DNA from: Chitinophaga pinensis DSM 2588
Lineage (GTDB): Bacteria; Bacteroidota; Bacteroidia; Chitinophagales; Chitinophagaceae
Direction of reading: 5' to 3'
Assembly (NCBI RefSeq): GCF_000024005.1
Contig: NC_013132.1
Location: 7,558,001-7,622,000 of the forward strand
Length of the DNA stretch: 64,000 bases
Of the stretch, positions 1 through 64,000 are shown piece after piece (the stretch's first letter is position 1; each line of letters begins with the position of its first letter). The translations under genes and the position numbers were made by a program. The notes under the pieces are model-generated. The model ran no database searches, was not told the DNA's origin, and saw nothing but the letters and a program-made list of their open reading frames with translations.

Positions 1-1410
1 TTTATTGTTCAAAGGAATGCAACGGATGGTTGCTTTTGTAAGTTCCTTGATTTTTTCTTCCGTTTCGGTTGTACCGTCCCAGTGTGCGGAAATGAAACCA
101 GCTTTTTCATCCAGCAGACGTTCGAATTCTTCCATCGTGTTAGCAGGAGTGATATGCTCATCTCTGAATGTCAGCGCTTTGTTATACATCTGCGACTGAA
201 TTTCTTCCAGTAATGCGCTGATACGTTCAGCCAGTCCGTCCAGTGACAGACTTTCTTTGGTTTTCGTATCGCGGCGGGCTACTTCTGCTACGTTGTTTTC
301 CAGGTCGCGTGCGCCCAGAGCGATACGTACAGGTACGCCTTTCATTTCATATTCTGCAAATTTCCATCCTGGACGGGCATTGTCAGAATCGTCATATTTC
401 ACACGGATACCAAGCTTTTTCAGTCCGGAGATGATTTCGTCCACTTTTGCATCGATCTTGCTCTTCTGCTCTTCACCTTTATAGATAGGCACGATCACAA
501 CCTGTAATGGCGCGATACGTGGAGGCAGTACCAGACCGTCGTCATCACTGTGCGCCATAACCAGTGCACCGATCAAACGGGTGGAAACCCCCCAGGAGGT
601 AGCCCATACATATTCCTGTTTATTCTCTTTGTTGGAGAATTTCACATCGAATGCTTTAGCGAAGTTCTGTCCCAGGAAGTGAGAAGTACCTGCCTGCAGC
701 GCCTTACCATCCTGCATGAGGGCCTCGATACAATAAGTATCCAGCGCACCGGCAAAACGTTCAGCGGGAGATTTAACCCCTCTTACTACCGGCAGTGCCA
801 TATAGTTTTCAGCGAAGTCAGCATATACCTCCAGCATCTGCCTGGTTTCAGCGATCGCTTCTTCGGCGGTTGCGTGGGCAGTATGACCTTCCTGCCACAG
901 GAACTCTGCGGTACGCAGGAACAGTCGGGTACGCATTTCCCAGCGTACGACGTTCGCCCACTGGTTAATCAGCAGCGGCAGGTCACGGTATGACTGAATC
1001 CAGTCTTTATATGTATTCCAGATAATCGTTTCAGAAGTCGGACGAACGATCAGTTCTTCCTCCAGTTTTGCTTCAGGATCTACCACTAGTCCTTTTACAT
1101 TCGGATCAGGATTCTGCATCAGGCGGTGGTGAGTCACAACCGCACATTCTTTGGCAAAACCATCTACGTGCTCAGCTTCTTTGCTAAGAAAGCTTTTGGG
1201 TATGAATAAGGGGAAATAAGCGTTCTGATGTCCTGTCTCTTTAAATTTAGCGTCCAGCACGTCTCTCATGCCTTCCCACAATCCAAAACCGTATGGCTTT
1301 ATTACCATACAACCTCTCACAGCAGAATAATCCGCTAATCCGCCTTTAATAATCAAATCATTGTACCATTGTGAATAATCTTCAGAACGGGCTGTGATCT
1401 CTTTACTCAT
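1..1410 (-). CDS. proS: Prolyl-tRNA synthetase (3' end beyond window)
   Basis: Charges tRNA-Pro with proline in the cytoplasm. The minus-strand frame is open from the ATG at 1410 to the window edge, giving 470 residues that begin [20 protein letters not shown]. Class II synthetase motifs are readable: the RPTSETIIW stretch (motif 2 region), [20 protein letters not shown], and the anticodon-binding domain with [10 protein letters not shown] and [14 protein letters not shown]. The compact form without a large editing insertion is the archaeal/eukaryote-like ProRS usual in Bacteroidota. About 20 C-terminal residues are missing past position 1. The upstream 230 bases (1411-1642) are AT-rich and separate it from a divergent lipoprotein gene; I see no clear promoter pair there. 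Confidence 0.96.
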
Positions 1411-1642
1411 ATGATAATTGAAATATTTATAATCTTGTCTGGTACAATATATTAATTTGGCTTAATATTTGCACTAAATATATTACCAAAAGGTAAAATG
1501 TCACAAACCTACATGAAAATCAGAAACGTGCAAACAATTTGATAAAATATTATGAGTGGTTAGATATTATTGTAGCATTAACCTTTCTTTGAGTTAAAAT
1601 AGTGTAAATTTACTATAGAAATCAGGCTAAAAAATTCCGACA

Positions 1643-2659
1643 ATGAAATCAATTCCATACCTTGCTTTGTTGGCTACGCTTATATTAGGCGGTTGCTCCT
1701 CAGCATACAAAACTACGCAAACGCCGGATGACGTTTACTACTCTCCGCGAGTGAAACCCGACTACGGAGGCAACAATAATCGCAACGATGATAACGTTGC
1801 TTATGCAGATACAAATGGTGACGGTACCTATGTTACATATGACGATGAGGATCAGGGTGATTACTCCCGTCGTATAGACATGTTCAACCGCAACTATAAA
1901 GGTTCTTATTACGATTACTATTCTCCGAACGTATACTCTTCAGGTTTCTACGGTAGTCCATACTACGGTGGCGGCTGGGGTATGAACAGCTACTATGGTT
2001 ATGGTGGCTGGGGCGGTGGAATGGGTTATCCATACTACGGTTCCTACTGGGGTCCTTCTCTGAGCATCGGCATTGGCTACGGCTGGGGCGGTGGCTGGGG
2101 TTACAACCCATGGAACAGCTGGGGTTATTATAGCCCTTGGTACGGTGGTGGTTACTACGGTGGCGGATACTATGGTTATCCAGGCTATTGGGGTGGTCAC
2201 GGCGGATACTACGGTTATTCCTCCCCTGGTCGTCGTACACGCGGAAGCTTCGGTTCTTCCTACCCTACCAGAGTGGTAGGTGGTACTACTCCTAACCCGG
2301 GTGGCCGCACAGGCAGAACTGATTACACACCTTCCAGAAGAACTGTCGGAACAAATCCTGGTGGTCGTGTTGTAACCGGTGATTCCAACAGTGGTGGCAG
2401 AACCAGCCGCGATGGTAGCTACACACCAAGAAGATCGTTCACACCTTCAACGGGTGAACGTCCGGTAGGTAATGACGGTGGTGGTCGCAGCAGCGGCTCA
2501 TATAACCCTCCGACAAGATCCTATCAGCCTTCACAGCAGCCACAACGTTCTTATACGCCGGCTCCATCTTATAATCCGCCTACCAGATCAGTTGGCGGTG
2601 GAGGTGGAGGTTCTATCGGCGGCGGCGGTGGTGGCCGTGGCGGAAGGGGCAGAAACTAA
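1643..2659 (+). CDS. Gly/Tyr/Trp-rich secreted lipoprotein
   Basis: A 338-residue lipoprotein of unknown function. Residues 1-18 form a signal peptide with lipobox LGGC, so Cys18 is the likely lipidated residue. Residues 80-200 are a low-complexity run of Gly, Tyr, Trp and Pro (YYGGG, GGWG and GYYGY units). The rest is Arg/Ser/Thr/Gly/Pro-rich with repeated TPRR, PPTRS and SYNPP motifs and ends in a Gly-Arg tail. It is followed by a strong terminator and then a porin-like gene. Proteins of this composition recur as surface or envelope lipoproteins in Chitinophagaceae, but I assign no activity. Long antisense open frames inside it follow from its biased codons. Confidence 0.8.
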   Translation: MKSIPYLALLATLILGGCSSAYKTTQTPDDVYYSPRVKPDYGGNNNRNDDNVAYADTNGDGTYVTYDDEDQGDYSRRIDMFNRNYKGSYYDYYSPNVYSSGFYGSPYYGGGWGMNSYYGYGGWGGGMGYPYYGSYWGPSLSIGIGYGWGGGWGYNPWNSWGYYSPWYGGGYYGGGYYGYPGYWGGHGGYYGYSSPGRRTRGSFGSSYPTRVVGGTTPNPGGRTGRTDYTPSRRTVGTNPGGRVVTGDSNSGGRTSRDGSYTPRRSFTPSTGERPVGNDGGGRSSGSYNPPTRSYQPSQQPQRSYTPAPSYNPPTRSVGGGGGGSIGGGGGGRGGRGRN

Positions 2660-2695
2660 TCTCACAAATGATTTGATCATTGATATTCTAAACTG

Positions 2696-2726
2696 TACCC
2701 TGGTCTAAAAGCCAGGGTATTTTTTA
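2696..2726 (+). terminator. Rho-independent terminator
   Basis: An 8-bp stem (TACCCTGG with CCAGGGTA) and an 8-nt loop are followed by TTTTTT, 36 bases after the lipoprotein stop. Confidence 0.85.
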
Positions 2727-2750
2727 ACCCTTACCCTTTAATTCTACTAT

Positions 2751-4337
2751 ATGATTAAAAGAATGGTGGTTGCCATTGCATTGACAGGAACATGCGTTTC
2801 CGTTCATGCGCAAAATATAGACGACGCTTTAAGATTCAGCACCAGTTCACCTTCAGGTACGACAAGGGGTCAGTCAATAGGTAGTGCGCTGGGAGCGCTG
2901 GGCGGTGAACCGTCTTCTATGTATGTTAACCCTGCTTCCGTAGGCTTTTTCAGAACAAACGATTTCTCCTTCACAGTAGGCCTTCAGAATATTAACAACA
3001 AAGGTACTTACCTGGGTACGACCGACAGCGACAACAAGTTTATCCCACTGGTCTCCAATATCTCCATGATATTCGGTGGCCGCAGGAAAAAACCTGACAG
3101 CAAATGGCAGAACTTCAGCTTCGGTCTGGGACTGAACCGTACACAGAATTACAACGAAAGAACTTATTATACCGGTGAGAACAAGAGTTCTTCCCTCTCC
3201 CTGAACTACTACCTGGATGCAGAAGCAGCAGGTGTAACTAATCCTGACGATCAGCTGGGTGGCGAGCACACCATCGGTTCATTGGCACATACTTCTGCGC
3301 TTGCGTATCAGACAGGTCTGATATCTCCTTACCTGGATAGTAATGACCAGCCGGACGGATCTTTCTACTCTGCAGCACAGGCGACAGACAGAAGCATCTT
3401 TGTTAAACAGGAAAACATCATCAATGCCAGAGGCGGTTCCAATGAAATCTCATTCGCTTTCGGCGCTAACTATGATGATAAGATGTACCTCGGTGGTAGC
3501 ATCAATATTCCGAATATTACCTACAAACATGACAGGACCTGGAAGGAGACAAATATGAACACCACTCCGACAGACCTGAATAGCTTTGAAGTAACTGAAT
3601 CACTGAAATCAGAAGGAACCGGTATCAACCTGAAAATAGGCGGTATCTTTAAACCGATCAGATCACTCAACCTCGGCGCTACTTTCCACAGCCCGTCCTG
3701 GATGACATTCACTGATACTTATAGAACAGACATGACGACTTCCACCAAAACACTGGGCGTACGTACTTTCTCTTCTATAGATACTTATGACGGATTCTCT
3801 GACGAATCCAAATACTCACTCAGAACACCATGGAAAGGCGTATTAAGTGCAACTTACCTGTTCAGTCCTTCAGCAGATACCAGAAAGCCAACCGGCTTCC
3901 TCTCCTTCGACTATGAGTATATGGATTACACATCTATGAGACTCCGTTTCCGTAATGACCAGTCTACCGACAAAGAAGATTCAGATGCACGTAATGAGGC
4001 AATTAAAGCGACTTACAAAGGCGTTTCAAACATCCGTGTAGGTGGTGAACTGAAATTGCATGTAATTGCCTTCAGATTGGGTTATTCATTATACGCCAGT
4101 CCTTATAAGAATGGCGCTATCGACGGTAAGCGTGAGTACTATACCGGCGGTATCGGTTACAGAAACCGTGGTTTCTATATGGATCTGGGTCTGGTATGGG
4201 GTAACAATACCCGTTCTAATCAGCCGTACGTGCTGGCTTCCAACGCTGCTCCTGATGATCATTATACTACTCCGGCAGCTGCCTCTATTAAGAGCCAGTC
4301 TACCAACGTTAATGCGACTTTCGGGTGGAAGTTCTAA
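2751..4337 (+). CDS. OmpP1/FadL/TodX-family outer-membrane protein
   Basis: A 528-residue outer-membrane beta-barrel of the FadL/TodX type, a family that passes hydrophobic molecules across the outer membrane. A signal peptide ends around SVHAQ (residue 21). The family signature follows at residues 38-68: TRGQSIGSALGALGGEPSSM then YVNPASVGFF. The rest alternates aromatic and polar residues as barrel strands do and ends with the strand NVNATFGWKF, with the usual terminal Phe. Its substrate cannot be told from sequence; Bacteroidota homologues are often labelled hemin receptor without proof. It stands alone between terminators. Confidence 0.85.
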   Translation: MIKRMVVAIALTGTCVSVHAQNIDDALRFSTSSPSGTTRGQSIGSALGALGGEPSSMYVNPASVGFFRTNDFSFTVGLQNINNKGTYLGTTDSDNKFIPLVSNISMIFGGRRKKPDSKWQNFSFGLGLNRTQNYNERTYYTGENKSSSLSLNYYLDAEAAGVTNPDDQLGGEHTIGSLAHTSALAYQTGLISPYLDSNDQPDGSFYSAAQATDRSIFVKQENIINARGGSNEISFAFGANYDDKMYLGGSINIPNITYKHDRTWKETNMNTTPTDLNSFEVTESLKSEGTGINLKIGGIFKPIRSLNLGATFHSPSWMTFTDTYRTDMTTSTKTLGVRTFSSIDTYDGFSDESKYSLRTPWKGVLSATYLFSPSADTRKPTGFLSFDYEYMDYTSMRLRFRNDQSTDKEDSDARNEAIKATYKGVSNIRVGGELKLHVIAFRLGYSLYASPYKNGAIDGKREYYTGGIGYRNRGFYMDLGLVWGNNTRSNQPYVLASNAAPDDHYTTPAAASIKSQSTNVNATFGWKF

Positions 4338-4372
4338 ATCAATTAGGAATTAAGAATAGGAATGATATAAAT

Positions 4373-4401
4373 AAGGCGCTTCAAGTTAATTGAAGCGCCT
4401 T
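4373..4401. terminator. Bidirectional terminator between convergent genes
   Basis: A perfect 12-bp stem (AAGGCGCTTCAA with TTGAAGCGCCTT) with a 5-nt loop lies between the porin-like gene and miaA, which converge. It is A-rich on one side and T-rich on the other, so it can serve both strands. Confidence 0.85.
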
Positions 4402-4455
4402 TCTATTTTAAGACAAATATTAATTAAGTAATTATTGAAGCCAATTTCATCTTCG

Positions 4456-4497
4456 TCTGCCTTGTCCCACTAATTCCTAATTGTTAATTCCTAATTG
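4456..4497. repeat. AT-rich TAATTCCTAATT repeat at miaA 3' end
   Basis: Tandem copies of TAATTCCTAATT, related to the longer repeat at 5388-5477 upstream of the same gene. The repeat runs into miaA: the last residues of the protein (GINN) and its stop codon are encoded by it. A related single copy (AATTAGGAATTAAGAATAGG) sits at 4340-4360. Confidence 0.6.
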
Positions 4498-5382
4498 CCT
4501 GACCACGTCAGGCAGCAGCCCCTCCCCTCCTTCATACCACTTAAAACCAGTATCCTTCCTAAACCAGGTCAACTGTCTCTTAGCATACTGACGGGTATGA
4601 ATAATGATCTGTTCAACTGCTTCATCCCAGGATATTTTCCCATCCAGGTAATCAAACACTTCTTTATACCCCACTGTCTGCAAAGCATTATGTGTACGAT
4701 AAGGCAATACAGCGCGTACTTCTTCCAGTAAGCCTTCCGCTACCATCATATGTACTCTGCGGGCTATATTATCGTGCAGCCGCTCCTTAGGTAAGGTAAT
4801 GGCGGTTTTAATGATATTAAAATCCCTTTTTACCACATTGCCTGTCCGGAAGCTGTTAATAGACTGCCCCGTAGCATACAGCACTTCTAATGCCCGCATT
4901 AAACGATGTGGATTCTGTGTTTCTGCATTGGCATAGAAGCCGGGATCTTTCTCCTGTACCTCTTGTTGCAGCCAGCTCATTCCTTCCTGCTCATAACGGG
5001 TCTGAATAGACGTGCGGATACCGGGAGGGATAACGGGCATGTTATCCATGCCTTCACAAAAAGCTTTAATATAAAGCCCTGTACCACCGCACATAACGGC
5101 GACATCATTATCTTTCCAGATTTCTGCTGCATAATTCAGGGCCAGCTGTTCATACAGACCAGCATTGACTTCTTCCTGTATCGAGTGAGAATTGATAAAA
5201 TAGTGGGGAACGGTCTGTAATTCCTGGACACTGGGTTTAGCAGTACCAATACTTATTTCCTGGTAACATTGCCGGGAATCCGCAGAGATAACGGCCGTAT
5301 TAAAGTGTTGGGCCACTTCTATTGCTTTGGCGGTTTTGCCCGATGCGGTGGGGCCTGCGACTATAATAATAGACTTCAACAA
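4477..5382 (-). CDS. miaA: tRNA dimethylallyltransferase
   Basis: Transfers the dimethylallyl group to N6 of A37 in tRNAs that read UNN codons. The protein has 301 residues, normal length. The P-loop GPTASGKT is at residues 9-16, followed by ISADSRQCYQEISIGTAKP (substrate site), GGTGLYIKAFCEG and QNPHRLMRALEV. The C-terminal part has RQYAKRQLTWFRKD, typical of the family. The stop codon lies in an AT-rich repeat (4456-4497) and the start is preceded by a larger copy, so the gene is framed by repeats. Confidence 0.96.
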   Translation of the reverse strand: MLKSIIIVAGPTASGKTAKAIEVAQHFNTAVISADSRQCYQEISIGTAKPSVQELQTVPHYFINSHSIQEEVNAGLYEQLALNYAAEIWKDNDVAVMCGGTGLYIKAFCEGMDNMPVIPPGIRTSIQTRYEQEGMSWLQQEVQEKDPGFYANAETQNPHRLMRALEVLYATGQSINSFRTGNVVKRDFNIIKTAITLPKERLHDNIARRVHMMVAEGLLEEVRAVLPYRTHNALQTVGYKEVFDYLDGKISWDEAVEQIIIHTRQYAKRQLTWFRKDTGFKWYEGGEGLLPDVVRQLGINN

Positions 5383-5387
5383 ATTCT

Positions 5388-5477
5388 CAATTAAGAATTA
5401 GGAATTAAAAATTAAGAATTAAGAATGCTGTGAATAGTGCAATAATTCTTAATCCTTAATTTTTAATTCTTAATTGA
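5388..5477. repeat. AT-rich imperfect inverted repeat of AATTAAGAATT units
   Basis: Left part: units AATTAAGAATTAGGAATT and AAAAATTAAGAATTAAGAAT. Right part, after about 25 bases: the near reverse complement (ATTCTTAATCCTTAATTTTT, then AATTCTTAATT). It could fold into a long AU hairpin between miaA and the pRiA4b-type gene. Similar repeats flank miaA on its other side. Confidence 0.65.
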
Positions 5478-5478
5478 T

Positions 5479-6054
5479 TTAATACATATCGTCGGTGCCC
5501 TGATCTTCACCGCCGTCATCTTCTGCGTCGGTATTATCTTCCTCACCTTCTTCACCAAAGCCGTCTTCGCTCATACCCTCTTTATTGAGGTCATATTTCT
5601 CCTCCATTTCAACGAGTTTATCGCCTACGAGACCTTTGGTACCATACTGGCTTGGTGCGAGACCTTCTTTCCTGGTGCAGAAAGGATAGGCAACCTTTGA
5701 GTTTTCGTCTTTTGACACACCGATCAGCTCTACAAGGAACGTCCAGTTTTTCGCATAGTCATACAGGTATATGAACTTCTGGTTGGGCGTTTTTACAGCT
5801 GCGGCGATAGGCGTTTCTTCCATCAGGAGCGGTTCAACCTTACGTGCAGCGCCATCCTGTTCAAGAATGATCTCTCTGCCCCGTTGCCAGTTATCATTGC
5901 TACGGAAAAAAGTCGCTTTATGTTTATTGTCAAATTCGAATGACTGTAAAATAGTTTGATGAAATTGTAAAAATGTCTGGTCCGGTTTAATGGAAATATC
6001 CCTGTACACACTTTCATCTTCTTCCCAGTAAACTCTGAATTTCAAAACAGGCAT
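5479..6054 (-). CDS. Plasmid pRiA4b ORF-3-like protein
   Basis: A 191-residue protein of the PRiA4_ORF3 family, whose function is not established. Residues 1-125 match the family layout: LKFRVYWEEDESVYRDISI, QTFLQFHQTILQSFEFDNKH, then FIYLYDYAKNWTFLVELIGV. The last 45 residues are an acidic tail of Glu, Asp and Gly. It is likely cytoplasmic because no signal peptide is seen. It is transcribed in the same direction as miaA but is separated from it by the 5388-5477 repeat, so co-transcription is uncertain. Confidence 0.75.
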   Translation of the reverse strand: MPVLKFRVYWEEDESVYRDISIKPDQTFLQFHQTILQSFEFDNKHKATFFRSNDNWQRGREIILEQDGAARKVEPLLMEETPIAAAVKTPNQKFIYLYDYAKNWTFLVELIGVSKDENSKVAYPFCTRKEGLAPSQYGTKGLVGDKLVEMEEKYDLNKEGMSEDGFGEEGEEDNTDAEDDGGEDQGTDDMY

Positions 6055-6174
6055 GACAATAAAGGATTTTATTAATAATCTGGTATTTCAGGATTAAGTG
6101 ATATGTGCAAACATCACACCCAATCCTGAAAAAGGGCAATGTTAACATTAATTAACACTACTAAATTAACATTT

Positions 6175-7608
6175 TTATTTAACTGGTGTCAAATCCATTG
6201 ATTTGGCTTTTTCAAGCAGGAATGCATAAGCAGCATCGTAGCTATTGGGAATCACCCCATCCAGGATCGCTTCACGAATGGCATTTTTAAGGTCACCCAC
6301 CACTCTTGACGGCGACAGCCCAAAAGTTTCCATGATCATTTCTCCGGTTACCGGGGGTTGCCAGTTACGAATACGGTCACTTTCCTCCACTTCTTTCAGC
6401 CGTTGACGTACCAGTTCAAAATTCTCCAGGTAACGTTTCACTTTTGCCTTATTCTTGGAGGTGATATCCGCTTCACAGAGCATCATCAGTCCTTCGATAT
6501 CATCACCTGCATCAAAGAGCAATCTGCGTATAGCAGAGTCGGTTATATTTTCTTTTGTAACGCTGATGGGGCGCAGGTGCAATTCTACCAGTTTCTTTAC
6601 CAGCCGCATATCCTCATGCAGGGGTAGTTTCATTTTGGTAAATATGCGGGTCACCATCTTTCCTCCTACTGCATCGTGTCCGTGGAATGTCCAGCCGTGT
6701 CCCTGTTCAAAACGTTTGGTGGCCGGTTTACCTATGTCATGTAACAGGGCAGCCCAACGCAGCCAGAGGTCTTTGGTATTGCGGGCGATGTTATCTACTA
6801 CCTGCAAGGTATGATAAAAGTTGTCTTTATGGCCTTTGCCATCTACTGTTTCCACGCCTACCAGGTCTACCATCTGCGGCAGTATGATCTTCATAATGCC
6901 GGCTTTATAGAGCAGATCCAGTCCTACGGAAGGAACAGGAGACAACATAATCTTGTTGAATTCATCTGTAATACGCTCCTGGGAGATGATCTTGATACGT
7001 TCCGCGTTTTCCTTAATCCCTTTGAAGGATTCTTCAGAGATCGTAAACTGTAACTGTGAGGCAAAACGGATGGCACGCATCATACGGAGCGGATCGTCAA
7101 TAAACGTCTGCGCCGGTTCCAGGGGTGTTCTGATAATTTTCGCTTCCAGGTCTGCAATACCTCCAAAAGGGTCTACCAGGCTGCCATAGTCGGCTTCGTT
7201 GAGGCTGATAGCCAGGGCATTGATGGTAAAGTCCCTGCGTAACTGGTCATCTCTGAGCGTACCTGGTTCTACATCAGGATTACGGGACTCATGGCGGTAA
7301 CTTTCTTTTCTGGCGCCAACAAATTCAATTTCAAGGTCGTTCCATTTTACCTGGGCAGTACCATAAGTTTTGAAGAAACTCACTTTGGCATTGTCAAAGT
7401 ATCCGGCCACTTTATGTGCAAGGGCAATACCGTCCCCCACGCATACCACATCCATATCTTTGGTACGTCTGTTCAGTATTTTATCCCGCACAAAGCCGCC
7501 GATCAGGTAGCAGGCAACTCCCAGTTCGTGGGCTGCTAATGCTATCTGTTCTAACACTTTCCGTTCCTGTAAGGTACAGGGAATATCTATAGGCTTTCTA
7601 CTGATCAT
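6175..7608 (-). CDS. CCA tRNA nucleotidyltransferase / poly(A) polymerase family, HD-domain type
   Basis: Adds or repairs the 3' CCA end of tRNAs; this matters here because the tRNA-Leu in the window has no encoded CCA. Head domain: LIGGFVRDKILNR then KDMDVVCVGDG (DxD catalytic pair), and RRDFTINALA. The C-terminal half has an HD phosphohydrolase motif, ALLHDIGKPATK, with GHDAVG. I chose the start at 7608 (MISRKPIDIP) rather than the in-frame ATG at 7626, because a -7 promoter box (7624-7631) overlaps the upstream ATG. The product is 477 residues. It is last in an operon-like series with the GT4 and TsaC-like genes. Confidence 0.9.
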   Translation of the reverse strand: MISRKPIDIPCTLQERKVLEQIALAAHELGVACYLIGGFVRDKILNRRTKDMDVVCVGDGIALAHKVAGYFDNAKVSFFKTYGTAQVKWNDLEIEFVGARKESYRHESRNPDVEPGTLRDDQLRRDFTINALAISLNEADYGSLVDPFGGIADLEAKIIRTPLEPAQTFIDDPLRMMRAIRFASQLQFTISEESFKGIKENAERIKIISQERITDEFNKIMLSPVPSVGLDLLYKAGIMKIILPQMVDLVGVETVDGKGHKDNFYHTLQVVDNIARNTKDLWLRWAALLHDIGKPATKRFEQGHGWTFHGHDAVGGKMVTRIFTKMKLPLHEDMRLVKKLVELHLRPISVTKENITDSAIRRLLFDAGDDIEGLMMLCEADITSKNKAKVKRYLENFELVRQRLKEVEESDRIRNWQPPVTGEMIMETFGLSPSRVVGDLKNAIREAILDGVIPNSYDAAYAFLLEKAKSMDLTPVK

Positions 7609-7623
7609 AAACGAATAAAACGG

Positions 7624-7631
7624 CAAAAGTA
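7624..7631 (-). promoter_or_regulatory. -7 promoter box for the CCA-transferase gene
   Basis: The minus strand reads TACTTTTG, matching TAnnTTTG, 15 bases upstream of the chosen start. I see no good -33 TTG partner, so this may be a weak internal promoter within the operon. Confidence 0.4.
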
Positions 7632-7638
7632 AGTTTTT

Positions 7639-8208
7639 TTATCTGATCACCTGAACACTGCCATCTTTCAGCAGCTTGATAATCCTGGAAGCCTGTGCGG
7701 GCGTAGTATCATCCTGTCTGTAAGACACCACATAGTCCACACCGTTGATGATTTCAGGCGATACTTCTGCAAAAGTTGCCGGTGATGGCTGTCCGCTGAG
7801 ATTCGCAGAAGTAGAAACCAACGGTTTCCGTAGACGTTTGATCAGATGGCGGCAGAAAGTATCTTTTACGATACGGATCGCTACGGTACCGTCGCTGTTG
7901 ATCACATTCGGAGCGAGGTCAAGGGCGCCTTCATAAATGACGGTTGTAGGTCTGTCAAATCCTGCAAGGATATCTGCGATCTCCGGACTGGGATGCGCCA
8001 CGTATTTCAGCAGGTCCCTTACATCAGCCAGCAGAATCACAAGGCTTTTTGCCTCGGGCCGGTCTTTGAGCGTAAATACCTTTTTTACGGCCGCTTCGTC
8101 GGTCGCATCACAACCTATACCCCAGATTGTATCTGTAGGGTACAGGATCAATCCTCCGCTACGTAACACCTGCAGAGAGGCGCTTATATCATTTTCAAAT
8201 TCAATCAT
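7639..8208 (-). CDS. L-threonylcarbamoyladenylate synthase (Sua5/YciO/YrdC family)
   Basis: Makes threonylcarbamoyl-AMP from threonine, bicarbonate and ATP for t6A modification of tRNA. It has 189 residues, the short TsaC-like form without the Sua5 C-terminal domain. Visible motifs: GGLILYPTDTIWGIGCDA near the N-terminus, the KxR-type stretch LKDRPEAKSLVIL, and LVSTSANLSGQPSPATF. It starts 4 bases after the GT4 stop, so the two are probably translated from one message. The CCA gene follows 30 bases later; two of the three products act on tRNA. Confidence 0.9.
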   Translation of the reverse strand: MIEFENDISASLQVLRSGGLILYPTDTIWGIGCDATDEAAVKKVFTLKDRPEAKSLVILLADVRDLLKYVAHPSPEIADILAGFDRPTTVIYEGALDLAPNVINSDGTVAIRIVKDTFCRHLIKRLRKPLVSTSANLSGQPSPATFAEVSPEIINGVDYVVSYRQDDTTPAQASRIIKLLKDGSVQVIR

Positions 8209-8211
8209 AAC

Positions 8212-9342
8212 TTATAAACTTTCGTAGACCTTCATTACACCTGCCGCACATTTTTCACGGCTGAATAACTGGGCATGTGCCCAACCTTTTGTTCTCATTG
8301 TTGCTGCGAATGACGGCTCTCGCAGTATTTTCCGCATGGCATCCGCAATCGTCGGCGGTTGCAAAGGATTCACATAGAGTGCTGCATCTCCACCCGTTTC
8401 ACCAAAGCAGGAACCGGCGGAGGTAATAACCGGCGTACGGCTCCAGAGCGCTTCCAGAATAGGAATACCAAAACCTTCAAAGATAGAAGGATATATCAAT
8501 GCTTCCGCACCCTGATACAATAAAGGCAGATCTGCATCCGCCAGACGGGCCTTTTCATTAAGCCAGATGATTCGGTCAGCTATACCATGCCGCTCCACAA
8601 ATGCTTTTACTTTCTTTTTATAGCTGCTGCCACCACCCAGTACAACCAGCGGAAGATCTACATCGCCTTTCAGTTGCAGCATGGCATGAATAATACCCAT
8701 CAGATTCTTACGTTCGATGATGGAACCTACATAAAGAAAGTAGGACTCCGGCAGACCGTACTGCGCTTTCATCTGCCGGATCTGGCTTTCATCGTGTGTT
8801 ACGGCGAAAGATTCATCACAGCTCTGATAGACAACTTCTATTTTTTCAGCCGGTATTTTATAGTAGTGAATGATATCCTGTTTTGTTTGTTCACTGATAG
8901 CGATGATCTTATCTGCGTACTGGCAGGCATATTTGGCCTTGCGCCGGTAGGTCTGCACATCGATGGGATTATATTGTCCGGGATAGCGTTCGAAGATCAG
9001 ATCGTGCATAGTTACGACACTTTTCACGCCGCTGGTATGTATACCAAAAGGAATTTCGTGACTCAGTCCGTGGTAAATATCAATGCTTTTTGCTGCGAGT
9101 TCTCCCACGACGTATTTACTGCGCCATGCACTGCGAAACCAGCGGTGCAGGCGTTTTTCAGGTAATACAGATTCCATGTTGGAGAAAGCGGCCGTCTGAT
9201 AAAGCGTAGTCAGCTTAGGTGCATAGAGATAATAACTGTGCTGCGGAAAGTAGGTAGCCAGAGAACTTATCAATGTGCGACTATAGTTCCCCAGTCCGGT
9301 ATTATTCTGGTAAGCCCGCTTTGCGTCGAAGGCAATATTCAT
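8212..9342 (-). CDS. Glycosyltransferase family 4 (GT-B fold)
   Basis: A 376-residue GT-B glycosyltransferase that probably moves a sugar from a nucleotide sugar in cell-envelope or polysaccharide synthesis; the acceptor is unknown. N-terminal half: NNTGLGNYSRTLISSLA (acceptor-side glycine loop). C-terminal half: YFLYVGSIIERKNLMGII, then EGFGIPILEALWSRTPVITS, the E-x7-E motif that binds the donor. No signal peptide or membrane segment is seen. It is first in the GT4 / TsaC-like / CCA operon and divergent from dapD, with overlapping promoters between them. Confidence 0.88.
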   Translation of the reverse strand: MNIAFDAKRAYQNNTGLGNYSRTLISSLATYFPQHSYYLYAPKLTTLYQTAAFSNMESVLPEKRLHRWFRSAWRSKYVVGELAAKSIDIYHGLSHEIPFGIHTSGVKSVVTMHDLIFERYPGQYNPIDVQTYRRKAKYACQYADKIIAISEQTKQDIIHYYKIPAEKIEVVYQSCDESFAVTHDESQIRQMKAQYGLPESYFLYVGSIIERKNLMGIIHAMLQLKGDVDLPLVVLGGGSSYKKKVKAFVERHGIADRIIWLNEKARLADADLPLLYQGAEALIYPSIFEGFGIPILEALWSRTPVITSAGSCFGETGGDAALYVNPLQPPTIADAMRKILREPSFAATMRTKGWAHAQLFSREKCAAGVMKVYESL

Positions 9343-9361
9343 AGCATTATTTAAAGGGAAG

Positions 9362-9391
9362 TAAAGGTAAGGAATCGCTGCCAGCTTGCAA
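9362..9391 (-). promoter_or_regulatory. Promoter of the GT4 operon
   Basis: On the minus strand, TTG (9389-9391), a 19-nt spacer and TACCTTTA (9362-9369, one base off TAnnTTTG), 20 bases before the GT4 start. It overlaps the -33 box of the dapD promoter. Confidence 0.55.
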
Positions 9392-9417
9392 CTACTAACA
9401 TGTTTTCCTTATGTTTG
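9386..9417 (+). promoter_or_regulatory. Promoter of dapD
   Basis: TTG (9386-9388), a 21-nt spacer and a perfect TATGTTTG (9410-9417). The predicted transcription start, about 9423, lies 10 bases before the ATG at 9433. This rules out the earlier in-frame ATG at 9400. Confidence 0.7.
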
Positions 9418-9432
9418 CAGAAAATTTCAACG

Positions 9433-10245
9433 ATGGAGCTACAAGAATTAATAAAAGCGGCCTGGAATGATCGTGCGTTGCTACAGGAGTCACAATACAG
9501 TGATGCAGTAAAATGCGTGATCGAGGCTGTAGACAAAGGCAAAACAAGAGTCGCTGAACCTGGAGAGAACGGTTGGAAAGTGAATGAGTGGGTTAAGCAG
9601 GCCATTCTGATGTATTTCGGCATTCAGTCAATGGAGACCATAGAAGTAGGACCATTCGAGTTCTATGACAAAATGAAGCTGAAATCCCGTTACAAGGATC
9701 TGGGTGTACGTGTTGTACCTCATGCAGTTGCCCGTTACGGTGCTTTTATTGCTAAGGGAGCGATCCTGATGCCATCTTATGTAAACATCGGCGCTTACGT
9801 TGACGAAGGTACCATGGTGGATACCTGGGCGACAGTAGGCTCATGCGCACAAATCGGTAAGCACGTTCACCTGAGCGGTGGCGTTGGTATCGGTGGCGTA
9901 CTGGAACCTCTGCAGGCTAGTCCGGTAATCATTGAAGACGGTTGCTTTATCGGCTCCCGTTGTATCGTTGTAGAAGGCGTAGTCGTAGAGAAAGAAGCGG
10001 TACTGGGTGCTAACGTAGTATTAACCCAGAGCACCAAAATCATCGACGTAAGCGGTCCGGAACCAATTGAGTACAAAGGCCGTGTACCAGCACGCAGCGT
10101 GGTAATTCCAGGTACTTATACCAAGAAATTCCCTGCCGGCGAATACCAGGTTTCCTGTGCACTGATCATCGGTCAGCGTAAAGCATCTACAGACCTGAAA
10201 ACCAGTCTGAACGACACCCTGAGAGAATTTAACGTAGCTGTATAA
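9433..10245 (+). CDS. dapD: 2,3,4,5-tetrahydropyridine-2,6-dicarboxylate N-succinyltransferase
   Basis: Succinylates tetrahydrodipicolinate in the lysine/meso-diaminopimelate pathway, using succinyl-CoA. With the start at 9433 (MELQELIKAAWNDR) it has 270 residues, the usual DapD size. Left-handed beta-helix hexapeptides run from GAFIAKGAILMPSYVNIGAY to the C-terminus. Family landmarks are GTMVDTWATVGSCAQIG, HLSGGVGIGGVLEPLQA and IIEDGCFIGSRCIVVEGV. It is monocistronic with its own promoter (9386-9417) and terminator (10263-10299). Confidence 0.96.
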   Translation: MELQELIKAAWNDRALLQESQYSDAVKCVIEAVDKGKTRVAEPGENGWKVNEWVKQAILMYFGIQSMETIEVGPFEFYDKMKLKSRYKDLGVRVVPHAVARYGAFIAKGAILMPSYVNIGAYVDEGTMVDTWATVGSCAQIGKHVHLSGGVGIGGVLEPLQASPVIIEDGCFIGSRCIVVEGVVVEKEAVLGANVVLTQSTKIIDVSGPEPIEYKGRVPARSVVIPGTYTKKFPAGEYQVSCALIIGQRKASTDLKTSLNDTLREFNVAV

Positions 10246-10262
10246 GCTATCTGAAAATATGG

Positions 10263-10299
10263 AAAAAAGCCGCTTCCTTCATCGGAAGCGGCTTTTTTT
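10263..10299 (+). terminator. dapD terminator
   Basis: A 15-bp stem (AAAAAAGCCGCTTCC with GGAAGCGGCTTTTTT) and a short loop end in seven T. Confidence 0.92.
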
Positions 10300-10410
10300 A
10301 TGTCCCTGTAAGTAGTTTTTCTCATTCCCCTGTCCTATTACGTAGCAGATTGAAAACCCGGTTTCCACGAGCACTTTATCCACGTTAGCAATACCCTTCA
10401 CTCATAAAAC

Positions 10411-11571
10411 ATGAAAAACATGAAAATTCCACCGATTGCGGCATTACTCCTGGCCCTTACTATGGCCAGCTGCGGAAAAAAGGAGATCAGTAGCATAGAA
10501 AAGCTGTCCACCAAAACGACTACCAAAGGTCTGATGACCGTCAATTCCGTACAACCCGTACGCTCAGAAGCCCTGTTAGCCATGCAGTGCTATAACAATG
10601 CATTTTACAATCAATATGGCACCTATGGCTCGTCTTTCAAAGCCTATTACTATTCTGACGTCAACCGTACCGGTAGAATGGATTTCTGGCGACAGGCAGA
10701 AGCGATTGAAACCTTAATAGACGCCTACAACGTCAACAATGACGCTGATCTCCGTAACAAAATGGTCTACCTCTATAACGGTATGCGTGATGCCTACGGC
10801 CTACTCTGGACCTCCAATACCTTCAATGACGATGTCATTTGGGGCGCTCTTATGTGTGTACGGGCCTTTCTTATCACCAACGACGGTGGGATGAAGGATA
10901 TGGCTAAAAACAACTTTGACATGGTCTGGAACCGTGCCTGGGATACCAACCTTGGCGGCGGACTATGGTGGACGACTGCCAAGGCCACTAAAAATGCCTG
11001 TGTAAATGCGCCTGCCGCCATCTGCGCAATGTATCTCTACCAGGTAACCGGCGATGTCAATTACCGGGATAAAGCGAAAATGATCACCGACTGGATGATC
11101 AGCCGTCTGTACGTATCCGCCACCGGTGAAGTCAAAGGTGCAATCAATGCTGCCGGTACCATCACCGAAGGCTCCCGTACCTATACACAAGGGACATTTA
11201 TCGGCGCCTGCAGTATGCTGCACAACGCCTATCCTTCCTCTAATTTTAAAGCCATGGGAATGAAGGCCATGGACTACACGAAAAATAATATGTGCAACGC
11301 ACAGGGACTCATGCCTGATGAGTATGACTGCGACGACTGCCAGGGATTTAAAGCCATCTTCGCCCGTTGGGCCTGCAGATTTGTGAAAGATCATAATTTG
11401 CAGACGAATTACGCCACCTGGTTGAATTACAACGCCGCAGAGGCATGGAACTACAGAAATTCGAACGGTTTGATGTGGGGTCAATGGTGGCGAAGAACAC
11501 CGGATACCTACGTAAATTCATTTGAGACCACTTGTGGAGTCGCAATGATGAATGGCGTCTGGGTGTTCTAG
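10411..11571 (+). CDS. Glycoside hydrolase family 76 lipoprotein (alpha-1,6-mannanase type)
   Basis: Predicted secreted endo-acting alpha-1,6-mannan hydrolase on the cell surface; GH76 enzymes cut the alpha-1,6-mannan backbone of yeast or bacterial mannans. A lipoprotein signal is present, TMASC, with Cys at about residue 21. The GH76 double Asp is visible in TFNDDVIWGALMCVRAFLIT. The aromatic active-site loop GGGLWWTTAKATKNACVNAP and YLYQVTGD follow. It has 386 residues, family length. Unlike many GH76 genes it is not in a SusC/SusD locus here. It ends 2 bases before a very long palindrome (11574-11646). Confidence 0.88.
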   Translation: MKNMKIPPIAALLLALTMASCGKKEISSIEKLSTKTTTKGLMTVNSVQPVRSEALLAMQCYNNAFYNQYGTYGSSFKAYYYSDVNRTGRMDFWRQAEAIETLIDAYNVNNDADLRNKMVYLYNGMRDAYGLLWTSNTFNDDVIWGALMCVRAFLITNDGGMKDMAKNNFDMVWNRAWDTNLGGGLWWTTAKATKNACVNAPAAICAMYLYQVTGDVNYRDKAKMITDWMISRLYVSATGEVKGAINAAGTITEGSRTYTQGTFIGACSMLHNAYPSSNFKAMGMKAMDYTKNNMCNAQGLMPDEYDCDDCQGFKAIFARWACRFVKDHNLQTNYATWLNYNAAEAWNYRNSNGLMWGQWWRRTPDTYVNSFETTCGVAMMNGVWVF

Positions 11572-11573
11572 TG

Positions 11574-11646
11574 TTTATACTATAGTTATCTTACGTTAGT
11601 GTTCCGTTTATAACGGAGCACTAACGTAAGATAACTATAGTATAAA
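11574..11646. repeat. 35-bp near-perfect palindrome after the GH76 gene
   Basis: The left arm 11574-11608 and right arm 11612-11646 are complementary at 34 of 35 positions, with a 3-nt loop (TAT). The single exception would be a U-G pair in RNA. There is no T-run after either arm, so it is not a classic terminator, though it could stop or stabilise transcripts between the GH76 gene and the tRNA promoter. Confidence 0.85.
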
Positions 11647-11673
11647 GCTTGTGTAAGTATCTTTAAAGAAAAA

Positions 11674-11704
11674 TTTGGCAGATTGGAATAAATGTCTACC
11701 TTTG
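11674..11704 (+). promoter_or_regulatory. Promoter of tRNA-Leu
   Basis: TTTG (11674-11677), a 19-nt spacer and TACCTTTG (11697-11704), both boxes perfect. The tRNA begins 25 bases further on. Confidence 0.8.
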
Positions 11705-11728
11705 CAATCCCTAACACGGAACAAGGAT

Positions 11729-11812
11729 GCCCAGATGGCGAAATTGGTAGACGCACTGTGTTCAGGTCGCAGCGCTCGCAAGGGTGTGCTGGTTCGAATC
11801 CAGTTCTGGGCA
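11729..11812 (+). tRNA. tRNA-Leu (anticodon CAG)
   Basis: An 84-nt class II tRNA. The acceptor stem GCCCAGA pairs with TCTGGGC, and the discriminator is A at 11812. The D-arm has AAATTGGTAGACGC. The anticodon stem CTGTG/CGCAG holds the loop TTCAGGT, so the anticodon is CAG, reading CUG. A long variable arm and the T-arm CTGGTTCGAATCCAG follow. CCA is not encoded (next bases CGT). The 3' end is the integration site of the island that follows. Confidence 0.95.
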
Positions 11813-11813
11813 C
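11799..11813 (+). other. Attachment site attL in tRNA-Leu
   Basis: TCCAGTTCTGGGCAC, the 3' end of the tRNA plus one base, is repeated exactly and in the same direction at 27276-27290. A decayed tyrosine integrase begins about 380 bases downstream. Confidence 0.7.
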
Positions 11814-11815
11814 GT

Positions 11816-11853
11816 AATGGCTCTGTAATCAATTGATTTACAGGGCCATTTTT
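11816..11853 (+). terminator. Terminator after tRNA-Leu
   Basis: A 13-bp stem (AATGGCTCTGTAA with TTACAGGGCCATT, one U-G pair) is followed by a T-run. It lies just inside the island, so it may have arrived with it. Confidence 0.65.
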
Positions 11854-12697
11854 AGTTTGTGCTTGTCAATAAATCACAGGTTTTAACCCTTTCTACCACT
11901 ATTATTGACAAGCAATTGACAAGCAGCATGCCAAGCAGAATTTGTCGTACCTCTCCCCTTTATCTTACCAAAACGGTCAGCAACAAAATTTCAAGACCCG
12001 TTCATATCGAGCGGTAAAAATTGACATCCCATTGACAGGTTCAAAATGGTAAATCTGTCAGAACTGACATCCATGCAGGAAAAATTTCGAAAAATACTTT
12101 ATCCACCCTTATTTTCACTTATTCCCGTTTATTCTAATTACCAGGTTTAAATGGGTCTTAAACGCTGCAACAAAAGACAAATAATTTCAGGATAATCCTA
12201 CGGAAGATGTTTCTGCTATTACAAATCCAAGTACAGATCTAAAAGAAAATTTGGAAGTAGAAGAGTATTTATCTTTATTAAAAACGCATGTTTAAATGAG
12301 GAGGTTCGATATGCATTCATATTTTGTTGCTATACAGGGCTTAGATGGGTTGATGTTGACCGAATTTGGGATAATGATATAATAGAAGATATACTTACTA
12401 CTCGAATAATACAAAAAGAAAACTGGACATCCGGTAACATTGACCCTCCATCCTATAGCCCAGGCGATAATCAAAATACAAAGGAAAAAACGAGGTAGTA
12501 TATCTGGAAACAAGAAGCTCTTCCAAATTCCAGGGCGAAATGGCTGTAATAAAATTCTTGAGGCATGGATAAAAACAGCAGGTATAGAAAAGCATATTAC
12601 CGGGTCCTGCGCCCGTCTATCTTTTTCAATTTTACTTAGGGATGCCCTTGTAGATGATGCCACGATCGCAACATTATTTGAAATAGTCAAGACTTAA

Positions 12698-13843
12698 TCT
12701 GACAGTAAGGGATTAACTTTAAGTAACCACACTTCGAATTAATCCCCTTTAAAACTGTCAGATATGAAAAGTAATGACAAGTTAATCAAAACGAAGTTAG
12801 GTCTGCTGAAATTAGCAGAAAACTTAGGTAACGTATCCCGTGCTTCTAAAGTGATGGGTTACAGCCGAGACAGCTTCTATCGCATCAAAGAGATGTATGA
12901 TACAGGCGGAGAGTTGGCCTTGCAAGAGATAAGCCGCTCTAAACCCATTCTTAAAAACCGAGTTGAACCATTTGTTGAAGAAGCCGTAGTAAAATTGGCT
13001 TGTGATTATCCTGCCTTTGGTCAGCAACGGGTGAGTAATGAACTTCGTAAACAAGGCATATTTATCTCTGCAGGCGGTGTGCGTAGTGTTTGGCAAAGGC
13101 ACGACCTGGAGGTATTTGATAAGAGATTAAAGTCCCTTGAAGCCAAGATTGCTCAGGATGGTATTATTCTCACGGAAGCTCAAATGATGGCTCTTGAACG
13201 GAAAAAGGAGAAAAGAGAGGCTTACGGAGAAATAGAAACAGAACATCCTGGTTACCTTGGAGCCCAGGATACTTATTACGTTGGAAGTATTAAAGGCGTT
13301 GGAAGAATTTATCAACAGACATTTATCGACACCTATTCCCGCATCGCTTTTGCAAAAGTTTACGACCGAAAAAATGCAATCGTAGCTGCTGATATTCTTA
13401 ATGATCGAGTACTTCCATTCTTCGAAGATCAAGATGTTCCTATGCTTCGTATTTTGACAGACCGAGGATCAGAATATAAAGGTAAATACGAGCATCATGA
13501 ATATGAGCTATATCTTACTATAGAGGGCATAGAACACTCTAAAACACAGGTGCGCAGCCCTCAGTCAAACGGGATCTGTGAGCGGCTTAACAGGACAATA
13601 AAAGAGGAGTTTTACGTTATTGCATTCCGTAAGACGATTTACACTACGTTAGAGCAACTACAGGCTGATTTAGATAACTGGCTTACTTACTACAACAACG
13701 AGCGACCTCACAGCGGAAAATACTGTTATGGTAAAACTCCCATGGAGACTTTTATTGCAACTAAACACCTGGCAAAAGAAAAACAATTAAATCAGTTATC
13801 TTTAGCTATCAATTAATCGTACAAAATCCCTTGTACTGTCAGA
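12698..13843 (+). mobile_element. IS481-family insertion sequence
   Basis: About 1146 bp. The left end TCTGACAGTAAGGGATT and the inverted right end (reads TCTGACAGTACAAGGGATT) match apart from a 2-nt gap. It carries one transposase gene and is inserted in the integrase relic. I see no clean target-site duplication. Confidence 0.82.
12764..13816 (+). CDS. IS481-family transposase
   Basis: A 350-residue DDE transposase that moves the element 12698-13843. An N-terminal helix-turn-helix region ([20 protein letters not shown]) is followed by an rve catalytic core: [20 protein letters not shown] (first Asp region), [10 protein letters not shown] (second Asp) and [19 protein letters not shown] (Glu). 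The C-terminal [20 protein letters not shown] is typical of the family. The frame is intact, so the element may still be active. A lone copy of its left end is found at 33387-33405. Confidence 0.92.
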
Positions 13844-14120
13844 TCAAGTACTGACTATTACACATTATTAGGACCTACAACAACAAAGCAGGTTAATAAG
13901 ACCTACAGAAGGCACAGGCTTAAAGACCAACTTTCTACCATTATGAAATTGCCATCAGTTGATATAAATAAATATTTTCTCCATCTTCCGGAAGGAGAAT
14001 CAGAATCATAAACTTAAAAGAAGGTGTTTCAAAAGTAAATTTTCCCTGATCATAACCCAGTTACTGATTGAACGGAATTTCACCTAAATGATGATTACTT
14101 GTGAGACACCTTCTTTTTAA

Positions 14121-14540
14121 TTATTTTTCTGTATCCACCTGTGAGAGCGAAAACCAATTTCCGGAATCATCTGAGAACAACGCCTCATAAGCATAAAACT
14201 CCTTTGTAGGTGGTTTCTTAAACACTACTCCTTTTGCCTTCATCTCCTCATACGTTGCCATCAAATCATTGCAGGTAAATACCGCTGCACCAAACGTACC
14301 CTTTTGAATCAGCTGCCGCATCATCGCCACAGACTCATTGTCAAACATACCACCTTCCGCTACAAGAAAAAGGGTGATTTCCAGCTCCGGCTGTTCCGGT
14401 GGTGTCACAGTCAACCAACGGCCATCTTTACCCATCGGCACATCAGTGTGTACCCTAAAACCTAACTTATTGACATAAAAATCATATGCACGATCCTGAT
14501 CAAGAACGTACACGCACATGTGCGTTACTTTTGTAATCAT
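14121..14540 (-). CDS. VOC-family (glyoxalase-like) protein
   Basis: A 139-residue single-module VOC protein with two beta-alpha-beta-beta-beta repeats: VTHMCVYVLDQDRAYDFYVN then LGFRVHTDVPMGKDGRWLTV, and later ALFSDDSGNWFSLSQ. Members bind a metal and act on small reactive or antibiotic molecules, but the substrate is unknown. It follows the short AraC gene by 33 bases on the same strand, so the pair probably forms an operon. It lacks the operator shared by the other cargo genes. Confidence 0.85.
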   Translation of the reverse strand: MITKVTHMCVYVLDQDRAYDFYVNKLGFRVHTDVPMGKDGRWLTVTPPEQPELEITLFLVAEGGMFDNESVAMMRQLIQKGTFGAAVFTCNDLMATYEEMKAKGVVFKKPPTKEFYAYEALFSDDSGNWFSLSQVDTEK

Positions 14541-14573
14541 TACTTAGCGTTTTAAGCGAATTAACGACTTTTA

Positions 14574-14978
14574 TTACATGGTGGTTTCTTCAAAATTGCT
14601 AATAAAACAACCGGGGATATATTTCAACGGCTGCTGCTGCTGTTCGGCCCGGTAAGCAATAAATGCAGTAGGCGTCATCCCAAATGCTTGTTTAAACTTA
14701 CCGCTAAATGTACTAAGACTCTCAAAACCAATAGACACACACACATCAGATACTGGCATACCTCTTGTCAATAACTGCCTTGCCTTTTCCAGCCTTACAG
14801 CAATCAGGTACTGATGGGGTGTGCGGCCATACATCTTCTTAAACAACCGGATAAAATGAAATTTTGAAAAATACGCTTCATCAGAAATTTGATCAAGGTC
14901 AATAGGTTCGGCACTGTTATTATCAATAAACAACTTTGCCTGTACAATACGCTTATATAAGTAGAATCCCGGGGCCAT
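14574..14978 (-). CDS. Short AraC-family regulator (DNA-binding domain only)
   Basis: A 134-residue protein consisting almost entirely of the double helix-turn-helix domain: DLDQISDEAYFSKFHFIRLF (first HTH), RTPHQYLIAVRLEKARQLL, then SVCVSIGFESLSTFSGKFKQ-like second HTH and FGMTPTAFIAYR. No sensor domain is present. It lies directly upstream of the VOC gene and probably controls it. A Gln-rich patch (residues 112-116) precedes the C-terminus. Confidence 0.88.
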   Translation of the reverse strand: MAPGFYLYKRIVQAKLFIDNNSAEPIDLDQISDEAYFSKFHFIRLFKKMYGRTPHQYLIAVRLEKARQLLTRGMPVSDVCVSIGFESLSTFSGKFKQAFGMTPTAFIAYRAEQQQQPLKYIPGCFISNFEETTM

Positions 14979-14991
14979 GATTTAAAGGTAC

Positions 14992-15026
14992 AAAAAAAGC
15001 CGTACCCTGATAGGATACGGCTTTTT
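14992..15026. terminator. Hairpin upstream of the short AraC gene
   Basis: AAAAAGCCGTA pairs with TACGGCTTTTT, with an inner CCT/AGG extension. It is A-rich before and T-rich after. It insulates the AraC-VOC pair from the next stretch, 15027-15558, where I see no gene. Confidence 0.7.
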
Positions 15027-15230
15027 AAAAATTTCATACCATCAACCTTATGGATAGATATTTGAATTACTGGAATTAGCACATAATCTGAGAAAGAAAA
15101 TATCTTAAAAGTGGAAGAATCCGATTTTAAGATACTTTCTTTTATTGCCACCCGTTCCATAAAAGCTAATAGGATCATATTTTATAAAAAAATCTAAACA
15201 TAAGGCGCATTACAACAGCTTGTATAATAA

Positions 15231-15270
15231 AAAAGAGGGTGTCTCATAAATCAATGAGGCCCCCTCTTTT
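15231..15270. terminator. Hairpin in the gene-free stretch 15027-15558
   Basis: AAAAGAGGG pairs with CCCTCTTTT and CTCAT with ATGAG. The AAAAGA-GGTGTCTC type of arm recurs at 14010-14116 and 38676-38690, so this is a common terminator form in this genome. Confidence 0.55.
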
Positions 15271-15558
15271 AAGTTTATGAATTCAGCAATTTTTTTACCG
15301 TCTTTTTTTTGTTGCAATTCCACAAGAAGAAAATTGGTATAAGAGAGGGGAAGTATTACAATGTAAAACAAGTTCGCAGTATTCTACAAATATTTGAGAT
15401 GCCGGGTGTAAAGGAGGAAAATTTTTAACGTATTCATTATTCTTTAATTTAAGGACGAACCAGGTTTTGCAAAATGAGATGACTCTTTTGGCCTGGAATA
15501 GGAAGACTATGTCTTATGACATAGCCTTCCTAACTTGACTATCCCATTTTAAAAATTA

Positions 15559-16311
15559 TCAGTTTCTACCAGCCATTACTCCACCATCAACATCCCAGAC
15601 CGCACCTGTAACCCATGCTGCTTCATCAGAAAGCAGGAATACGATTGTATTAGCTACATCAACTGAGCGACCAACTCTACCGAGTGGATGAAAGCTATTA
15701 AAGCCCTGCAAAGTTTCTTCAATCTTATTCTTATCTATGAACGAACCATAGATAGGAGTTACTACTACAGCGGGAGAAACCGCATTTACACGAATATTTG
15801 CATCTGCTAGTTCCATTGCCAGATGTTGAGTGAGGCTATGCAAACCAGCTTTGGCCATAGAATATGCTGAGGAAGGAGTTGCTTTAATAGCCTGTTTAGC
15901 CCACATAGAGCCTATATTGACAATTGAACCTCCACCATTGATCTTCATTATGTGCGCCGCTGCCTGTGTAATAAAGAAGAATGCCTTATTAAAATCGTGG
16001 TAAATATTGTAATCAGCTTCAGTGTAATCCAGGAAAGATTTGGGGTTAAAATATCCTGCTGCATTTACCAGGTATTTTAGACCTGATAGCTCAGCTGCTA
16101 GTTTACCGTTGAAAGTATTTACTTCATCTTGTTTGGAAAGATCGAGGGCATAGATTCTTACTTTGCCCAATTTAGATAGCTCCTGTTTGACTTCCTGGAG
16201 TTTTATTTCACTCCTTCCAATGATAGCTACTTCAACTCCTTTATGCAACAATAATTCAGCTGTTGCTTTTCCCATACCAGTTGTACCGCCGACAATTAAT
16301 GCTTGTTCCAT
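15559..16311 (-). CDS. SDR-family oxidoreductase (island regulon member)
   Basis: A classical short-chain dehydrogenase of 250 residues, NAD(P)-dependent, substrate unknown. Nucleotide motif [14 protein letters not shown] at residues 8-21, NAAGYF, catalytic Ser in NIGSMW, and YSMAKAG with the Tyr-Lys pair. The C-terminal [11 protein letters not shown] is normal. Upstream (16350-16413) is the bipartite operator shared by the island genes, so it is probably under AraC control. A hairpin at 15501-15530, just past the stop, may end the transcript. Confidence 0.9.
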
Positions 16312-16349
16312 TGTATTGAATTAATTTACTATAATCAATTTTGACAGTA

Positions 16350-16413
16350 CAAAGGTGAATTATTCCGATAAGTATGAAAATGGACAAGCATGAAAAGAAA
16401 TGGTAATTTCAGG
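16350..16413 (-). promoter_or_regulatory. Shared island operator and -7 box, SDR promoter
   Basis: On the plus strand AAAATGG starts at 16377 and a second ATGG (AAATGGTAATTTC) starts at 16400, exactly 20 bp after the first ATGG at 16380. After a 19-nt gap the minus strand has CACCTTTG (16350-16357). 16414-16640 holds nothing I recognise. Confidence 0.72.
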
Positions 16414-16640
16414 CAAACAGTGAAATCCGGATCTGCTAGCGCCTATAATAGCAGGGTACTATTGTATTAATTACCCAAAAATAAGGTAAACCAATATCTT
16501 TTACAATCTGCTTACTCAGGGCGACACTATAACATAATGGCCGGCGATAGCAATTAAAAAAGGTTAAGGATACTAATTTATTCAAACATTATTAATAATC
16601 CTCCATTAATATATATTTTATCTTTTTTTGATGTAAAAAA

Positions 16641-16673
16641 ATATCAGGCAGTTACTTATAACATGCCTGATAT
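16641..16673 (-). terminator. Terminator of the ADH-OsmC operon
   Basis: ATATCAGGCA pairs perfectly with TGCCTGATAT. On the minus strand it is followed by a run of T. It lies 22 bases past the OsmC stop. Confidence 0.8.
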
Positions 16674-16694
16674 CTTGAATAGTTCAATACTGCC

Positions 16695-17090
16695 TTATTC
16701 TACTCCATAAACAAATTCATAAGAACGTTTAATTTCCGGGTTCAGGCTGTTTCCTATAGGACACATCTTTGTCGCTGCATCCTCCAGAATTTGTTTTTCC
16801 GCAGCATTGTAATCCCCTTTTCTAATAAAGCATTTAATATCTATTGTATCTAATCTACTCATATCAGGCATTGGCGAAAATCTAATCTCCGTTCTCGCTT
16901 CTGAAAGATTAAATCCATTTTGGCCCGCTATCATATCCATCACACTCATCATACAAGTCCCATAACCACCTACTAAAAAATTCATAGGCCTGAAATTTTC
17001 GGAATCGGCATTTAATGCTTCAGTATTTAATGGAGACACAATTGATGATTTGCCATTTCCAAGATACCTTGATTCTACTGTCGGCTGCAT
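16695..17090 (-). CDS. OsmC-family peroxiredoxin-like protein, copy 1
   Basis: A 131-residue OsmC/Ohr-fold protein expected to reduce organic peroxides or other electrophiles with a Cys pair. Both cysteines are present: GGYGTCMMSV and ATKMCPIGNSL. It sits 26 bases after the alcohol dehydrogenase gene on the same strand, so the two probably share the operator at 18183-18246. A paralogue (24069-24461) belongs to the second cargo set. Confidence 0.87.
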   Translation of the reverse strand: MQPTVESRYLGNGKSSIVSPLNTEALNADSENFRPMNFLVGGYGTCMMSVMDMIAGQNGFNLSEARTEIRFSPMPDMSRLDTIDIKCFIRKGDYNAAEKQILEDAATKMCPIGNSLNPEIKRSYEFVYGVE

Positions 17091-17116
17091 ATTTGTTCTG
17101 TTTAAGTTATTATTGA

Positions 17117-18166
17117 CTATAATCCTGACATATCAATCACAAACCGGTATTTCACATCACCTTTAAGCATTCTTTCAAAAGCAGTATTAATATAATCCGG
17201 CTGTATGACTTCAACATCTGCTGTAATATTATGCGTTGCACAGTAATCAAGCATTTCCTGTGTTTCTTCTATTCCACCAATAAAAGATCCAACTACCTTC
17301 CTTCTGCGAAAGATTAGCAAACCAGGATGAATAGGCGTTATTTCAGGTGGTACTCCCAATAAAACCAATGTTCCATCTTTCCTTAACAGATTTAAATACT
17401 TATTATAATCATGTCTGGCAGACACTGTATCTATAACAAAATCAAAACTTCCTATTTCCATTTTGGACCGGGCTTCATCATCTGTGTGAACAAAATTGTG
17501 AGCACCCAGTTCAAAAGCACTTTCTTTCTTAGATACACCACTGCTCAATACAGTAACAATGGCCCCAAATGACCGGGCAAATTTCACCGCCATGTGGCCT
17601 AACCCTCCCAATCCGAGTATAGCTACCTTATGTCCTATGCCAATCTGATTATGTTTTATTGCTGAATAAGTAGTAATCCCTGCACACAGAAGAGGTGCAA
17701 CCGCTGGCAATAGAAGTTTTTCTGAAACTTTCAGAATATATTTTTCTTTTACTACAATGCAATTTGAATAGCCACCTTTCGTCGTACTACCATCAGGAAG
17801 GACTCCATTATGTGTAGGCATCATACCATTATCACAAAAGTGTTCTTCGTGATTTACACAATTGACACAATGTCCGCAGGAATTGATAAAGTATCCTACA
17901 CCTACCAAATCGCCTATTATAAAATTTCTTACCTGACTACCGATTGAATGTACACGTCCAATAATTTCATGTCCTGGAACAAATGGGTATTTCGTACGCC
18001 CATATTCATTCTTTGATTGATGAATATCTGCATGGCATATACCACAGTACAATATGTCAATTAATACTTCCTCAACACCAGGTTCCTTTCTTTCAAAAGT
18101 GAAAGGAACTAATGGATCTGTATCATTCGTTGCTGCATATCCTTTAGAGATAATTAATTTTCCCAT
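17117..18166 (-). CDS. Zinc-dependent alcohol dehydrogenase, YahK/cinnamyl-ADH type
   Basis: A medium-chain NADP(H)-type dehydrogenase, 349 residues, probably reducing aldehydes. Catalytic zinc: CGICHADIHQSKNEYG and PFVPGHEIIGRV. Structural zinc: the cysteines of CGHCVNCVNHEEHFCDNG. Nucleotide site: VAILGLGGLGHMAVKFA. I chose the start at 18166 (MGKLIISKGYA): the longer frame to 18271 would run through the operator and -7 box (18183-18246) and has no homology-like sequence. It heads an operon with OsmC copy 1. Confidence 0.92.
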   Translation of the reverse strand: MGKLIISKGYAATNDTDPLVPFTFERKEPGVEEVLIDILYCGICHADIHQSKNEYGRTKYPFVPGHEIIGRVHSIGSQVRNFIIGDLVGVGYFINSCGHCVNCVNHEEHFCDNGMMPTHNGVLPDGSTTKGGYSNCIVVKEKYILKVSEKLLLPAVAPLLCAGITTYSAIKHNQIGIGHKVAILGLGGLGHMAVKFARSFGAIVTVLSSGVSKKESAFELGAHNFVHTDDEARSKMEIGSFDFVIDTVSARHDYNKYLNLLRKDGTLVLLGVPPEITPIHPGLLIFRRRKVVGSFIGGIEETQEMLDYCATHNITADVEVIQPDYINTAFERMLKGDVKYRFVIDMSGL

Positions 18167-18182
18167 TTTTATCAGTATCTTA

Positions 18183-18246
18183 CAAAGATCATCTATGCAA
18201 TTTGGATAAGAAATGGTGAAATCGGAAAATGACTGGTATATTTTAG
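18183..18246 (-). promoter_or_regulatory. Shared island operator and -7 box, ADH-OsmC promoter
   Basis: The near half GAAATGG starts at 18210 (ATGG at 18213); the far half CTGGTATATTTTAG starts at 18233, 20 bp later. After a 19-nt gap the minus strand has GATCTTTG (18183-18190). The divergent thioredoxin-like gene begins 77 bases beyond and may share the site. Confidence 0.68.
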
Positions 18247-18322
18247 AAGAAAGTGGGTTAGAATGGAACACTCGCTTATCTTATTCAAAAGAAAATTATT
18301 ACCATCCCTGAAATATAAGAAT

Positions 18323-18856
18323 ATGAAATTAATACTTACTTTGGCCCTGATGAGCAGTCTCATCTTTGAAGTTAAAGGTCATATTAACCGCAAAATTTTA
18401 AATTATTCAATCCTGGCAGCTGATAGTACTATAACTCCCGAACTGCCATTGAAGGATATTAAAGGAAACAATATTTCATTAAGTGCCTTTAAAGGAAAAA
18501 TAGTTTTCATAAATTTCTGGGCTACATGGTGTTCGCCATGTGTTGCCGAAATGGCTACAATCAATAAATTGAAACAATCTTTTAATAACAACGACAGCAT
18601 CGTATTTCTGCTTGTAGATATTGAAGAAGACATTCAAAAAGCAAACGCTTTTTTGATAAATAATAAATATGACCTGGATGTATATGAATATGCAGCAAAA
18701 AGACTTTTACCGGAAGAATTTCTGGGTAATGGAATACCAGTAAGCGTTGTGCTCGATAGGAAGGGGAATATCCGCTTGCGCTTTGACGGCCCTAAGGACT
18801 ATACATCTACCCAGATTAAAAAATCCTTGACTGATCTTATTGAGAAAGGTGAATAA
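18323..18856 (+). CDS. TlpA-like exported thioredoxin-fold protein
   Basis: A 177-residue thiol-disulfide protein, probably exported and anchored or periplasmic. The start at 18323 gives a signal-like N-terminus (MKLILTLALMSSLIFEVKG); the longer frame from 18263 adds a basic stretch without such a signal. The active site is WATWCSPC, followed by the cis-Pro region GNGIPVSVVLDRKGNIRLRF. It is divergent from the ADH-OsmC operon, so it may answer to the same operator. Confidence 0.85.
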   Translation: MKLILTLALMSSLIFEVKGHINRKILNYSILAADSTITPELPLKDIKGNNISLSAFKGKIVFINFWATWCSPCVAEMATINKLKQSFNNNDSIVFLLVDIEEDIQKANAFLINNKYDLDVYEYAAKRLLPEEFLGNGIPVSVVLDRKGNIRLRFDGPKDYTSTQIKKSLTDLIEKGE

Positions 18857-18912
18857 TTTTGAACAAAAACAGATCAGTAGAAAATATAAATACATTCTGC
18901 TGATTACCTTAC

Positions 18913-19110
18913 TCATCTTTTATATTTATAGTTAATTTCACAGGTGCCGGAACTGCAACCACCTTTTACGGTAAGACTAAAAACAACCATCAGTCCTCCC
19001 AATACAATAATTTGCCATTGTTGATCAATTATTCCGGAAATTGTAAAATAAGCCCCTATTACTAATTTAACAATAGTTGCCTTCGCTGGTCTTTTAAAAT
19101 ATTTAAACAT
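18913..19110 (-). CDS. Small two-helix membrane protein with a Cys-rich tail
   Basis: A 65-residue protein like DUF2892-type small membrane proteins. Two membrane segments: ATIVKLVIGAYFTISGII and WQIIVLGGLMVVFSLTV. The tail GGCSSGTC could bind a metal or form disulfides. It is supported as a real gene by a full island-type operator and -7 box directly upstream (19124-19182). The function is unknown; a redox or metal role would fit its neighbours. Confidence 0.72.
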   Translation of the reverse strand: MFKYFKRPAKATIVKLVIGAYFTISGIIDQQWQIIVLGGLMVVFSLTVKGGCSSGTCEINYKYKR

Positions 19111-19123
19111 TTTCTTTTTTATA

Positions 19124-19182
19124 CAAAGATGATGTAAAACTTAGGTAATGAAAAGGGAGTATTTAGAGAAAAAATGGTAATT
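19124..19182 (-). promoter_or_regulatory. Shared island operator and -7 box, small membrane protein gene
   Basis: AAAAGGG at 19151 (half-site AGGG at 19154) and ATGGTAATT at 19174, 20 bp later. After a 19-nt gap the minus strand has CATCTTTG (19124-19131). Confidence 0.68.
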
Positions 19183-19210
19183 AATTGAAGTTAACATTAC
19201 CTTAGATAAA

Positions 19211-19239
19211 AAAAGAGACTATCTAAAATAGTCTCTTTT
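19211..19239. terminator. Terminator after the ABM-like gene
   Basis: AAAAGAGACTAT pairs perfectly with ATAGTCTCTTTT, loop 5 nt, with flanking A and T runs. Confidence 0.82.
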
Positions 19240-19270
19240 CTGTTATCATCTATTATAAGCTGGAGTAACC

Positions 19271-19558
19271 CTATGCTACCGTATAGATCCTGACATCAGG
19301 ATTAGCCTTCAGATAAGGTTTCAATGCAGTTACCACATCCTGATTAAATAACTCGGTTTGAAGATATGCCGATGCATTTTCAACAGTGTCAAATTCATGC
19401 AAAACCTGGACATCCTCTTCACGAATTAATAATTCCTTGGCTTTCGCACCTTGGACATTATCTAAAAATGCTGCTTTGTATTTGTTATAAACACCGGCTG
19501 CGTTTGCTCTGTCTGCTGCATCAATCTGCATAGAGATTTGCAAATATGCTTTACTCAT
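19271..19558 (-). CDS. ABM-like / dimeric alpha-beta barrel protein
   Basis: A 95-residue protein of the ferredoxin-like dimeric barrel type, resembling antibiotic biosynthesis monooxygenase-like stress proteins. AYLQISMQIDAADRANAAGV, ELLIREEDVQVLHEFDTVEN and LKPYLKANPDVRIYTVA fit two beta-alpha-beta units. The fold assignment is by pattern only. The shared operator lies upstream (19583-19646), overlapping the 3' end of the AraC gene. Confidence 0.65.
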   Translation of the reverse strand: MSKAYLQISMQIDAADRANAAGVYNKYKAAFLDNVQGAKAKELLIREEDVQVLHEFDTVENASAYLQTELFNQDVVTALKPYLKANPDVRIYTVA

Positions 19559-19582
19559 GTTAATTAAGTTTTAATACGCTGT

Positions 19583-19646
19583 AAAATTCGTATTAATGCC
19601 CTTATTTTAAAATGGACAATACTGAAAAGCAATGGTAATTTTAAGC
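19583..19646 (-). promoter_or_regulatory. Shared island operator, ABM-like gene
   Basis: AAAATGG at 19610 (ATGG at 19613) and ATGGTAATTTTAAG at 19633, 20 bp later. The -7 position (19583-19590) reads GAATTTTA, the weakest of the set. The far half overlaps the AraC stop codon (19641-19643). Confidence 0.65.
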
Positions 19647-20534
19647 AATGGTCTTCCGGAAATCCGAAGGAGACATCTTTGTATGCTTCTTAAAGTACTT
19701 TACAAAATAAGATGGATCATCAAAGCCCATTCGAAAGCCGATCTGATTAATATTAAGGTTGGAATGTACAAGCAAACGCTGGGCTTCAAGAATAATTCGT
19801 TCCTGAATCATTTGAGAAGGTGTTTTATTTACCTGTTGATTGGTGAGGTCCGAAAGTGTACGTGTGGAAATATTTAATTTACGTGCATATTCATTAATTG
19901 TTAGTCCTTCTTTATAATGTTCTTCAACTAAATTGAAAAACTTAACCAGTTGTATACGTTTATCATCTGCAGTAAAAGAATCTGGTTGCTGAATATTATA
20001 TGCATTTTTACTTCGTTGTACCAATATCAGCACTGACTTCAGGTAGGCCCGGATTATTTCATTTCTCCCAAAAGGATTACTCTCAGCTAATTCTCCTTTC
20101 AGTTGTTGAATATTGATATCCAATTTTGAAATGGTTGAAGTATCAACCCTGCAATACGGCTGCTGGTATGGATTGTTGAATAAATTACATTTTAAGAAGA
20201 AATCCGTTTCATCATCCTGTCCCAGAAAAGTTTCATTGAAATGTAACAAAAAACCTTCGTATTCAATATTCTTATCAAAATAATGAACCTGATTTTTTGC
20301 TATAAAAAAAATCATCTGGTCATTCACTTCATGACTTATAAAGTCAACATAATGTTTACCCATTCCAGTTTTAAACCATATAATCTGGTAATAGCTATGA
20401 ATATGTGGCCTTGTTGTATTATTGCTATTTCTATTCAGATAGGTTTTTAGATCATGAATCACAAACTGGTCTTCACCTGGCTGGTGCCGGTTGAGATGAT
20501 ATTCTTCAATATTGCTATGCTGTTCTTTTGACAT
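19641..20534 (-). CDS. AraC-family regulator 1 of the island
   Basis: A 297-residue regulator with an N-terminal cupin-like sensor and a C-terminal double HTH. Sensor: HIHSYYQIIWFKTGMGKHYV and KNQVHYFDKNIEYEGFLLHF. DNA-binding part: TINEYARKLNISTRTLSDLT, then LNINQIGFRMGFDDPSYFVK and HTKMSPSDFRK. A close paralogue lies at 23013-23912. Direct-repeat operators 20 bp apart in front of the neighbouring genes are what an AraC-type activator binds. It is divergent from flavin oxidase 1 and has its own consensus -7 box. Confidence 0.92.
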   Translation of the reverse strand: MSKEQHSNIEEYHLNRHQPGEDQFVIHDLKTYLNRNSNNTTRPHIHSYYQIIWFKTGMGKHYVDFISHEVNDQMIFFIAKNQVHYFDKNIEYEGFLLHFNETFLGQDDETDFFLKCNLFNNPYQQPYCRVDTSTISKLDINIQQLKGELAESNPFGRNEIIRAYLKSVLILVQRSKNAYNIQQPDSFTADDKRIQLVKFFNLVEEHYKEGLTINEYARKLNISTRTLSDLTNQQVNKTPSQMIQERIILEAQRLLVHSNLNINQIGFRMGFDDPSYFVKYFKKHTKMSPSDFRKTIA

Positions 20535-20551
20535 ATTGCTGCAAAATGAAT

Positions 20552-20559
20552 CAAATTTA
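20552..20559 (-). promoter_or_regulatory. -7 box of AraC regulator 1
   Basis: The minus strand reads TAAATTTG, a perfect TAnnTTTG, 18 bases before the start. It differs from the CAnnTTTG boxes of the target genes. Confidence 0.5.
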
Positions 20560-20589
20560 CTTAAAGATAACGGCTACTTCTCCGCTTGC

Positions 20590-20651
20590 TTAAAGTTACC
20601 ATGTTTTTGCCTAAAAGTACAATATCAGCTAACCACTGAGTTTTACCTTCG
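20590..20651 (+). promoter_or_regulatory. Partial island operator and -7 box, flavin oxidase 1
   Basis: The far half TTAAAGTTACCAT (CCAT at 20599) is conserved; the near half is degenerate. The -7 box TACCTTCG (20644-20651) is one base closer than in the other promoters. Confidence 0.45.
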
Positions 20652-20655
20652 TGGC

Positions 20656-21705
20656 ATGTCTGAACATATTATTATCGTTGGTGGGGGCTTAAGTGGTTTA
20701 TCACTAGCCTGGTACTTAACTAAAAAAAACAAAACAGTTACTATACTTGAAGCAACCACCAGGTTAGGTGGCAGGATAGAAACAATAGCTGGGAAAACAG
20801 GAACACCACTTGAGTTAGGTGCGACATGGTTTTCAGATATGCATAGCAAATTAAAAGAATTAATTGATGAGTTAGGCCTGGATACCTTCCCGCAGTTTTC
20901 CGGCGGCATTTCCCTATTTCAAACCAAGTCCTTTGAGCCCCCACAGCAATTTTTTATTACTGCTGCTGAACAACCATCCTATAGAATTGCAGGAGGTACA
21001 TACAAGCTAATTGAAGCATTATTAAATAAATTAAAAGGACAAACCATTATTACTGATAATGCTGTCACAAAAATAGACGCCGGGCAATATCCCATAAATA
21101 TTACTACGAATAATGGGGAAGTTTACACTGGGGATAAAGTCGTGTTATGTATGCCCCCTCAGCTAATAGGTGACCAAATCAATATCTTGCCCAAACTATC
21201 CGGGGAACTGTCTTCACTGCTGTCCACAGTTCATACCTGGATGGCAGGTTCAGTAAAATTTGTACTGGAATATAATCACCCCTTCTGGCGAAATAGTGGC
21301 TATTCCGGCATGCTATTCAGCCATGCCGGTATTGTTACAGAAATGTATGATCATACAAATTTTGAAGAAAATAAGTTTGGCTTTACTGGATTTCTAAATG
21401 GAGGAGCCGCCGGATATGAATATTCAATACGGAAACAACTCGTACTGGAGCAATTATCCGGCCTGCTTGGCAATAAAGCGATGGAGCCACTTTCTTATAA
21501 TGATAAAATTTGGTCTGACAAATTTACAATAACCTCACCACAGGTCATCCGATACCCTCATCAGCATAACGGACATGAACTGTTGCAGTCGGGTTATATG
21601 GACGGAAGATTGTTCTTTGGAGGTTCTGAAACATCCTCTAATTGTCCTGGATATATGGAAGGTGCAGTCGTAGCCGCACATCGCGTGGCGACGAATATTA
21701 ATTAG
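20656..21705 (+). CDS. FAD-dependent amine oxidase-like enzyme, copy 1
   Basis: A 349-residue flavoprotein of the flavin monoamine oxidase superfamily. The dinucleotide fold IIIVGGGLSGLSLAWYL is at residues 5-21, then LEATTRLGGRIET (GG doublet) and GTPLELGATWFSDMH. The C-terminal FAD motif is SSNCPGYMEGAVVAAHRVA. I chose the start at 20656 (MSEHIIIV), since the FAD fold begins there and the -7 box lies just upstream. The substrate is unknown. It is followed after 23 bases by a thioredoxin-like gene, forming an operon. It is closely similar throughout to copy 2 at 24566. Confidence 0.88.
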   Translation: MSEHIIIVGGGLSGLSLAWYLTKKNKTVTILEATTRLGGRIETIAGKTGTPLELGATWFSDMHSKLKELIDELGLDTFPQFSGGISLFQTKSFEPPQQFFITAAEQPSYRIAGGTYKLIEALLNKLKGQTIITDNAVTKIDAGQYPINITTNNGEVYTGDKVVLCMPPQLIGDQINILPKLSGELSSLLSTVHTWMAGSVKFVLEYNHPFWRNSGYSGMLFSHAGIVTEMYDHTNFEENKFGFTGFLNGGAAGYEYSIRKQLVLEQLSGLLGNKAMEPLSYNDKIWSDKFTITSPQVIRYPHQHNGHELLQSGYMDGRLFFGGSETSSNCPGYMEGAVVAAHRVATNIN

Positions 21706-21728
21706 ACGAAATATCTTAATATTTAAAC

Positions 21729-22295
21729 ATGACATTTGAAGAATACTATACCTACTTTGAAAGTATCATCAATCACGATCCATCTACACTAGTTACTCCT
21801 TATGACAAACAGGAATACATAGATTATACAAGGCTCAACTGGAGCCGGATGAACCGGTGGTTAAAAAAGGGCCAATTATCTGATGAGCTCCTGGAAATTG
21901 TCAAAAAAATCTGTATACCTCAAACCTGGATTGTTATAACAGAGCCATGGTGTGGTGATGCTGCACACAGTATACCATTTATAAAAATGATAAGTGATAC
22001 TAATCCACTTATAAATGTTTTATATGAATTAAGAGATAGTGAACCGTATAGGATTAACAGCTATCTTACTAAGGGGAGCAAGTCTATTCCTAAGGTTATT
22101 TATAGAAGTGATAAAGAAGCTGATGTGATGGTATGGGGGCCGCGCCCTTTGAAATGCCAGCTTATGTATGATCAACTTTTGGCTAATCAGGCACCATTTG
22201 AAGAAATAAAAACAGCACTTCAACATTGGTATAATACTAATAAAGGCGTAGATATTCAGCAGGAGCTGGCAATACAGTTAAGCAAAAAGCTGTAG
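21729..22295 (+). CDS. Thioredoxin-fold protein with a single active-site Cys
   Basis: A 188-residue protein of the Thioredoxin_9 type common in Bacteroidota. The active-site stretch is TEPWCGDAAHSIPFI: one Cys where thioredoxin has CxxC, so ordinary disulfide exchange is unlikely without a partner. The cis-Pro region is KGSKSIPKVIY. It follows flavin oxidase 1 closely and is probably co-transcribed. The stretch 22296-22486 holds only a weak hairpin (22316-22339). Confidence 0.8.
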   Translation: MTFEEYYTYFESIINHDPSTLVTPYDKQEYIDYTRLNWSRMNRWLKKGQLSDELLEIVKKICIPQTWIVITEPWCGDAAHSIPFIKMISDTNPLINVLYELRDSEPYRINSYLTKGSKSIPKVIYRSDKEADVMVWGPRPLKCQLMYDQLLANQAPFEEIKTALQHWYNTNKGVDIQQELAIQLSKKL

Positions 22296-22486
22296 TGCTA
22301 TAGCAAAAACAGCAAAGGCTACCGATTAAGGTAACCTTCACAATTAAAAACCTCTCGTACAAGGGTAATTATTAACCAGCATTACGCTAAAGGAAGAATT
22401 CACTAACGCCAATTTTAAAAAAAGGAAATTTTTAATGAAATACATAATCTGGTTTACAATATCCAACCGATTGATTTTTAAAATCC

Positions 22487-22795
22487 TTATTTCTGTTCCA
22501 CAGTTATATGCTCTCCAATGCGCTTAATAATTTCCGTTCCTGGATAAACACCAGTATGCTTCCATACGATCTCATTATTTTTAAAAAGTATGGTTGTTGG
22601 AATACTACGAATACCAAACTTTCCTGATAACTGCGCATATTCATCTACATCTATACGCTCGTAATTAATTCGCTCACCATAATGTGCTGCTGCCTGGTCC
22701 AGGTTTGGCTTCATAGCATGGCAGGGACCACACCACGTAGCGAAAAAATTTATTAAGGTTGGTTTCTCTGATTTAATAATCTCTAATACGTCCAT
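22487..22795 (-). CDS. Thioredoxin
   Basis: A 102-residue cytoplasmic thioredoxin. The active site FFATWCGPCHAMKP has the classic CGPC; GIRSIPTTILFKNNEIV supplies the cis-Pro. It would give electrons to OsmC-type or other thiol enzymes in the island. The shared operator and -7 box lie directly upstream (22821-22884), so it belongs to the same regulon. Confidence 0.92.
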   Translation of the reverse strand: MDVLEIIKSEKPTLINFFATWCGPCHAMKPNLDQAAAHYGERINYERIDVDEYAQLSGKFGIRSIPTTILFKNNEIVWKHTGVYPGTEIIKRIGEHITVEQK

Positions 22796-22820
22796 AATGT
22801 TGATTTAAAATTATCAGATG

Positions 22821-22884
22821 CAAAGTTGAGTAAACCTTCATTTTAAAAAAATGGAGATAACAGAAAACAAATGGTAATAACAGG
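22821..22884 (-). promoter_or_regulatory. Shared island operator and -7 box, thioredoxin
   Basis: AAAATGG at 22848 (ATGG at 22851) and ATGGTAATAACAG at 22871, 20 bp later. After a 19-nt gap the minus strand has CAACTTTG (22821-22828). A further half-site-like ATGGTAATTTTGAG lies at 22904, 33 bp beyond. Confidence 0.7.
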
Positions 22885-22980
22885 TAGCCAGGTAGTTAAA
22901 AGGATGGTAATTTTGAGAAAAATCATGGTTACTTTCAGCATATCAACTCCTGGATTGGGGCAAATTTTTCCTTATAATAT

Positions 22981-22988
22981 TACCTTTG
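22981..22988 (+). promoter_or_regulatory. -7 box of AraC regulator 2
   Basis: TACCTTTG, a perfect match, 25 bases before the ATG at 23013, with TTG at 22955-22957. Confidence 0.5.
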
Positions 22989-23012
22989 TTATATAAGATA
23001 TAGCATGTAATT

Positions 23013-23912
23013 ATGGATAGCGAAAAGGCAAATGTTATTACCGAATATCATCTGAATAATCATGAACCAGATAAACCCCAGTTTGCAGTTTATGACATGA
23101 AAGACTATCTAAAGGGGCATCATTGTTCAGTTTCAAAACCACATATTCATAGTTTTTACCAGATCATCTGGTTTCAATCCGGTCAGGGAAAACATTTTGT
23201 GGATTTTGAAGTATATGATGTGTTTGAAAATGCGATGTTTTTTATTGCTCCCAATCAAGTACATTATTTTGATGAAAACTCCGATTATGAAGGTATATTA
23301 ATACATTTTAATGAGCCATATCTATTACCGGATGCCAGTGAGTTTTCCTTCTTTTTAAAATGCAGTTTATTTAACAATCCATACCAGCAGCCAGCCTGTT
23401 GTATTGGTAGTGGCATTAAGCACCAACTTGAAAAGTATATTGGTTTAATTAAGGAAGAATTGGAAGGTGCATTGTCATTTGGCAAAGATGAATTGATAAG
23501 AATATATCTAATGGCATTTCTGGTACAGACACAGCGATGCAAGTATGAATTTGAAAAAAGAACCGGCAAGCCGCTTTTTACGGTTGACGAAAAAAGAATG
23601 CAGGTAATTAAATTTGTTAATCTTATTAACGAAAATTACACCAAAGGTCTTTCGATCGTTGAATATGCTAAATTTATGAGCATATCATCCCGTACCCTTT
23701 CTGACCTGATTGGTTTGGTGCTCAACAAAACACCGTTACAAATGATTCAGGAAAGAATCATTCTGGAAGCAAAACGTTTATTATTACATTCAAGTTTAAA
23801 TGTCAATCAAATTGGATATAGATTAGGATTTGATGACCCATCCTATTTTGTAAAATACTTCAGAAGGCAAACAGGTTTTTCGCCAACTGATTTTCGCAAA
23901 TCCATAATGTGA
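23013..23912 (+). CDS. AraC-family regulator 2 of the island
   Basis: A 299-residue paralogue of the regulator at 19641, alike over its full length: EYHLNNHEPDKPQFAVYDMK, PHIHSFYQIIWFQSGQGKHF, then the HTH parts SIVEYAKFMSISSRTLSDLI and LNVNQIGYRLGFDDPSYFVK. Two closely related activators and one shared operator suggest that both bind the same site, perhaps with different inducers because the sensor half differs more. It is followed by OsmC 2 and flavin oxidase 2, mirroring the first set. Confidence 0.92.
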   Translation: MDSEKANVITEYHLNNHEPDKPQFAVYDMKDYLKGHHCSVSKPHIHSFYQIIWFQSGQGKHFVDFEVYDVFENAMFFIAPNQVHYFDENSDYEGILIHFNEPYLLPDASEFSFFLKCSLFNNPYQQPACCIGSGIKHQLEKYIGLIKEELEGALSFGKDELIRIYLMAFLVQTQRCKYEFEKRTGKPLFTVDEKRMQVIKFVNLINENYTKGLSIVEYAKFMSISSRTLSDLIGLVLNKTPLQMIQERIILEAKRLLLHSSLNVNQIGYRLGFDDPSYFVKYFRRQTGFSPTDFRKSIM

Positions 23913-23920
23913 CCTTATAA

Positions 23921-23984
23921 CTTAAAATTACCAGCTCTTTTCAGTTATTTCCATTTTCAGGCATGCTATTAAAGCTCAAATTTG
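23921..23984 (+). promoter_or_regulatory. Shared island operator and -7 box, OsmC 2 / flavin oxidase 2
   Basis: In gene orientation the far half CTTAAAATTACCAG (CCAG at 23931) and near half CCATTTT (23951-23957) are 20 bp apart. After a 19-nt gap comes CAAATTTG (23977-23984). This plus-strand site is the mirror of the minus-strand ones and fixes the polarity of the operator. Confidence 0.72.
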
Positions 23985-24068
23985 TAGTGTATACGCTGTT
24001 ACACAATACCGGTGTTAATCTGGCTTAATGCCGGTTAATTTTAAAATTATTTCTTTAAAACTCATATT

Positions 24069-24461
24069 ATGTCAAATGTAATTTCAACTGCTTATCAGGG
24101 AAAATTCAAAGCCACTACAGAAGCACCCCTGAATGACAACCCTATAACAGTAAATGCTGTTCAATTTTCTCCGGTAGATCTGTTAATCAGCGCCTATGGC
24201 AGCTGTTTATTAGGGACCATTGACTACGTAGCTCAAACGAAACTTTTTGAAGTAAACAATTCAAAAAGTGAAATTACCTATGAAATGAGTACGACAGGAA
24301 GTGGCGTTGGGAAAATTAATATCAAACTGTTCTTTAAAGATGATTATTCGGCAGAACAGCGGGAAGTAATTGAAAATGCAGCAAAGAAGCAATGTCATGT
24401 GGGTAATACGATTGATGCCAGAATTGAAAAAGAATTTCAATTTATCTACAGCCATAGCTAA
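24069..24461 (+). CDS. OsmC-family peroxiredoxin-like protein, copy 2
   Basis: A 130-residue OsmC/Ohr-fold protein with both catalytic cysteines: YGSCLLGTID and AAKKQCHVGNT. It is the paralogue of 16695-17090. It is transcribed from the operator at 23921-23984 with a leader of about 80 nt, and a hairpin (24515-24545) separates it from flavin oxidase 2. Confidence 0.87.
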   Translation: MSNVISTAYQGKFKATTEAPLNDNPITVNAVQFSPVDLLISAYGSCLLGTIDYVAQTKLFEVNNSKSEITYEMSTTGSGVGKINIKLFFKDDYSAEQREVIENAAKKQCHVGNTIDARIEKEFQFIYSHS

Positions 24462-24514
24462 TTTAATTTCTACATGAGAATGTTGAGATTGAAATAATTG
24501 GTTTTTGCACCTTG

Positions 24515-24545
24515 AATGGCATACGGAGTACTTCCGTATGCCATT
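24515..24545 (+). terminator. Hairpin between OsmC 2 and flavin oxidase 2
   Basis: AATGGCATACGGA pairs perfectly with TCCGTATGCCATT, loop 5 nt. There is only a weak T-run after it, so it may attenuate or process the message rather than end it. Confidence 0.6.
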
Positions 24546-24565
24546 TGCTAATATAATTTTTACCA

Positions 24566-25618
24566 ATGGAATATGATTACTTAATTATAGGTGGTGGATT
24601 AAGTGGCCTTACTTTAGCTTATTTGTTAAAAAAAAAGGGAATTAACGCACTAATCCTGGAAGGGGCCGATAGAACAGGTGGCAGAATCAAAACAGTTAAC
24701 GGTACTTTAGGTACACCGATGGAGTTAGGAGCCACCTGGTTCTCAGATGCACATATCAACTTAATAGAACTATTAGATGAATTGGGCCTTCATAAGTTTC
24801 CGCAATATAATACAGGTCTTTCCTTGTTCTATACCCGGCCAGATCAACCACCCCAGCAATTTTATGTACCAGAAGAAACATCTCCTTCCTATCGGCTGGC
24901 AGGTGGTACGCAGAACCTCATTAAAAACCTCATGGGGAAGCTGGAAAAAAATACTATACAACTTAACACAAAAGTCAGTAAAATTTCTGCTAAAAACGAA
25001 TACCTATATGCGGAGACAACAGACAATAGAATTTATAAAGCCCGGTATATATTTTTATGTTTACCACCACAACTCGCAGGATCCGATATAAAATTTGAGC
25101 CTTCATTACCTGAAAACCTACTTTCAATTATGCCCAGGATACAAACGTGGATGGCAGGGTCCATTAAATTTATACTTGAGTATGATCAACAATTCTGGAG
25201 AAAGGCGGGTTTTTCAGGCATGATTTATAGCAATGCTGGTATTATAACAGAAATGTATGACCATACAAATTATGAAGGTAATAAATTTGGGTTTACCGGA
25301 TTTTTGCACGAAGAGGCGCAACAATTTAGTCAGGAAGAACGTAAAAAGATGGTCCTGGAACAAGTAGCTCACAACTATGGAGATCGGGCGTTATATCCGT
25401 TATTATACGAAGATAAAATCTGGACAGGTAAATTTTTACTTTCAGGTAATCCAATTATCAGGTTACGGCATTTAAATAATGGACATCCATTACTACAATC
25501 CCGATATATGGATGACCGCCTTTTTTTCTGTGCAACAGAAAGTTCACCTCATTATCCTGGCTATATGGAAGGGGCTGTTATGGTAGCGAAAAATATAATG
25601 AAAACATTGGGAGTATAA
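24566..25618 (+). CDS. FAD-dependent amine oxidase-like enzyme, copy 2
   Basis: A 350-residue paralogue of 20656-21705. FAD fold YLIIGGGLSGLTLAYLL, GGRIKTVNGTLGTPMELGAT, and the C-terminal SSPHYPGYMEGAVMVAKNI. The MAGSIKFILEY and GIITEMYDHTNYEGNKFGFT segments nearly match copy 1, so both probably act on related substrates. No Cys in the position of covalent flavin attachment is obvious. It ends at a strong bidirectional terminator. Confidence 0.88.
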   Translation: MEYDYLIIGGGLSGLTLAYLLKKKGINALILEGADRTGGRIKTVNGTLGTPMELGATWFSDAHINLIELLDELGLHKFPQYNTGLSLFYTRPDQPPQQFYVPEETSPSYRLAGGTQNLIKNLMGKLEKNTIQLNTKVSKISAKNEYLYAETTDNRIYKARYIFLCLPPQLAGSDIKFEPSLPENLLSIMPRIQTWMAGSIKFILEYDQQFWRKAGFSGMIYSNAGIITEMYDHTNYEGNKFGFTGFLHEEAQQFSQEERKKMVLEQVAHNYGDRALYPLLYEDKIWTGKFLLSGNPIIRLRHLNNGHPLLQSRYMDDRLFFCATESSPHYPGYMEGAVMVAKNIMKTLGV

Positions 25619-25627
25619 TCACTTTAA

Positions 25628-25662
25628 ATATGAGAGGCTGTATAATACACAGCCTCTCATAT
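25628..25662. terminator. Bidirectional terminator, flavin oxidase 2 / MFS
   Basis: ATATGAGAGGCTGT pairs perfectly with ACAGCCTCTCATAT, loop 7 nt, between convergent genes. Confidence 0.85.
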
Positions 25663-25664
25663 AT

Positions 25665-26858
25665 TCATTGTATTCTTGGTTGCGTACCTGTTTTTCTAAT
25701 GCTATTAATAACCATGGTAGTTAGCGAAATAACCAGCAAAGGAATGACAGCCAGATTAACTCCCTTCCACCCATAAGCATTTAGAAGGTTACCAGCGGAA
25801 AAGCCAGAAGCACTGATAACGGTAAATACAAAGAAGTCGTGCATTGCCTGGGTTTTTGCTTTCTCCTGTGGCCGATATGCCTGCGTAAGTAATGTTGTAC
25901 CACCTATAAACATAAAATTCCAGCCAATTCCTAACAAAATAAGACCAGAAACAAAATGCATAAAATCGGTACCTGATATTGCAAATGACACATGTATAAA
26001 TAATATAATAATACCGGTGATGATGATTCTATGTACACCGAATCTTTTTATCAGCGTACCGGTAAAAAATGATGGTACGAACATACCCAAGACATGCCAT
26101 TGTATCACCATAGCTGCATCATCACTGTTGTGTCCGGAATGATGCATTGCCAATGGAGTGGCCGTCATTACCATATTCATTACCGAATAACCCACTGCAG
26201 ATGAAATCAGTGCACTAATTGTAAGCCTGTTGAAAACTATCTCCCTCAGAGACCTGGCTGGTTGTAAATCCTCCACTATATTTTGCAATGAAACCTTTGG
26301 CTGTTGTATATTAAATATGATAGCCAACGCACATACACTCAAAATCGCTATAGATAAATAACAGTAAGCAAATGGTACTGGTCCTACATGCTGTGTAAAT
26401 CTGGCAAGGTTAGGCCCGGCTATAGCTGCCACTACCCCTCCAGCAAGTACAAACGAGATTGCTTTCCCTTTATTCTCATCTGTTACTGCATCAGCAGCTG
26501 CAAATCGGTAATATTGAGAAAACCCCTGATAAAATCCGATCATCATGTTAGCCATAACAAATAGCGGGAAAGAACCCCTAACGATTGCATAAGATGCTAA
26601 TAACCCACCACTAAGACCAAATGCAATACCTGACATAAATCCCTTTCGCTGACCAATTTTCTTTATAATAAAGGAAGCTGGAATCATCATCATAGCTGTC
26701 CCTAATGACATCATGCCAATAGGTAATGTTGCCAAACTTTTATTCGATGCAAGGTTCAGCCCCACCATGCCTGATATAGTAAAAACTATAATTGATGAAG
26801 TTTGGAAAAGTGATTGAGCAATTGATAAAATAATAACTTTATTCCATTGTGTTTTCAT
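25665..26858 (-). CDS. MFS transporter
   Basis: A 397-residue, 12-helix major facilitator protein, inner membrane, probably an exporter. The helices are plain, e.g. FPLFVMANMMIGFYQGFSQY and LILLGIGWNFMFIGGTTLL; loop motifs KKIGQRKGFMSG and KRFGVHRIIITG fit the MFS repeat. The substrate is unknown; export of the compound that induces the regulon is a fair guess. The shared operator is 149 bases upstream (27007-27070), and it is the last cargo gene before the att repeat. Confidence 0.87.
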   Translation of the reverse strand: MKTQWNKVIILSIAQSLFQTSSIIVFTISGMVGLNLASNKSLATLPIGMMSLGTAMMMIPASFIIKKIGQRKGFMSGIAFGLSGGLLASYAIVRGSFPLFVMANMMIGFYQGFSQYYRFAAADAVTDENKGKAISFVLAGGVVAAIAGPNLARFTQHVGPVPFAYCYLSIAILSVCALAIIFNIQQPKVSLQNIVEDLQPARSLREIVFNRLTISALISSAVGYSVMNMVMTATPLAMHHSGHNSDDAAMVIQWHVLGMFVPSFFTGTLIKRFGVHRIIITGIIILFIHVSFAISGTDFMHFVSGLILLGIGWNFMFIGGTTLLTQAYRPQEKAKTQAMHDFFVFTVISASGFSAGNLLNAYGWKGVNLAVIPLLVISLTTMVINSIRKTGTQPRIQ

Positions 26859-27006
26859 GCCACTGAACGATAATTTAATTTGAAATTTGATGCATTACTT
26901 ATATAGTATATGGGATGGTCAAAAGGCCACCCATAATTAGGTGACCTCTCTCTTATAACTAAATAGGCATTAGACATTCAAATGATATACTTTTTTTATT
27001 TCGATG

Positions 27007-27070
27007 CAAAGTTGACGAAAGATGAAGAATAAATTGATGTACATTATTGCAAACAAATGGTAAGTTTCAG
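27007..27070 (-). promoter_or_regulatory. Shared island operator and -7 box, MFS gene
   Basis: The near half TTGATGT starts at 27034 (half-site ATGT at 27037); the far half ATGGTAAGTTTCAG starts at 27057, 20 bp later. After a 19-nt gap the minus strand has CAACTTTG (27007-27014). The rest of 26859-27571 has no gene I recognise. Confidence 0.65.
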
Positions 27071-27275
27071 TATTTACAGAATTTACTGCAATTGATTAGT
27101 ATTGAAGGCGGATTGGCAGGCTGTTATATTTATGATAGCAAAAAACCTTTTTACTTATATTTGTTGGGATAGGTAGAATGAGTTAGGAAGCATTTAGAAC
27201 TGGTAATCTTCCTCCGAGTTCTAAATCTTTGACAAGCAATCTCTGCAACTAATTGATATTCAGAGTCCGAACCGT

Positions 27276-27290
27276 TCCAGTTCTGGGCAC
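27276..27290 (+). other. Attachment site attR (copy of tRNA-Leu 3' end)
   Basis: TCCAGTTCTGGGCAC, identical to 11799-11813 and in the same direction, preceded by GTCCGAACCGT, which resembles the tRNA T-loop. A terminator follows 6 bases later, as expected if this is the old tRNA tail. Confidence 0.7.
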
Positions 27291-27296
27291 AAACGC

Positions 27297-27327
27297 AAAA
27301 CGCCGGAGATAATATCTCCGGCGTTTT
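27297..27327 (+). terminator. Terminator after attR
   Basis: AAAACGCCGGAGATA pairs with TATCTCCGGCGTTTT, then more T. It is probably the original terminator of the tRNA-Leu gene, now cut off from it by the island. Confidence 0.8.
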
Positions 27328-27642
27328 TGATTTAGGCTTTATTATTATCTATTACGTACTTATTCATTTAAAATGTGGGCGTTGAGATAGTAAATATAAT
27401 GAGATGAGCGTGAATACACTTACTTATTATATTAAGTATAGACAACAGGCAAATTGACCTAACGCCACAACTCCATCCTTTATTTAAATAGAAATATTCA
27501 TTTCCCTCTTTTTTTTGAAGCGTAAACTTTTTTACATCTACAATTGTTTATGAATAGCATATTTTATATGCTGTAAGTACCCCTTAACGGCAGACAGTTT
27601 AAAATTAGATAAAAGTGTTAATTTTAAACTAATCTGTTCATC

Positions 27643-27933
27643 ATGAAAAAAACAAGATTTACAGAATCCCAGATTGTTTCTATCCTTAAACAACAAGAAT
27701 CCGGGATACCGACCAAAGAGATCTGCCGACAACACGGCATTTCAGAAGCGACTTTCTATAATTGGAAGAGTCGTTATGGAGGTATGGAAGCCTCAGATGT
27801 AAGGCGTTTGAAAGATCTAGAAGAAGAAAATGCGCGTCTGAAAAGGATGTATGCTGATGTATCCCTGGATAATCAACTTCTTAAAGATCTCTTCACAAAA
27901 AAAGGCTGGGCCCTGCCACCCAAAGACAAATAG
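27643..27933 (+). CDS. IS3-family transposase OrfA
   Basis: A 96-residue DNA-binding subunit: helix-turn-helix TESQIVSILKQQESGIPTKE then GISEATFYNWKSRYGG, and a leucine-zipper-like helix EEENARLKRMYADVSLDNQL. Near its end a run of seven A (27897-27903, read A AAA AAA before G) is a slippery site. Slipping back one base joins it to the OrfB frame through GPATQRQIAHELVSEEG, giving the OrfAB transposase. Confidence 0.9.
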   Translation: MKKTRFTESQIVSILKQQESGIPTKEICRQHGISEATFYNWKSRYGGMEASDVRRLKDLEEENARLKRMYADVSLDNQLLKDLFTKKGWALPPKDK

Positions 27934-27965
27934 CGCATGAGCTGGTTAGTGAAGAAGGTATTTCT

Positions 27966-28754
27966 GTGAGTAGGGCCTGTAGACTTGTATCCTTTCCACG
28001 ATCTCAATTCTATTACAATAGCCGTAAGAATGATAATGCAGTTATTATTGCATTGCAGGAATTGGCTTTTAAGCATCCTAATTACGGCTTCAGGAAGCTA
28101 TCCTCTTATTTGCGGAGGGCAGGCCATAAATGGAATCATAAACGGATTTACCGTGTTTATAGGCTATTAAAACTCAACAAACGTAGGAAAGGGAAAAGAC
28201 GATTACCCGCCCGGATAAAGCAACCACTGATCAGGCAACAAATGATTAACGTTAGTTGGAGTATGGATTTTATGAGTGATAGTATGACTGGTAATAGACG
28301 CTTCCGGACTTTTAATGTAATGGATGACTGTTCAAGAGAAGCATTGGCTATTGAGATCGATACATCCCTATCTGCCAAGAGGGTTACGCGGGTACTGGAC
28401 CGAATATTGACAACACGTGGTAAGCCGAATAGTATACGAGTAGATAATGGACCGGAGTTCACTTCTACAAAGTTTTGCCTATGGTGCAAAACGAATAATA
28501 TCATCGTTCAATACATCCAGCCAGGTAAGCCAATGCAAAACGGATATATAGAAAGGTTTAACCGTCTATATCGTGAGGCTGTTCTTGATGCATACTTATT
28601 TTTTGACCTTAACCAGGTACGAGAGTTAACAGAGGAGTGGCTGGAAGAATACAATCAGCGTAGACCACATGAAGCATTAAATAATCTTACCCCAGAAGAG
28701 TGGAAAAACATGGTTCTTGAAGAAACGATTCTCCAGAAGAATACTGTTTGCTAA
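27966..28754 (+). CDS. IS3-family transposase OrfB (made as OrfAB by -1 frameshift)
   Basis: A 262-residue catalytic part with the HTH_21 region HPNYGFRKLSSYLRRAGHKW and an rve core with all three acidic residues: SWSMDFMSDSM, IRVDNGPEFTS, and MQNGYIERFNRLYREAVLD. NQRRPHEALNNLTPEEW closes it. It begins at a GTG, but the frame is open upstream to the slippery site at 27897-27903, so the working product is probably the fusion. Confidence 0.9.
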   Translation: MSRACRLVSFPRSQFYYNSRKNDNAVIIALQELAFKHPNYGFRKLSSYLRRAGHKWNHKRIYRVYRLLKLNKRRKGKRRLPARIKQPLIRQQMINVSWSMDFMSDSMTGNRRFRTFNVMDDCSREALAIEIDTSLSAKRVTRVLDRILTTRGKPNSIRVDNGPEFTSTKFCLWCKTNNIIVQYIQPGKPMQNGYIERFNRLYREAVLDAYLFFDLNQVRELTEEWLEEYNQRRPHEALNNLTPEEWKNMVLEETILQKNTVC

Positions 28755-28973
28755 ACGGGGTACTTACACTTCCACAAAAAGTATGGAAGGCCTGCCTTCG
28801 GCAGGAATTAAGTTTTGTCAAAGCGGGTGGTCAAGATACCGTTCTGCTGGTCAGCATCTCCGGAATACACAAATGTTTAGGATCCTTATGAAAACTGCTA
28901 AAATTTCAATAATTTTTAAAGGACATATTTTTTCGTTCAGCATAATAAAAATTTTCGACTTTTATTATTGCAA

Positions 28974-29976
28974 TTAATCAAACAAGCTATTTTCCATTCC
29001 CTCAATTGTAGGAAGTTGCGTTTTTAAATTTTCCGGAATAATTTCGGATAATTCAAATGCACTCACACCAATAGGTTTATTTAGGTCGCGAAGTGAATAT
29101 TCGACTTCTATTTTATCTTTCATTCTACATAAAATGATACCAATTGATGGGCTATCAGTTGAATGTCTCAATTGGCTATCTACAGCAGATAAGTAAAAAT
29201 TCAGTTTGCCGGCATACTCTGGTTTAAATTTACCTGCTTTTAATTCTATTACTACAAAACATCGAAGATGAAGATGATAAAAAAGCAAATCCAAAATAAT
29301 CGGCTTCATTTATCTCCAATTTGTATTGACGACCAACAAATGCAAACCCCTTTCCGAGTTCAAGCATAAAATCTGTTATCTTTTGGGTCAATGCCTGTTC
29401 GATTTCACGTTCTTGTGCATCATCTTCCAATCCCAGAAAATCAAAATGATATGGATCTTTAATATTTTCGAGCGCTAAATCCGATTGTGGTTTGGGAAGC
29501 GCCACTTCAAAATTATGGTCAGACTTACCTAATCTTAAATGGTAATTTCTACTAATATTTGTCTCAAGGGTATCACGAGACCATCCGTTCTTATGGGTGG
29601 CATTTGCATAAACAATGGCGATATCTATATCTTTTACCTTGGAAATCAATAGCCTTTGATATGACCACGGTAATTGTGCCACAGGCTGTGGCACAAATTC
29701 AAACTGTTGGGAGAAGAACAAATACCACTGCCGTATTGTATATAAATTCCTTCGAGAAAACCCATTGATTTGAGGAAAACTCAATTTCAAGTCAATTGCA
29801 AGTTGTTGAAGAAAGTTATCTCCCCACTTGAAATCTTTCTGTCGTGCTACAATTTCACTTCCCAACTCCCAGTATAGTTCAATCAGAGCAACGTTGAAAT
29901 TTTGAGCTGCTCTTAATTGTGCCTGTTGAACTTTGTATTTGATTTGTGAAAGCCACGCTTGATATTCCTTATTCAA
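28974..29976 (-). pseudogene. DUF1016 / PDDEXK nuclease-like gene (YhcG type), single frameshift
   Basis: The N-terminal frame (29230-29976) has the DUF1016 domain: YWELGSEIVARQKDFKWGDN, FSRRNLYTIRQWYLFF, VAQLPWSYQRLLISKVKD. The C-terminal frame (28974-29309) has the nuclease core LDLLFYHLHLRCFVVIELKA. The break lies in the T-run near 29293-29297: without one T the two join as NEADYLDLLFYHL. Family members are linked to restriction and other defence genes. It is either a recently broken gene or a sequence error. Confidence 0.82.
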
Positions 29977-30119
29977 AAATAGTCATACAATTGGATGAAT
30001 CCTGCAAAATTACTCCCCTGTTGACTCCGGTAAGTTAATCCGATGTTAAACTTTAAATAAAGTATCAAACAACTAAGTCTAAATAATTAATCTCTTAATA
30101 ATCAACACAATTTGGTTCC

Positions 30120-32100
30120 GGGTAGAGCGGATCGTTACCTCCCCGCTCCCCCACAGATCCGTGCGAGCAGCTTTCCTGCACACGGTTCCTCTGTTTACGG
30201 CTTCGCTAATTGATAACTGTGATAGACCTTCGGTCTTATAAGGGGTATCCATTCCATAGTTAGCTTTGCTATCTTAGCCCATGTCCAGACACGTTTGCCT
30301 CCTCGATGGTTTAGCCATTTATAGAGCAGGCATTTAGTCCGGTTATAGTACGTATGCAGCTTCCTGATATTGAATGTTATACCATAATAGCCATAATGGC
30401 CACGTAGCTTCTGGTTCAGTGCTTCTATAAGTTCAGCTATGGGTAGCTTATGTCGATAGAACTTGATCCAGTCACTTAGCCGTTTCAAAGCTCCATTCAA
30501 TTTCTTACTGCTTGTTTTACGCTTAAGGATACGCTTTCCATTTCGGCTTTTACTTATATAATGAGTAAAACCTAAGAAGTCAAACGTGGTACGGGGATGA
30601 CCTTCTCCATCATCGTCCAGGTCTATTAATCTGGTCTTGTCTGGATGCAGGGTCAGCCCATATTTACTTAATCGTTTGGGTAGAACTTTCATCACTCGCA
30701 ATGCATCTTCCTTGTTGGTAAATCCCAACAAAAAGTCATCTGCATAACGGATCATAAAGCTGTCATCCTTTAGTAATCGCTGGATTTGCTCTTTGAACCA
30801 GGTATCCAGTACATAGTGCAGGTAAATGTTACTCAGTAACGGTGATATACTACCTCCCTGAGGAGTACCTTCTGTAGGATACACTACCTGACCGTTCTCA
30901 AGTATACCTGCCTTCAGCCACTTGTCTATCATTTTCCTTATCACACCATCTTTTATCTTCAGGTCAAGGAACTCTCGCAGGCAGCCATGGTTGATGCTAC
31001 CAAAGTAGTTTTGCATGTCTGCGTCTATAATATAACGCATCCGGTTCATGCTCACTTCTCTGGACAGTGCTTCTACTGCCTGGTGTTGGGATTTGCCGGG
31101 CCTAAATCCATACGATTCATGATAGAATATCCCTTCATATATTGGTGTCAGTACACGCGATACAGCCGTCTGCAACAGCTTATCTTCCACTGTTGGAAGA
31201 CCTACGCGGACGTAGCTTTCCATCTCCTTTAGGTATAAATACCCGCCGGATGTTGGGTGCACGGTAGTTACCGCTTCTAAAGGCCGTCAATAACTTTGGG
31301 ATTCTCTCATTCCTTTGTTTATTGTAGTCAGTCCATTTCTCTGCATCTACTCCGCTTGATCCCTTCTTATTCAGGGAATCGAAGCAGTCATGCAATAGCC
31401 CGATGTCAATAAACTCGTGCAGGTTTGTCAGCGCTTCTCCCGGATACTTCCTTGCCCGGGCCGCTATCTGCATCTCTACTGTTAACACTTCTTTCATGTC
31501 TCTGGTACATTTAGTGTTGCTAAGATGCTAGTTCCGTAAACAGACATCCCCCTTCCCTACTGAGTGGCTTTCATAGAGCTGATTTCCCACCCTTCTAACG
31601 GTACTATGAGGATGCTAAGACTGCCTTCGTCCTTCTCCTTACCTTCGATCTCTCTCGGCGCGGATACCTCCCGATATCGCCTTTTCTTGGCGCTTAACAA
31701 GGTGACGATATAAACCTTGGAAGCCTGGATTATTCTTGCTCGGTCAATCCATTAACAACCGACTTTCGTTTGGAGACGTTAGGCTCTCCTGTGTTCCCGT
31801 ATTACCCCTGTCTGCCTTTGATATGTTCTTAGACCCCGGTCGAATCACCCCCACTCGTCTATAACGCAGGTTTGATGTTGCCTTAGCTTTTCGAACAACT
31901 AAAGCTTCAACGTCTAGGACAGTTTCGAGGCTCAATAGCATACCTTCAGCAGTCGCTGTCTACGCTTCGTGCCATCATCTCTAATGACTACGCAAGACTC
32001 GCTTCCGGTGGTTGACTAGACCTTGTCGGACAGGATTAAATACCTGCCGGGTAATTTCGAGGTGTTTCATTTATAAATCCCCACCTCACGGACTTTGCAC
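30120..32100 (-). mobile_element. Group II intron
   Basis: A minus-strand retroelement. The 3' end has a 34-nt domain V-like hairpin (30156-30189) with a GAAA turn, followed by a domain VI-like stem (GAGCGG...CCGCTC) ending near 30120. The 5' part, 31498-32100, is non-coding structured RNA (domains I-III) before the RT gene; the 5' end is probably GTGCAAAG at 32100. Both ends are estimates. The RT gene inside is frameshifted. Confidence 0.72.
30195..31497 (-). pseudogene. Group II intron reverse transcriptase/maturase, frameshifted
   Basis: N-terminal frame 31180-31497 (VFIPKGDGKLRP at its end); main frame 30195-31262, with VGLPTVEDKLLQTAVSRVL, YGFRPGKSQHQAVEAL, EGTPQGGSISPLLSNIYLHY and the catalytic FMIRYADDFLLGF. 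A C-terminal maturase-like region KLNGALKRLSDWIKFYRHKL follows. One extra base near 31215-31230 separates LRP from VGLPTVEDK. Unless read by frameshifting, the intron could not make its RT. Confidence 0.85.
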
Positions 32101-32121
32101 AGCGCAATCGATAATCTACCG

Positions 32122-32166
32122 CTACTGGGCACTAAAGCGGAAAGGTCGGAGATATCTCCGACCTTT
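32122..32166 (+). repeat. Diverged copy of the attR-terminator segment
   Basis: CTACTGGGCAC followed by AAAGGTCGGAGAT paired perfectly with ATCTCCGACCTTT. The layout and much of the sequence parallel 27281-27327. It may mark the end of an older island at the same tRNA-Leu. Confidence 0.45.
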
Positions 32167-32286
32167 TGCTTTTTATAGTCGTCTGAGCCCGCTCTGGGCA
32201 TGGTTATGGATCAAGTTGAAAAGGATCAAGTTGAAAACTTGGGGGATTAGATCAAAAGCTGTTGTTTTGCTGTATAAATCAACATT

Positions 32287-32640
32287 TTGGATCAGAATTA
32301 CCGCCAGTTAATACAATTAATGCTTCCAGAAGGCATCTTGGAATACTTCGAGTTAGCCAATACCACAAAGGATTCTAAAGAAATTAATATCTTCCTGGAA
32401 GAGAAAAATATTGTCCCAGAGGAATACAAAGATCAATCACTGCACTCAAAGAGTTTTCTACCAGAAATACAAGTACAGGACATTCCCATACGTGGTCATA
32501 AGGTTGCCTTATGCATTAAGCATAGGCGCTGGGAAGTACAGTCAACCGGAGAAATAGTAACCAGAAACTGGACACTGGTAAGATCAGGAGCACGAATTAC
32601 AACGGAATTCGTGCTTTTTTTAAAAGGAATATTCGGATAA
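32287..32640 (+). pseudogene. ISAon1-type transposase, N-terminal region only
   Basis: 117 residues matching the N-terminal ORF of ISAon1-family transposases: QLMLPEGILEYFELANT, EEKNIVPEEYKDQSLHSKSF, CIKHRRWEVQSTGEIVTRNW and LVRSGARITTEF. The catalytic partner ORF that should follow is missing; 32641-32834 has no recognisable transposase sequence. It is a truncated remnant. Confidence 0.78.
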
Positions 32641-32834
32641 TTATCCCATCAGCCCTGTCATACCATAACATAGCACTCAAACATTTTGAAGATATAACGA
32701 GGGCACCTGGAGAGTTTTGTCCATAAAAAAAGTGGTGATCAAGGGATACATTTTTTGAAAAAAAAGTTGGCGATCGCCGTGGATTGAAGCTTAATCTGGA
32801 TGGGGCATTTAAAGGATTTTTTGATTAAAATGAT

Positions 32835-33311
32835 ATGGCAGAAAATATTGAAATTTTATTAGAACATGTTTCAATCGAAAGGACTATTACATTCCTTTCA
32901 GCTTTGGCGAATAGAAGTAATTTATTGTTCCTTCGTGGTACATCTATCGACGCTGATATTACAGATAAATTGCCGTCTTCACTTGAACTGAAGCAGCTTA
33001 TGGATAGCTCAACGGGCGATTCATTTTATTTTAGGTTTTCCGATTTTAAATTACTTGAATTGTGACTTCCCTATGGTGGAATTCAAATATACAAGTATAG
33101 TAATATCTACGATTTAAGTATTGACTTTCCTGAAAGTTATTTTGATCAATCAAAATTTTCAATCGTGGGTTTACAATGCGCTGTAAGAGTATTGGCAGAT
33201 GAGCTTAATGCAAAGCTGTATTGCTGCGGATATGAACCAGTCCTTAATTTGGACACTCGTTTTTTTACGGACGACAAATTAGGCCCATTAGTATTTAACA
33301 TAGAAAAATAG
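32835..33311 (+). pseudogene. Unknown gene with one in-frame TGA
   Basis: A frame of 158 codons, broken only by TGA at codon 77 (33063-33065). The first half begins MAENIEILLEHVSIERTITF; the second, after the stop, continues in frame as LPYGGIQIYKYSNIYDLSID and ends NLDTRFFTDDKLGPLVFNIE. I recognise no family; its size and composition would fit a small immunity-type protein. The lack of any other stop over 159 codons argues for a single recent nonsense change. Confidence 0.6.
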
Positions 33312-33386
33312 AATTGGATCTCGATTCTGATGATTTTTCAAAGCTAAAGTGTGCTTATCTCTTTAACTGTAGAAGTTAAAACTCAA

Positions 33387-33405
33387 TCTGACAGTAAGCG
33401 ATTAA
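33387..33405 (+). repeat. Lone IS481-element terminal repeat
   Basis: TCTGACAGTAAGCGATTAA, one mismatch from the left end of the IS at 12698. No transposase is attached. Confidence 0.65.
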
Positions 33406-33492
33406 TTGAGTAGTGGTATTCCTAGCTTATTTGCATAAATTTATAGAAATCCTTTGTTTATGCCATCTTTATTAAGTAATCCTCCTACCCAA

Positions 33493-34521
33493 ATGCGGTT
33501 ATTAATCATACTATTGCTCCTCTTTCCTGCTGGGTTGTATGCTCAAAAAGACAGGATCGACACATTTATCGAGAATGCCATGACAAGGCAACAGATAGTC
33601 GGCCTGGCGGTGGGCGTAATAAAAAACGGAAAAGTTATAAAAGCGAAGGGGTATGGACAGGCAAACCTGGAACTAAATACCCCGGTTACGACGAAAACGG
33701 TGTTTAAACTAGGCTCTGTGAGTAAACATCTAATCGCGGTGGCTATCATGAAAATGACACAGGAAGGTAAATTGAAGTTAGATGACCCGGTGACGAAGTT
33801 TTATCCGGATGCACCATCGCATTGGTCTGCAATCACTATCCGGCATCTGTTGAATCATACATCCGGTCTGGTAAGGGAATCTCCTATTTTCGACGGTATG
33901 GCTGCGCAACCAGATTCCTTACTTATCAGGGCCGCTTATAAGGATTCACTGGTTTTTCCTACAGGTAGCAAATGGCAGTATTGTAACCTGGGATATTTTA
34001 TATTGGCTGACATTATCAGGCAAACAGATAAACGAAGTTTTTCTGAGTACATGCAGAAAGAGATCTTCAAAAAAAATGGATTGCTGACAACACAGGTAAC
34101 GTCACTGGATAATCTTGTTTATAACAGGGCAGGCGGGTATGTACGTCTTGGTGGAGATACCATCACTAATGCGTTGAATTACGTAGCTTTGAGACCTAGT
34201 GGTGCGTTTCTATCGACTATTGATGATATGTTGAAATGGGAGATGCTGATACAGGAAGGAAAGATACTTTCAAAAGAAAGATGGCTGCAGATGTGGCAGG
34301 ACCTGGCAAAAACAAATGACATTGATAAGAGCTATGGTTATGGGTGGTATGTTACCAGGTATAAGAACCGGAAGACAGTTTTTCATGGTGGTTCGTTACC
34401 TGGGTTCAGGTCTCAGTATTTCAGGTTCCCTGATGAGCGCACCGCGATTATCATACTTACAAATTCAGAACCGAGTAATCCAGCGATTATTGCACAAGGT
34501 ATAGCAGATATTATTTTATAA
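33493..34521 (+). CDS. Serine hydrolase, class C beta-lactamase-like, exported
   Basis: A 342-residue serine beta-lactamase/DD-peptidase fold protein, probably periplasmic; substrate unknown (esterase, peptidase or beta-lactam). With the start at 33493 the signal peptide is MRLLIILLLLFPAGLYAQ. Active-site motifs: S-x-x-K in KLGSVSKHLIAVA, Y-x-N in QYCNLGYFI, and HGGSLPGFRSQ in place of KTG. It is not linked to other cell-wall genes here. Confidence 0.9.
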   Translation: MRLLIILLLLFPAGLYAQKDRIDTFIENAMTRQQIVGLAVGVIKNGKVIKAKGYGQANLELNTPVTTKTVFKLGSVSKHLIAVAIMKMTQEGKLKLDDPVTKFYPDAPSHWSAITIRHLLNHTSGLVRESPIFDGMAAQPDSLLIRAAYKDSLVFPTGSKWQYCNLGYFILADIIRQTDKRSFSEYMQKEIFKKNGLLTTQVTSLDNLVYNRAGGYVRLGGDTITNALNYVALRPSGAFLSTIDDMLKWEMLIQEGKILSKERWLQMWQDLAKTNDIDKSYGYGWYVTRYKNRKTVFHGGSLPGFRSQYFRFPDERTAIIILTNSEPSNPAIIAQGIADIIL

Positions 34522-34666
34522 GCCAATTGTTAACTCATTACTGCATCGGCAAGTACCTGTGGCACTTGCTGGGTACATTGTTATAGTCAGCTTTGTCTTT
34601 AAAACAGTTAAAACGAGGCTCATCTATTCAATTTGTACTCGGGCATCGGAAATTTATGCACTCAGT

Positions 34667-35572
34667 CTATTTATCCAGCACTATTTTCAAAGCTGCAAGA
34701 TCTTGTACTCCCCAGGCTCCGCCAGCTTGCTTACCACAAGACTTACAATGGCCCGTATATTTAATTATCAGCTCGTCGATGGAAAGATAATAATCTATGT
34801 CCTCCATCGCCACAGTGGCAGGCCAGCAATTTTTACAATATCCCCGTGTTAATATACTCTCTAAAAAATAATTAAAGTCCATTTTGAGAATAGTCTCAAT
34901 TTCAGCAGGTAATAGTCTCAGGTGATGCTTGGTATAACGCTTTGTTTTTTTAATATCTGACAGTGTTAATCCAGGTGCCGGTTCAAGTCGCAAAGTCTTA
35001 GTCCACAATTTAAAACTTGTACCTTTCCTTTCATAATTGATCACATTAGCATAGGTAAGTCCTATTTTTAAAGTAAGATCAAATACCTGCATACAATCAC
35101 CATAAGGGTATGCATCTTCCCTATACGCACTTATTCCACTATTCTTCTTATTCCAATAAACAAAATATTTCTCAACATCACTAATCTGCACATTTAAATC
35201 TGTACAGAACCGCTGCAAATCAAAACCGTGACTTTCATCTTCATCAATAGGATCGAACGTTGATATCAATCTTCCCTTGTCAAAAGTATATAATACCCAT
35301 TTATCGCCATCATGTATATGAAATGTATAAACTGGTGCCTGCAAATGCTGAGAAAGCTGCGCTGAAAATGAGAGAAACTCTGTAAAATGTGAAGGATACG
35401 TAATGACTGTTTTGTTGTCACTGGATGAAACAGCACAAAAGTTATCATCACTCCAGTTCACATCTGCTGCTTGAATCCCGCCACCATTTGCTAATGCATA
35501 ATCTCTGATTTCCGAGATTAATTCCTGTTGATGATTATTCTGAACAATAGAATACGTAAGAAATAGTCCCAT
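34667..35572 (-). CDS. Hypothetical protein with C-terminal CxxC pairs
   Basis: 301 residues, no signal peptide, family not recognised. Two cysteine pairs near the C-terminus, YCKNCWPAT and GHCKSCGKQAGG, look like a zinc site. The middle part contains KWVLYTFDKGRLISTFDPID, reminiscent of bacterial immunity-type proteins, but I would not name it. It is convergent with the serine hydrolase. Confidence 0.6.
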   Translation of the reverse strand: MGLFLTYSIVQNNHQQELISEIRDYALANGGGIQAADVNWSDDNFCAVSSSDNKTVITYPSHFTEFLSFSAQLSQHLQAPVYTFHIHDGDKWVLYTFDKGRLISTFDPIDEDESHGFDLQRFCTDLNVQISDVEKYFVYWNKKNSGISAYREDAYPYGDCMQVFDLTLKIGLTYANVINYERKGTSFKLWTKTLRLEPAPGLTLSDIKKTKRYTKHHLRLLPAEIETILKMDFNYFLESILTRGYCKNCWPATVAMEDIDYYLSIDELIIKYTGHCKSCGKQAGGAWGVQDLAALKIVLDK

Positions 35573-35677
35573 AGGTTTAAGATATAAATTAAGTTCGATA
35601 GAAATAACAATATGCTAAAATAGTTTAGTCCGTTGATAAATAATTTATTTAAAATTGCACCTCAGAAAAATATCCTT

Positions 35678-36253
35678 ATGCTTAAAAAAGAAATCCACTT
35701 GCGGTTGTTGTCAAGTTTGGATTCGCATTGTTGAGTTGTAGCGTCCTGTTTGTAGCCTGTAACAAAGAAGTACAAAACGCTGAGAAAATTGTATCACAAT
35801 CTGAGGAAGTAGAGACCCTAAAGTCATTTTTATGTGGAAAGATTAAAGTCTCAGAAGCTAAGATCCAATATATAGACTCCAGCAAAGAGTTTATCATTGG
35901 TGGTGATGCTATTATGTCACTGCAGTCAGCGCGTGAACACTATGAGAAAAGCAATCAGCAAAATGGAGAGGAAAGTAATCTCCGTCAACGTATTGGTGAT
36001 TCGATATTATCATGCAGGCTTAGGAGATCACTATTATACTACGGATTTTAGCATATTTGGAAACGGAAGAGATGGTTGGGCTTATCAATGGGTACAATGT
36101 TATGTATACGCTACACAGGTACCAGGTACGCGCCCGCTGTATAGATACTACAATTCACAAAATCAGGTATACTTTTATACAACCAACTGGAACGAATTGG
36201 GAAGTGGAGCACTTGGCTATGCTTTCCCGACGATAGTCGCATACGTTTATTAA
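35678..36253 (+). pseudogene. DUF5648-type secreted lipoprotein, two frameshifts
   Basis: Read in three frames. From ATG 35678, MLKK leads into an A-run (35684-35689); one more A would continue as RNPLAVVVKFGFALLSCSVL then FVACNKE, a lipoprotein signal. The second frame runs to about 35995. A further shift gives VIRYYHAGLGDHYYTTDF and PLYRYYNSQNQVYFYTTNWN, the DUF5648 repeat seen in secreted proteins. Upstream frames alone make a short lipoprotein without the domain. A phase-variable A-run is possible, but the second break argues for decay. Confidence 0.65.
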
Positions 36254-36310
36254 TCCTATAATCAGTACATGCTGTGCTGGTCAGATGTTACCAATTACTA
36301 TATAAATCAG

Positions 36311-36341
36311 GAAGCCGTCTCACTACTATTGAGACGGCTTC
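36311..36341. terminator. Terminator in the stretch 36254-36608
   Basis: GAAGCCGTCTCA pairs perfectly with TGAGACGGCTTC, then CTTTG. The rest of this 355-base stretch shows no gene. Confidence 0.75.
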
Positions 36342-36608
36342 TTTGCTATAACAGCTTTGCGGAATATGAAAGCATCTCCTTACGTTTTCTATTTTCAACA
36401 ACTCCGGCTGATAAATATTCGTGCAGGTAATCTACCTGCTGATCTTTTTCAATACCTTAATAATATTTTATTTAGAAGGATCTGTACTCATTTTGCACAA
36501 TTCGATCATTTGAAAAGCGAATTGCATCAACGACCCTAAACGCTAAACAATCATATAGATTGAAAATAATACATAAATTTATTATTTTAAGCCTTTAATG
36601 CCTCCATA

Positions 36609-37097
36609 TTGAAACCTATTATATACTCTATTAGAAAAGACAATCCCCTTATATGGGTAAAATTCCTAGTGATTCTCCTTGTGATTTTCTATTCATGGTC
36701 TATTGCAGGAACACTCATTATACTAGACGATTATATACACTGTAAAGATTGTCATTTAAATCTCTACTTGTTCCTGAAATTCTTTTCACTATTCTACATC
36801 CCCTTGGCCTTCTATAAACTGTCTAAACCAAAGAAACTGTGGGGCTGGATCTACATTTATGTGGAACAACTGTTCTCTCTGGTCATTCACATAGGCATGG
36901 TATACAGTTATTTCAAAAATAATGGTAGCATCGACGGTTTTCTGATACCGGTGATGATAAGGGGATTTTTTGCATACTGCTTATGCATAGATCCGTTAGC
37001 GGACTATTTTGGCGCCTATATTGGATATAGACAAATAGCCAGAACGGTTATCATTCCTCTTGCAGTGATCTATATTTTGACAATGTACTTCTTCTGA
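36609..37097 (+). CDS. Small integral membrane protein, unknown
   Basis: 162 residues from a TTG start, family not recognised. About four membrane helices: WVKFLVILLVIFYSWSIAG, LYLFLKFFSLFYIPLAFY, YVEQLFSLVIHIGMVYSYF and VIIPLAVIYILTMYF. A short CKDC motif follows helix 1. No in-frame ATG lies close upstream, so the start is uncertain. Confidence 0.6.
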   Translation: MKPIIYSIRKDNPLIWVKFLVILLVIFYSWSIAGTLIILDDYIHCKDCHLNLYLFLKFFSLFYIPLAFYKLSKPKKLWGWIYIYVEQLFSLVIHIGMVYSYFKNNGSIDGFLIPVMIRGFFAYCLCIDPLADYFGAYIGYRQIARTVIIPLAVIYILTMYFF

Positions 37098-37163
37098 TAC
37101 CATTCGTACTCGTTATGGCTGCTCAATACTTTTGAAACAGCCACTCAGACAATTAAATCAATA

Positions 37164-37565
37164 CTACTTGCAGACAGAAACAGCATCGAAAGCTACCGTC
37201 TGCATCTTAGATGCCGCGTTGTCCTTATGACGCTCCCCCCAACCATGTAACTGCATACAGATGGGTGTGAGTTCATGACCGATAGCCGTTAGTGTATACT
37301 CCACTTTGGGCGGTACTTCCGCATACACCTTTCGCACCACCAAACCATCTGCCTCTAATTCGCGTAGCTGTAATGTCAACATTCGTTCAGTGATGTTGGG
37401 TGTGTTCTTCTTCAGTTCATTATAGCGCTTAGCCCCTGAACTTAGCTCCATCAAAATCAGCAGTTTCCATCTCCCGCCGACCAACTGCAAAGCATAGGTA
37501 AGACTACAATCCAGGAAGAGCTGTCTGTTTAAATTATTGGTAGAAGTAGCTTTAATTTTAGCCAT
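37164..37565 (-). CDS. HxlR-family winged-helix regulator
   Basis: A 133-residue MarR-like repressor or activator: CSLTYALQLVGGRWKLLILM, GAKRYNELKKNTPNITERML, and the wing VYAEVPPKVEYTLTAIGHEL. HxlR proteins often respond to quinones, aldehydes or oxidants through a Cys; here Cys is in LDCSLTYAL near the N-terminus. It is divergent from an MDR quinone reductase-like gene, a common HxlR target. The start is placed at 37565 (MAKIKATS). Confidence 0.9.
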   Translation of the reverse strand: MAKIKATSTNNLNRQLFLDCSLTYALQLVGGRWKLLILMELSSGAKRYNELKKNTPNITERMLTLQLRELEADGLVVRKVYAEVPPKVEYTLTAIGHELTPICMQLHGWGERHKDNAASKMQTVAFDAVSVCK

Positions 37566-37575
37566 TACGAACATT

Positions 37576-37613
37576 TTTGTACGTACCGGACATTCGGTTG
37601 GTAACAGTACAAA
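37576..37613. promoter_or_regulatory. Candidate HxlR operator
   Basis: The outer arms TTTGTAC (37576-37582) and GTACAAA (37607-37613) are inverted; an inner TACCG and CGGTT pair lies between. It sits between the divergent HxlR and reductase genes. Confidence 0.5.
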
Positions 37614-37653
37614 TTTACTGTATTGCTGCTAAACTTGCAGAAAATCCAAAATA

Positions 37654-38670
37654 ATGGAAATAAAAACAAGACAAAAAAAAGGCGTACGGTTCCATCAGGC
37701 TGGTGGACCAGAAGTATTAAAAGTTGAACATGTCGATGTACCTGCCCCCGGACCACAGGAAGTGCGGCTCCAGGTGAAAGCAATCGGCTTAAACCGTATC
37801 GACTCATTCTTCAGAAGCGGTTACTTTTCCGAACAACCTATCTTCCCTTCACTCTTAGGCTTTGAAGCTTCCGGCGTTATCGAGTCTGTTGGCGACCAGG
37901 TAAAAGATTTCGCTCCGGGAGATGTTGTGAGCGTTATCGCAAAATTTTCCAATCATGATTATGGTACATACGGAGATCTTATTATACTGCCGGCAGCCAG
38001 CCTGGAGAAACACCCATCTAATCTGACTTTCGAAGAGGCTGCAGCATTATGGGTAAGTTACCTTGCTGCCTATGGCATGTTGGTGGATAGTGCAAACCTG
38101 AAGCCTGGCCAGTATGTGCTGTACAATGCAGCATCCAGTAACACAGGACACGCTATCACTCAAACCATCAAACTGTTAGGTGGTATTCCCATTGCATTAA
38201 CTAGCACTCCATCAAAGAAACGGGCCATTTCAGATCTCGGCGTGCAACACATTATTGTAACAACTGAACAGCATATATCAGAAGAAGTCCTCAAAATAAC
38301 CAACGGTAAAGGTGCAGATGTAATCCTGGATGCTGTCGGAGGCAAACAGTTTGAACTCCTTATCAACGCAGCTGCAAATTATGCGAAGGTGTTTGCATAC
38401 GGCGCGCTCGATCTGGAACCAGGACCATGGCCTATGCTGGGAGTCGTACTAAAAAAGATCTCTATTACCGGTTATGATATGACCGATACATTGATGGACG
38501 CAAAGAAAATCAACGCAGCGATCGCCTTTGTAAAAACCGGCGTTCAGCATGAGAAGCTTAAACCGGTCATCGGACCCAAGTTTTCACTAACTGAGGTAGT
38601 GGAAGCCCATCGCACATTAGAACGCAATCAACATATTGGTAAGATAGTTCTCATACCTGAAGGCGTCTAA
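37654..38670 (+). CDS. Zinc-free MDR oxidoreductase (quinone reductase-like)
   Basis: 338 residues of the medium-chain reductase superfamily, NADPH-dependent, without the zinc cysteines. N-terminal part FHQAGGPEVLKVEHVDVPAP, the AIGLNRIDSFFRSG stretch, and a cofactor domain with VLYNAASSNTGHAITQTIKL and GADVILDAVGGKQFELL. It probably reduces quinones or reactive enones and is controlled by the divergent HxlR gene. Confidence 0.9.
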   Translation: MEIKTRQKKGVRFHQAGGPEVLKVEHVDVPAPGPQEVRLQVKAIGLNRIDSFFRSGYFSEQPIFPSLLGFEASGVIESVGDQVKDFAPGDVVSVIAKFSNHDYGTYGDLIILPAASLEKHPSNLTFEEAAALWVSYLAAYGMLVDSANLKPGQYVLYNAASSNTGHAITQTIKLLGGIPIALTSTPSKKRAISDLGVQHIIVTTEQHISEEVLKITNGKGADVILDAVGGKQFELLINAAANYAKVFAYGALDLEPGPWPMLGVVLKKISITGYDMTDTLMDAKKINAAIAFVKTGVQHEKLKPVIGPKFSLTEVVEAHRTLERNQHIGKIVLIPEGV

Positions 38671-38721
38671 ATATAAAAGAAGGTGTCTACTATGTTGAAA
38701 AACAACATCAAGATAGAAAAG

Positions 38722-38763
38722 AATAATAAAGGGCTGGTTCAAAAGAACCAGCCCTTTATTATT
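38722..38763. terminator. Strong terminator
   Basis: A perfect 19-bp stem (AATAATAAAGGGCTGGTTC with its complement), loop AAAA, ends the MDR transcript. 38764-39138 holds no gene. Confidence 0.88.
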
Positions 38764-39138
38764 CCTACAAAACAATCTTCTCTGAGCAAACATTATTATG
38801 CAAGTCGCGCAGCCCCCTTCACTCTTCCAATTAATAAGTGGAAAAAATATTTATTCTTATACCGTGTCGCACCATTATTATATCGATTCGCGCCTCACAT
38901 CCACCTCAGACTTACGAGATACTTCTCTCCCTGAAGGTAAATCGGGATGTCAGACTTATTAACATTCATATTGAATGAAATTATACGATTTATGAAATCA
39001 ATCCAAAATTACAGGATTTATACAGCATTGATAATCTTCATAAGCTCATTTCACGTATCCTCTAATACTGAATATTAAAAAAACAAACACCATAATAACT
39101 ATTAAGTTCCTAATCCAGAAACAACAATATCTATTCAT

Positions 39139-39169
39139 TTTGATACATAATCAAATCTTTATACATTTG
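39139..39169 (+). promoter_or_regulatory. Promoter of a lipoprotein gene
   Basis: TTTG (39139-39142), a 19-nt spacer and TACATTTG (39162-39169), both perfect. This sets the start at 39191 and excludes the earlier ATG at 39140. Confidence 0.75.
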
Positions 39170-39190
39170 CACCTCCTAAATATAATATCT

Positions 39191-40168
39191 ATGAAATTTG
39201 TTAAACTCGGATCTGTGCTGTTGATAATGTCATGTATCACACTGCTAACTGCCTGTAAGAAAGATGATAAACCTTCACCAGGCCAAACCAACCCTCCAGG
39301 AGAAACACCGGACGATACCACACCTAAAGTTAATTTACTGACTAAAGTGCAGTATTTCAAACCGCTTAGTGACACCGCCGCCAATCCTGAAAAAGCTCCT
39401 CTGTATCTTGACTCGCTTATTTATAATGAGAAAAAAGAGTTGGTAAAAATAATAGAAGGCTCCTTTAGTAATCCCAGTCGTATTGATACATTTATCTATA
39501 ACGACGCCGGAAAACTGTCTACCGTATTACTGGGCATAAATAATCCGGAACCCACATTCTCCTTCAATCTGCAATATATCAACAACCGCCTGGACAGCAT
39601 TATCATCATTGAACATGTATCAATGATGGGTACCGGCAGAAATCAATTGAAAGTAACTTATGATACCAATGATAAAGTCGCATCAGTGACATCATCATTT
39701 GGTAGTTTACATCCCTCGCTCCTTTTTATTCATACGGTAAAATATACAAGAGAGAGTTCAGGAAGCGTAAAATCAATCGCGCTGCAATTGGAGTATAAAG
39801 AGGGAGGAACAAATATAACACGTCGGACAATCACCCCTTCAACAGATGTTTCTCCTGCTAATGCATCATTGAATGCAATGCCTGAAGGATATCGCTTATT
39901 GATGGCTCAGAGAGAAGATATGACGCTGTGCCCTATGATTGGCGGACAAGCATTATTTAACTTCCTCTCTCCTGACGACAAGATGTTCGGTAATGGAACA
40001 ATCCGTGCTGATTACATCACTAATATTGAATCTTCCGAAGATTTCACTTATACCTCTCCGGCAGTATTCAACACAGACAACACCATAAGAACCTTTCAAT
40101 ATATTGAGTCTGGCTCACGTGGCGTTAACGAAGTGTACGGCATAAGATTTCATTACAACAAACAATAA
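39191..40168 (+). CDS. Secreted lipoprotein, unknown
   Basis: 325 residues. The signal MKFVKLGSVLLIMSC... leads to the lipobox LLTAC (about residue 22), followed by a Lys/Asp/Pro-rich linker. The body has beta-rich segments such as YNDAGKLSTVLLGI and YDTNDKVASVTSSFG, like the YD-type lipoproteins common in Bacteroidota. No enzymatic motif is seen. It has its own promoter and terminator. Confidence 0.78.
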   Translation: MKFVKLGSVLLIMSCITLLTACKKDDKPSPGQTNPPGETPDDTTPKVNLLTKVQYFKPLSDTAANPEKAPLYLDSLIYNEKKELVKIIEGSFSNPSRIDTFIYNDAGKLSTVLLGINNPEPTFSFNLQYINNRLDSIIIIEHVSMMGTGRNQLKVTYDTNDKVASVTSSFGSLHPSLLFIHTVKYTRESSGSVKSIALQLEYKEGGTNITRRTITPSTDVSPANASLNAMPEGYRLLMAQREDMTLCPMIGGQALFNFLSPDDKMFGNGTIRADYITNIESSEDFTYTSPAVFNTDNTIRTFQYIESGSRGVNEVYGIRFHYNKQ

Positions 40169-40255
40169 TCATAATATAGTCACTCAATACGAGACATCTC
40201 AGCTTAGTTAAACATCGTTTACAATGAGAACTGAATTGGGACTATACACTATACT

Positions 40256-40293
40256 AAAAAGCGGGCCTATGCATATGTATAGGCCCGCTTTTT
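40256..40293. terminator. Lipoprotein gene terminator
   Basis: AAAAAGCGGGCCTAT pairs with ATAGGCCCGCTTTTT around a short self-complementary loop. Confidence 0.9.
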
Positions 40294-40442
40294 AGCTATT
40301 AGATAGAGCGCTAAATGTACACTGCCGTAAGGTCAAAAGAAATACATAAATGCACTAATACGACCATTAATCCGGCGCATAAACATCCCTTGCCACAATA
40401 CACTTATTGCGACAATAATTTATAAAAAGCCCTATTCATCTA

Positions 40443-40652
40443 TTAGTGATGAGTCTGCGGGTGTAACAACTTGAAAAGCTCCTGCTGAAGATCTTCGTTC
40501 TTTAATTTATTCAATTGCTCTGTTTCAATCTCATAAAAGCCTGTCTTCTTACCTAAGGTTCCAATAACGAAGGAATGTCCGGCTTGCGCGGGTTCGCCGG
40601 TTTGGGGGTGCTTCTTTGAAAGCGTTACAACAACATCTTTGAATTTTGACAT
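40443..40652 (-). CDS. Small conserved-looking hypothetical protein
   Basis: 69 residues beginning MSKFKDVVVTLSKKHPQTGE and ending KLLHPQTHH. No signal peptide, family not recognised. The frame has ordinary codon use for the window and an AT-rich upstream region, so it is probably a gene. 40653-40878 holds only a weak hairpin (40827-40852). Confidence 0.5.
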   Translation of the reverse strand: MSKFKDVVVTLSKKHPQTGEPAQAGHSFVIGTLGKKTGFYEIETEQLNKLKNEDLQQELFKLLHPQTHH

Positions 40653-40878
40653 ACTATAAATATAACATAAAATCTAATATCCCGATTGATTTACAACGTT
40701 TTATTTACGTCCAAACTATCCTATTATCAGGAACACAACTTATCATCCACATATCCGACTTTCATTCATCTGATGTCCACCCATAATCATGAACAACTGA
40801 TTCCCAAAAGACTATAAAAGCAAACGCCGGGAGATGTGATACCTCCGGCGCCTGCCTGTTTAATGCCTGATAGCCGCT

Positions 40879-42107
40879 CTATTTTGCCAGCTGTCTAAGC
40901 TGATATACATCATGAGGCAACCCATAATCGTCAAAAACCTCTTTACGGTTAATGAAACCAGGATCTTGCGCCACAGCCTCCGCTGCTGCCAGCAATGCTT
41001 TCTTTCTTATAGGCGTTATGTTCTCTAATGCAGTTTTCTCTTTAAACAATACAGCGAATATCGTCCGGAGATAAGTGAGCTGTTGCTGCCAGTTCAGCGT
41101 GGGCAAGGTAGCAATCATTGGCTCTACATTGTTTCCAATGTTTCCGGACGGGATTTACGCAATACGATCAGTATGTATTCCTCTATATCGTAGATACCTC
41201 CAATGAAAAGAATCATATTAACATAATCCTCTTCAATATCTTCATGATTTGTCAGTACTTGCAGCAACTCCGACAACCAGGCATCTGCTGCTTCTTTCCT
41301 TTTCAGCGATGTCAGTTGCACTGCCATCACAAAGCGGACAAAGGCATTCGTCTCAGTAGTGAAAGCCTTAGCGAAAGTATTGATCAGCTTATCGCTCTCC
41401 TGTCTGACGGCATAAAAATCAGATAATGAATAAACAGCGTATCCCCTTCTTTCGCTGGTATGCGTAGTATTTTGCCATTCCGTCATCAGGAATTGCTCCG
41501 TTGCCGTACTGCCGGTATATGCCAGGATATACTTTGCCATACGGGCAGTATCCGAAACTTCACTCACTGCCATCTGCAACAGACGGGCTTCTAGTGACTT
41601 AATGGTATGAATCAGTTCTTCATAGAGATCTTCATCCTCGCTGATATAGGTCAGATCCAGTACATCATATAAATGTCTGTACAGCCTCATCTGCACTGCC
41701 GGTAAGTGATCATAATGCGGCACCATGCGCGCCAGTATAACCGATACCTTGTAAGTAGATTCGTACACACTTCCCTGGTGCTCTATCTCCATCCAGATAA
41801 TCCTCGCGCCCATATCTGCCATCGCCTGATCTTCGGAGAGCAACCCTTTAATACCAAGCGGTAGCTTTTGGCCGCCTCCCATGGCTGTCCGTATCGTTTC
41901 CCAGTCTATTTTATCCAGTTCGGTCTGCAGATAGGCGGGTACTTCCTGCTCCTCCAATCGCTGCATAATATTAAACTGGTTGTAGTAACGGTTGAATTTT
42001 GCTACAATAATATCCCAGTCAGTATTGTTTGTCTTTGCCTTATAGTCTGCCGATACAGCCATAAATGCATTCCACTTTGTCAGTTTGTAACGTTCATTAT
42101 CATCCAT
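40879..42107 (-). pseudogene. Decayed copy of the 50514-51692 protein (frameshifted)
   Basis: The main frame 41124-42107 (start MDDNERYKLTKWNAFMAVSA) aligns along its length with the intact protein at 50514-51692: YLQTELDKIDWETI against YLQKELDNIDWDHI, GARIIWMEIEHQGSVYESTY against the TRIWWKIVYQEDVFEATY segment. It stops at 41124 and the C-terminal part continues in another frame (40879-41118, MIATLPTLNWQQQLTYLRTI), matching IMALPSCALTHQQALMGAIC in the copy. One frameshift near 41120-41150 breaks it. No function is known. Confidence 0.75.
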
Positions 42108-42784
42108 TGTAACTGATATCTGCCGCTGCTCCTTCCCTGCCACCGATATAGCTTCCCTCCATCATATTCATGATTTTCAATGACCGCACCGGCTGTACTA
42201 TACTGTCTCGTCGTAAGCAGGTTGCCATCCAGGTTCCATTCAAAAATATTCGCCGATAAAACCAGGTATACGAACATCAACGTTGCCCATTACCCAATAA
42301 GGAGCTGCAAACTGGTTTCTTACAAAATGAGCACGCACAGGCACATTGGCCGGTTTTGCAGGCAGTGGATCTCCATCAGAACTAACAGGATTATGTTCTC
42401 TGTCAAAATATCGTTGCGCCTCGTAAATTGCTTCTTCTATATAGTCAAATTCTGCTATCCATACGTTAGCAGCTTTGTCCGCACCACCAGGAGGAAATGG
42501 TTCGATAGTAGGGTGATCGCTTTTTATCATACGAACAGTACCCAGGAATTTCGATCCCCCGTACCAGTTGCTTTCTTCTGCCAGTGTACCATCGGGGTGA
42601 AAACGTTGCACATGGTATGGCGGAGTACCATCACCATATTCAATTGTTACCCAAGATATCCTTGCTCATGCCATTTTCGCCAGAGGCCGGTTCTTTGGTC
42701 TTTTTCATTTGTTTCTCCGAGGAGCCATTCTTTGTCCTGTTCATTATAAAATGCTCCTTCGGGAATGTGTGCGGGTTTTTCCAT
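42080..42784 (-). pseudogene. Decayed YwqK-like (MORN-type) gene
   Basis: Three frames make up a shortened copy of 51629-52720. From ATG 42784: MEKPAHIPEGAFYNEQDKEW, GLWRKWHEQGYLG; then VQRFHPDGTLAEESNWYGGS and YFDREHNPVSSDGDPLPAKP (frame 42240-42611); then EWNLDGNLLTTRQYS (frame 42080-42280). At least two frameshifts, and the last third of the intact copy is missing. Its 3' end overlaps the next pseudogene, as in the intact pair. Confidence 0.72.
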
Positions 42785-42950
42785 TTTATTTGAGGTGATG
42801 GTTTTAACGCCGCCAATATATTAAATTTCAAACTACATTATAATATAAAAGCTATAATAATCCCCTTTCAATAAGGATTCCCACCCATCTACATAGCTTA
42901 ACAGAGATTTTATTAAAAATTCTTCATCTTTGGGAAAATCCAATTTATAA

Positions 42951-43817
42951 ATGAATCACTATCGATTGCTCTTGTTATTACTCCTTGGTAACATTACCCA
43001 GCTCGTATCTGCTCAGAATAAAGTTTTGCTTAAAATTTCAATGGATCCCGGCAAGACCTACAAAACCCAGATGACGACCATCATGGATATGGAAATGACA
43101 GTTAAAGGCGATTCTGCTATCATCAACCAGTTAAATGCCAGTGGTATGCAACTCCCTATTGTGATGCATATGAAACAACAGTTCGCGAACACAACAAAGA
43201 CTGGTCAGCAACGGGCAGATAAAAAAACGCCGCTGACAATGACGTTTGATCAGATGAGCATGAGCCAGTCTGTTAGCGGACAAGAAACTGTTCAAAACGA
43301 AAACCCTTTCGCAGATGCTGTCATTGAAGGAACCACCAACGGGGATGGAAAAATCTCCATTGACACCATCAAAGGAGAACTGGACGACGCCTTGAAAATG
43401 TCCCTCCGACAGATGGTGAATAACCTGCAGCAAAGTATTAAATTTCCTACGGAAGAGCTGAAAATCGGCGATTCATTCGATATGGAAGTACCCATGAACC
43501 TTCCGATTCCGCAGGCGGAAATGAAAATGATGCTCGTTACAAAGTATACACTGAAAGAAATTAAAGATCGTAAAGCGATCTTTGATCTGAAACAGAACAT
43601 TACCATGGACATGAGTATGGTGCAGAACGATAATAAAGGAAATGGCGCTGGCACTGGTGCTGGTACTGGTAACGGTACCATGATATTCGATATCAATAAA
43701 AAAATTGCAGAACAATCTGACTCCAACATTCAGTTCCAGTTTGAATTTGACGTATCCGGTCTGACCATGAGTGCAACCTGCAACGGTAAAACAACCGTGA
43801 AATGTACCGTTGAATAA
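42951..43817 (+). CDS. Secreted protein, DUF6263-like
   Basis: 288 residues with a signal peptide (LLLLLLLGNITQLVSAQ). The body is rich in Met and Thr: TTIMDMEMTVKGDSAIINQL, ADKKTPLTMTFDQMSM, NGDGKISIDTIKGELDD. A short Gly/Thr/Ala stretch (residues 227-237) precedes a final beta segment. It resembles DUF6263-type Bacteroidota proteins, with modest certainty; no catalytic residues are evident. Confidence 0.68.
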   Translation: MNHYRLLLLLLLGNITQLVSAQNKVLLKISMDPGKTYKTQMTTIMDMEMTVKGDSAIINQLNASGMQLPIVMHMKQQFANTTKTGQQRADKKTPLTMTFDQMSMSQSVSGQETVQNENPFADAVIEGTTNGDGKISIDTIKGELDDALKMSLRQMVNNLQQSIKFPTEELKIGDSFDMEVPMNLPIPQAEMKMMLVTKYTLKEIKDRKAIFDLKQNITMDMSMVQNDNKGNGAGTGAGTGNGTMIFDINKKIAEQSDSNIQFQFEFDVSGLTMSATCNGKTTVKCTVE

Positions 43818-43851
43818 GCAATTAAGTCTGCAACCTTTATAACCCGATATC

Positions 43852-43886
43852 AAAATAAAACCTGCTCTATGAGCAGGTTTTATTTT
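43852..43886. terminator. Bidirectional terminator
   Basis: AAAATAAAACCTGCTC pairs perfectly with its complement, loop TAT, between the convergent secreted-protein and SDR genes. Confidence 0.88.
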
Positions 43887-43942
43887 GATGCACATAGCAT
43901 CTCCCTCCAGAAAAGCCACTGTTCTATAAGTATATTATCTGA

Positions 43943-44734
43943 CTAAACATTTCCATAGCTGTTAGACTGTCCGCCGTCAATTGCGATAGTCTGACCATTT
44001 ACATAACTACAATCCTCACTGAGCAGGAATACCACCAACTTACCCACTTCCTCCGGCAAACCAAGTCTTTTAGTAGGATTCGCCTGTGCATATTCAGCCT
44101 CCGCTTTCTTCGGATCTGCCGGATTTACCTGCTTAAATGCCTCTGCTACCATTGGTGTCAGAATAGCTCCCGGGGCAATTGCGTTCGTCAGTATCCCGTA
44201 TCTGCCATATTCCAGTGATGCATTTTTAGTAACACCAGCCACTGCGTGTTTGGTTGCCACATAAGCCGTCTGATTCATTACGCCCCTTATACCGCCTACA
44301 GAAGCAACATTCACGATCCTTCCATATCCCTGTTGCTGCATCACGGGAATCACATACCTGAGGCCATAATACACACCCATCAGGTTAATATCGACCACTT
44401 TTCTGAATACATCCAGGTCGTACTCAATCAATGGCGCCTGTCTGCCTTCAATACCTGCATTATTATAAAATCCGTCAATCGTACCAAACGCATTCACGGT
44501 CTCATCTACATACCTTTTCACCGCTGCCTCATCAGAAACATCTGCAACCAGTGTGATGATTTTTGTATCCGGGTACTGTTCCAGGATCACAGTTTTCGCT
44601 TTCTCCAGCGATTCCCCGTTATAATCCACAAGAGATAATTTTGCTCCATTCTTAGCTGCCTCTAATGCTGCTGCATAACCAAGACCCATAGCCGCACCTG
44701 TAATAACAATTGCCTTATCTTTTAAACGTCCCAT
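43943..44734 (-). CDS. SDR-family oxidoreductase
   Basis: 263 residues. Cofactor motif VITGAAMGLGYAAALEAAK, NNAGIEG, VNVASVGGIRG with the catalytic Ser, and AYVATKHAVAG with Tyr and Lys. FGTIDGFYNNAG and SYVNGQTIAIDGG complete the classical SDR pattern. Substrate unknown. The AraC gene follows upstream on the same strand, and two direct repeats (44854-44890) between them look like its binding site. Confidence 0.92.
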   Translation of the reverse strand: MGRLKDKAIVITGAAMGLGYAAALEAAKNGAKLSLVDYNGESLEKAKTVILEQYPDTKIITLVADVSDEAAVKRYVDETVNAFGTIDGFYNNAGIEGRQAPLIEYDLDVFRKVVDINLMGVYYGLRYVIPVMQQQGYGRIVNVASVGGIRGVMNQTAYVATKHAVAGVTKNASLEYGRYGILTNAIAPGAILTPMVAEAFKQVNPADPKKAEAEYAQANPTKRLGLPEEVGKLVVFLLSEDCSYVNGQTIAIDGGQSNSYGNV

Positions 44735-44853
44735 CTATCTATGTTTTAATGTGTGAAACAAAAGCCGTCAGACGGCTAACAGATAAGCCATTCCCCGTTC
44801 CCGGAGAACCGCTCCCCATAGATCTAAGTTCCCGGAAAAGTGGCGGTAAATGC

Positions 44854-44890
44854 AGCACAATCTGTACATGCATTAGCACAATCTGAACAT
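44854..44890 (-). promoter_or_regulatory. AraC-type direct-repeat operator upstream of the SDR
   Basis: AGCACAATCTGTACAT (44854-44869) and AGCACAATCTGAACAT (44875-44890) differ at one base and are 21 bp apart, two helical turns. They lie 120-156 bases upstream of the SDR start and just past the AraC stop. No clear TAnnTTTG box is seen at the SDR. Confidence 0.65.
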
Positions 44891-44906
44891 TATTAGTTGG
44901 CTGTAA

Positions 44907-45743
44907 TTACACACGAAAACGAAGGCTCTCCTTTTCCCTGAATTCTTCTGGTGTGATCCCTGTATGCTTTTTGAAGAATCGTGCGAAATAAGACTGGTCG
45001 GCAAAACCAAGTTGATAGGCAATTTCCTTGATAGGTAAGTTACCATGAAACAATTCACGTTTTGCTTCAATAAGCAAAAGCTGATATAACAACTGACTGA
45101 TGGTCATCCCCGTTTTTTCCCGTAGAATCTCATTGATCCGTTTTGGAGTTAACCCAATCTGCTGCGCATAAAAACTGGCAGACCTTTCTTCTGTATAATG
45201 CGTTTCCAACAGTTGAAACAATTGAATAATGCGGCTGTCTTCGCCTGCCGGCAGGGATAACTGATGACTGGCGAAACGATACAGCTGCCACAAAAAGGCG
45301 GTTGTATATTTCAGCAACAGCTTAAGCTCATTATGCCCTTTATTCTCCAGGACTATCAGATTAAACAGATTCACTAAGGCCTCGTGCATCTGATCCGGAA
45401 TGAGGATCCCCTCATTCGAAAAGGGCAGGAACAGTTGTCGGAGAAATGGCTCTTCTATCCGATGAAAGAACGATGCAGCAAAAACAATTGTCTTCGCCTT
45501 GGGTAACACTTCAGATGGGATAGAATGCACCTGGTTCCGCCCTATCAGATAAACCGTATTTTCCCTGATAGGATAAGATTCAAAATCAATAAAATGAACA
45601 CCACTGTCCTCAGTGAACCAGACAATCGCATAAAAGTCAATCCGGTGACTGGGCCAGTGTTCTCCAAATGCGGTACGCTGATCAGATGCCAGAAATGGCA
45701 ATGCCGGTAAAGTATGCAAAGGAATATTACGGGAATTCTTCAT
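44907..45743 (-). CDS. AraC-family regulator
   Basis: 278 residues from the start at 45743 (MKNSRNIPLHTLPALPFLAS). Cupin-like sensor: HRIDFYAIVWFTEDSGVHFI and GRNQVHSIPSEVLPK. DNA-binding half: SASFYAQQIGLTPKRINEIL, LPIKEIAYQLGFADQSYFAR, FFKKHTGITPEEFRE. It probably activates the SDR gene just downstream through the repeats at 44854-44890. Confidence 0.9.
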   Translation of the reverse strand: MKNSRNIPLHTLPALPFLASDQRTAFGEHWPSHRIDFYAIVWFTEDSGVHFIDFESYPIRENTVYLIGRNQVHSIPSEVLPKAKTIVFAASFFHRIEEPFLRQLFLPFSNEGILIPDQMHEALVNLFNLIVLENKGHNELKLLLKYTTAFLWQLYRFASHQLSLPAGEDSRIIQLFQLLETHYTEERSASFYAQQIGLTPKRINEILREKTGMTISQLLYQLLLIEAKRELFHGNLPIKEIAYQLGFADQSYFARFFKKHTGITPEEFREKESLRFRV

Positions 45744-45815
45744 TGATGGCCATGTTCGCCTCCTAAGGTACATTAAGCCCTCGACAAATGGGGCGTCATC
45801 AACATAAAACCCTCC

Positions 45816-46259
45816 TTATTGTAACACTTCCGTCAGCTTATCCAGCATCTTGCCCCACGCAGCTTTGGATTGTGCTGCAAAATCCTCCCATTTGCGGGAC
45901 ATTTCATGGGTTAGCGTAAGTTCACATCCGTCAATGATGGAAGCTATCTCTATTATAACCTCTGACGTATCAGATCCTTCCTCCTCTATCTGCCAGGTGA
46001 ATACCAGACGCCGCGGATATGCGATCTCTACATATTTACCGATATGATTGATTAATTCGCCCTGCCGGCGAACAAGATAAGAGAAACTTCCTCCCTCCCA
46101 TGGCTCATTGCTCAGACTGACAATCTCTTCATCGCGCAACTGAGGACCAAACATAAACTTCCCCACCATTTCCGTACTGAGGAATGCATCAAAAACGCGT
46201 TCAGGCGATACAGAAAACAAAGCGGTAGCAACAGCCTGTACTGGTAATCTGGTAGTCAT
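45816..46259 (-). CDS. SRPBCC / AHSA1-like protein
   Basis: 147 residues. Start-type fold of the Aha1/SRPBCC group: ALFSVSPERVFDAFLSTEMV, GKFMFGPQLRDEEI, YAYPRRLVFTWQIEEE-like segment, and a C-terminal helix WGKMLDKLTEVLQ. These bind small hydrophobic ligands; no specific role is known. The start at 46259 (MTTRLPVQAV) fits the fold; upstream residues add nothing. Confidence 0.82.
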   Translation of the reverse strand: MTTRLPVQAVATALFSVSPERVFDAFLSTEMVGKFMFGPQLRDEEIVSLSNEPWEGGSFSYLVRRQGELINHIGKYVEIAYPRRLVFTWQIEEEGSDTSEVIIEIASIIDGCELTLTHEMSRKWEDFAAQSKAAWGKMLDKLTEVLQ

Positions 46260-46407
46260 AAACCTTATTTTTTGACATAGTAACAATAAGGAGAACGCAC
46301 TAATTTAAATATTTGTTTTTGAAAGGAGTCGCATAATTAATTGCTTCATTTTCGTTGAGTTCGCTCTGCTAGCAGTGCTTCATTCCCAACATCGCCGTTA
46401 TAGAAGC

Positions 46408-46440
46408 AAAAAAGCCAGCGATAATATCCCTGGCCTTTTT
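46408..46440. terminator. Terminator in the stretch 46260-46591
   Basis: AAAAAGCCAG pairs with CTGGC plus TTTTT, loop about 11 nt. It could end the DUF4260 transcript. No gene is seen in the rest of the stretch. Confidence 0.65.
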
Positions 46441-46591
46441 GTCATGATTTATCTATATTCCTTATTTTTCAGAATATAATGGTATTCATACTTTCTGTGA
46501 AACAGCCGGACACTATTAAACTGTATGCTTTTGATATAGATAGATGCTTTCATATGTCCCCTTGAATGAACGGTGCCTGATGTGCGGCTTT

Positions 46592-46951
46592 TTACTTTTG
46601 TCCCAAGATGCCAAGATGGGTAAATTTAAATCCTTCTGACCTTTTCAAACCATAACCGAACAATCTATCCAGACTGCTGTGTCCCAATAATATAAGCCCT
46701 ACCATTTCCACATATGGCTGCTGGATGAATAGTCCGATTCCCCATACGATAACCGCCACAAGTTGATGATGAAAGAGATTATAAACAAATGCACCGACCT
46801 TATTATTGACAACATATCCGATCATCCCCATATCCGGCGCTAAAAATAGCAATATCCAGGCCCACCAGGCAAAATGCACAGGTAGCAGATTAAGTAAGAC
46901 AACTGACAGTATAAAAGGAACGATTGCTTCTGCTTGTAAGAGATATTTCAT
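46592..46951 (-). CDS. DUF4260 membrane protein
   Basis: 119 residues, mostly hydrophobic, with 3-4 helices. Family pattern: LAPDMGMIGYVVNNKVGAFV, YNLFHHQLVAVIVWGIG, and GHSSLDRLFGYGLKRSEGFK then FTHLGILG. The function of DUF4260 is not known. The Crp-like gene upstream is on the same strand (gap 82 bases). Confidence 0.88.
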   Translation of the reverse strand: MKYLLQAEAIVPFILSVVLLNLLPVHFAWWAWILLFLAPDMGMIGYVVNNKVGAFVYNLFHHQLVAVIVWGIGLFIQQPYVEMVGLILLGHSSLDRLFGYGLKRSEGFKFTHLGILGQK

Positions 46952-47033
46952 AGTGTTCTATATTTTGATAGCACAAAGATCGAACACCGGTCAACTTACA
47001 AACGTTAACAAAAGATAATAAAAACAGGCCCAA

Positions 47034-47624
47034 CTATTTTTTTATGACACGCTTACGGATACGACTCAGACTCACCGGTGTGATACCGAGATAGTTAGCA
47101 ATATAATGTTGGGGAATCCGCTCGACGATCTTTTGTTTATTACTCTCTAACAACTCCAGATAGCGCTCTTCAGGACTCAGAATGAGTAATCCTGCCATCC
47201 GTTCTTCCAATCCGATGGCCAGGTACTCCGCAACAAGCCTCCCAAACCGCTCCCACTTGGGAGATTGCTCATAAAGGGATTGCAGATGTTTATAGGAAAA
47301 AGCGAGCAGCCGGCTATCTGTCAGTGCCTCGATGGTCAACCTGGACGGTGTAGCGGTTATAGCACTGATATAAGAACTGACAAAGTGATGCTCAAAGTAG
47401 AAGTAGGTTGTTTTCTCCTCACCGTCACGGATATAATAATGCCGCATATTGCCCTCCAGCACGATTCCGAAATCCTGTTCCCTTTGTCCTTCGTCAATCC
47501 ATTTCTCCCCTCTTTCCAATGAGCGGTATCGGATATGTGGTGTCAGTAATGCCCATTCTTCATCCGTTATTTTTAAGAAGCGTTGTATTGCGTTTCTTAA
47601 AACATCTAGGTCTTTTGCTTCCAT
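47034..47624 (-). CDS. Crp/Fnr-family regulator
   Basis: 196 residues. The N-terminal cyclic-nucleotide-binding fold includes EKWIDEGQREQDFGIVLEGN and LTIEALTDSRLLAFSYKHLQ. The C-terminal part ends in a Crp-type HTH: RIPQHYIANYLGITPVSLSR. No cAMP-contact Arg is evident, as in most Bacteroidota members. The start at 47624 (MEAKDLDVLR) is preferred over 47645. Confidence 0.85.
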   Translation of the reverse strand: MEAKDLDVLRNAIQRFLKITDEEWALLTPHIRYRSLERGEKWIDEGQREQDFGIVLEGNMRHYYIRDGEEKTTYFYFEHHFVSSYISAITATPSRLTIEALTDSRLLAFSYKHLQSLYEQSPKWERFGRLVAEYLAIGLEERMAGLLILSPEERYLELLESNKQKIVERIPQHYIANYLGITPVSLSRIRKRVIKK

Positions 47625-47653
47625 TATGTGCAGAAAATTATACAATTATCCAC

Positions 47654-48847
47654 CTATTCAGATAACCCTTTACGGATTGCCTGCAAATAAGTTTTCTTAT
47701 TAGACTTACTGAATGTGATCGTCCGGCATTTATTGAACTGAACAAATGCTTTTAATGCCTGGACCAGTTTCTCAATTACGCTTTTATCAAGATTAACAGC
47801 TTCAAAATGAAGATTGTGTACGATCAGTTCCTTTTGCTTACGATCCGCCTTGGCATCCATCCTGGCTATAAAGGTCTCCCCGGCAAGTATAGGTAGTGAA
47901 AAATAACCATACAGGCGCTTGGGTGCTGGCACAAAACATTCAATCTGGTAATCAAAATTGAAGAAGTCTTTTAAACGATTACGGAAAACATTTAACACAT
48001 CAAACGGAGAAAGGATAAATACTTCATTGGATAACTCTATATTCGTTTTCTGACCGGGCAGCATATAGAACGGCCCTTTAAGACCTTCCACCGTCACACT
48101 TTTCAATTCGTCAGCCTTCGCCATCTTCTCAAGCTCCTTTTTAACCAGATTTCCTTTCACACGGCGGGCACGCCAGGCTATTTCCCTGGCGGATGAAATA
48201 CCAAGCGCTCCCAGGGTACGCCGGATAACGAAACGGGCATATTCTTCATCGGTGGGTACACTTATATCTGTCTCCTGTGGCACCAGGTTAAGCGGCAGGT
48301 CATAGACTTTCTGAAAGGCTTTCGTCCGACTGATCATCAGACTCCCGTTAAAATATAACCTTTCAAGCGCCACCTTTGCAGGGCGCCAGTCCCACCAGCC
48401 AGAACTCGCTTCCAGGCGATCATTTTCAAAGTCTCCTACCTTAACAGGCCCATCACGCTCTACCTGATCGATAATCTGTTTCATCAGCTTTTGCTCAGCC
48501 TGGGTAAACGGTTTACTCTGCGCTTTAAAAGCCTCCTTTACGGGCAGTGAAAACCGGAAGTCATGCATAGGCAGAAAACCGGCGTCTGATGTCATATATT
48601 CAAAAACACGGCCGTCTTCACAAAGATCTGATAACCACTCCAGCTGATAATCAGGGATACGCGCCGCCATTACATGATGATGGGCACGCTCCACGACAAA
48701 GTTCGTATCCAGTTGTACGAACCCTAAATGATCAATTACTTTAAAAACAGCCTCAGCCCCAGTCCCGAACTGTGCTTTCCGGGCAAGACCGGCGGCTTCA
48801 AGAATGATCTTTCGCGCCTGTTGTTTTGTAAGAACAATAGATTCCAT
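47654..48847 (-). CDS. YcaQ/AlkZ-family winged-helix DNA glycosylase
   Basis: 397 residues of the HTH_42 family (E. coli YcaQ and Streptomyces AlkZ), which unhook or excise bulky alkylated bases and crosslinks. The catalytic Gln-x-Asp motif is visible in GFVQLDTNFVVERAHHHVMA. Further family segments: SGWWDWRPAKVALERLYFNG, LGISSAREIAWRARRVKGNL, and the C-terminal YFSLPILAGETFIARMDAKA. A role in resisting DNA-alkylating natural products fits the family; the neighbours give no extra clue. Confidence 0.88.
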   Translation of the reverse strand: MESIVLTKQQARKIILEAAGLARKAQFGTGAEAVFKVIDHLGFVQLDTNFVVERAHHHVMAARIPDYQLEWLSDLCEDGRVFEYMTSDAGFLPMHDFRFSLPVKEAFKAQSKPFTQAEQKLMKQIIDQVERDGPVKVGDFENDRLEASSGWWDWRPAKVALERLYFNGSLMISRTKAFQKVYDLPLNLVPQETDISVPTDEEYARFVIRRTLGALGISSAREIAWRARRVKGNLVKKELEKMAKADELKSVTVEGLKGPFYMLPGQKTNIELSNEVFILSPFDVLNVFRNRLKDFFNFDYQIECFVPAPKRLYGYFSLPILAGETFIARMDAKADRKQKELIVHNLHFEAVNLDKSVIEKLVQALKAFVQFNKCRTITFSKSNKKTYLQAIRKGLSE

Positions 48848-48970
48848 TATACTAAAATAAACAGTATTTGCATTACAAGATAATCAACAATCTGCCACAG
48901 ACACACTATATAACGATACTGAGTCCTGTCAACCTACCTCCTCCCATCCTCTCCTTATACCTATCTGACA

Positions 48971-49002
48971 TTTGGCCGGAAAAAACTTTCATTCTACTTT
49001 CG
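48971..49002 (+). promoter_or_regulatory. Promoter of the 49008 operon
   Basis: TTTG (48971-48974), a 20-nt spacer and TACTTTCG (48995-49002, one base off). The ATG at 49008 follows directly, so the longer frame from 48972 is unlikely. Confidence 0.5.
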
Positions 49003-49007
49003 CAAAT

Positions 49008-49619
49008 ATGAGTTACTATATACGCATTCTCGGGACGGAAAATCCGGATATTCATTTAGATGACATTTTAGAAGCACTGGATCAGGACGGGCTTAACGCT
49101 CAACTGGATGCGCTTAAAAATGAGAAGCCCGAAAAATGGACGCATATCGAATTAAAGAACGAAGATAATAAACGCTTAGCCGTCATTGAAAGAGATGCGG
49201 TCACAGCAGAAGGGATGGGCAAAGAAGAACTGGATGAATTCAGGGCAAGTATCCTTGATTTTCAGCCAGCCAGCGCCGCCAAATGGCTGAATGACTTCTT
49301 TGACCGTGTACAGGTTATTTATGCCTTCAGATTATTACCGATGGCTATGGAAGATGATAATTACGATATTATCACCACTGTCCAGACTTGCATATGGGAA
49401 AAAGTAAAGGGCATTTTACAGGCTGACGAAGAAGGATTTACCAACGAAGAAGGCTATCATATTTTATGGCAGTTCCCTGATGACGCTGATGGTGAATGGA
49501 ACTGTGCGGTATTAAATGCCGATGGTAAATGGGAGAACTTCTCCATGGACCTGGCTAACAAAGAGCAACAGAAAGCTTTTAAACAAGGTCAGGTTCCTGC
49601 AGGGGCCCAAAAGCGCTAA
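49008..49619 (+). CDS. Hypothetical cytoplasmic protein
   Basis: 203 residues beginning MSYYIRILGTENPDIHLDDI, acidic, no signal. It has AAKWLNDFFDRVQVIYAFRL and EEGYHILWQFPDDADGEWNC. I do not recognise the family; the form fits small immunity-type proteins of polymorphic toxin loci. It is first of three tightly packed genes (gaps 5 bases and a 4-base overlap). Confidence 0.65.
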   Translation: MSYYIRILGTENPDIHLDDILEALDQDGLNAQLDALKNEKPEKWTHIELKNEDNKRLAVIERDAVTAEGMGKEELDEFRASILDFQPASAAKWLNDFFDRVQVIYAFRLLPMAMEDDNYDIITTVQTCIWEKVKGILQADEEGFTNEEGYHILWQFPDDADGEWNCAVLNADGKWENFSMDLANKEQQKAFKQGQVPAGAQKR

Positions 49620-49624
49620 GTTAG

Positions 49625-49927
49625 ATGAAAGCCGTAATTGTAAAGATTGAACGTACCTGTTCTGCCTTCCCTACGCAATATGAAGGCACACTGGATAATG
49701 GTAAAATGTTCTACTTTCGGTTTAGATGGGGAGAACTTTGCATCTCTGAATCTATCAGCCCTACAGAAGATATAGATGATGCAATTATCGGTACAGTCGT
49801 TTTAGAAATTCAAACTGATGACGATTGGAATGGCGTAATGTCACCTGAACAGGTAGTATCCTACCTGTCCCCGATTTATCAGCTTTCCGCAGAGATCAGG
49901 AACGAAATATTTAATCCCATAATATGA
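49625..49927 (+). CDS. Hypothetical protein
   Basis: 100 residues beginning MKAVIVKIERTCSAFPTQYE, with YFRFRWGELCISESISPTED. Family not recognised. It begins 5 bases after the previous stop, and its TGA overlaps the ATG of the next gene (ATGA at 49924-49927), so the three are translated as a unit. Confidence 0.65.
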   Translation: MKAVIVKIERTCSAFPTQYEGTLDNGKMFYFRFRWGELCISESISPTEDIDDAIIGTVVLEIQTDDDWNGVMSPEQVVSYLSPIYQLSAEIRNEIFNPII

Positions 49928-50436
49928 ACGAAGAACAATACGGCATCGACATTGAAAATGCACATAAAAAAGCAATAGCACTCATTCCTGAAGATTTCTT
50001 CTGGAGCAACTTTGACGAATGCGCACCGTTCGGATCAGACGAAGGTGATACCGCATTAGCAGAATACCGTGACTGGCGCTTGGAAAACCCCAGTACGCCT
50101 ACCATAGAATGTCTGAAATGGGTAATAGAAAGTATAGGAGAAATACAACTGGAAGATTATAACGAGCAACTGCTGGATCGCGAAAAAATAAAAGCAGGCA
50201 TCCTGGATAAGGATTTCGATGACGATTACTATTTCTATACGTTAGACGTTTCAGTTATTGCCACGGGATTCGCTCAACTGGTAGATGAAGGCACTATTGC
50301 AGCAGAAAACAAACCAGTTATTCAGGTTGCAATTGATCGTCAGATCATCTGGGCAGAGCTTATCGAAAACAGGGAACATGCTGACAGATATATCGCCAAC
50401 CTGAATGTGCTTAGCAGAGTACTGAAAGCAGCCTAA
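49924..50436 (+). CDS. Hypothetical protein, immunity-like
   Basis: 170 residues beginning MNEEQYGIDIENAHKKAIAL, strongly acidic, with IPEDFFWSNFDECAPFGSDE and GDTALAEYRDWRLENPSTPT. Family not certain. Overlapping start and composition suggest it works with the two upstream genes. No toxin gene is visible nearby. Confidence 0.65.
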   Translation: MNEEQYGIDIENAHKKAIALIPEDFFWSNFDECAPFGSDEGDTALAEYRDWRLENPSTPTIECLKWVIESIGEIQLEDYNEQLLDREKIKAGILDKDFDDDYYFYTLDVSVIATGFAQLVDEGTIAAENKPVIQVAIDRQIIWAELIENREHADRYIANLNVLSRVLKAA

Positions 50437-50513
50437 AATGGCTTTCAATACTCAAAGTTTCATTGAAAAATTGATCCGCTTAGGATTATAGATATCAGGA
50501 GTAGTTCTGACAC

Positions 50514-51692
50514 CTATATTCCTAAGCGGACTTCATATGATGACAACACCTCATGATGGACAGTAATAAACGCCGGATCCTTCTCCCCCAATTCAGTCAA
50601 TGCCCGTAATGCATGACCAATCACAGGTATCACCTCCATCATTTCAAAATACCCTGGTGTAAATAATGTCGAACAGATCGCTCCCATCAATGCCTGCTGA
50701 TGTGTCAACGCACATGATGGCAACGCCATGATCAAGGACCTGATATGCTTTGCCAATGCAGTTCCATTCGTATTATATAGTAAATCTATCAGATATTGAG
50801 GTGCACCATTCTCCCCTATGAAAGGTTGCATATCTTCAAGCGCAGCGATGATTTTACCCTCACTGCCCAAAATATCCATGATATAAGTCACCCAGCTATC
50901 CTGTGCATTATCATCTGCGTTTCTAACCAGGTTGATTGCAATTATCGCCTGTAGCAAAACATCCGTCTCTAGTTGAAATGCAGACGCCAGATAAGTATCC
51001 ATTTCATTCAGCTCGTCTGCTAATTCATACCACCTGCCCAAACAAAATAGCGCATAAGCCCTTCGCTCTCTCGCATGATTTATATCCTGCCATTCACGCC
51101 GTAATAAAGTAGCGGTTTCCGGCAGGTTTTTACCGACATGTATCAGTATATATTGAGCCTGACTTGCAGTTAGGCGGTCTTCGACGCCAGCCCGTTGATA
51201 TAGCCGGGGAATTAAAAATGCCATGGAAGATACCATGTCCTCATATCCATCCCTGCGAATATTCGGCTGTATCATTATCTCATATAAAAAACCGAATAAA
51301 CGTTCCGTTACAACTGGCTTATCTATGCAATACGGCAGCATACGTGCTATTATTGTTGCCGTTGTATAGGTCGCTTCAAAAACATCTTCCTGATACACGA
51401 TCTTCCACCAGATCCGCGTCGCAGCTGCAGCAGCGATTTCATCATCTCCGGATAATAATCCGTTTATTTCCGCAGGCAATTCTTCTCCTTGTCTATTGGA
51501 TGTTTCAATATGATCCCAGTCAATATTATCCAGTTCCTTTTGCAGATAGTCTGGTACAGGCAATGATTTTATACTGTTTACTATAAGATGCTGCTCATAT
51601 TCCCCGCGGAAGTTCAGGATAATCGCATCTAAGTAAGCGGCAATAGTTGGATGTTCCGGATCAGACGTCCATGTGGGTATAAATAATTCCAT
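50514..51692 (-). CDS. Alpha-helical hypothetical protein, intact copy
   Basis: 392 residues, largely helical, with repeats like HEAT-type pairs (AAAAATRIWWKIVYQEDVFE, ALFCLGRWYELADELNEMDT). No signal peptide and no known family. Its start overlaps the 3' end of the MORN-type gene by 64 bases, which points to coupled translation. A decayed copy of the same pair is at 40879-42784. Confidence 0.7.
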   Translation of the reverse strand: MELFIPTWTSDPEHPTIAAYLDAIILNFRGEYEQHLIVNSIKSLPVPDYLQKELDNIDWDHIETSNRQGEELPAEINGLLSGDDEIAAAAATRIWWKIVYQEDVFEATYTTATIIARMLPYCIDKPVVTERLFGFLYEIMIQPNIRRDGYEDMVSSMAFLIPRLYQRAGVEDRLTASQAQYILIHVGKNLPETATLLRREWQDINHARERRAYALFCLGRWYELADELNEMDTYLASAFQLETDVLLQAIIAINLVRNADDNAQDSWVTYIMDILGSEGKIIAALEDMQPFIGENGAPQYLIDLLYNTNGTALAKHIRSLIMALPSCALTHQQALMGAICSTLFTPGYFEMMEVIPVIGHALRALTELGEKDPAFITVHHEVLSSYEVRLGI

Positions 51693-52720
51693 CTTTCTTC
51701 CTCATTAACAAACGCTTCTTTTTCCAGTCGCATCGTCAATAAGCATGCTCCCGCCTCATCATACATGAACCAGTTGCCGGTACCATCGTTATTGGAAATG
51801 TAGTCTATCAGTGTAACGCCATCAGGATAAAAATACTTCACGCTAACCGGCACCTGTTTTGCATCATCTGGTATACGAACGATCTCATAGACCAGTATGT
51901 TATTGTAATATCTTCGGGTAATGAAGTTGGCTATATATTGCTGGCGGACAGAATAAAGCAGCGTTTCTCCTGTATCATAAAACAACTGTCTGTAGTCATT
52001 CTTGTTGTACGCATAATGTCTGCTCTGGCGGACCACCAGCGGTTCAATATCCTGATAATATTCATAGCTGATCTTTTCAGGTACAACAGCTGCCGTGAAT
52101 AGCTCCTCCGGCATACCAGTATACTGATCATAGTGCCTTTTCAACAGCAAATTACCCTCCATGTCCCACTCGGCATATTCACCGATATACCTGTTCTTCC
52201 AGGGATCAAATTCACTCATTACCCAATGTGACAGGAGCTGCTTTGAACCATCTGCATCCACGAAATAAGCACGGGTAGGAACAGATAAAGGACGTGCAGG
52301 TAAAGGAGCGCCTTTTTCACTGACAGGCTGATGTTCCCTGTCAAAATAACGCCGGGCATTATATGCAGTTCCTTCTGCTGCATAATCATATTCTATACTC
52401 CATACCCCCGCATTTTCATAGCCACCAGGAAAATATTCGGGGGTAACATGCTCACTTTTAATCCAGCGATAACAACCTATCCATTTGTTTTCGCCACACC
52501 AATACCCTTGCTGCGCAAGTGTACCATCAGGATGAAAGCGCTTGTTTAAAAAAGGAGGAGTACCATCACCATAGTCGGTCGTTCCACAGCGATGCCCATC
52601 TGTATGCCAGGCTACCCATATACCGGTTTTATCTCCCTGATCATTTTGCACTCCCAGCATCCATTCTTTCCATGCTGTATTCCAGATGGCAGCGGAAGGA
52701 ATATCTTTATGTTTTTCCAT
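51629..52720 (-). CDS. YwqK-like MORN-type protein (antitoxin-like), intact copy
   Basis: 363 residues with repeated Y/W-x-x-G units resembling MORN repeats of YwqK-type antitoxins: DGHRCGTTDYGDGTPPFLNK, RFHPDGTLAQQGYWCGENKW, EWDMEGNLLLKRHYDQYTG, KYFYPDGVTLIDYIS. No signal peptide. It forms a coupled pair with 50514-51692. YwqK antitoxins counter YwqJ-type toxins in Bacillus; no such toxin is in the window, and the family link is by pattern only. Confidence 0.68.
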   Translation of the reverse strand: MEKHKDIPSAAIWNTAWKEWMLGVQNDQGDKTGIWVAWHTDGHRCGTTDYGDGTPPFLNKRFHPDGTLAQQGYWCGENKWIGCYRWIKSEHVTPEYFPGGYENAGVWSIEYDYAAEGTAYNARRYFDREHQPVSEKGAPLPARPLSVPTRAYFVDADGSKQLLSHWVMSEFDPWKNRYIGEYAEWDMEGNLLLKRHYDQYTGMPEELFTAAVVPEKISYEYYQDIEPLVVRQSRHYAYNKNDYRQLFYDTGETLLYSVRQQYIANFITRRYYNNILVYEIVRIPDDAKQVPVSVKYFYPDGVTLIDYISNNDGTGNWFMYDEAGACLLTMRLEKEAFVNEEERWNYLYPHGRLIRNIQLLPLT

Positions 52721-52832
52721 CGAATACTATTGGACTGTATACACAACTTATGAATAAAATATAAAATTCTCTAATATTCGCTAAAACAGTCATAATGATA
52801 GCATAGAAAAAGCAGGGTATGCAACAAACAGG

Positions 52833-52894
52833 AAACCCGCACTATGGAGTGGGCCAAAAGCCAGATGCTTCTGATCACACCGTAGTGCGGGTTT
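52833..52894. terminator. Structured hairpin between antitoxin-like and DUF1877 genes
   Basis: AAACCCGCACTA (52833-52844) pairs perfectly with TAGTGCGGGTTT (52883-52894). The 38-nt centre could fold again (GGGCC...GGC, GATGC/GATC parts). It lies in a 236-base gap without genes. Confidence 0.6.
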
Positions 52895-52957
52895 ACCGTT
52901 TCATATATCTTCTGCTGCTGTTTGCTGAAATAGCCTGTTTGCCGGAGTAGCGGACAA

Positions 52958-53491
52958 CTATCTTACCAAAGACAAAACATAATCATTGTCCGCATTCGCT
53001 GCTGCTATAAAACTCTTCAGGTCAGTAAATTCCCTTGCCAGATGCTCACGGGTAAATGCTCTGTCCTCCTCACCTTCCTCGATCCAGACATTATCAGGGT
53101 AAATACGGTTTTCGTTCAGTTCGTTTGCGTCGTACAGCTTATGAAACTGTTCAATCGATATATTACTTAATACAGCGTGCATATCCGCAACATCATCTGT
53201 ATCGTTATAATAGATAGCAGTACTTTCAAAGTCAATATCATCTGACAACATCTCCAGTTCATCCAGATCAATCTCCTTACCTATATACGTTTCAGGATAA
53301 AATATCTGCTCCAGCAAAGAAACAGCGTCTTCATCCTGCTCCTTAGATAAAACAAATTTCAATCCTTCAAAAGTTTGCGGAAAAACAATATTTTCTTTGG
53401 AGATATCCAGTATAACAGTTCCTTCCGGATTTGCCTTCATTACCTCAAAACTCTCCTGCGATATACGATATAACGTTATGCTCTGACTCAT
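52958..53491 (-). CDS. DUF1877 (YfbM-like) protein
   Basis: 177 residues from the start at 53491 (MSQSITLYRISQESFEVMKA). Family pattern: LEQIFYPETYIGKEIDLDEL, DDIDFESTAIYYNDTDDVAD, and YDANELNENRIYPDNVWIEE with the final REFTDLKSFIAAANADNDYV. DUF1877 proteins appear among immunity-type genes of polymorphic toxin systems; no biochemical role is known. Confidence 0.82.
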   Translation of the reverse strand: MSQSITLYRISQESFEVMKANPEGTVILDISKENIVFPQTFEGLKFVLSKEQDEDAVSLLEQIFYPETYIGKEIDLDELEMLSDDIDFESTAIYYNDTDDVADMHAVLSNISIEQFHKLYDANELNENRIYPDNVWIEEGEEDRAFTREHLAREFTDLKSFIAAANADNDYVLSLVR

Positions 53492-53539
53492 ACTACAAAT
53501 TTTGGGGAGCAAAACTACGGAAAAAATCTTTTGATACTT

Positions 53540-54709
53540 TTACCGCCTTCCTCTCCTACCGTCCTTTTTTTCTTTTCCTTTACCTGTATTATTTGCTGCG
53601 CCAGCCGGCTTTCCCCTACGGGACGTCGTAGATTTTTGTGCAGGATGCTCCTTTTTCCAGGATTTCTCTGTCGCTTTGCCAGTTTGAGGTTTACTATCTT
53701 TATCTGCAGGTTTATGCTTATGCGTCGAAGACTTATTTTTAGGCGTAAAAGCAGGTTCCTGCTGTTCCCTGTGCTTAGCTGGCGCTGCTGCACGATTATG
53801 ACCCGCAGAAGGCTTATTTTTGGGCATAAAAGCAGGTTCCTGCTCTTCTCTGTGCTTAGCTGGTGCTGCTACACGCTTATGACCCGTAGCGGGCTTATTC
53901 TTCGGTGTAGAACCAGTTCTGAGATGCTCCTTCTCCTCAACAGGTTTCGCTGTCTTCCTACGTGCTCCAGATGGTTTACTTTCACCACTAACCTTCGTGG
54001 AATCTGCCACACTTTCCTTTATAAATGCGATTTCAGCCTCACTGAGATAGCGCCATTTACCCAGGGGCAGTTTGTCGAGCCGTACATTCATAATACGCAC
54101 ACGCTGCAAACCAACTACCGTATAGCCAAGGTATTCACACATGCGCCTGATCTGCCGGTTAAGCCCCTGCGTCAGGGTGATACGAAAGGTCTGACGCCCC
54201 GTCATCTGCACCTTACAAGGGAGGGTCCGGGTATCCAGAATAGGTACTCCCTGCGACATCTGATGCAAAAAGTTAGTATCGATAGGTTTGTTCACCCTTA
54301 CGACATATTCTTTCTCATGATTGTTAGCAGCCCTTAGTATCTTATTGATGATATCACCATCGTTAGTAAGGAAAATCAGTCCTTCAGAGTCCTTATCGAG
54401 ACGACCGATCGGGAATATTCGCTGTGGATAATTCACAAAACTGATAATATTATCCTTGATGTGCAATTCTGTGGTCGTAGTGATACCAGGCGGCTTGTTG
54501 AGCGCCAGGTATACCCGTTTCTCTTTTTTGGCAGCAGTGATAAGGCTGCCATCTACCTCTACAGTGTCTCCCGGCTTGTAACGGTTACCCAAAGCAGCCG
54601 GCCGGTCATTCAATAATACCCGTCCTGAGGTGATGAGATTGTCTGCCTCACGACGTGAACAATATCCGGTATCACTGATAAACTTGTTTAAACTGATTGA
54701 TTGGTCCAA
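53540..54709 (-). CDS. 23S rRNA pseudouridine synthase, RluF-like, with a basic repeat tail
   Basis: 389 residues. S4 RNA-binding domain: LNKFISDTGYCSRREADNLI. Catalytic domain: KPPGITTTTEL, and FPIGRLDKDSEGLIFLTNDG with the catalytic Asp. GLNRQIRRMCEYLGYTVVGL is typical of the RluB/E/F group. From about residue 233 comes a Lys/Arg/Pro/His-rich tail containing a 27-residue repeat (two copies, 81 bp apart at the DNA level), ending KGKEKKDGRRGRR. Such tails, absent in E. coli, are common in Bacteroidota and may bind RNA. Confidence 0.9.
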   Translation of the reverse strand: MDQSISLNKFISDTGYCSRREADNLITSGRVLLNDRPAALGNRYKPGDTVEVDGSLITAAKKEKRVYLALNKPPGITTTTELHIKDNIISFVNYPQRIFPIGRLDKDSEGLIFLTNDGDIINKILRAANNHEKEYVVRVNKPIDTNFLHQMSQGVPILDTRTLPCKVQMTGRQTFRITLTQGLNRQIRRMCEYLGYTVVGLQRVRIMNVRLDKLPLGKWRYLSEAEIAFIKESVADSTKVSGESKPSGARRKTAKPVEEKEHLRTGSTPKNKPATGHKRVAAPAKHREEQEPAFMPKNKPSAGHNRAAAPAKHREQQEPAFTPKNKSSTHKHKPADKDSKPQTGKATEKSWKKEHPAQKSTTSRRGKPAGAANNTGKGKEKKDGRRGRR

Positions 54710-55043
54710 TGATCTCTTATTTTAAAATGGCGGGCGACTGCCTTCCGGGCACAAAGGTCGTTAATTGAAGGGAAAAAAGCGCCTTACCAGATCCCTTTCT
54801 CTGACAATGGACCACAGCAGGAAAACAAGACCCGAAAGCCAGTTTAATTATGCTGATCAAGATATTGCACATAATATTTAGTAACAATACATCAATCTCT
54901 CCAAATAACCGGCTGATTACAAATAAGATTTGGTGCTTAAAAGGACAGTCCCGGGGGGAGCAAAATGGGAAAAACCACGCTATCCGATAAGACACAGCCT
55001 CTTTGTATTATGTACTGTATCTTTGCCCCGGAAACAACAGCAT

Positions 55044-55280
55044 ATGGAAACGGGGAATAAATCAAAAGATCCTTTACACGGAATAACGCTTGAAAAAATC
55101 ATCACACAACTCGTAGACAGCTACGGATGGGATGAACTGGGATATCAGATCCGGATCAATTGCTTTATCAGCAATCCTTCTATACAATCCAGCTTAAAAT
55201 TTCTGCGGAAGACACCCTGGGCAAGAACAAAGGTGGAAGACTTCTATAAAAACGCCCTGCAGGAGGGGAAACTAAAATAA
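55044..55280 (+). CDS. VF530-family DNA-binding protein (DUF2132)
   Basis: 78 residues from ATG 55044. The whole sequence fits the family: [60 protein letters not shown] perfect -7 box (TATCTTTG, 55018-55025) lies 19 bases upstream, which excludes the longer frame from 54930. 54710-54929 has no gene I recognise. Confidence 0.88.
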
Positions 55281-55290
55281 TCTGTACGGA

Positions 55291-55785
55291 TCAGTCCCGT
55301 AACCATTTATTCATCTGAGGGTACAAACTGGCATCAGCAGCAGCCATACCTACACTCTTCAACATTAACATGCCAATATATTCGTTCTTGTCACAACTCT
55401 CCATGATACTGGCACTACCACCTCTATAGCCGTCTTTGTGGAAAACAAAGGCCGGATCTATGTCAAGATGCATACAGGCAGCGTAAGACCAGGCAATAGC
55501 CATTACTTCTTCCGCTTCCCTGTCTTTTCTCTTAATGATCCCTCCTTCTGATAAACGCCCACGATCCGCAGCTGAGACAACCGCTATATGGCCGGCCTCA
55601 TGCAGAATATCCCCGGGATACTGCAAAGCTTCCTTATCAATTACCAGTGTACCATTTTCAATCAGAAACCCTGGTAAGAAGCTATCGTGGCTGATACTCC
55701 GAAAGAAAGTCGGAATACCAACATGATTGAGAAAGGCGACACATTTATCAAAAATGACCGTTTTTTCCTGTTCGTTATATGCCAT
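55291..55785 (-). CDS. HExxH-containing protein (putative metallopeptidase fold)
   Basis: 164 residues from the start at 55785 (MAYNEQEKTVIFDKCVAFL). GDILHEAGHIAVVSAADRGR holds an HExxH zinc motif; a downstream Glu/Asp could be the third ligand (EVMAIAWSYAACMHLDID). No signal peptide. It is too short for most peptidases and may be an ImmA/IrrE-like or structural relative. I do not recognise a precise family. Confidence 0.6.
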   Translation of the reverse strand: MAYNEQEKTVIFDKCVAFLNHVGIPTFFRSISHDSFLPGFLIENGTLVIDKEALQYPGDILHEAGHIAVVSAADRGRLSEGGIIKRKDREAEEVMAIAWSYAACMHLDIDPAFVFHKDGYRGGSASIMESCDKNEYIGMLMLKSVGMAAADASLYPQMNKWLRD

Positions 55786-56132
55786 AGCGGTGAAAGGTAC
55801 GAATACAAAAGCACAACACCCGTCTAAAACGGGAAAATGTACAAATGACAATATATCCGTTATACCTGCTTTTTATACGTTGCAACGTCATTTACCCCGT
55901 CAGACCAGCGGGAATTAAATTAGGTAGGCGAAATAATAATCCATACCTTTAAGAAGATCAAATGTTTGAGTTTCATCATTACTGGTAAACACATTTCCTT
56001 TATAGCCTTCTTTTACCACCTACGTTATTTCAATCGAACATTGCTCAAATTTAATTTTCACGAGATCGATATTTCATATATCTAATCCGAGTCCTTACTA
56101 TTTTCCTTTTCCTGTCATTAAAAGTTTAAACT

Positions 56133-56399
56133 ATGACCATAAGTGATATATACGCAAGGTTATATAGCAGAGCCTATTATGAGAAAACCGGACAACATAA
56201 ATTCAGGTTTTCAGACAAAGCGCTCCTGCTGGACCGTCGTGCCACTATTCCTATCGCAATCCATATGCTGGATGGCGTCTTCTATCTCCAGGTTTCAAAA
56301 CAAATAGCGAATGAGAGCCTGTTCCGCCTGGAAATGACAGAAGAGGAAATCATGCTGTATAGCACCAATGGCGACAGTCCGTTGTGGATCCTTGAATAA
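56133..56399 (+). CDS. Small hypothetical protein
   Basis: 88 residues beginning MTISDIYARLYSRAYYEKTG and ending DSPLWILE. It has IPIAIHMLDGVFYLQVSKQI and MTEEEIMLYS. Family not recognised; cytoplasmic. 55852-56132 upstream has no gene. Confidence 0.5.
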   Translation: MTISDIYARLYSRAYYEKTGQHKFRFSDKALLLDRRATIPIAIHMLDGVFYLQVSKQIANESLFRLEMTEEEIMLYSTNGDSPLWILE

Positions 56400-56539
56400 C
56401 ACGCTTATCCGCTAAAACAAACATTCCCCAATAATATCATACCCACTTATGTTATTATAACATACAGATCCCCAACGACTTTTAAAATGGCCTGGACCAT
56501 TTAAGACAATGCTTCTTCTAATTAATAAAATGTATACTA

Positions 56540-56845
56540 ATGCTCAGTCACACTGAAAATCTCCTGAACACTTTTGATGAAACGGCACACCTGTTTGCCA
56601 ACTCCATCTACACTGAGTTCATCTTCTCCATTAAAGACGTGGACAGACTAAAAAATGAAAACACTTTCCAACTGTGGACAAGAAAATATACAGGTAAGCT
56701 AAAGCAACTTCTGGAAGGACAGGCAATGGAATATATCTCGACAAACAGAGACCTGGCAACGATTGACTGGTTCCACAAAAAACTGGTCAACATGATCCGG
56801 CTGCATCTCCAGGAGTTTTCATACCGGGCACAGTATGTGTCCTAA
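56540..56845 (+). CDS. Small hypothetical protein
   Basis: 101 residues, helical, beginning MLSHTENLLNTFDETAHLFA, with FIFSIKDVDRLKNENTFQLW. Family not recognised. It sits in a series of small unlinked genes typical of the immunity-rich part of this window. Confidence 0.45.
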   Translation: MLSHTENLLNTFDETAHLFANSIYTEFIFSIKDVDRLKNENTFQLWTRKYTGKLKQLLEGQAMEYISTNRDLATIDWFHKKLVNMIRLHLQEFSYRAQYVS

Positions 56846-56943
56846 TGATATACTCCCGGCTATCTGCTAATATACATCTTCAATAAACTGCACTTATCAA
56901 ACGTCTGCTCACTAAACATACAGCTCCCTTAACTACAATTAGT

Positions 56944-56951
56944 TACCTTTG
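56944..56951 (+). promoter_or_regulatory. -7 box of the Imm10-like gene
   Basis: TACCTTTG, a perfect match, 48 bases before the ATG at 56999. No clear -33 partner. Confidence 0.4.
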
Positions 56952-56998
56952 CCTATTGCAGGGCGAACGCATATCGCCCTTCTCAACAAACGTAAACC

Positions 56999-57382
56999 AT
57001 GAATACGATCAGCTTTAAGGCAACAGTAGCTTCCGCGGAAAAAAATGAACAAGATCAGTTCTTTATGATAGGACTGGCTGACGATGAATACGATTTCGAA
57101 AATTATATCCTGCTTCAGCAATCATTCTCCTTCAGTGAACAGGATAAGCAAACAGGTATGGATGGACACTATTTCGAGATAAACGGACAGGAAAATGCGG
57201 CCTACAAGGTTTGCACACAGGTCATCTTAGAAAAGGATGCGATCACCTTCGTTTTGGATACAAACATAACAGGAGACCTGGAAAAAGTAGTGGTAGACAT
57301 TTCCGAAGTCGAAGCAGAAGAAGGGTTTAACGAATACCTGCAGGCAATAATGGGAGATCGCCTGGTAGATAACACGCATTAG
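56999..57382 (+). CDS. Imm10-like immunity protein
   Basis: 127 residues resembling immunity protein 10 of polymorphic toxin systems: FFMIGLADDEYDFENYILLQ, then FSEQDKQTGMDGHYFEINGQ and KDAITFVLDTNITGDLEKVV. The Gly-hx-Glu-hx-x-Gln pattern in the middle is the family hallmark. No toxin partner lies next to it, so it would be an orphan immunity gene. Assignment by motif only. Confidence 0.62.
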   Translation: MNTISFKATVASAEKNEQDQFFMIGLADDEYDFENYILLQQSFSFSEQDKQTGMDGHYFEINGQENAAYKVCTQVILEKDAITFVLDTNITGDLEKVVVDISEVEAEEGFNEYLQAIMGDRLVDNTH

Positions 57383-57388
57383 TTATCC

Positions 57389-58201
57389 TTAGTGCCGCGC
57401 CCCCAACAGTGCTGTAGGCGCATAACCGAAATGCTTCTTGAATGCAAATGAAAAGTGTGAAAGGTTCTCAAAACCCACTTCATAACAAACATCAATAGGC
57501 TTCCTTTTTTTCTCTAATAGGTGATAATGCGCCAGTTCCAGGCGCTTCTTCGTCAGCCACTTCTGTGGAGTGGTGTCAAATGCCTTCTTAAAATCTCTTT
57601 TAAAGGTAGTCAGACTTCTCCCCGTCAGATAGCCAAATCGCTCCATTGGCATGTTGAACATAAAGTTCTTCTCCATGTAATCCGTCAGGTTGATCTTGCC
57701 AGGTTCCTCAAAATTCGCCAGCATATTATCCAGGTCCGGATCTATAGACCGTAGTATACTAACGGCTTCCGTAATCTTTAAATTCGCAATATTTTCAGGC
57801 AACTCCGTCATATCAAAATAAGGAATGAGCGATGACAGACAACTTTGCAGCAACGGATGATTGTTATAATGCCGGATCTTCTGTTCTGCAACCGTCTTCG
57901 ACTTCACCTGGATCTTATCGTAGAAGTTGCGCAGCCAGTCTGTCGTCAGGTGCATAACAACCGTCTGATGCGGCAAACCATCTTTAGGATAATTGATAAT
58001 CGTAGCTAACTGGTTCCTCGGTATGAGAAAAATATCTCCCTTCTGAAACATATACGTTCCTTCTGCCTGCACAATTTTCGTCTCCCCGGAGATAAACCAG
58101 ATAAGCATGTGATGCTCAAATATGATATCCGATTTGAAGAACTTGTCCTGGTAGCAGGACAACTTAATGTCGTCTGTAATGTATTTAGCCTGATATTCCA
58201 T
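57389..58201 (-). CDS. AraC-family regulator A, autoregulated
   Basis: 270 residues. Sensor half: DIIFEHHMLIWFISGETKIV and GDIFLIPRNQLATIINYPKD. DNA-binding half: MPMERFGYLTGRSLTTFKRD, TPQKWLTKKRLELAHYHLLE, PIDVCYEVGFENLSHFSFAF. A close paralogue is at 58499-59302. Its promoter (58250-58316) carries the same direct repeats as that of the SDR at 59364, at the same distance from the -7 box. Confidence 0.92.
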   Translation of the reverse strand: MEYQAKYITDDIKLSCYQDKFFKSDIIFEHHMLIWFISGETKIVQAEGTYMFQKGDIFLIPRNQLATIINYPKDGLPHQTVVMHLTTDWLRNFYDKIQVKSKTVAEQKIRHYNNHPLLQSCLSSLIPYFDMTELPENIANLKITEAVSILRSIDPDLDNMLANFEEPGKINLTDYMEKNFMFNMPMERFGYLTGRSLTTFKRDFKKAFDTTPQKWLTKKRLELAHYHLLEKKRKPIDVCYEVGFENLSHFSFAFKKHFGYAPTALLGARH

Positions 58202-58249
58202 GTGCTAAAGTTTTATACCGGCGTTCCTCCATATTGAAGAAGCACATAA

Positions 58250-58316
58250 CAAATGTAGTGGATCTGTTATGATTTAACTTTGTTTATAAGACCAACTTTA
58301 CTTTGTTCGGAGGACC
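58250..58316 (-). promoter_or_regulatory. Direct-repeat operator and -7 box, AraC regulator A
   Basis: ACTTTGTTTATAAGACC (58277-58293) and ACTTTGTTCGGAGGACC (58300-58316) are direct repeats 23 bp apart. After a 19-nt gap the minus strand has a perfect TACATTTG (58250-58257), 49 bases before the start. The rest of 58317-58498 has no gene. Confidence 0.75.
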
Positions 58317-58498
58317 GTCTCCCCCTCTGAATATATAATTTGCCTGACAATCTCTATCTCCTGAACCGCTCAACAAAGACAACAAGGACAGCAACCAGCT
58401 GCTATTTTAAGCAATAGGCTGCCTTCATCGCTCCTGATAGTAACGATCCACATAAGCCACACAACCGCAAAAGCGAATAATATGGCAGCGCTATTGCA

Positions 58499-59302
58499 TT
58501 AAGAAATCAAATCCGTCGGAGTATATCCGAAATGCTTTTTAAAAGCGTAGGAGAAATGAGACAGGTTTTCAAATCCAACCTGGAAATACACATCTGCAGG
58601 TCGCAGCTTTTTCTCTGTAAAATGAACATAGGCGAGCTCCAGTCTTTTCTGCGTAAGCCACCTTTGTGGTGAAATATCGAATGCCTTTTTAAAGTCACGC
58701 TTAAACGTACTAAGACTCCTGCCGGTCAGATAGCTGAAACGTTCCAGGGGCATATTGAACATGTAATTCCGCTCCATAAAGTCGACAAGATCCATCCTTC
58801 CCGGTAACTCAAAGTTGGTCAGCTCTCCATCGATATCCGCATCAATCAGCCGCAATATGCTGATAGCTTCTGTAATTTTTATGGTAGCAATGTCCTCCGG
58901 AAGTTCCTTCAGCTCAAAGTATGGGAGCAACGAAGCAAAACAGCTCTCCAGTAACGGATGATGTTGAAAGCGCCTGATCTTACCGGAACTGCTGACCGAA
59001 GCCTTTATATTTAATCCGGCATAAAACGCACGGAGTCTGACGGTTGAAAGATGCATGACAACCGTTTTATGTGGTTGATGATTGGTGGGATAATTGATGA
59101 TCGTAGCCGGCTGATTGCGGGGAATCAGAAAAATGTCTCCTGCTTTAAATGTATAACAGGTATCAGCCTGAACGATCCTCGTTTCTCCGGCAATAAACCA
59201 GACCAGCATATGATGATCAAACATGATTTTTGTTTTGGACAACTTATCCACGTAACTGGAAACTTTGATATCTGGTGTTAAGTACACCGACTGATGTTCC
59301 AT
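58499..59302 (-). CDS. AraC-family regulator B
   Basis: 267 residues from the start at 59302 (MEHQSVYLTPDIKVSSYVDK), which aligns with the start of regulator A. IMFDHHMLVWFIAGETRIVQ, GDIFLIPRNQPATIINYPTN, LERFSYLTGRSLSTFKRDFK and PADVYFQVGFENLSHFSYAF match A almost residue by residue. It lies 61 bases after the SDR gene on the same strand with no clear promoter of its own, so it probably shares the SDR operator. Confidence 0.92.
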   Translation of the reverse strand: MEHQSVYLTPDIKVSSYVDKLSKTKIMFDHHMLVWFIAGETRIVQADTCYTFKAGDIFLIPRNQPATIINYPTNHQPHKTVVMHLSTVRLRAFYAGLNIKASVSSSGKIRRFQHHPLLESCFASLLPYFELKELPEDIATIKITEAISILRLIDADIDGELTNFELPGRMDLVDFMERNYMFNMPLERFSYLTGRSLSTFKRDFKKAFDISPQRWLTQKRLELAYVHFTEKKLRPADVYFQVGFENLSHFSYAFKKHFGYTPTDLIS

Positions 59303-59363
59303 ATCCTGCATGTTTTCGGATTAGCAATGCACCTTAAAGCCTAAGATGTCATACATCGCTTGC

Positions 59364-60383
59364 TTATTTGACGTCAAATGCAATACCCGTCATCTTTTCG
59401 CTCATTACCCACAGTCTTTTTGCACTATGTTCATCCAGTGAATACTGCATAACCCCGCTCTGGTGAAATTTAGCATTGCTCTCAACAGCAGGATCAAAAG
59501 ATAATAACTCAGCCACATCGCCATCTTCACAGTATACGCCGCCGAGGTCATTGAGTAGCGGACTGGTTGCTGCCCATACTGTAGTGGCAGCTCCCTGTGG
59601 GATTGTTTTCAGTGAAGCCAATACCTCAGGACGCATGTCGCCGTTTTCATCGAGGAAACCCATTTGCTGAAAAAGCGCTACAGGAGCCTCACGCGCTAAT
59701 TCAGTACCACCAATAGATCCGGGATGTACAGCATATGCGCGTACATGATAGTCCCTGGCACGGTTATCCAGTTCCAGGGCAAACAGGTTGCTGGCTGTTT
59801 TGGATTGACCATAAGCCGCCAGTGTTTCATAATCCCGGTGTTCGAAATTCGGATCGTTAAAATCGATATTACCCATGTGATGACCTAGAGAAGATACATT
59901 CACCACACGTGCGCCATTTGCCCGTTTAAGCGCAGGCCAGAGTTTTGCCGTCAGATGAAACTGACCGATGTAATTCGTAACAAACTGAGACTCTATGCCA
60001 CGCGCATCTTTTCGTAAAGGCACCCACATAATACCGGCATTGTTTATAAGCAGATGTAAAGGTCTGCCGGAGTGAAGGAACTTATCAGCAAAGGCATCAA
60101 TAGAGCCAGGATCCATAAAATCCATCGCTTCGATCTCTACCCGTTGAATACCTTCCAGGTTCTTTCTGGCCTTATCAACATCCCTCGCCGGAACGATCAC
60201 GGTAGCGCCGGCTGCTGCCAGTGTTCTTGTAGTTTCCACACCAATACCTGCATTACCGCCTGTCACGATAACAATCTTACCTGTCAGATCTATGCCGCTG
60301 ATAACATCTGAAGCAGTGGACTGAGCGTTAAAACCTGTGCCGAGTGGATGCTGAAGTGCTCCCTGATTGTTGTTCTGTATCAT
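59364..60383 (-). CDS. SDR-family oxidoreductase, retinol-dehydrogenase-like
   Basis: 339 residues. The N-terminal 30 residues precede the cofactor motif VIVTGGNAGIGVETTRTLA. Then INNAGIMWVPL, VVNVSSLGHHMGNIDF, and LAAYGQSKTASNLFALELDN with Tyr and Lys. AYAVHPGSIGGTEL follows. It is a longer SDR like those acting on retinoid-like or xenobiotic carbonyls. It is controlled by the operator at 60404-60470 and followed by AraC regulator B. Confidence 0.92.
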   Translation of the reverse strand: MIQNNNQGALQHPLGTGFNAQSTASDVISGIDLTGKIVIVTGGNAGIGVETTRTLAAAGATVIVPARDVDKARKNLEGIQRVEIEAMDFMDPGSIDAFADKFLHSGRPLHLLINNAGIMWVPLRKDARGIESQFVTNYIGQFHLTAKLWPALKRANGARVVNVSSLGHHMGNIDFNDPNFEHRDYETLAAYGQSKTASNLFALELDNRARDYHVRAYAVHPGSIGGTELAREAPVALFQQMGFLDENGDMRPEVLASLKTIPQGAATTVWAATSPLLNDLGGVYCEDGDVAELLSFDPAVESNAKFHQSGVMQYSLDEHSAKRLWVMSEKMTGIAFDVK

Positions 60384-60403
60384 TGTATTTTTGTTTTGTG
60401 ATA

Positions 60404-60470
60404 CAAAAGTAGAACACCCCTCGTCAGCCGGCTTTGTTTGAAAGCCCTAATTCACTTTGTTTTCTGGACC
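60404..60470 (-). promoter_or_regulatory. Direct-repeat operator and -7 box, SDR-AraC B operon
   Basis: GCTTTGTTTGAAAGCCC (60431-60447) and ACTTTGTTTTCTGGACC (60454-60470), 23 bp apart. After a 19-nt gap the minus strand has TACTTTTG (60404-60411). Same layout as at 58250-58316. Confidence 0.75.
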
Positions 60471-60472
60471 CA

Positions 60473-61231
60473 TCAAAAACTGGCTACTAGTATGATCCGT
60501 TTGAATGCGTATACCATTGGTGAAGTAGGATAATGTTGTGCTATTCTTTCCTTAAATACACGCACAAACGTTGATTGCAAAGGCTCTTCCAGCTTTTCCA
60601 TATAAGGCACCAACGCAGATCCTGATATAAACTCATACAGTGTTTCGATAGATTGAGCGACTATCGGATAGACCTTCTGATACACGGTCACCTCTCTCGC
60701 CCCATTACCAAACAGCAGCGTCGTATAGTCATCAAGTGACAGGACCGGCGAATTTCGGATAACATCCTTTAAAACATCATAAAAGGGACTTTCATGTACC
60801 AGTTTATAGAGAAGCTGGTTCAGCACGTTTTCCGGCTGTGATGGCATCTGCACCGCCAATTGTCCACCGGGCAATAATTTAGAAATAACCTGAGGAAAAA
60901 GAACGGGATGATCTTCCACCCACTGCAAGGAAGCATTTGCAACAATGACATCCCATTTTTCGGATAATGCCAGCTGCGCTTCTACTGACCGCTGCGCAAA
61001 GGAAATATTCTCCTGCTGTGGAGCCTTGGCCAGCATTTCAGCAGAACTATCAATACCAAGCACCTGGCACTCCGGGAATTTATCTGCCAGTACTTTTGTC
61101 AACGCTCCCGTTCCACAGCCCAGATCGATCATACGCATACCCGGTGCTGCATGAATATGGCTGATAAGGTCATGGAAAGGAGCAGCTCTTTTTTCCTTAA
61201 ACTGGTTATACACATCAGGATTCCAGGGCAT
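60473..61231 (-). CDS. Trans-aconitate 2-methyltransferase-like protein
   Basis: 252 residues from the start at 61231 (MPWNPDVYNQFKEKRAAPFH), the opening typical of Tam, which methylates trans-aconitate with SAM. SAM motif I: MIDLGCGTGALTKVLAD; then VLGIDSSAEMLAKAP, VIVANASLQWVEDHPVLFPQ. The longer frame to 61396 has no family sequence. Specificity for trans-aconitate is inferred from the match, not shown. Confidence 0.82.
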   Translation of the reverse strand: MPWNPDVYNQFKEKRAAPFHDLISHIHAAPGMRMIDLGCGTGALTKVLADKFPECQVLGIDSSAEMLAKAPQQENISFAQRSVEAQLALSEKWDVIVANASLQWVEDHPVLFPQVISKLLPGGQLAVQMPSQPENVLNQLLYKLVHESPFYDVLKDVIRNSPVLSLDDYTTLLFGNGAREVTVYQKVYPIVAQSIETLYEFISGSALVPYMEKLEEPLQSTFVRVFKERIAQHYPTSPMVYAFKRIILVASF

Positions 61232-61450
61232 ATTGATCGGTTTTATTAAAGATAAATGTTTATTAAAATCATCCGGCCACAGGCAGGTCGAAAATCCCCC
61301 CTTACAATGTCGCATACGACCTCTATCAATGCCAACTTTTCCAATCACCTTTGTGTTATCAACGTCAAGCAATAAACCAGGTGGAGCAGCGACCACTCAA
61401 AAAACGGGCGAAGCCGAAAAGCCAGACGAGTAGGAACAAAAATACATCTT

Positions 61451-61900
61451 ATGTCAAATAATTCTGTTTCACTACACAGGGTGCTCAAAACCTCTCCTGA
61501 AAAAGTATACCGTGCATTCACGGAAGCCGCTGCATTCGCTTCATGGCTGCCTCCTTATGGGTTTATCTGCATCGTCCATGAAATGAATGTAAAAACCGGC
61601 GGCACTTTCAAAATGTCCTTCCGGAATTTTACAACAGGCAATAGTCATTCATTCGGCGGAGAATATGTAGAACTCAAACCCAATGAATTTTTAAAATACA
61701 CGGATAAATTTGACGACCCTAACCTGCCAGGAGAAATGACTACTTCTGTCTGGTTGAAGAAAACAATCGCAGGTACAGATATCAAAATTACCCAGGAAGG
61801 GATTCCCGCTGCCATCCCCGCAGAGATGTGTTACCTGGGCTGGCAGGAGTCACTGGAAAAGTTGGCTAAATTAGTAGAGCCGGAAATACCAGACGCCTGA
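61451..61900 (+). CDS. SRPBCC / AHSA1-like protein
   Basis: 149 residues, START-like fold: RVLKTSPEKVYRAFTEAAAF, WLPPYGFICIVHEMNVKTGG, TFKMSFRNFTTGNSHSFGGE, YLGWQESLEKLAKLVEPEI. A ligand-binding cavity is expected; role unknown. Divergent from the methyltransferase gene. Confidence 0.87.
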   Translation: MSNNSVSLHRVLKTSPEKVYRAFTEAAAFASWLPPYGFICIVHEMNVKTGGTFKMSFRNFTTGNSHSFGGEYVELKPNEFLKYTDKFDDPNLPGEMTTSVWLKKTIAGTDIKITQEGIPAAIPAEMCYLGWQESLEKLAKLVEPEIPDA

Positions 61901-61920
61901 TATCGCCGACAATTAATATG

Positions 61921-61977
61921 CTCCAAAGTATAAAGCCGCATCAATCATAATGATATATGCGGCTTTATGCTTTGGAG
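61921..61977. terminator. Long hairpin after the SRPBCC gene
   Basis: The 21-bp arms 61921-61941 and 61957-61977 (one U-G pair) surround a centre that pairs again (ATCAT/ATGAT). It begins 20 bases after the SRPBCC stop. Confidence 0.75.
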
Positions 61978-62068
61978 CCATACACTCTGGCTTACTGAAC
62001 TTACGCATACCGGCCAACGACAATATTATTTTCTGAAAATATTCGTTCACAATATTATCTTTAAAGGT

Positions 62069-63028
62069 ATGGCTAACCTGAAGATCTCTTTTTTCATCGC
62101 ATTCCTTGTGGCCGGTATTGCTTCCAGAAGCCTGGCACAACAACCCTCCGTATTTCTTGCAGATCCCACAATCTTTAAGGATAAAGGGCACTTTTACTTA
62201 TATGGGACCGGCAGTAATCAGGGATTTCCTGTATATGTATCAGCAGACCTGAAAACCTGGAAATCAGTAGAAGGTGTAGCTGACGACCTGGCTTTGCGGC
62301 GCGGCGACGCATTTGGTAACGGTGGCTTCTGGGCGCCTCAGATCATTACTTATAAAGGCATTTATTATATGGCATACACTGCCGACGAACACATAGCGAT
62401 CGCTAAAGCATCCAGTCCGGCAGGGCCCTTTAAACAGGATTCTCTCGTAGCCCTCAGCGGAACAGGCAAACAGATCGATCCATTCCTCTTCTTTGATGAT
62501 GATGGGAAAATATACCTTTATCATGTCAAATTACAGAACGGCAACCGCATCTTTGTTACAGAGATGAAACCTGATCTGTCTGACGTCGTAGCCGGCACGG
62601 CAAAAGAATGCATATCGGGTACAGCAGGATGGGAAAATACAGCCGCATCAGACTGGCCTGTCACAGAAGGACCTACGATATTAAAACATAAGAAAACTTA
62701 TTACCTGATCTATTCTGCAAATGATTTCCGGAATAAAGACTATGCGGTAGGATACGCAACATCGACATCTCCCTACGGACCATGGAAAAAATATGACGGC
62801 AACCCGGTCATCAGCAGACATAACATCGGACATAGCGGCAGTGGTCACGGAGACGTATTCACTGACAGCAGGCATAACATATACTACGTACTACATACAC
62901 ATAACTCGGAAGAAAAAGTATCACCACGTGCTACAGGTTTATTGAAACTGTCTTTCAAAGATGTAAAAGGAGGACCGGCAGTCCTGGTAGCGGATACAGC
63001 TTCATTCCGTTGGTTACAGAAAAAATAG
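62069..63028 (+). CDS. Glycoside hydrolase family 43 (exported)
   Basis: 319 residues from ATG 62069 with a signal peptide ending SRSLAQ. Five-bladed propeller enzyme acting on arabinose- or xylose-containing or related glycans. Catalytic pattern: Asp base in VFLADPTIFKDKGHFYLYGT, pKa-tuning Asp in GKQIDPFLFFDDDGKIYLYH, and Glu acid in WPVTEGPTILKHKKTYYLIY. C-terminal part HSGSGHGDVFTDSRHNIYYV. Secreted or periplasmic; the exact sugar is unknown. Confidence 0.92.
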   Translation: MANLKISFFIAFLVAGIASRSLAQQPSVFLADPTIFKDKGHFYLYGTGSNQGFPVYVSADLKTWKSVEGVADDLALRRGDAFGNGGFWAPQIITYKGIYYMAYTADEHIAIAKASSPAGPFKQDSLVALSGTGKQIDPFLFFDDDGKIYLYHVKLQNGNRIFVTEMKPDLSDVVAGTAKECISGTAGWENTAASDWPVTEGPTILKHKKTYYLIYSANDFRNKDYAVGYATSTSPYGPWKKYDGNPVISRHNIGHSGSGHGDVFTDSRHNIYYVLHTHNSEEKVSPRATGLLKLSFKDVKGGPAVLVADTASFRWLQKK

Positions 63029-63039
63029 TACCCAACGGC

Positions 63040-64000
63040 TTAGTCATACATCAGTTGGCTATTCCTGAAGATCGCAGTCCATTTGCTGACAAAAGCAGCC
63101 GAAAGTTCTTTTTCCTTTACCGCTACAAAAAGCACATGAAATGCTTTCTTACCCTGCACCAGATAAAAAAGCTGGGATTCAGGGTGAGGGTCGTTGGGAA
63201 AACCTGGTGCTTCTGCTTTAAATAAAGCCCATTTTTGATTAGACTGGTTTACTTCCTTTAATATAGTTACTTTAGTGAGTGCACTCTCTTTCCGGCTTGC
63301 CTCAGCGAAAGTTTGTACCGCTTTGTGGATGCTTTCTACAGCCTGGTCTTTTATAGCAGATTGATACACCATGATTTTCCAGTTTGCCGCTGTTTCGTTC
63401 ACAGGTAACCATTGTATCATATAAGTGGAAGAATCACTTGCTTCATACGCTTTTTGCCAGGACTTTATCTCCGGAAATGCTACTTTAACAAATTCCCGTC
63501 TGCTCGCAATACCTGTTTTAAATGTCTTCCCTATATATTGAAAAAGCGGCTTCGTCTTTACCTCAAGTGTCCGGTCACTCGTAGCAGTATATATGTACGC
63601 CTTACCACTATCACAAACCAGAAATACAGTAGAAAACACCGGATTATTACTTTTTGGCGTTTTGTGATATTCATTCAGCCAAAAGACCTGCTGACCACTA
63701 TTAACGGTTCTTCCAGAATCTATTAACTGAAATTCACTGGCAACTTCGATAGCATTCAACAGTTTATCTTTAGCATCATCGATACCGGCGACTGCGTCAT
63801 CCACTATATTAACATTAATGTTCTCGCGAATTTTCCCTGAGGAATCCGGCGACCAGGCCATCAGCTTTATTGAGGGTAATTCAGTCGCCACCTTATAGGT
63901 CCAACCTGATGGTATACCTATAGAAAAACCATTGACAGAATCCCTGAAATGAAACAGTGACTGTCCATGCGCAGCCATGCTACAGCATAAAGTAAAAAGA
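63040..64000 (-). CDS. Secreted protein, unknown (start beyond window)
   Basis: The frame is open to the right edge: the residues before the ATG at 63978 read SFTLCCS, so that Met is probably inside a signal peptide (…CCSMAAHGQS) whose start lies past 64000. The body is beta-rich: GFSIGIPSGWTYKVATELPS, LMAWSPDSSGKIRENINVNI, and FAEASRKESALTKVTILKEV. It resembles exported proteins with PsbP-like folds, not certain. Convergent with the GH43 gene. Confidence 0.72.
   Translation of the reverse strand, partial: LFTLCCSMAAHGQSLFHFRDSVNGFSIGIPSGWTYKVATELPSIKLMAWSPDSSGKIRENINVNIVDDAVAGIDDAKDKLLNAIEVASEFQLIDSGRTVNSGQQVFWLNEYHKTPKSNNPVFSTVFLVCDSGKAYIYTATSDRTLEVKTKPLFQYIGKTFKTGIASRREFVKVAFPEIKSWQKAYEASDSSTYMIQWLPVNETAANWKIMVYQSAIKDQAVESIHKAVQTFAEASRKESALTKVTILKEVNQSNQKWALFKAEAPGFPNDPHPESQLFYLVQGKKAFHVLFVAVKEKELSAAFVSKWTAIFRNSQLMYD

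Follow-up and report, generated by a model that had tools for sequence, protein, structure and literature searches.

Seven promoters in the 64-kb stretch of the Chitinophaga pinensis chromosome analyzed here (the window, taken at its full length) carry a tandem operator in fixed register with the -7 box, and the motif, its spacing and its specificity within the genome go together with linkage to one subfamily of AraC-family regulators. As a whole, an AraC-subfamily activator acting on this operator, with targets that may serve in defense against electrophiles or oxidants, is a very probable explanation of the comparative sequence data, in which DNA binding and activation by the AraC proteins are the parts that we infer.

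The operator and its register

The preliminary description of this DNA had placed paired half-sites before seven transcription units, and the arrangement is as it stated: the CCA-type cores lie 20 bp apart in 7/7 promoters, at the positions first given, and the spacer between the end of the near half-site and the 8-base -7 box is 19 nt in 7/7. By direct reading of the sequence, the boxes at all seven promoters also agree with that account, in which each lacks the first T of the consensus, and perfect TAnnTTTG boxes precede both AraC genes (TAAATTTG from 20559 down for AraC1 and TACCTTTG from 22981 for AraC2). Flavin oxidase 1 holds a partial eighth copy, as had been proposed. The uniform TTACCAT/CCATTTT pair stands only in part, with TTACCA and CCATTTT both present at four sites (SDR, ABM-like, thioredoxin, and OsmC2), while the other three deviate: the ADH half-sites are ATACCAG and CCATTTC, the small membrane protein operator has CCCTTTT, and the MFS operator has ACATCAA as its second half. 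Mismatches below are those of the own-genome pattern scan.

16377..16406, minus strand: SDR operator (TTACCA..CCATTTT), 0 mismatches, matrix score 29.7
16350..16357, minus strand: SDR -7 box, CACCTTTG
18210..18239, minus strand: operator of the ADH-OsmC1 unit (ATACCA..CCATTTC), 3 mismatches, matrix score 27.4
18183..18190, minus strand: -7 box of the ADH-OsmC1 unit, GATCTTTG
19151..19180, minus strand: small membrane protein operator, 2 mismatches (operator-alone pattern), matrix score 28.3
19124..19131, minus strand: small membrane protein -7 box, CATCTTTG
19609..19638, minus strand: operator of the ABM-like gene, 1 mismatch, matrix score 34.4
19582..19589, minus strand: -7 box of the ABM-like gene, GAATTTTA
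20596..20625, plus strand: diverged operator of flavin oxidase 1 (TTACCAT..ACAATA), matrix score 15.9
20644..20651, plus strand: -7-like box of flavin oxidase 1, TACCTTCG, one base closer to the operator
22848..22877, minus strand: thioredoxin operator, 1 mismatch, matrix score 32.3
22821..22828, minus strand: thioredoxin -7 box, CAACTTTG
23928..23957, plus strand: operator of the OsmC2-flavin oxidase 2 unit, 2 mismatches, matrix score 29.6
23977..23984, plus strand: -7 box of the OsmC2-flavin oxidase 2 unit, CAAATTTG
27034..27063, minus strand: MFS transporter operator (second half ACATCAA), 2 mismatches, matrix score 15.4
27007..27014, minus strand: MFS transporter -7 box, CAACTTTG

Across the whole 9.1-Mb genome, the operator with its spacing and TTTG was matched 7 times at up to 3 mismatches, compared with 0 times for the reversed pattern, and the motif thus does not occur at random places at a similar rate. 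Six of these matches are within the window and one is 22 kb past its end, where an operator at genome position 7644282-7644337 is flanked by a third AraC paralog and a truncated SDR. Divergence keeps two window sites, those of the small membrane protein and of flavin oxidase 1, out of this set. The operator alone, at up to 2 mismatches, has 6 matches in the genome, all in these gene sets and with the membrane protein included; at up to 3 mismatches there are 14, versus 8 in the control, so that most of the additional matches at this level are background. A matrix derived from other genomes (90 sites, 71 loci) gave its eight highest scores in the window to exactly the seven sites and the flavin oxidase 1 copy (34.4 to 15.4, with the next place at 7.9 and a reversed-matrix maximum of 10.8). 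The two sets of sites are not wholly independent, since the matrix search that found those of the other genomes had begun with the seven sites of the window.

The -7 box was not included in the matrix, and its register was counted separately. Among the 105 sites, some of which are chance matches (the reversed matrix gives 10 at scores of at least 14 and 5 at scores of at least 16), TT[TC][GA] occurs in one of two adjacent registers at 99, with 15 for the best other offset pair, and TTTG occurs at one of two adjacent offsets at 89, with 6 for the best other pair. The spacing from operator to box is 19 or 18 nt.

Regulators and candidate targets

Two regulators are encoded among these units:

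19641..20534, minus strand: AraC-family regulator 1 (AraC1)
23013..23912, plus strand: AraC-family regulator 2 (AraC2)

The two proteins are 55% identical. HTH_18 and HTH_AraC exceed the Pfam cut-offs in both, which identifies a C-terminal double helix-turn-helix, and AraC_binding is likewise above its cut-off, which identifies an N-terminal cupin-type ligand/dimerization domain; the structure predicted for AraC2 (mean pLDDT 84) resembles that of the RhaR regulatory domain, at a target-normalized TM of up to 0.81. In the alignment of 32 subfamily sequences, H44, Q50, and H84 are invariant and H46 is nearly so. Loss of H46 is seen in the proteins of loci L041 and L046 and of L142 from the same subclade, all without an operator near the gene, an association that is suggestive only. 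A cysteine redox switch was considered and rejected, C116 and C129 not being conserved across the subfamily.

The genes downstream of the operators are the following:

15559..16311, minus strand: SDR oxidoreductase
16695..17090, minus strand: OsmC-like protein 1
17117..18166, minus strand: zinc alcohol/aldehyde dehydrogenase (ADH); best NCBIfam model aldehyde reductase Ahr, below its cut-off
ORF beginning at 19111, minus strand: small membrane protein
19271..19558, minus strand: ABM-like protein, 95 aa
20656..21705, plus strand: flavin amine-oxidase-like enzyme 1
21729..22295, plus strand: Thioredoxin_9 protein, downstream of flavin oxidase 1
22487..22795, minus strand: thioredoxin
24069..24461, plus strand: OsmC-like protein 2
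24566..25618, plus strand: flavin amine-oxidase-like enzyme 2
25665..26858, minus strand: MFS transporter

C. pinensis is a soil bacterium, and the cluster consists of stress-type enzyme genes. SDR is the commonest label downstream of the sites (41/105), the flavin enzyme is similar to monoamine and putrescine oxidases, and gene content varies between loci: glyoxalase-like, DJ-1/PfpI, and thiopurine-methyltransferase-like proteins were seen close to sites at individual loci elsewhere. At E 0.001 the ABM-like protein matched nothing in Pfam or NCBIfam, so that its sequence does not place it in the ABM family, and a sequence search of the PDB found no relative either (best E 0.28). Its predicted model (pLDDT 92.6) adopts an ABM-type fold; among the top ten Foldseek matches, at a query TM of 0.70-0.83, are entries with ABM or IsdI in the title and others for unnamed proteins, and a few sources name its relatives ABM domain-containing or YgiN.

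An SDR, an aldehyde-reductase-like ADH, OsmC proteins, thioredoxins, flavin oxidases, an ABM-like protein, and an MFS transporter would fit defense against reactive electrophiles or oxidants. This role is drawn from the protein families, and we put it forward tentatively, as a reading that could nearly as readily prove right as wrong. The same regulator and operator could instead govern uptake and catabolism of a specific compound, such as an aromatic amine or phenol, in which case the flavin amine oxidase, ADH, and SDR would make up the pathway and the MFS protein would be the importer. The likeness of the flavin enzyme to amine oxidases is in keeping with such a pathway, as is the best NCBIfam model of both AraC proteins, HpaA (TIGR02297), a regulator of 4-hydroxyphenylacetate catabolism. 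However, the HpaA scores of AraC1 and AraC2, 119.5 and 108.3 bits, are far under the curated cut-off of 274.65, and an HpaA identity was rejected for both proteins; the OsmC proteins and thioredoxins here, together with the additional families at other loci, are unlike one pathway, and the variation in gene content from locus to locus also argues against it. We therefore regard catabolism as unlikely.

Proposed activation at a weak -7 box

With +1 positions deduced from the -7 box at its published location of -12 to -5 (PMC9723704), the operator would span about -60 to -32, and the near half-site would thus occupy the place of the -33 element. The operator is most likely a tandem site for the two DNA-binding domains of an activator of the AraC1/AraC2 subfamily, which would bind the half-sites between about -60 and -32 and activate redox and detoxification genes. 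The far half-site would be TACCAT-N3-TTTTC and the near one TGTCCATTT, in which CCATTT lies 20 bp further downstream than in the far half-site. An activator on the near half-site could touch RNA polymerase; an activator-type site over the -35/-33 region in fixed register, as found here for starts deduced from the box, is the geometry of class II activation. The cupin-type N-terminal domain would sense a signal, and activation may let sigma-A use a weak -7 box, which has G/C for T at -12 at these promoters and ends in TTCG or TTTA in front of several flavin-oxidase genes.

The absence of the T was first described for this DNA alone, and it holds for only part of the subfamily. G/C replaces T at -12 in 32/36 sites of clade A, to which the AraC proteins of the window belong, and in 5/7 sites of clade C, in contrast to clade B, with T in 41/41 sites and at both spacings (34 and 7 sites), and clade D, with T in 5/5. 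The base at this position thus tracks the AraC clade and cannot be separated from descent. On the AraC tree, promoters of one type group together, with 18 changes compared to 42.0 in shuffles, none of 200 being as low, a result to which near-copies contribute. A pairing of the 18-nt spacing with a TA box and of the 19-nt spacing with a compensating G/C was dropped as unproven, given the T at both spacings in clade B.

These boxes also bear on whether the AraC proteins might bind the operator and repress, by blocking the -33 region, with a ligand relieving repression. The near half-site does overlie that region, and the clade B promoters keep the T throughout, both of which suit a repressor. 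Nevertheless, the T-less boxes of clade A and the TTCG or TTTA boxes of the flavin oxidases would be unneeded at a merely repressed promoter, and the activator AggR likewise needs exact spacing to its box (PMC6392122), so repression seems improbable.

Returning to activation, the predicted +1 of flavin oxidase 1 is the A of its ATG at 20656, which would make the mRNA leaderless, and leaderless mRNAs are predicted at 7/15 flavin-oxidase promoters. In its most extended form, the proposal would be a Bacteroidota-wide electrophile/oxidant module whose cupin could hold a metal or a redox ligand through its conserved H44-x-H46...Q50...H84, with its own promoter class (G/C at -12) and a flavin oxidase mRNA starting at the ATG, tying operator, box, and start codon together in a single fixed arrangement. 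This is speculative, and we would not expect all of it to hold.

Several described systems share features with this one, as far as the cited sources portray them. XylS at Pm of Pseudomonas putida is an AraC-family activator with two direct repeats of two boxes each (PMC5481539), although its repeats are TGCA-N6-GGTA of 15 bp, compared to TACCAT-N3-TTTTC with a shorter near repeat and 20-bp periodicity here, and it differs from the present case of a Bacteroidota -7 promoter and a regulon of many units. RhaR of Bacteroides is a Bacteroidota AraC activator with a direct-repeat motif, but with a described periodicity of 21 bp and rhamnose catabolism targets (PMC3870299). AggR of enteroaggregative Escherichia coli controls an AraC-family regulon with fixed spacing from site to -10 (22 bp optimal, 21-23 used; PMC6392122), but from a single site at proteobacterial promoters rather than from two half-sites 19 or 18 nt from a -7 box. 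CgrA of Zobellia galactanivorans is a positive AraC-family regulator in Bacteroidota but controls carrageenan use, and the term "binding motif" was absent from that paper on search (PMC5698469). CmrA of Pseudomonas aeruginosa, an AraC-type activator tied to the electrophile response (PMC6018408), may serve as a functional analogy. The Bacteroidota AraC-family operators encountered in the literature concern sugar use (PMC3870299, PMC5698469), and the present motif or regulon was not described in any title or opening of an abstract returned by a full-text search, with subscription papers mostly outside its reach. The system is defined well enough, in its 30-bp site, in the phasing of that site to the -7 box, and in its targets, for immediate testing in many species. 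The operator also offers a handle on uncharacterized enzymes, including the conserved SDR, the short amine-oxidase-like flavoprotein, and the ABM-fold protein without a Pfam match, and it could supply Bacteroidota genetics with a natural, tightly phased activator-dependent promoter.

Linkage of the operator to AraC relatives

The operator is present in 73/80 loci encoding relatives of AraC1 and AraC2, the seven without an above-threshold site being L041, L046, L048, L050, L053, L054, and L096. As the 80 loci were picked for containing AraC, the case for the operator being tied to AraC, and not to the targets, is made by whole-genome scans and by a single SDR ortholog, from a genome without this AraC, at which the operator was absent. 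Among 147 genomes of the family, matches with 0-1 mismatch are confined to three of the four that encode this AraC at E 1e-60, and the fourth has a 3-mismatch site adjoining its AraC. Among 394 other genomes of the phylum, only two isolated matches with up to 2 mismatches were found, in genomes without a listed AraC match, and no place in the loci around them scores above 2.4 by the matrix. The strict pattern was matched in 1/5 phylum-sample genomes having the AraC, C. pinensis itself, and sampled genomes without it have operator matches at chance level only. Binding by another, unlinked regulator, with the AraC genes as coincidental neighbors, is very improbable: although AraC binding is deduced and targets without AraC amount to that one case, the tandem geometry suits AraC proteins, the operator accompanies AraC as just described, and even the displaced third paralog has one.

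The preliminary description had envisaged an island-wide AraC regulon confined to one att-bounded island. The AraC regulon is backed by the comparison, through the AraC loci, the sites in register, and the chance level in genomes without AraC, but "island-wide" is unsupported. A further operator and the third AraC lie ~60 kb away on the same chromosome, and the system is widespread in Bacteroidota; AraC, operator, and targets are not an island specialty. A transposase element at about 12696-13845 has a probable terminal inverted repeat that overlaps the repeat at 12674 and 33363, so the latter is no proof of att sites. The same operator adjoins AraC relatives in distant bacteria of the phylum, which suggests that regulator, operator, and targets have spread jointly as a single switch. 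When AraC2 was compared by tblastn with 72,556 plasmid records, 731 had a match, each below 60% identity, so no close relative was present among them. No operator was found in the 3.9 kb examined at each of L140-L142 (G460, G362, and G479), L140 being the L046 protein again. Locus L143 (G322) has the AraC of L075 (Zobellia), and its site falls outside the L143 stretch examined. A Calditrichota locus (L092) has an operator-like site as well, with its box out of register.

Operator sites in the C. pinensis genome

The C. pinensis genome, a single contig of 9,127,347 bases, was searched whole. The seven operators and the partial eighth named in the preliminary description are present where it placed them, in exact register once aligned on TTACCA, and the claimed geometry of cores 20 bp apart, with 19 nt between the near half-site and the -7 box, holds in seven of seven; the observation of sites, periodicity, and spacing was thus right. 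Both cores are perfect in only four of the seven, and the second half of the MFS operator reads ACATCAA. The operator alone, at up to two mismatches, has six matches genome-wide, five in the cluster and one 22 kb beyond the window, and background enters at three mismatches, where the total is 14 matches and the reversed pattern, used as a chance control, has 8. Operator, 19-nt spacing, and TTTG together, at up to three mismatches, have seven matches in this genome and none for the reversed pattern. These seven are the SDR, ABM-like, thioredoxin, OsmC2, MFS, and ADH sites plus one outside the window; they do not include the sites of the small membrane protein and flavin oxidase 1. The regulators concerned are as follows.

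19641 to 20534, minus strand: AraC1
23013 to 23912, plus strand: AraC2
Genome 7643000 to 7649000 (locus L016, 7000 to 13000): AraC3, divergent flavin oxidase, truncated SDR

The operator outside the window lies between the gene for AraC3, a paralog with 59% identity to AraC1, and the truncated SDR, and the flavin oxidase gene divergent from AraC3 has its own site at L016:9300. With a further operator and AraC3 beyond the window, the framing of the regulon as confined to an att-bounded island is not supported. An exact repeat, AATCTGACAGTAAG, found at 12696 and again at 33385 (33385 to 33398), falls on what is probably the terminal inverted repeat of a transposase element (about 12696 to 13845), and it may therefore mark the end of an IS instead of an att site.

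Two more TTACCAT-like half-sites (window 22905 to 22931, starts 22910 and 22931) are oriented towards the thioredoxin gene, between its operator and the AraC2 promoter; they are 21 bp apart by eye, have a matrix score of 6.2, and might have a role in autoregulation.

Association of the operator with AraC

Genome contigs searched with all three AraC proteins yielded 136 relatives, and the loci of the best 80 were kept (L017 to L096). A matrix of the seven window sites had 60 matches at a score of at least 20 over these best 80 loci; the reversed matrix had 3. The matrix was then retrained twice, after which 105 sites scored at least 15 in the 80 loci, the window, and L016, and the retrained reversed matrix had 10 matches at 14 or above and 5 at 16 or above. 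At least one site is found in 73 of these best 80 loci; none reaches 15 with the retrained matrix in L041, L046, L048, L050, L053, L054, or L096, and L050, L053, and L054 have weaker look-alikes in the same place as in L052 and L055.

AraC at E 1e-60 or better is encoded by 4 of 147 genomes of the family, and the spaced pattern with zero or one mismatch is confined, among the 147, to three of these four. The fourth has a three-mismatch site adjoining its AraC; the other family genomes have three-mismatch matches at about the reversed-pattern rate and one two-mismatch match (G005). Among 395 phylum genomes, at up to two mismatches, C. pinensis has six matches and two genomes without an AraC match have one each, while the reversed pattern has one match in each of four genomes. 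Only five genomes of this sample encode the AraC, which leaves little co-occurrence to go on, and four of the five lack a strict match: one, a Zobellia, has the other register, and three belong, with L041 and L046, to a long-branched subclade inside clade A in which no operator was found near the AraC gene. One genome lacking this AraC encodes a 73% identical SDR ortholog; no operator accompanies it (best score, 2.4), and it adjoins a gene reading by eye as methionine sulfoxide reductase A.

A back-prediction matrix of 90 sites from 71 loci, all in other genomes, was run along the 64-kb window on both strands. The top eight hits are exactly the eight sites (34.4, 32.3, 29.7, 29.6, 28.3, 27.4, 15.9, and 15.4, with flavin oxidase 1 and MFS as weak members), the ninth place is 7.9, and the reversed-matrix maximum is 10.8; as the search behind the 90 sites was started with the seven of the window and retained window sites during retraining, this is a strong consistency test rather than a blind one. 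Sites scoring 29.0, 31.3, and 39.1 are present at the AraC loci of three more genomes (G006, G065, and G119), which came from a separate search.

The reading of the operators as AraC sites is well supported by this comparative evidence; AraC would probably bind these sites and activate the genes behind them. From the geometry, a pair of AraC domains would occupy about -60 to -32 in tandem, with the near one covering the -33 region. The two direct repeats of XylS/Pm (PMC5481539) are comparable, as are the 21-bp periodicity of Bacteroides RhaR (PMC3870299), against 20 bp here, and the optimal spacing of 22 bp to the -10 element for AggR (PMC6392122), against 19 nt to the -7 box. Full-text literature searches aimed at the regulon found no description of it in titles or abstract starts.

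An operator-like site also lies directly 5' of the AraC gene itself in Dysgonomonas sp. BGC7 (L069:9908), possibly reflecting autoregulation.

Promoter types and leaderless transcripts

Although the -7 box was excluded from the operator matrix, TTTG stands at offset 55 or 56 in 89 of 105 sites (best other offset pair, 6) and TT[TC][GA] in 99 (best other pair, 15); leaving out the window and L016, these counts become 82 and 89 of 95. Promoter types were counted over the 89 sites that have an in-register TTTG, the other 16 being set aside.

Promoter type by AraC clade (89 sites)
Clade A (the window's; 7 sites from window and L016): offset 56 in 35/36; G or C instead of T at -12 in 32/36
Clade B: T at -12 in 41/41; offset 55 in 34
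Clade C: G/C at -12 in 5/7
Clade D: T at -12 in 5/5

Promoter type clusters on the tree of AraC proteins, with 18 changes compared with 42.0 when shuffled, and is therefore a lineage trait; G or C at -12 in particular AraC clades is a less ordinary trait of the regulon.

Predicted leaderless flavin-oxidase mRNAs are a second. The boxes of flavin-oxidase promoters are often TTCG or TTTA, and 4 of the 15 listed, in clade A loci, are at offset 55. A study of Flavobacterium psychrophilum places the box at -12 to -5 (PMC9723704), from which we took +1 as five bases after the box. The first in-frame ATG falls exactly on this predicted +1 in 7 of the 15 (window 20644 to 20656, L016, L017, L019, L029, L036, and L037), about six independent cases since L016 and L029 are near relatives, and one base after it in L034. 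The remaining promoters have predicted leaders of 25 (three), 28, 190, and 198, with no ATG found in one; the shortest leader among 82 other measured sites is 3.

Targets and presumed role

Genes downstream of the 105 sites were labeled SDR (41), ABM-like (24), flavin oxidase (14), and thioredoxin (2), with single cases of OsmC2, ADH, MFS, the small membrane protein, and AraC itself, the rest being unlabeled or without an ORF. A domain search with ten hand-picked proteins, encoded close to sites or downstream of them at other loci, gave OsmC (two), ketopantoate-reductase-like, glyoxalase-like, thiopurine-methyltransferase-like, DJ-1/PfpI, ChrR-cupin, phosphorylase, and sigma-70 domains, with no domain match in one. 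No Pfam or NCBIfam family matches the ABM-like protein at E 0.001; its confident predicted model (pLDDT, 92.6) matches ABM-type proteins and, lower on the list, PA0709, one entry of which is titled with glyoxal modifications. The neighbors of AraC3 read by eye as methionine sulfoxide reductases B and A and a thioredoxin-like protein. Together, the target labels, domains, structural matches, and AraC3 neighbors favor, as we infer, a role in defense against electrophiles or oxidants.

At E 1e-12, the ABM-like gene was found in 1 of 395 phylum genomes, that of C. pinensis. The 95-aa ABM-fold protein (window 19271 to 19558) has relatives 66 to 67% identical in Bilophila wadsworthia, outside Bacteroidota.
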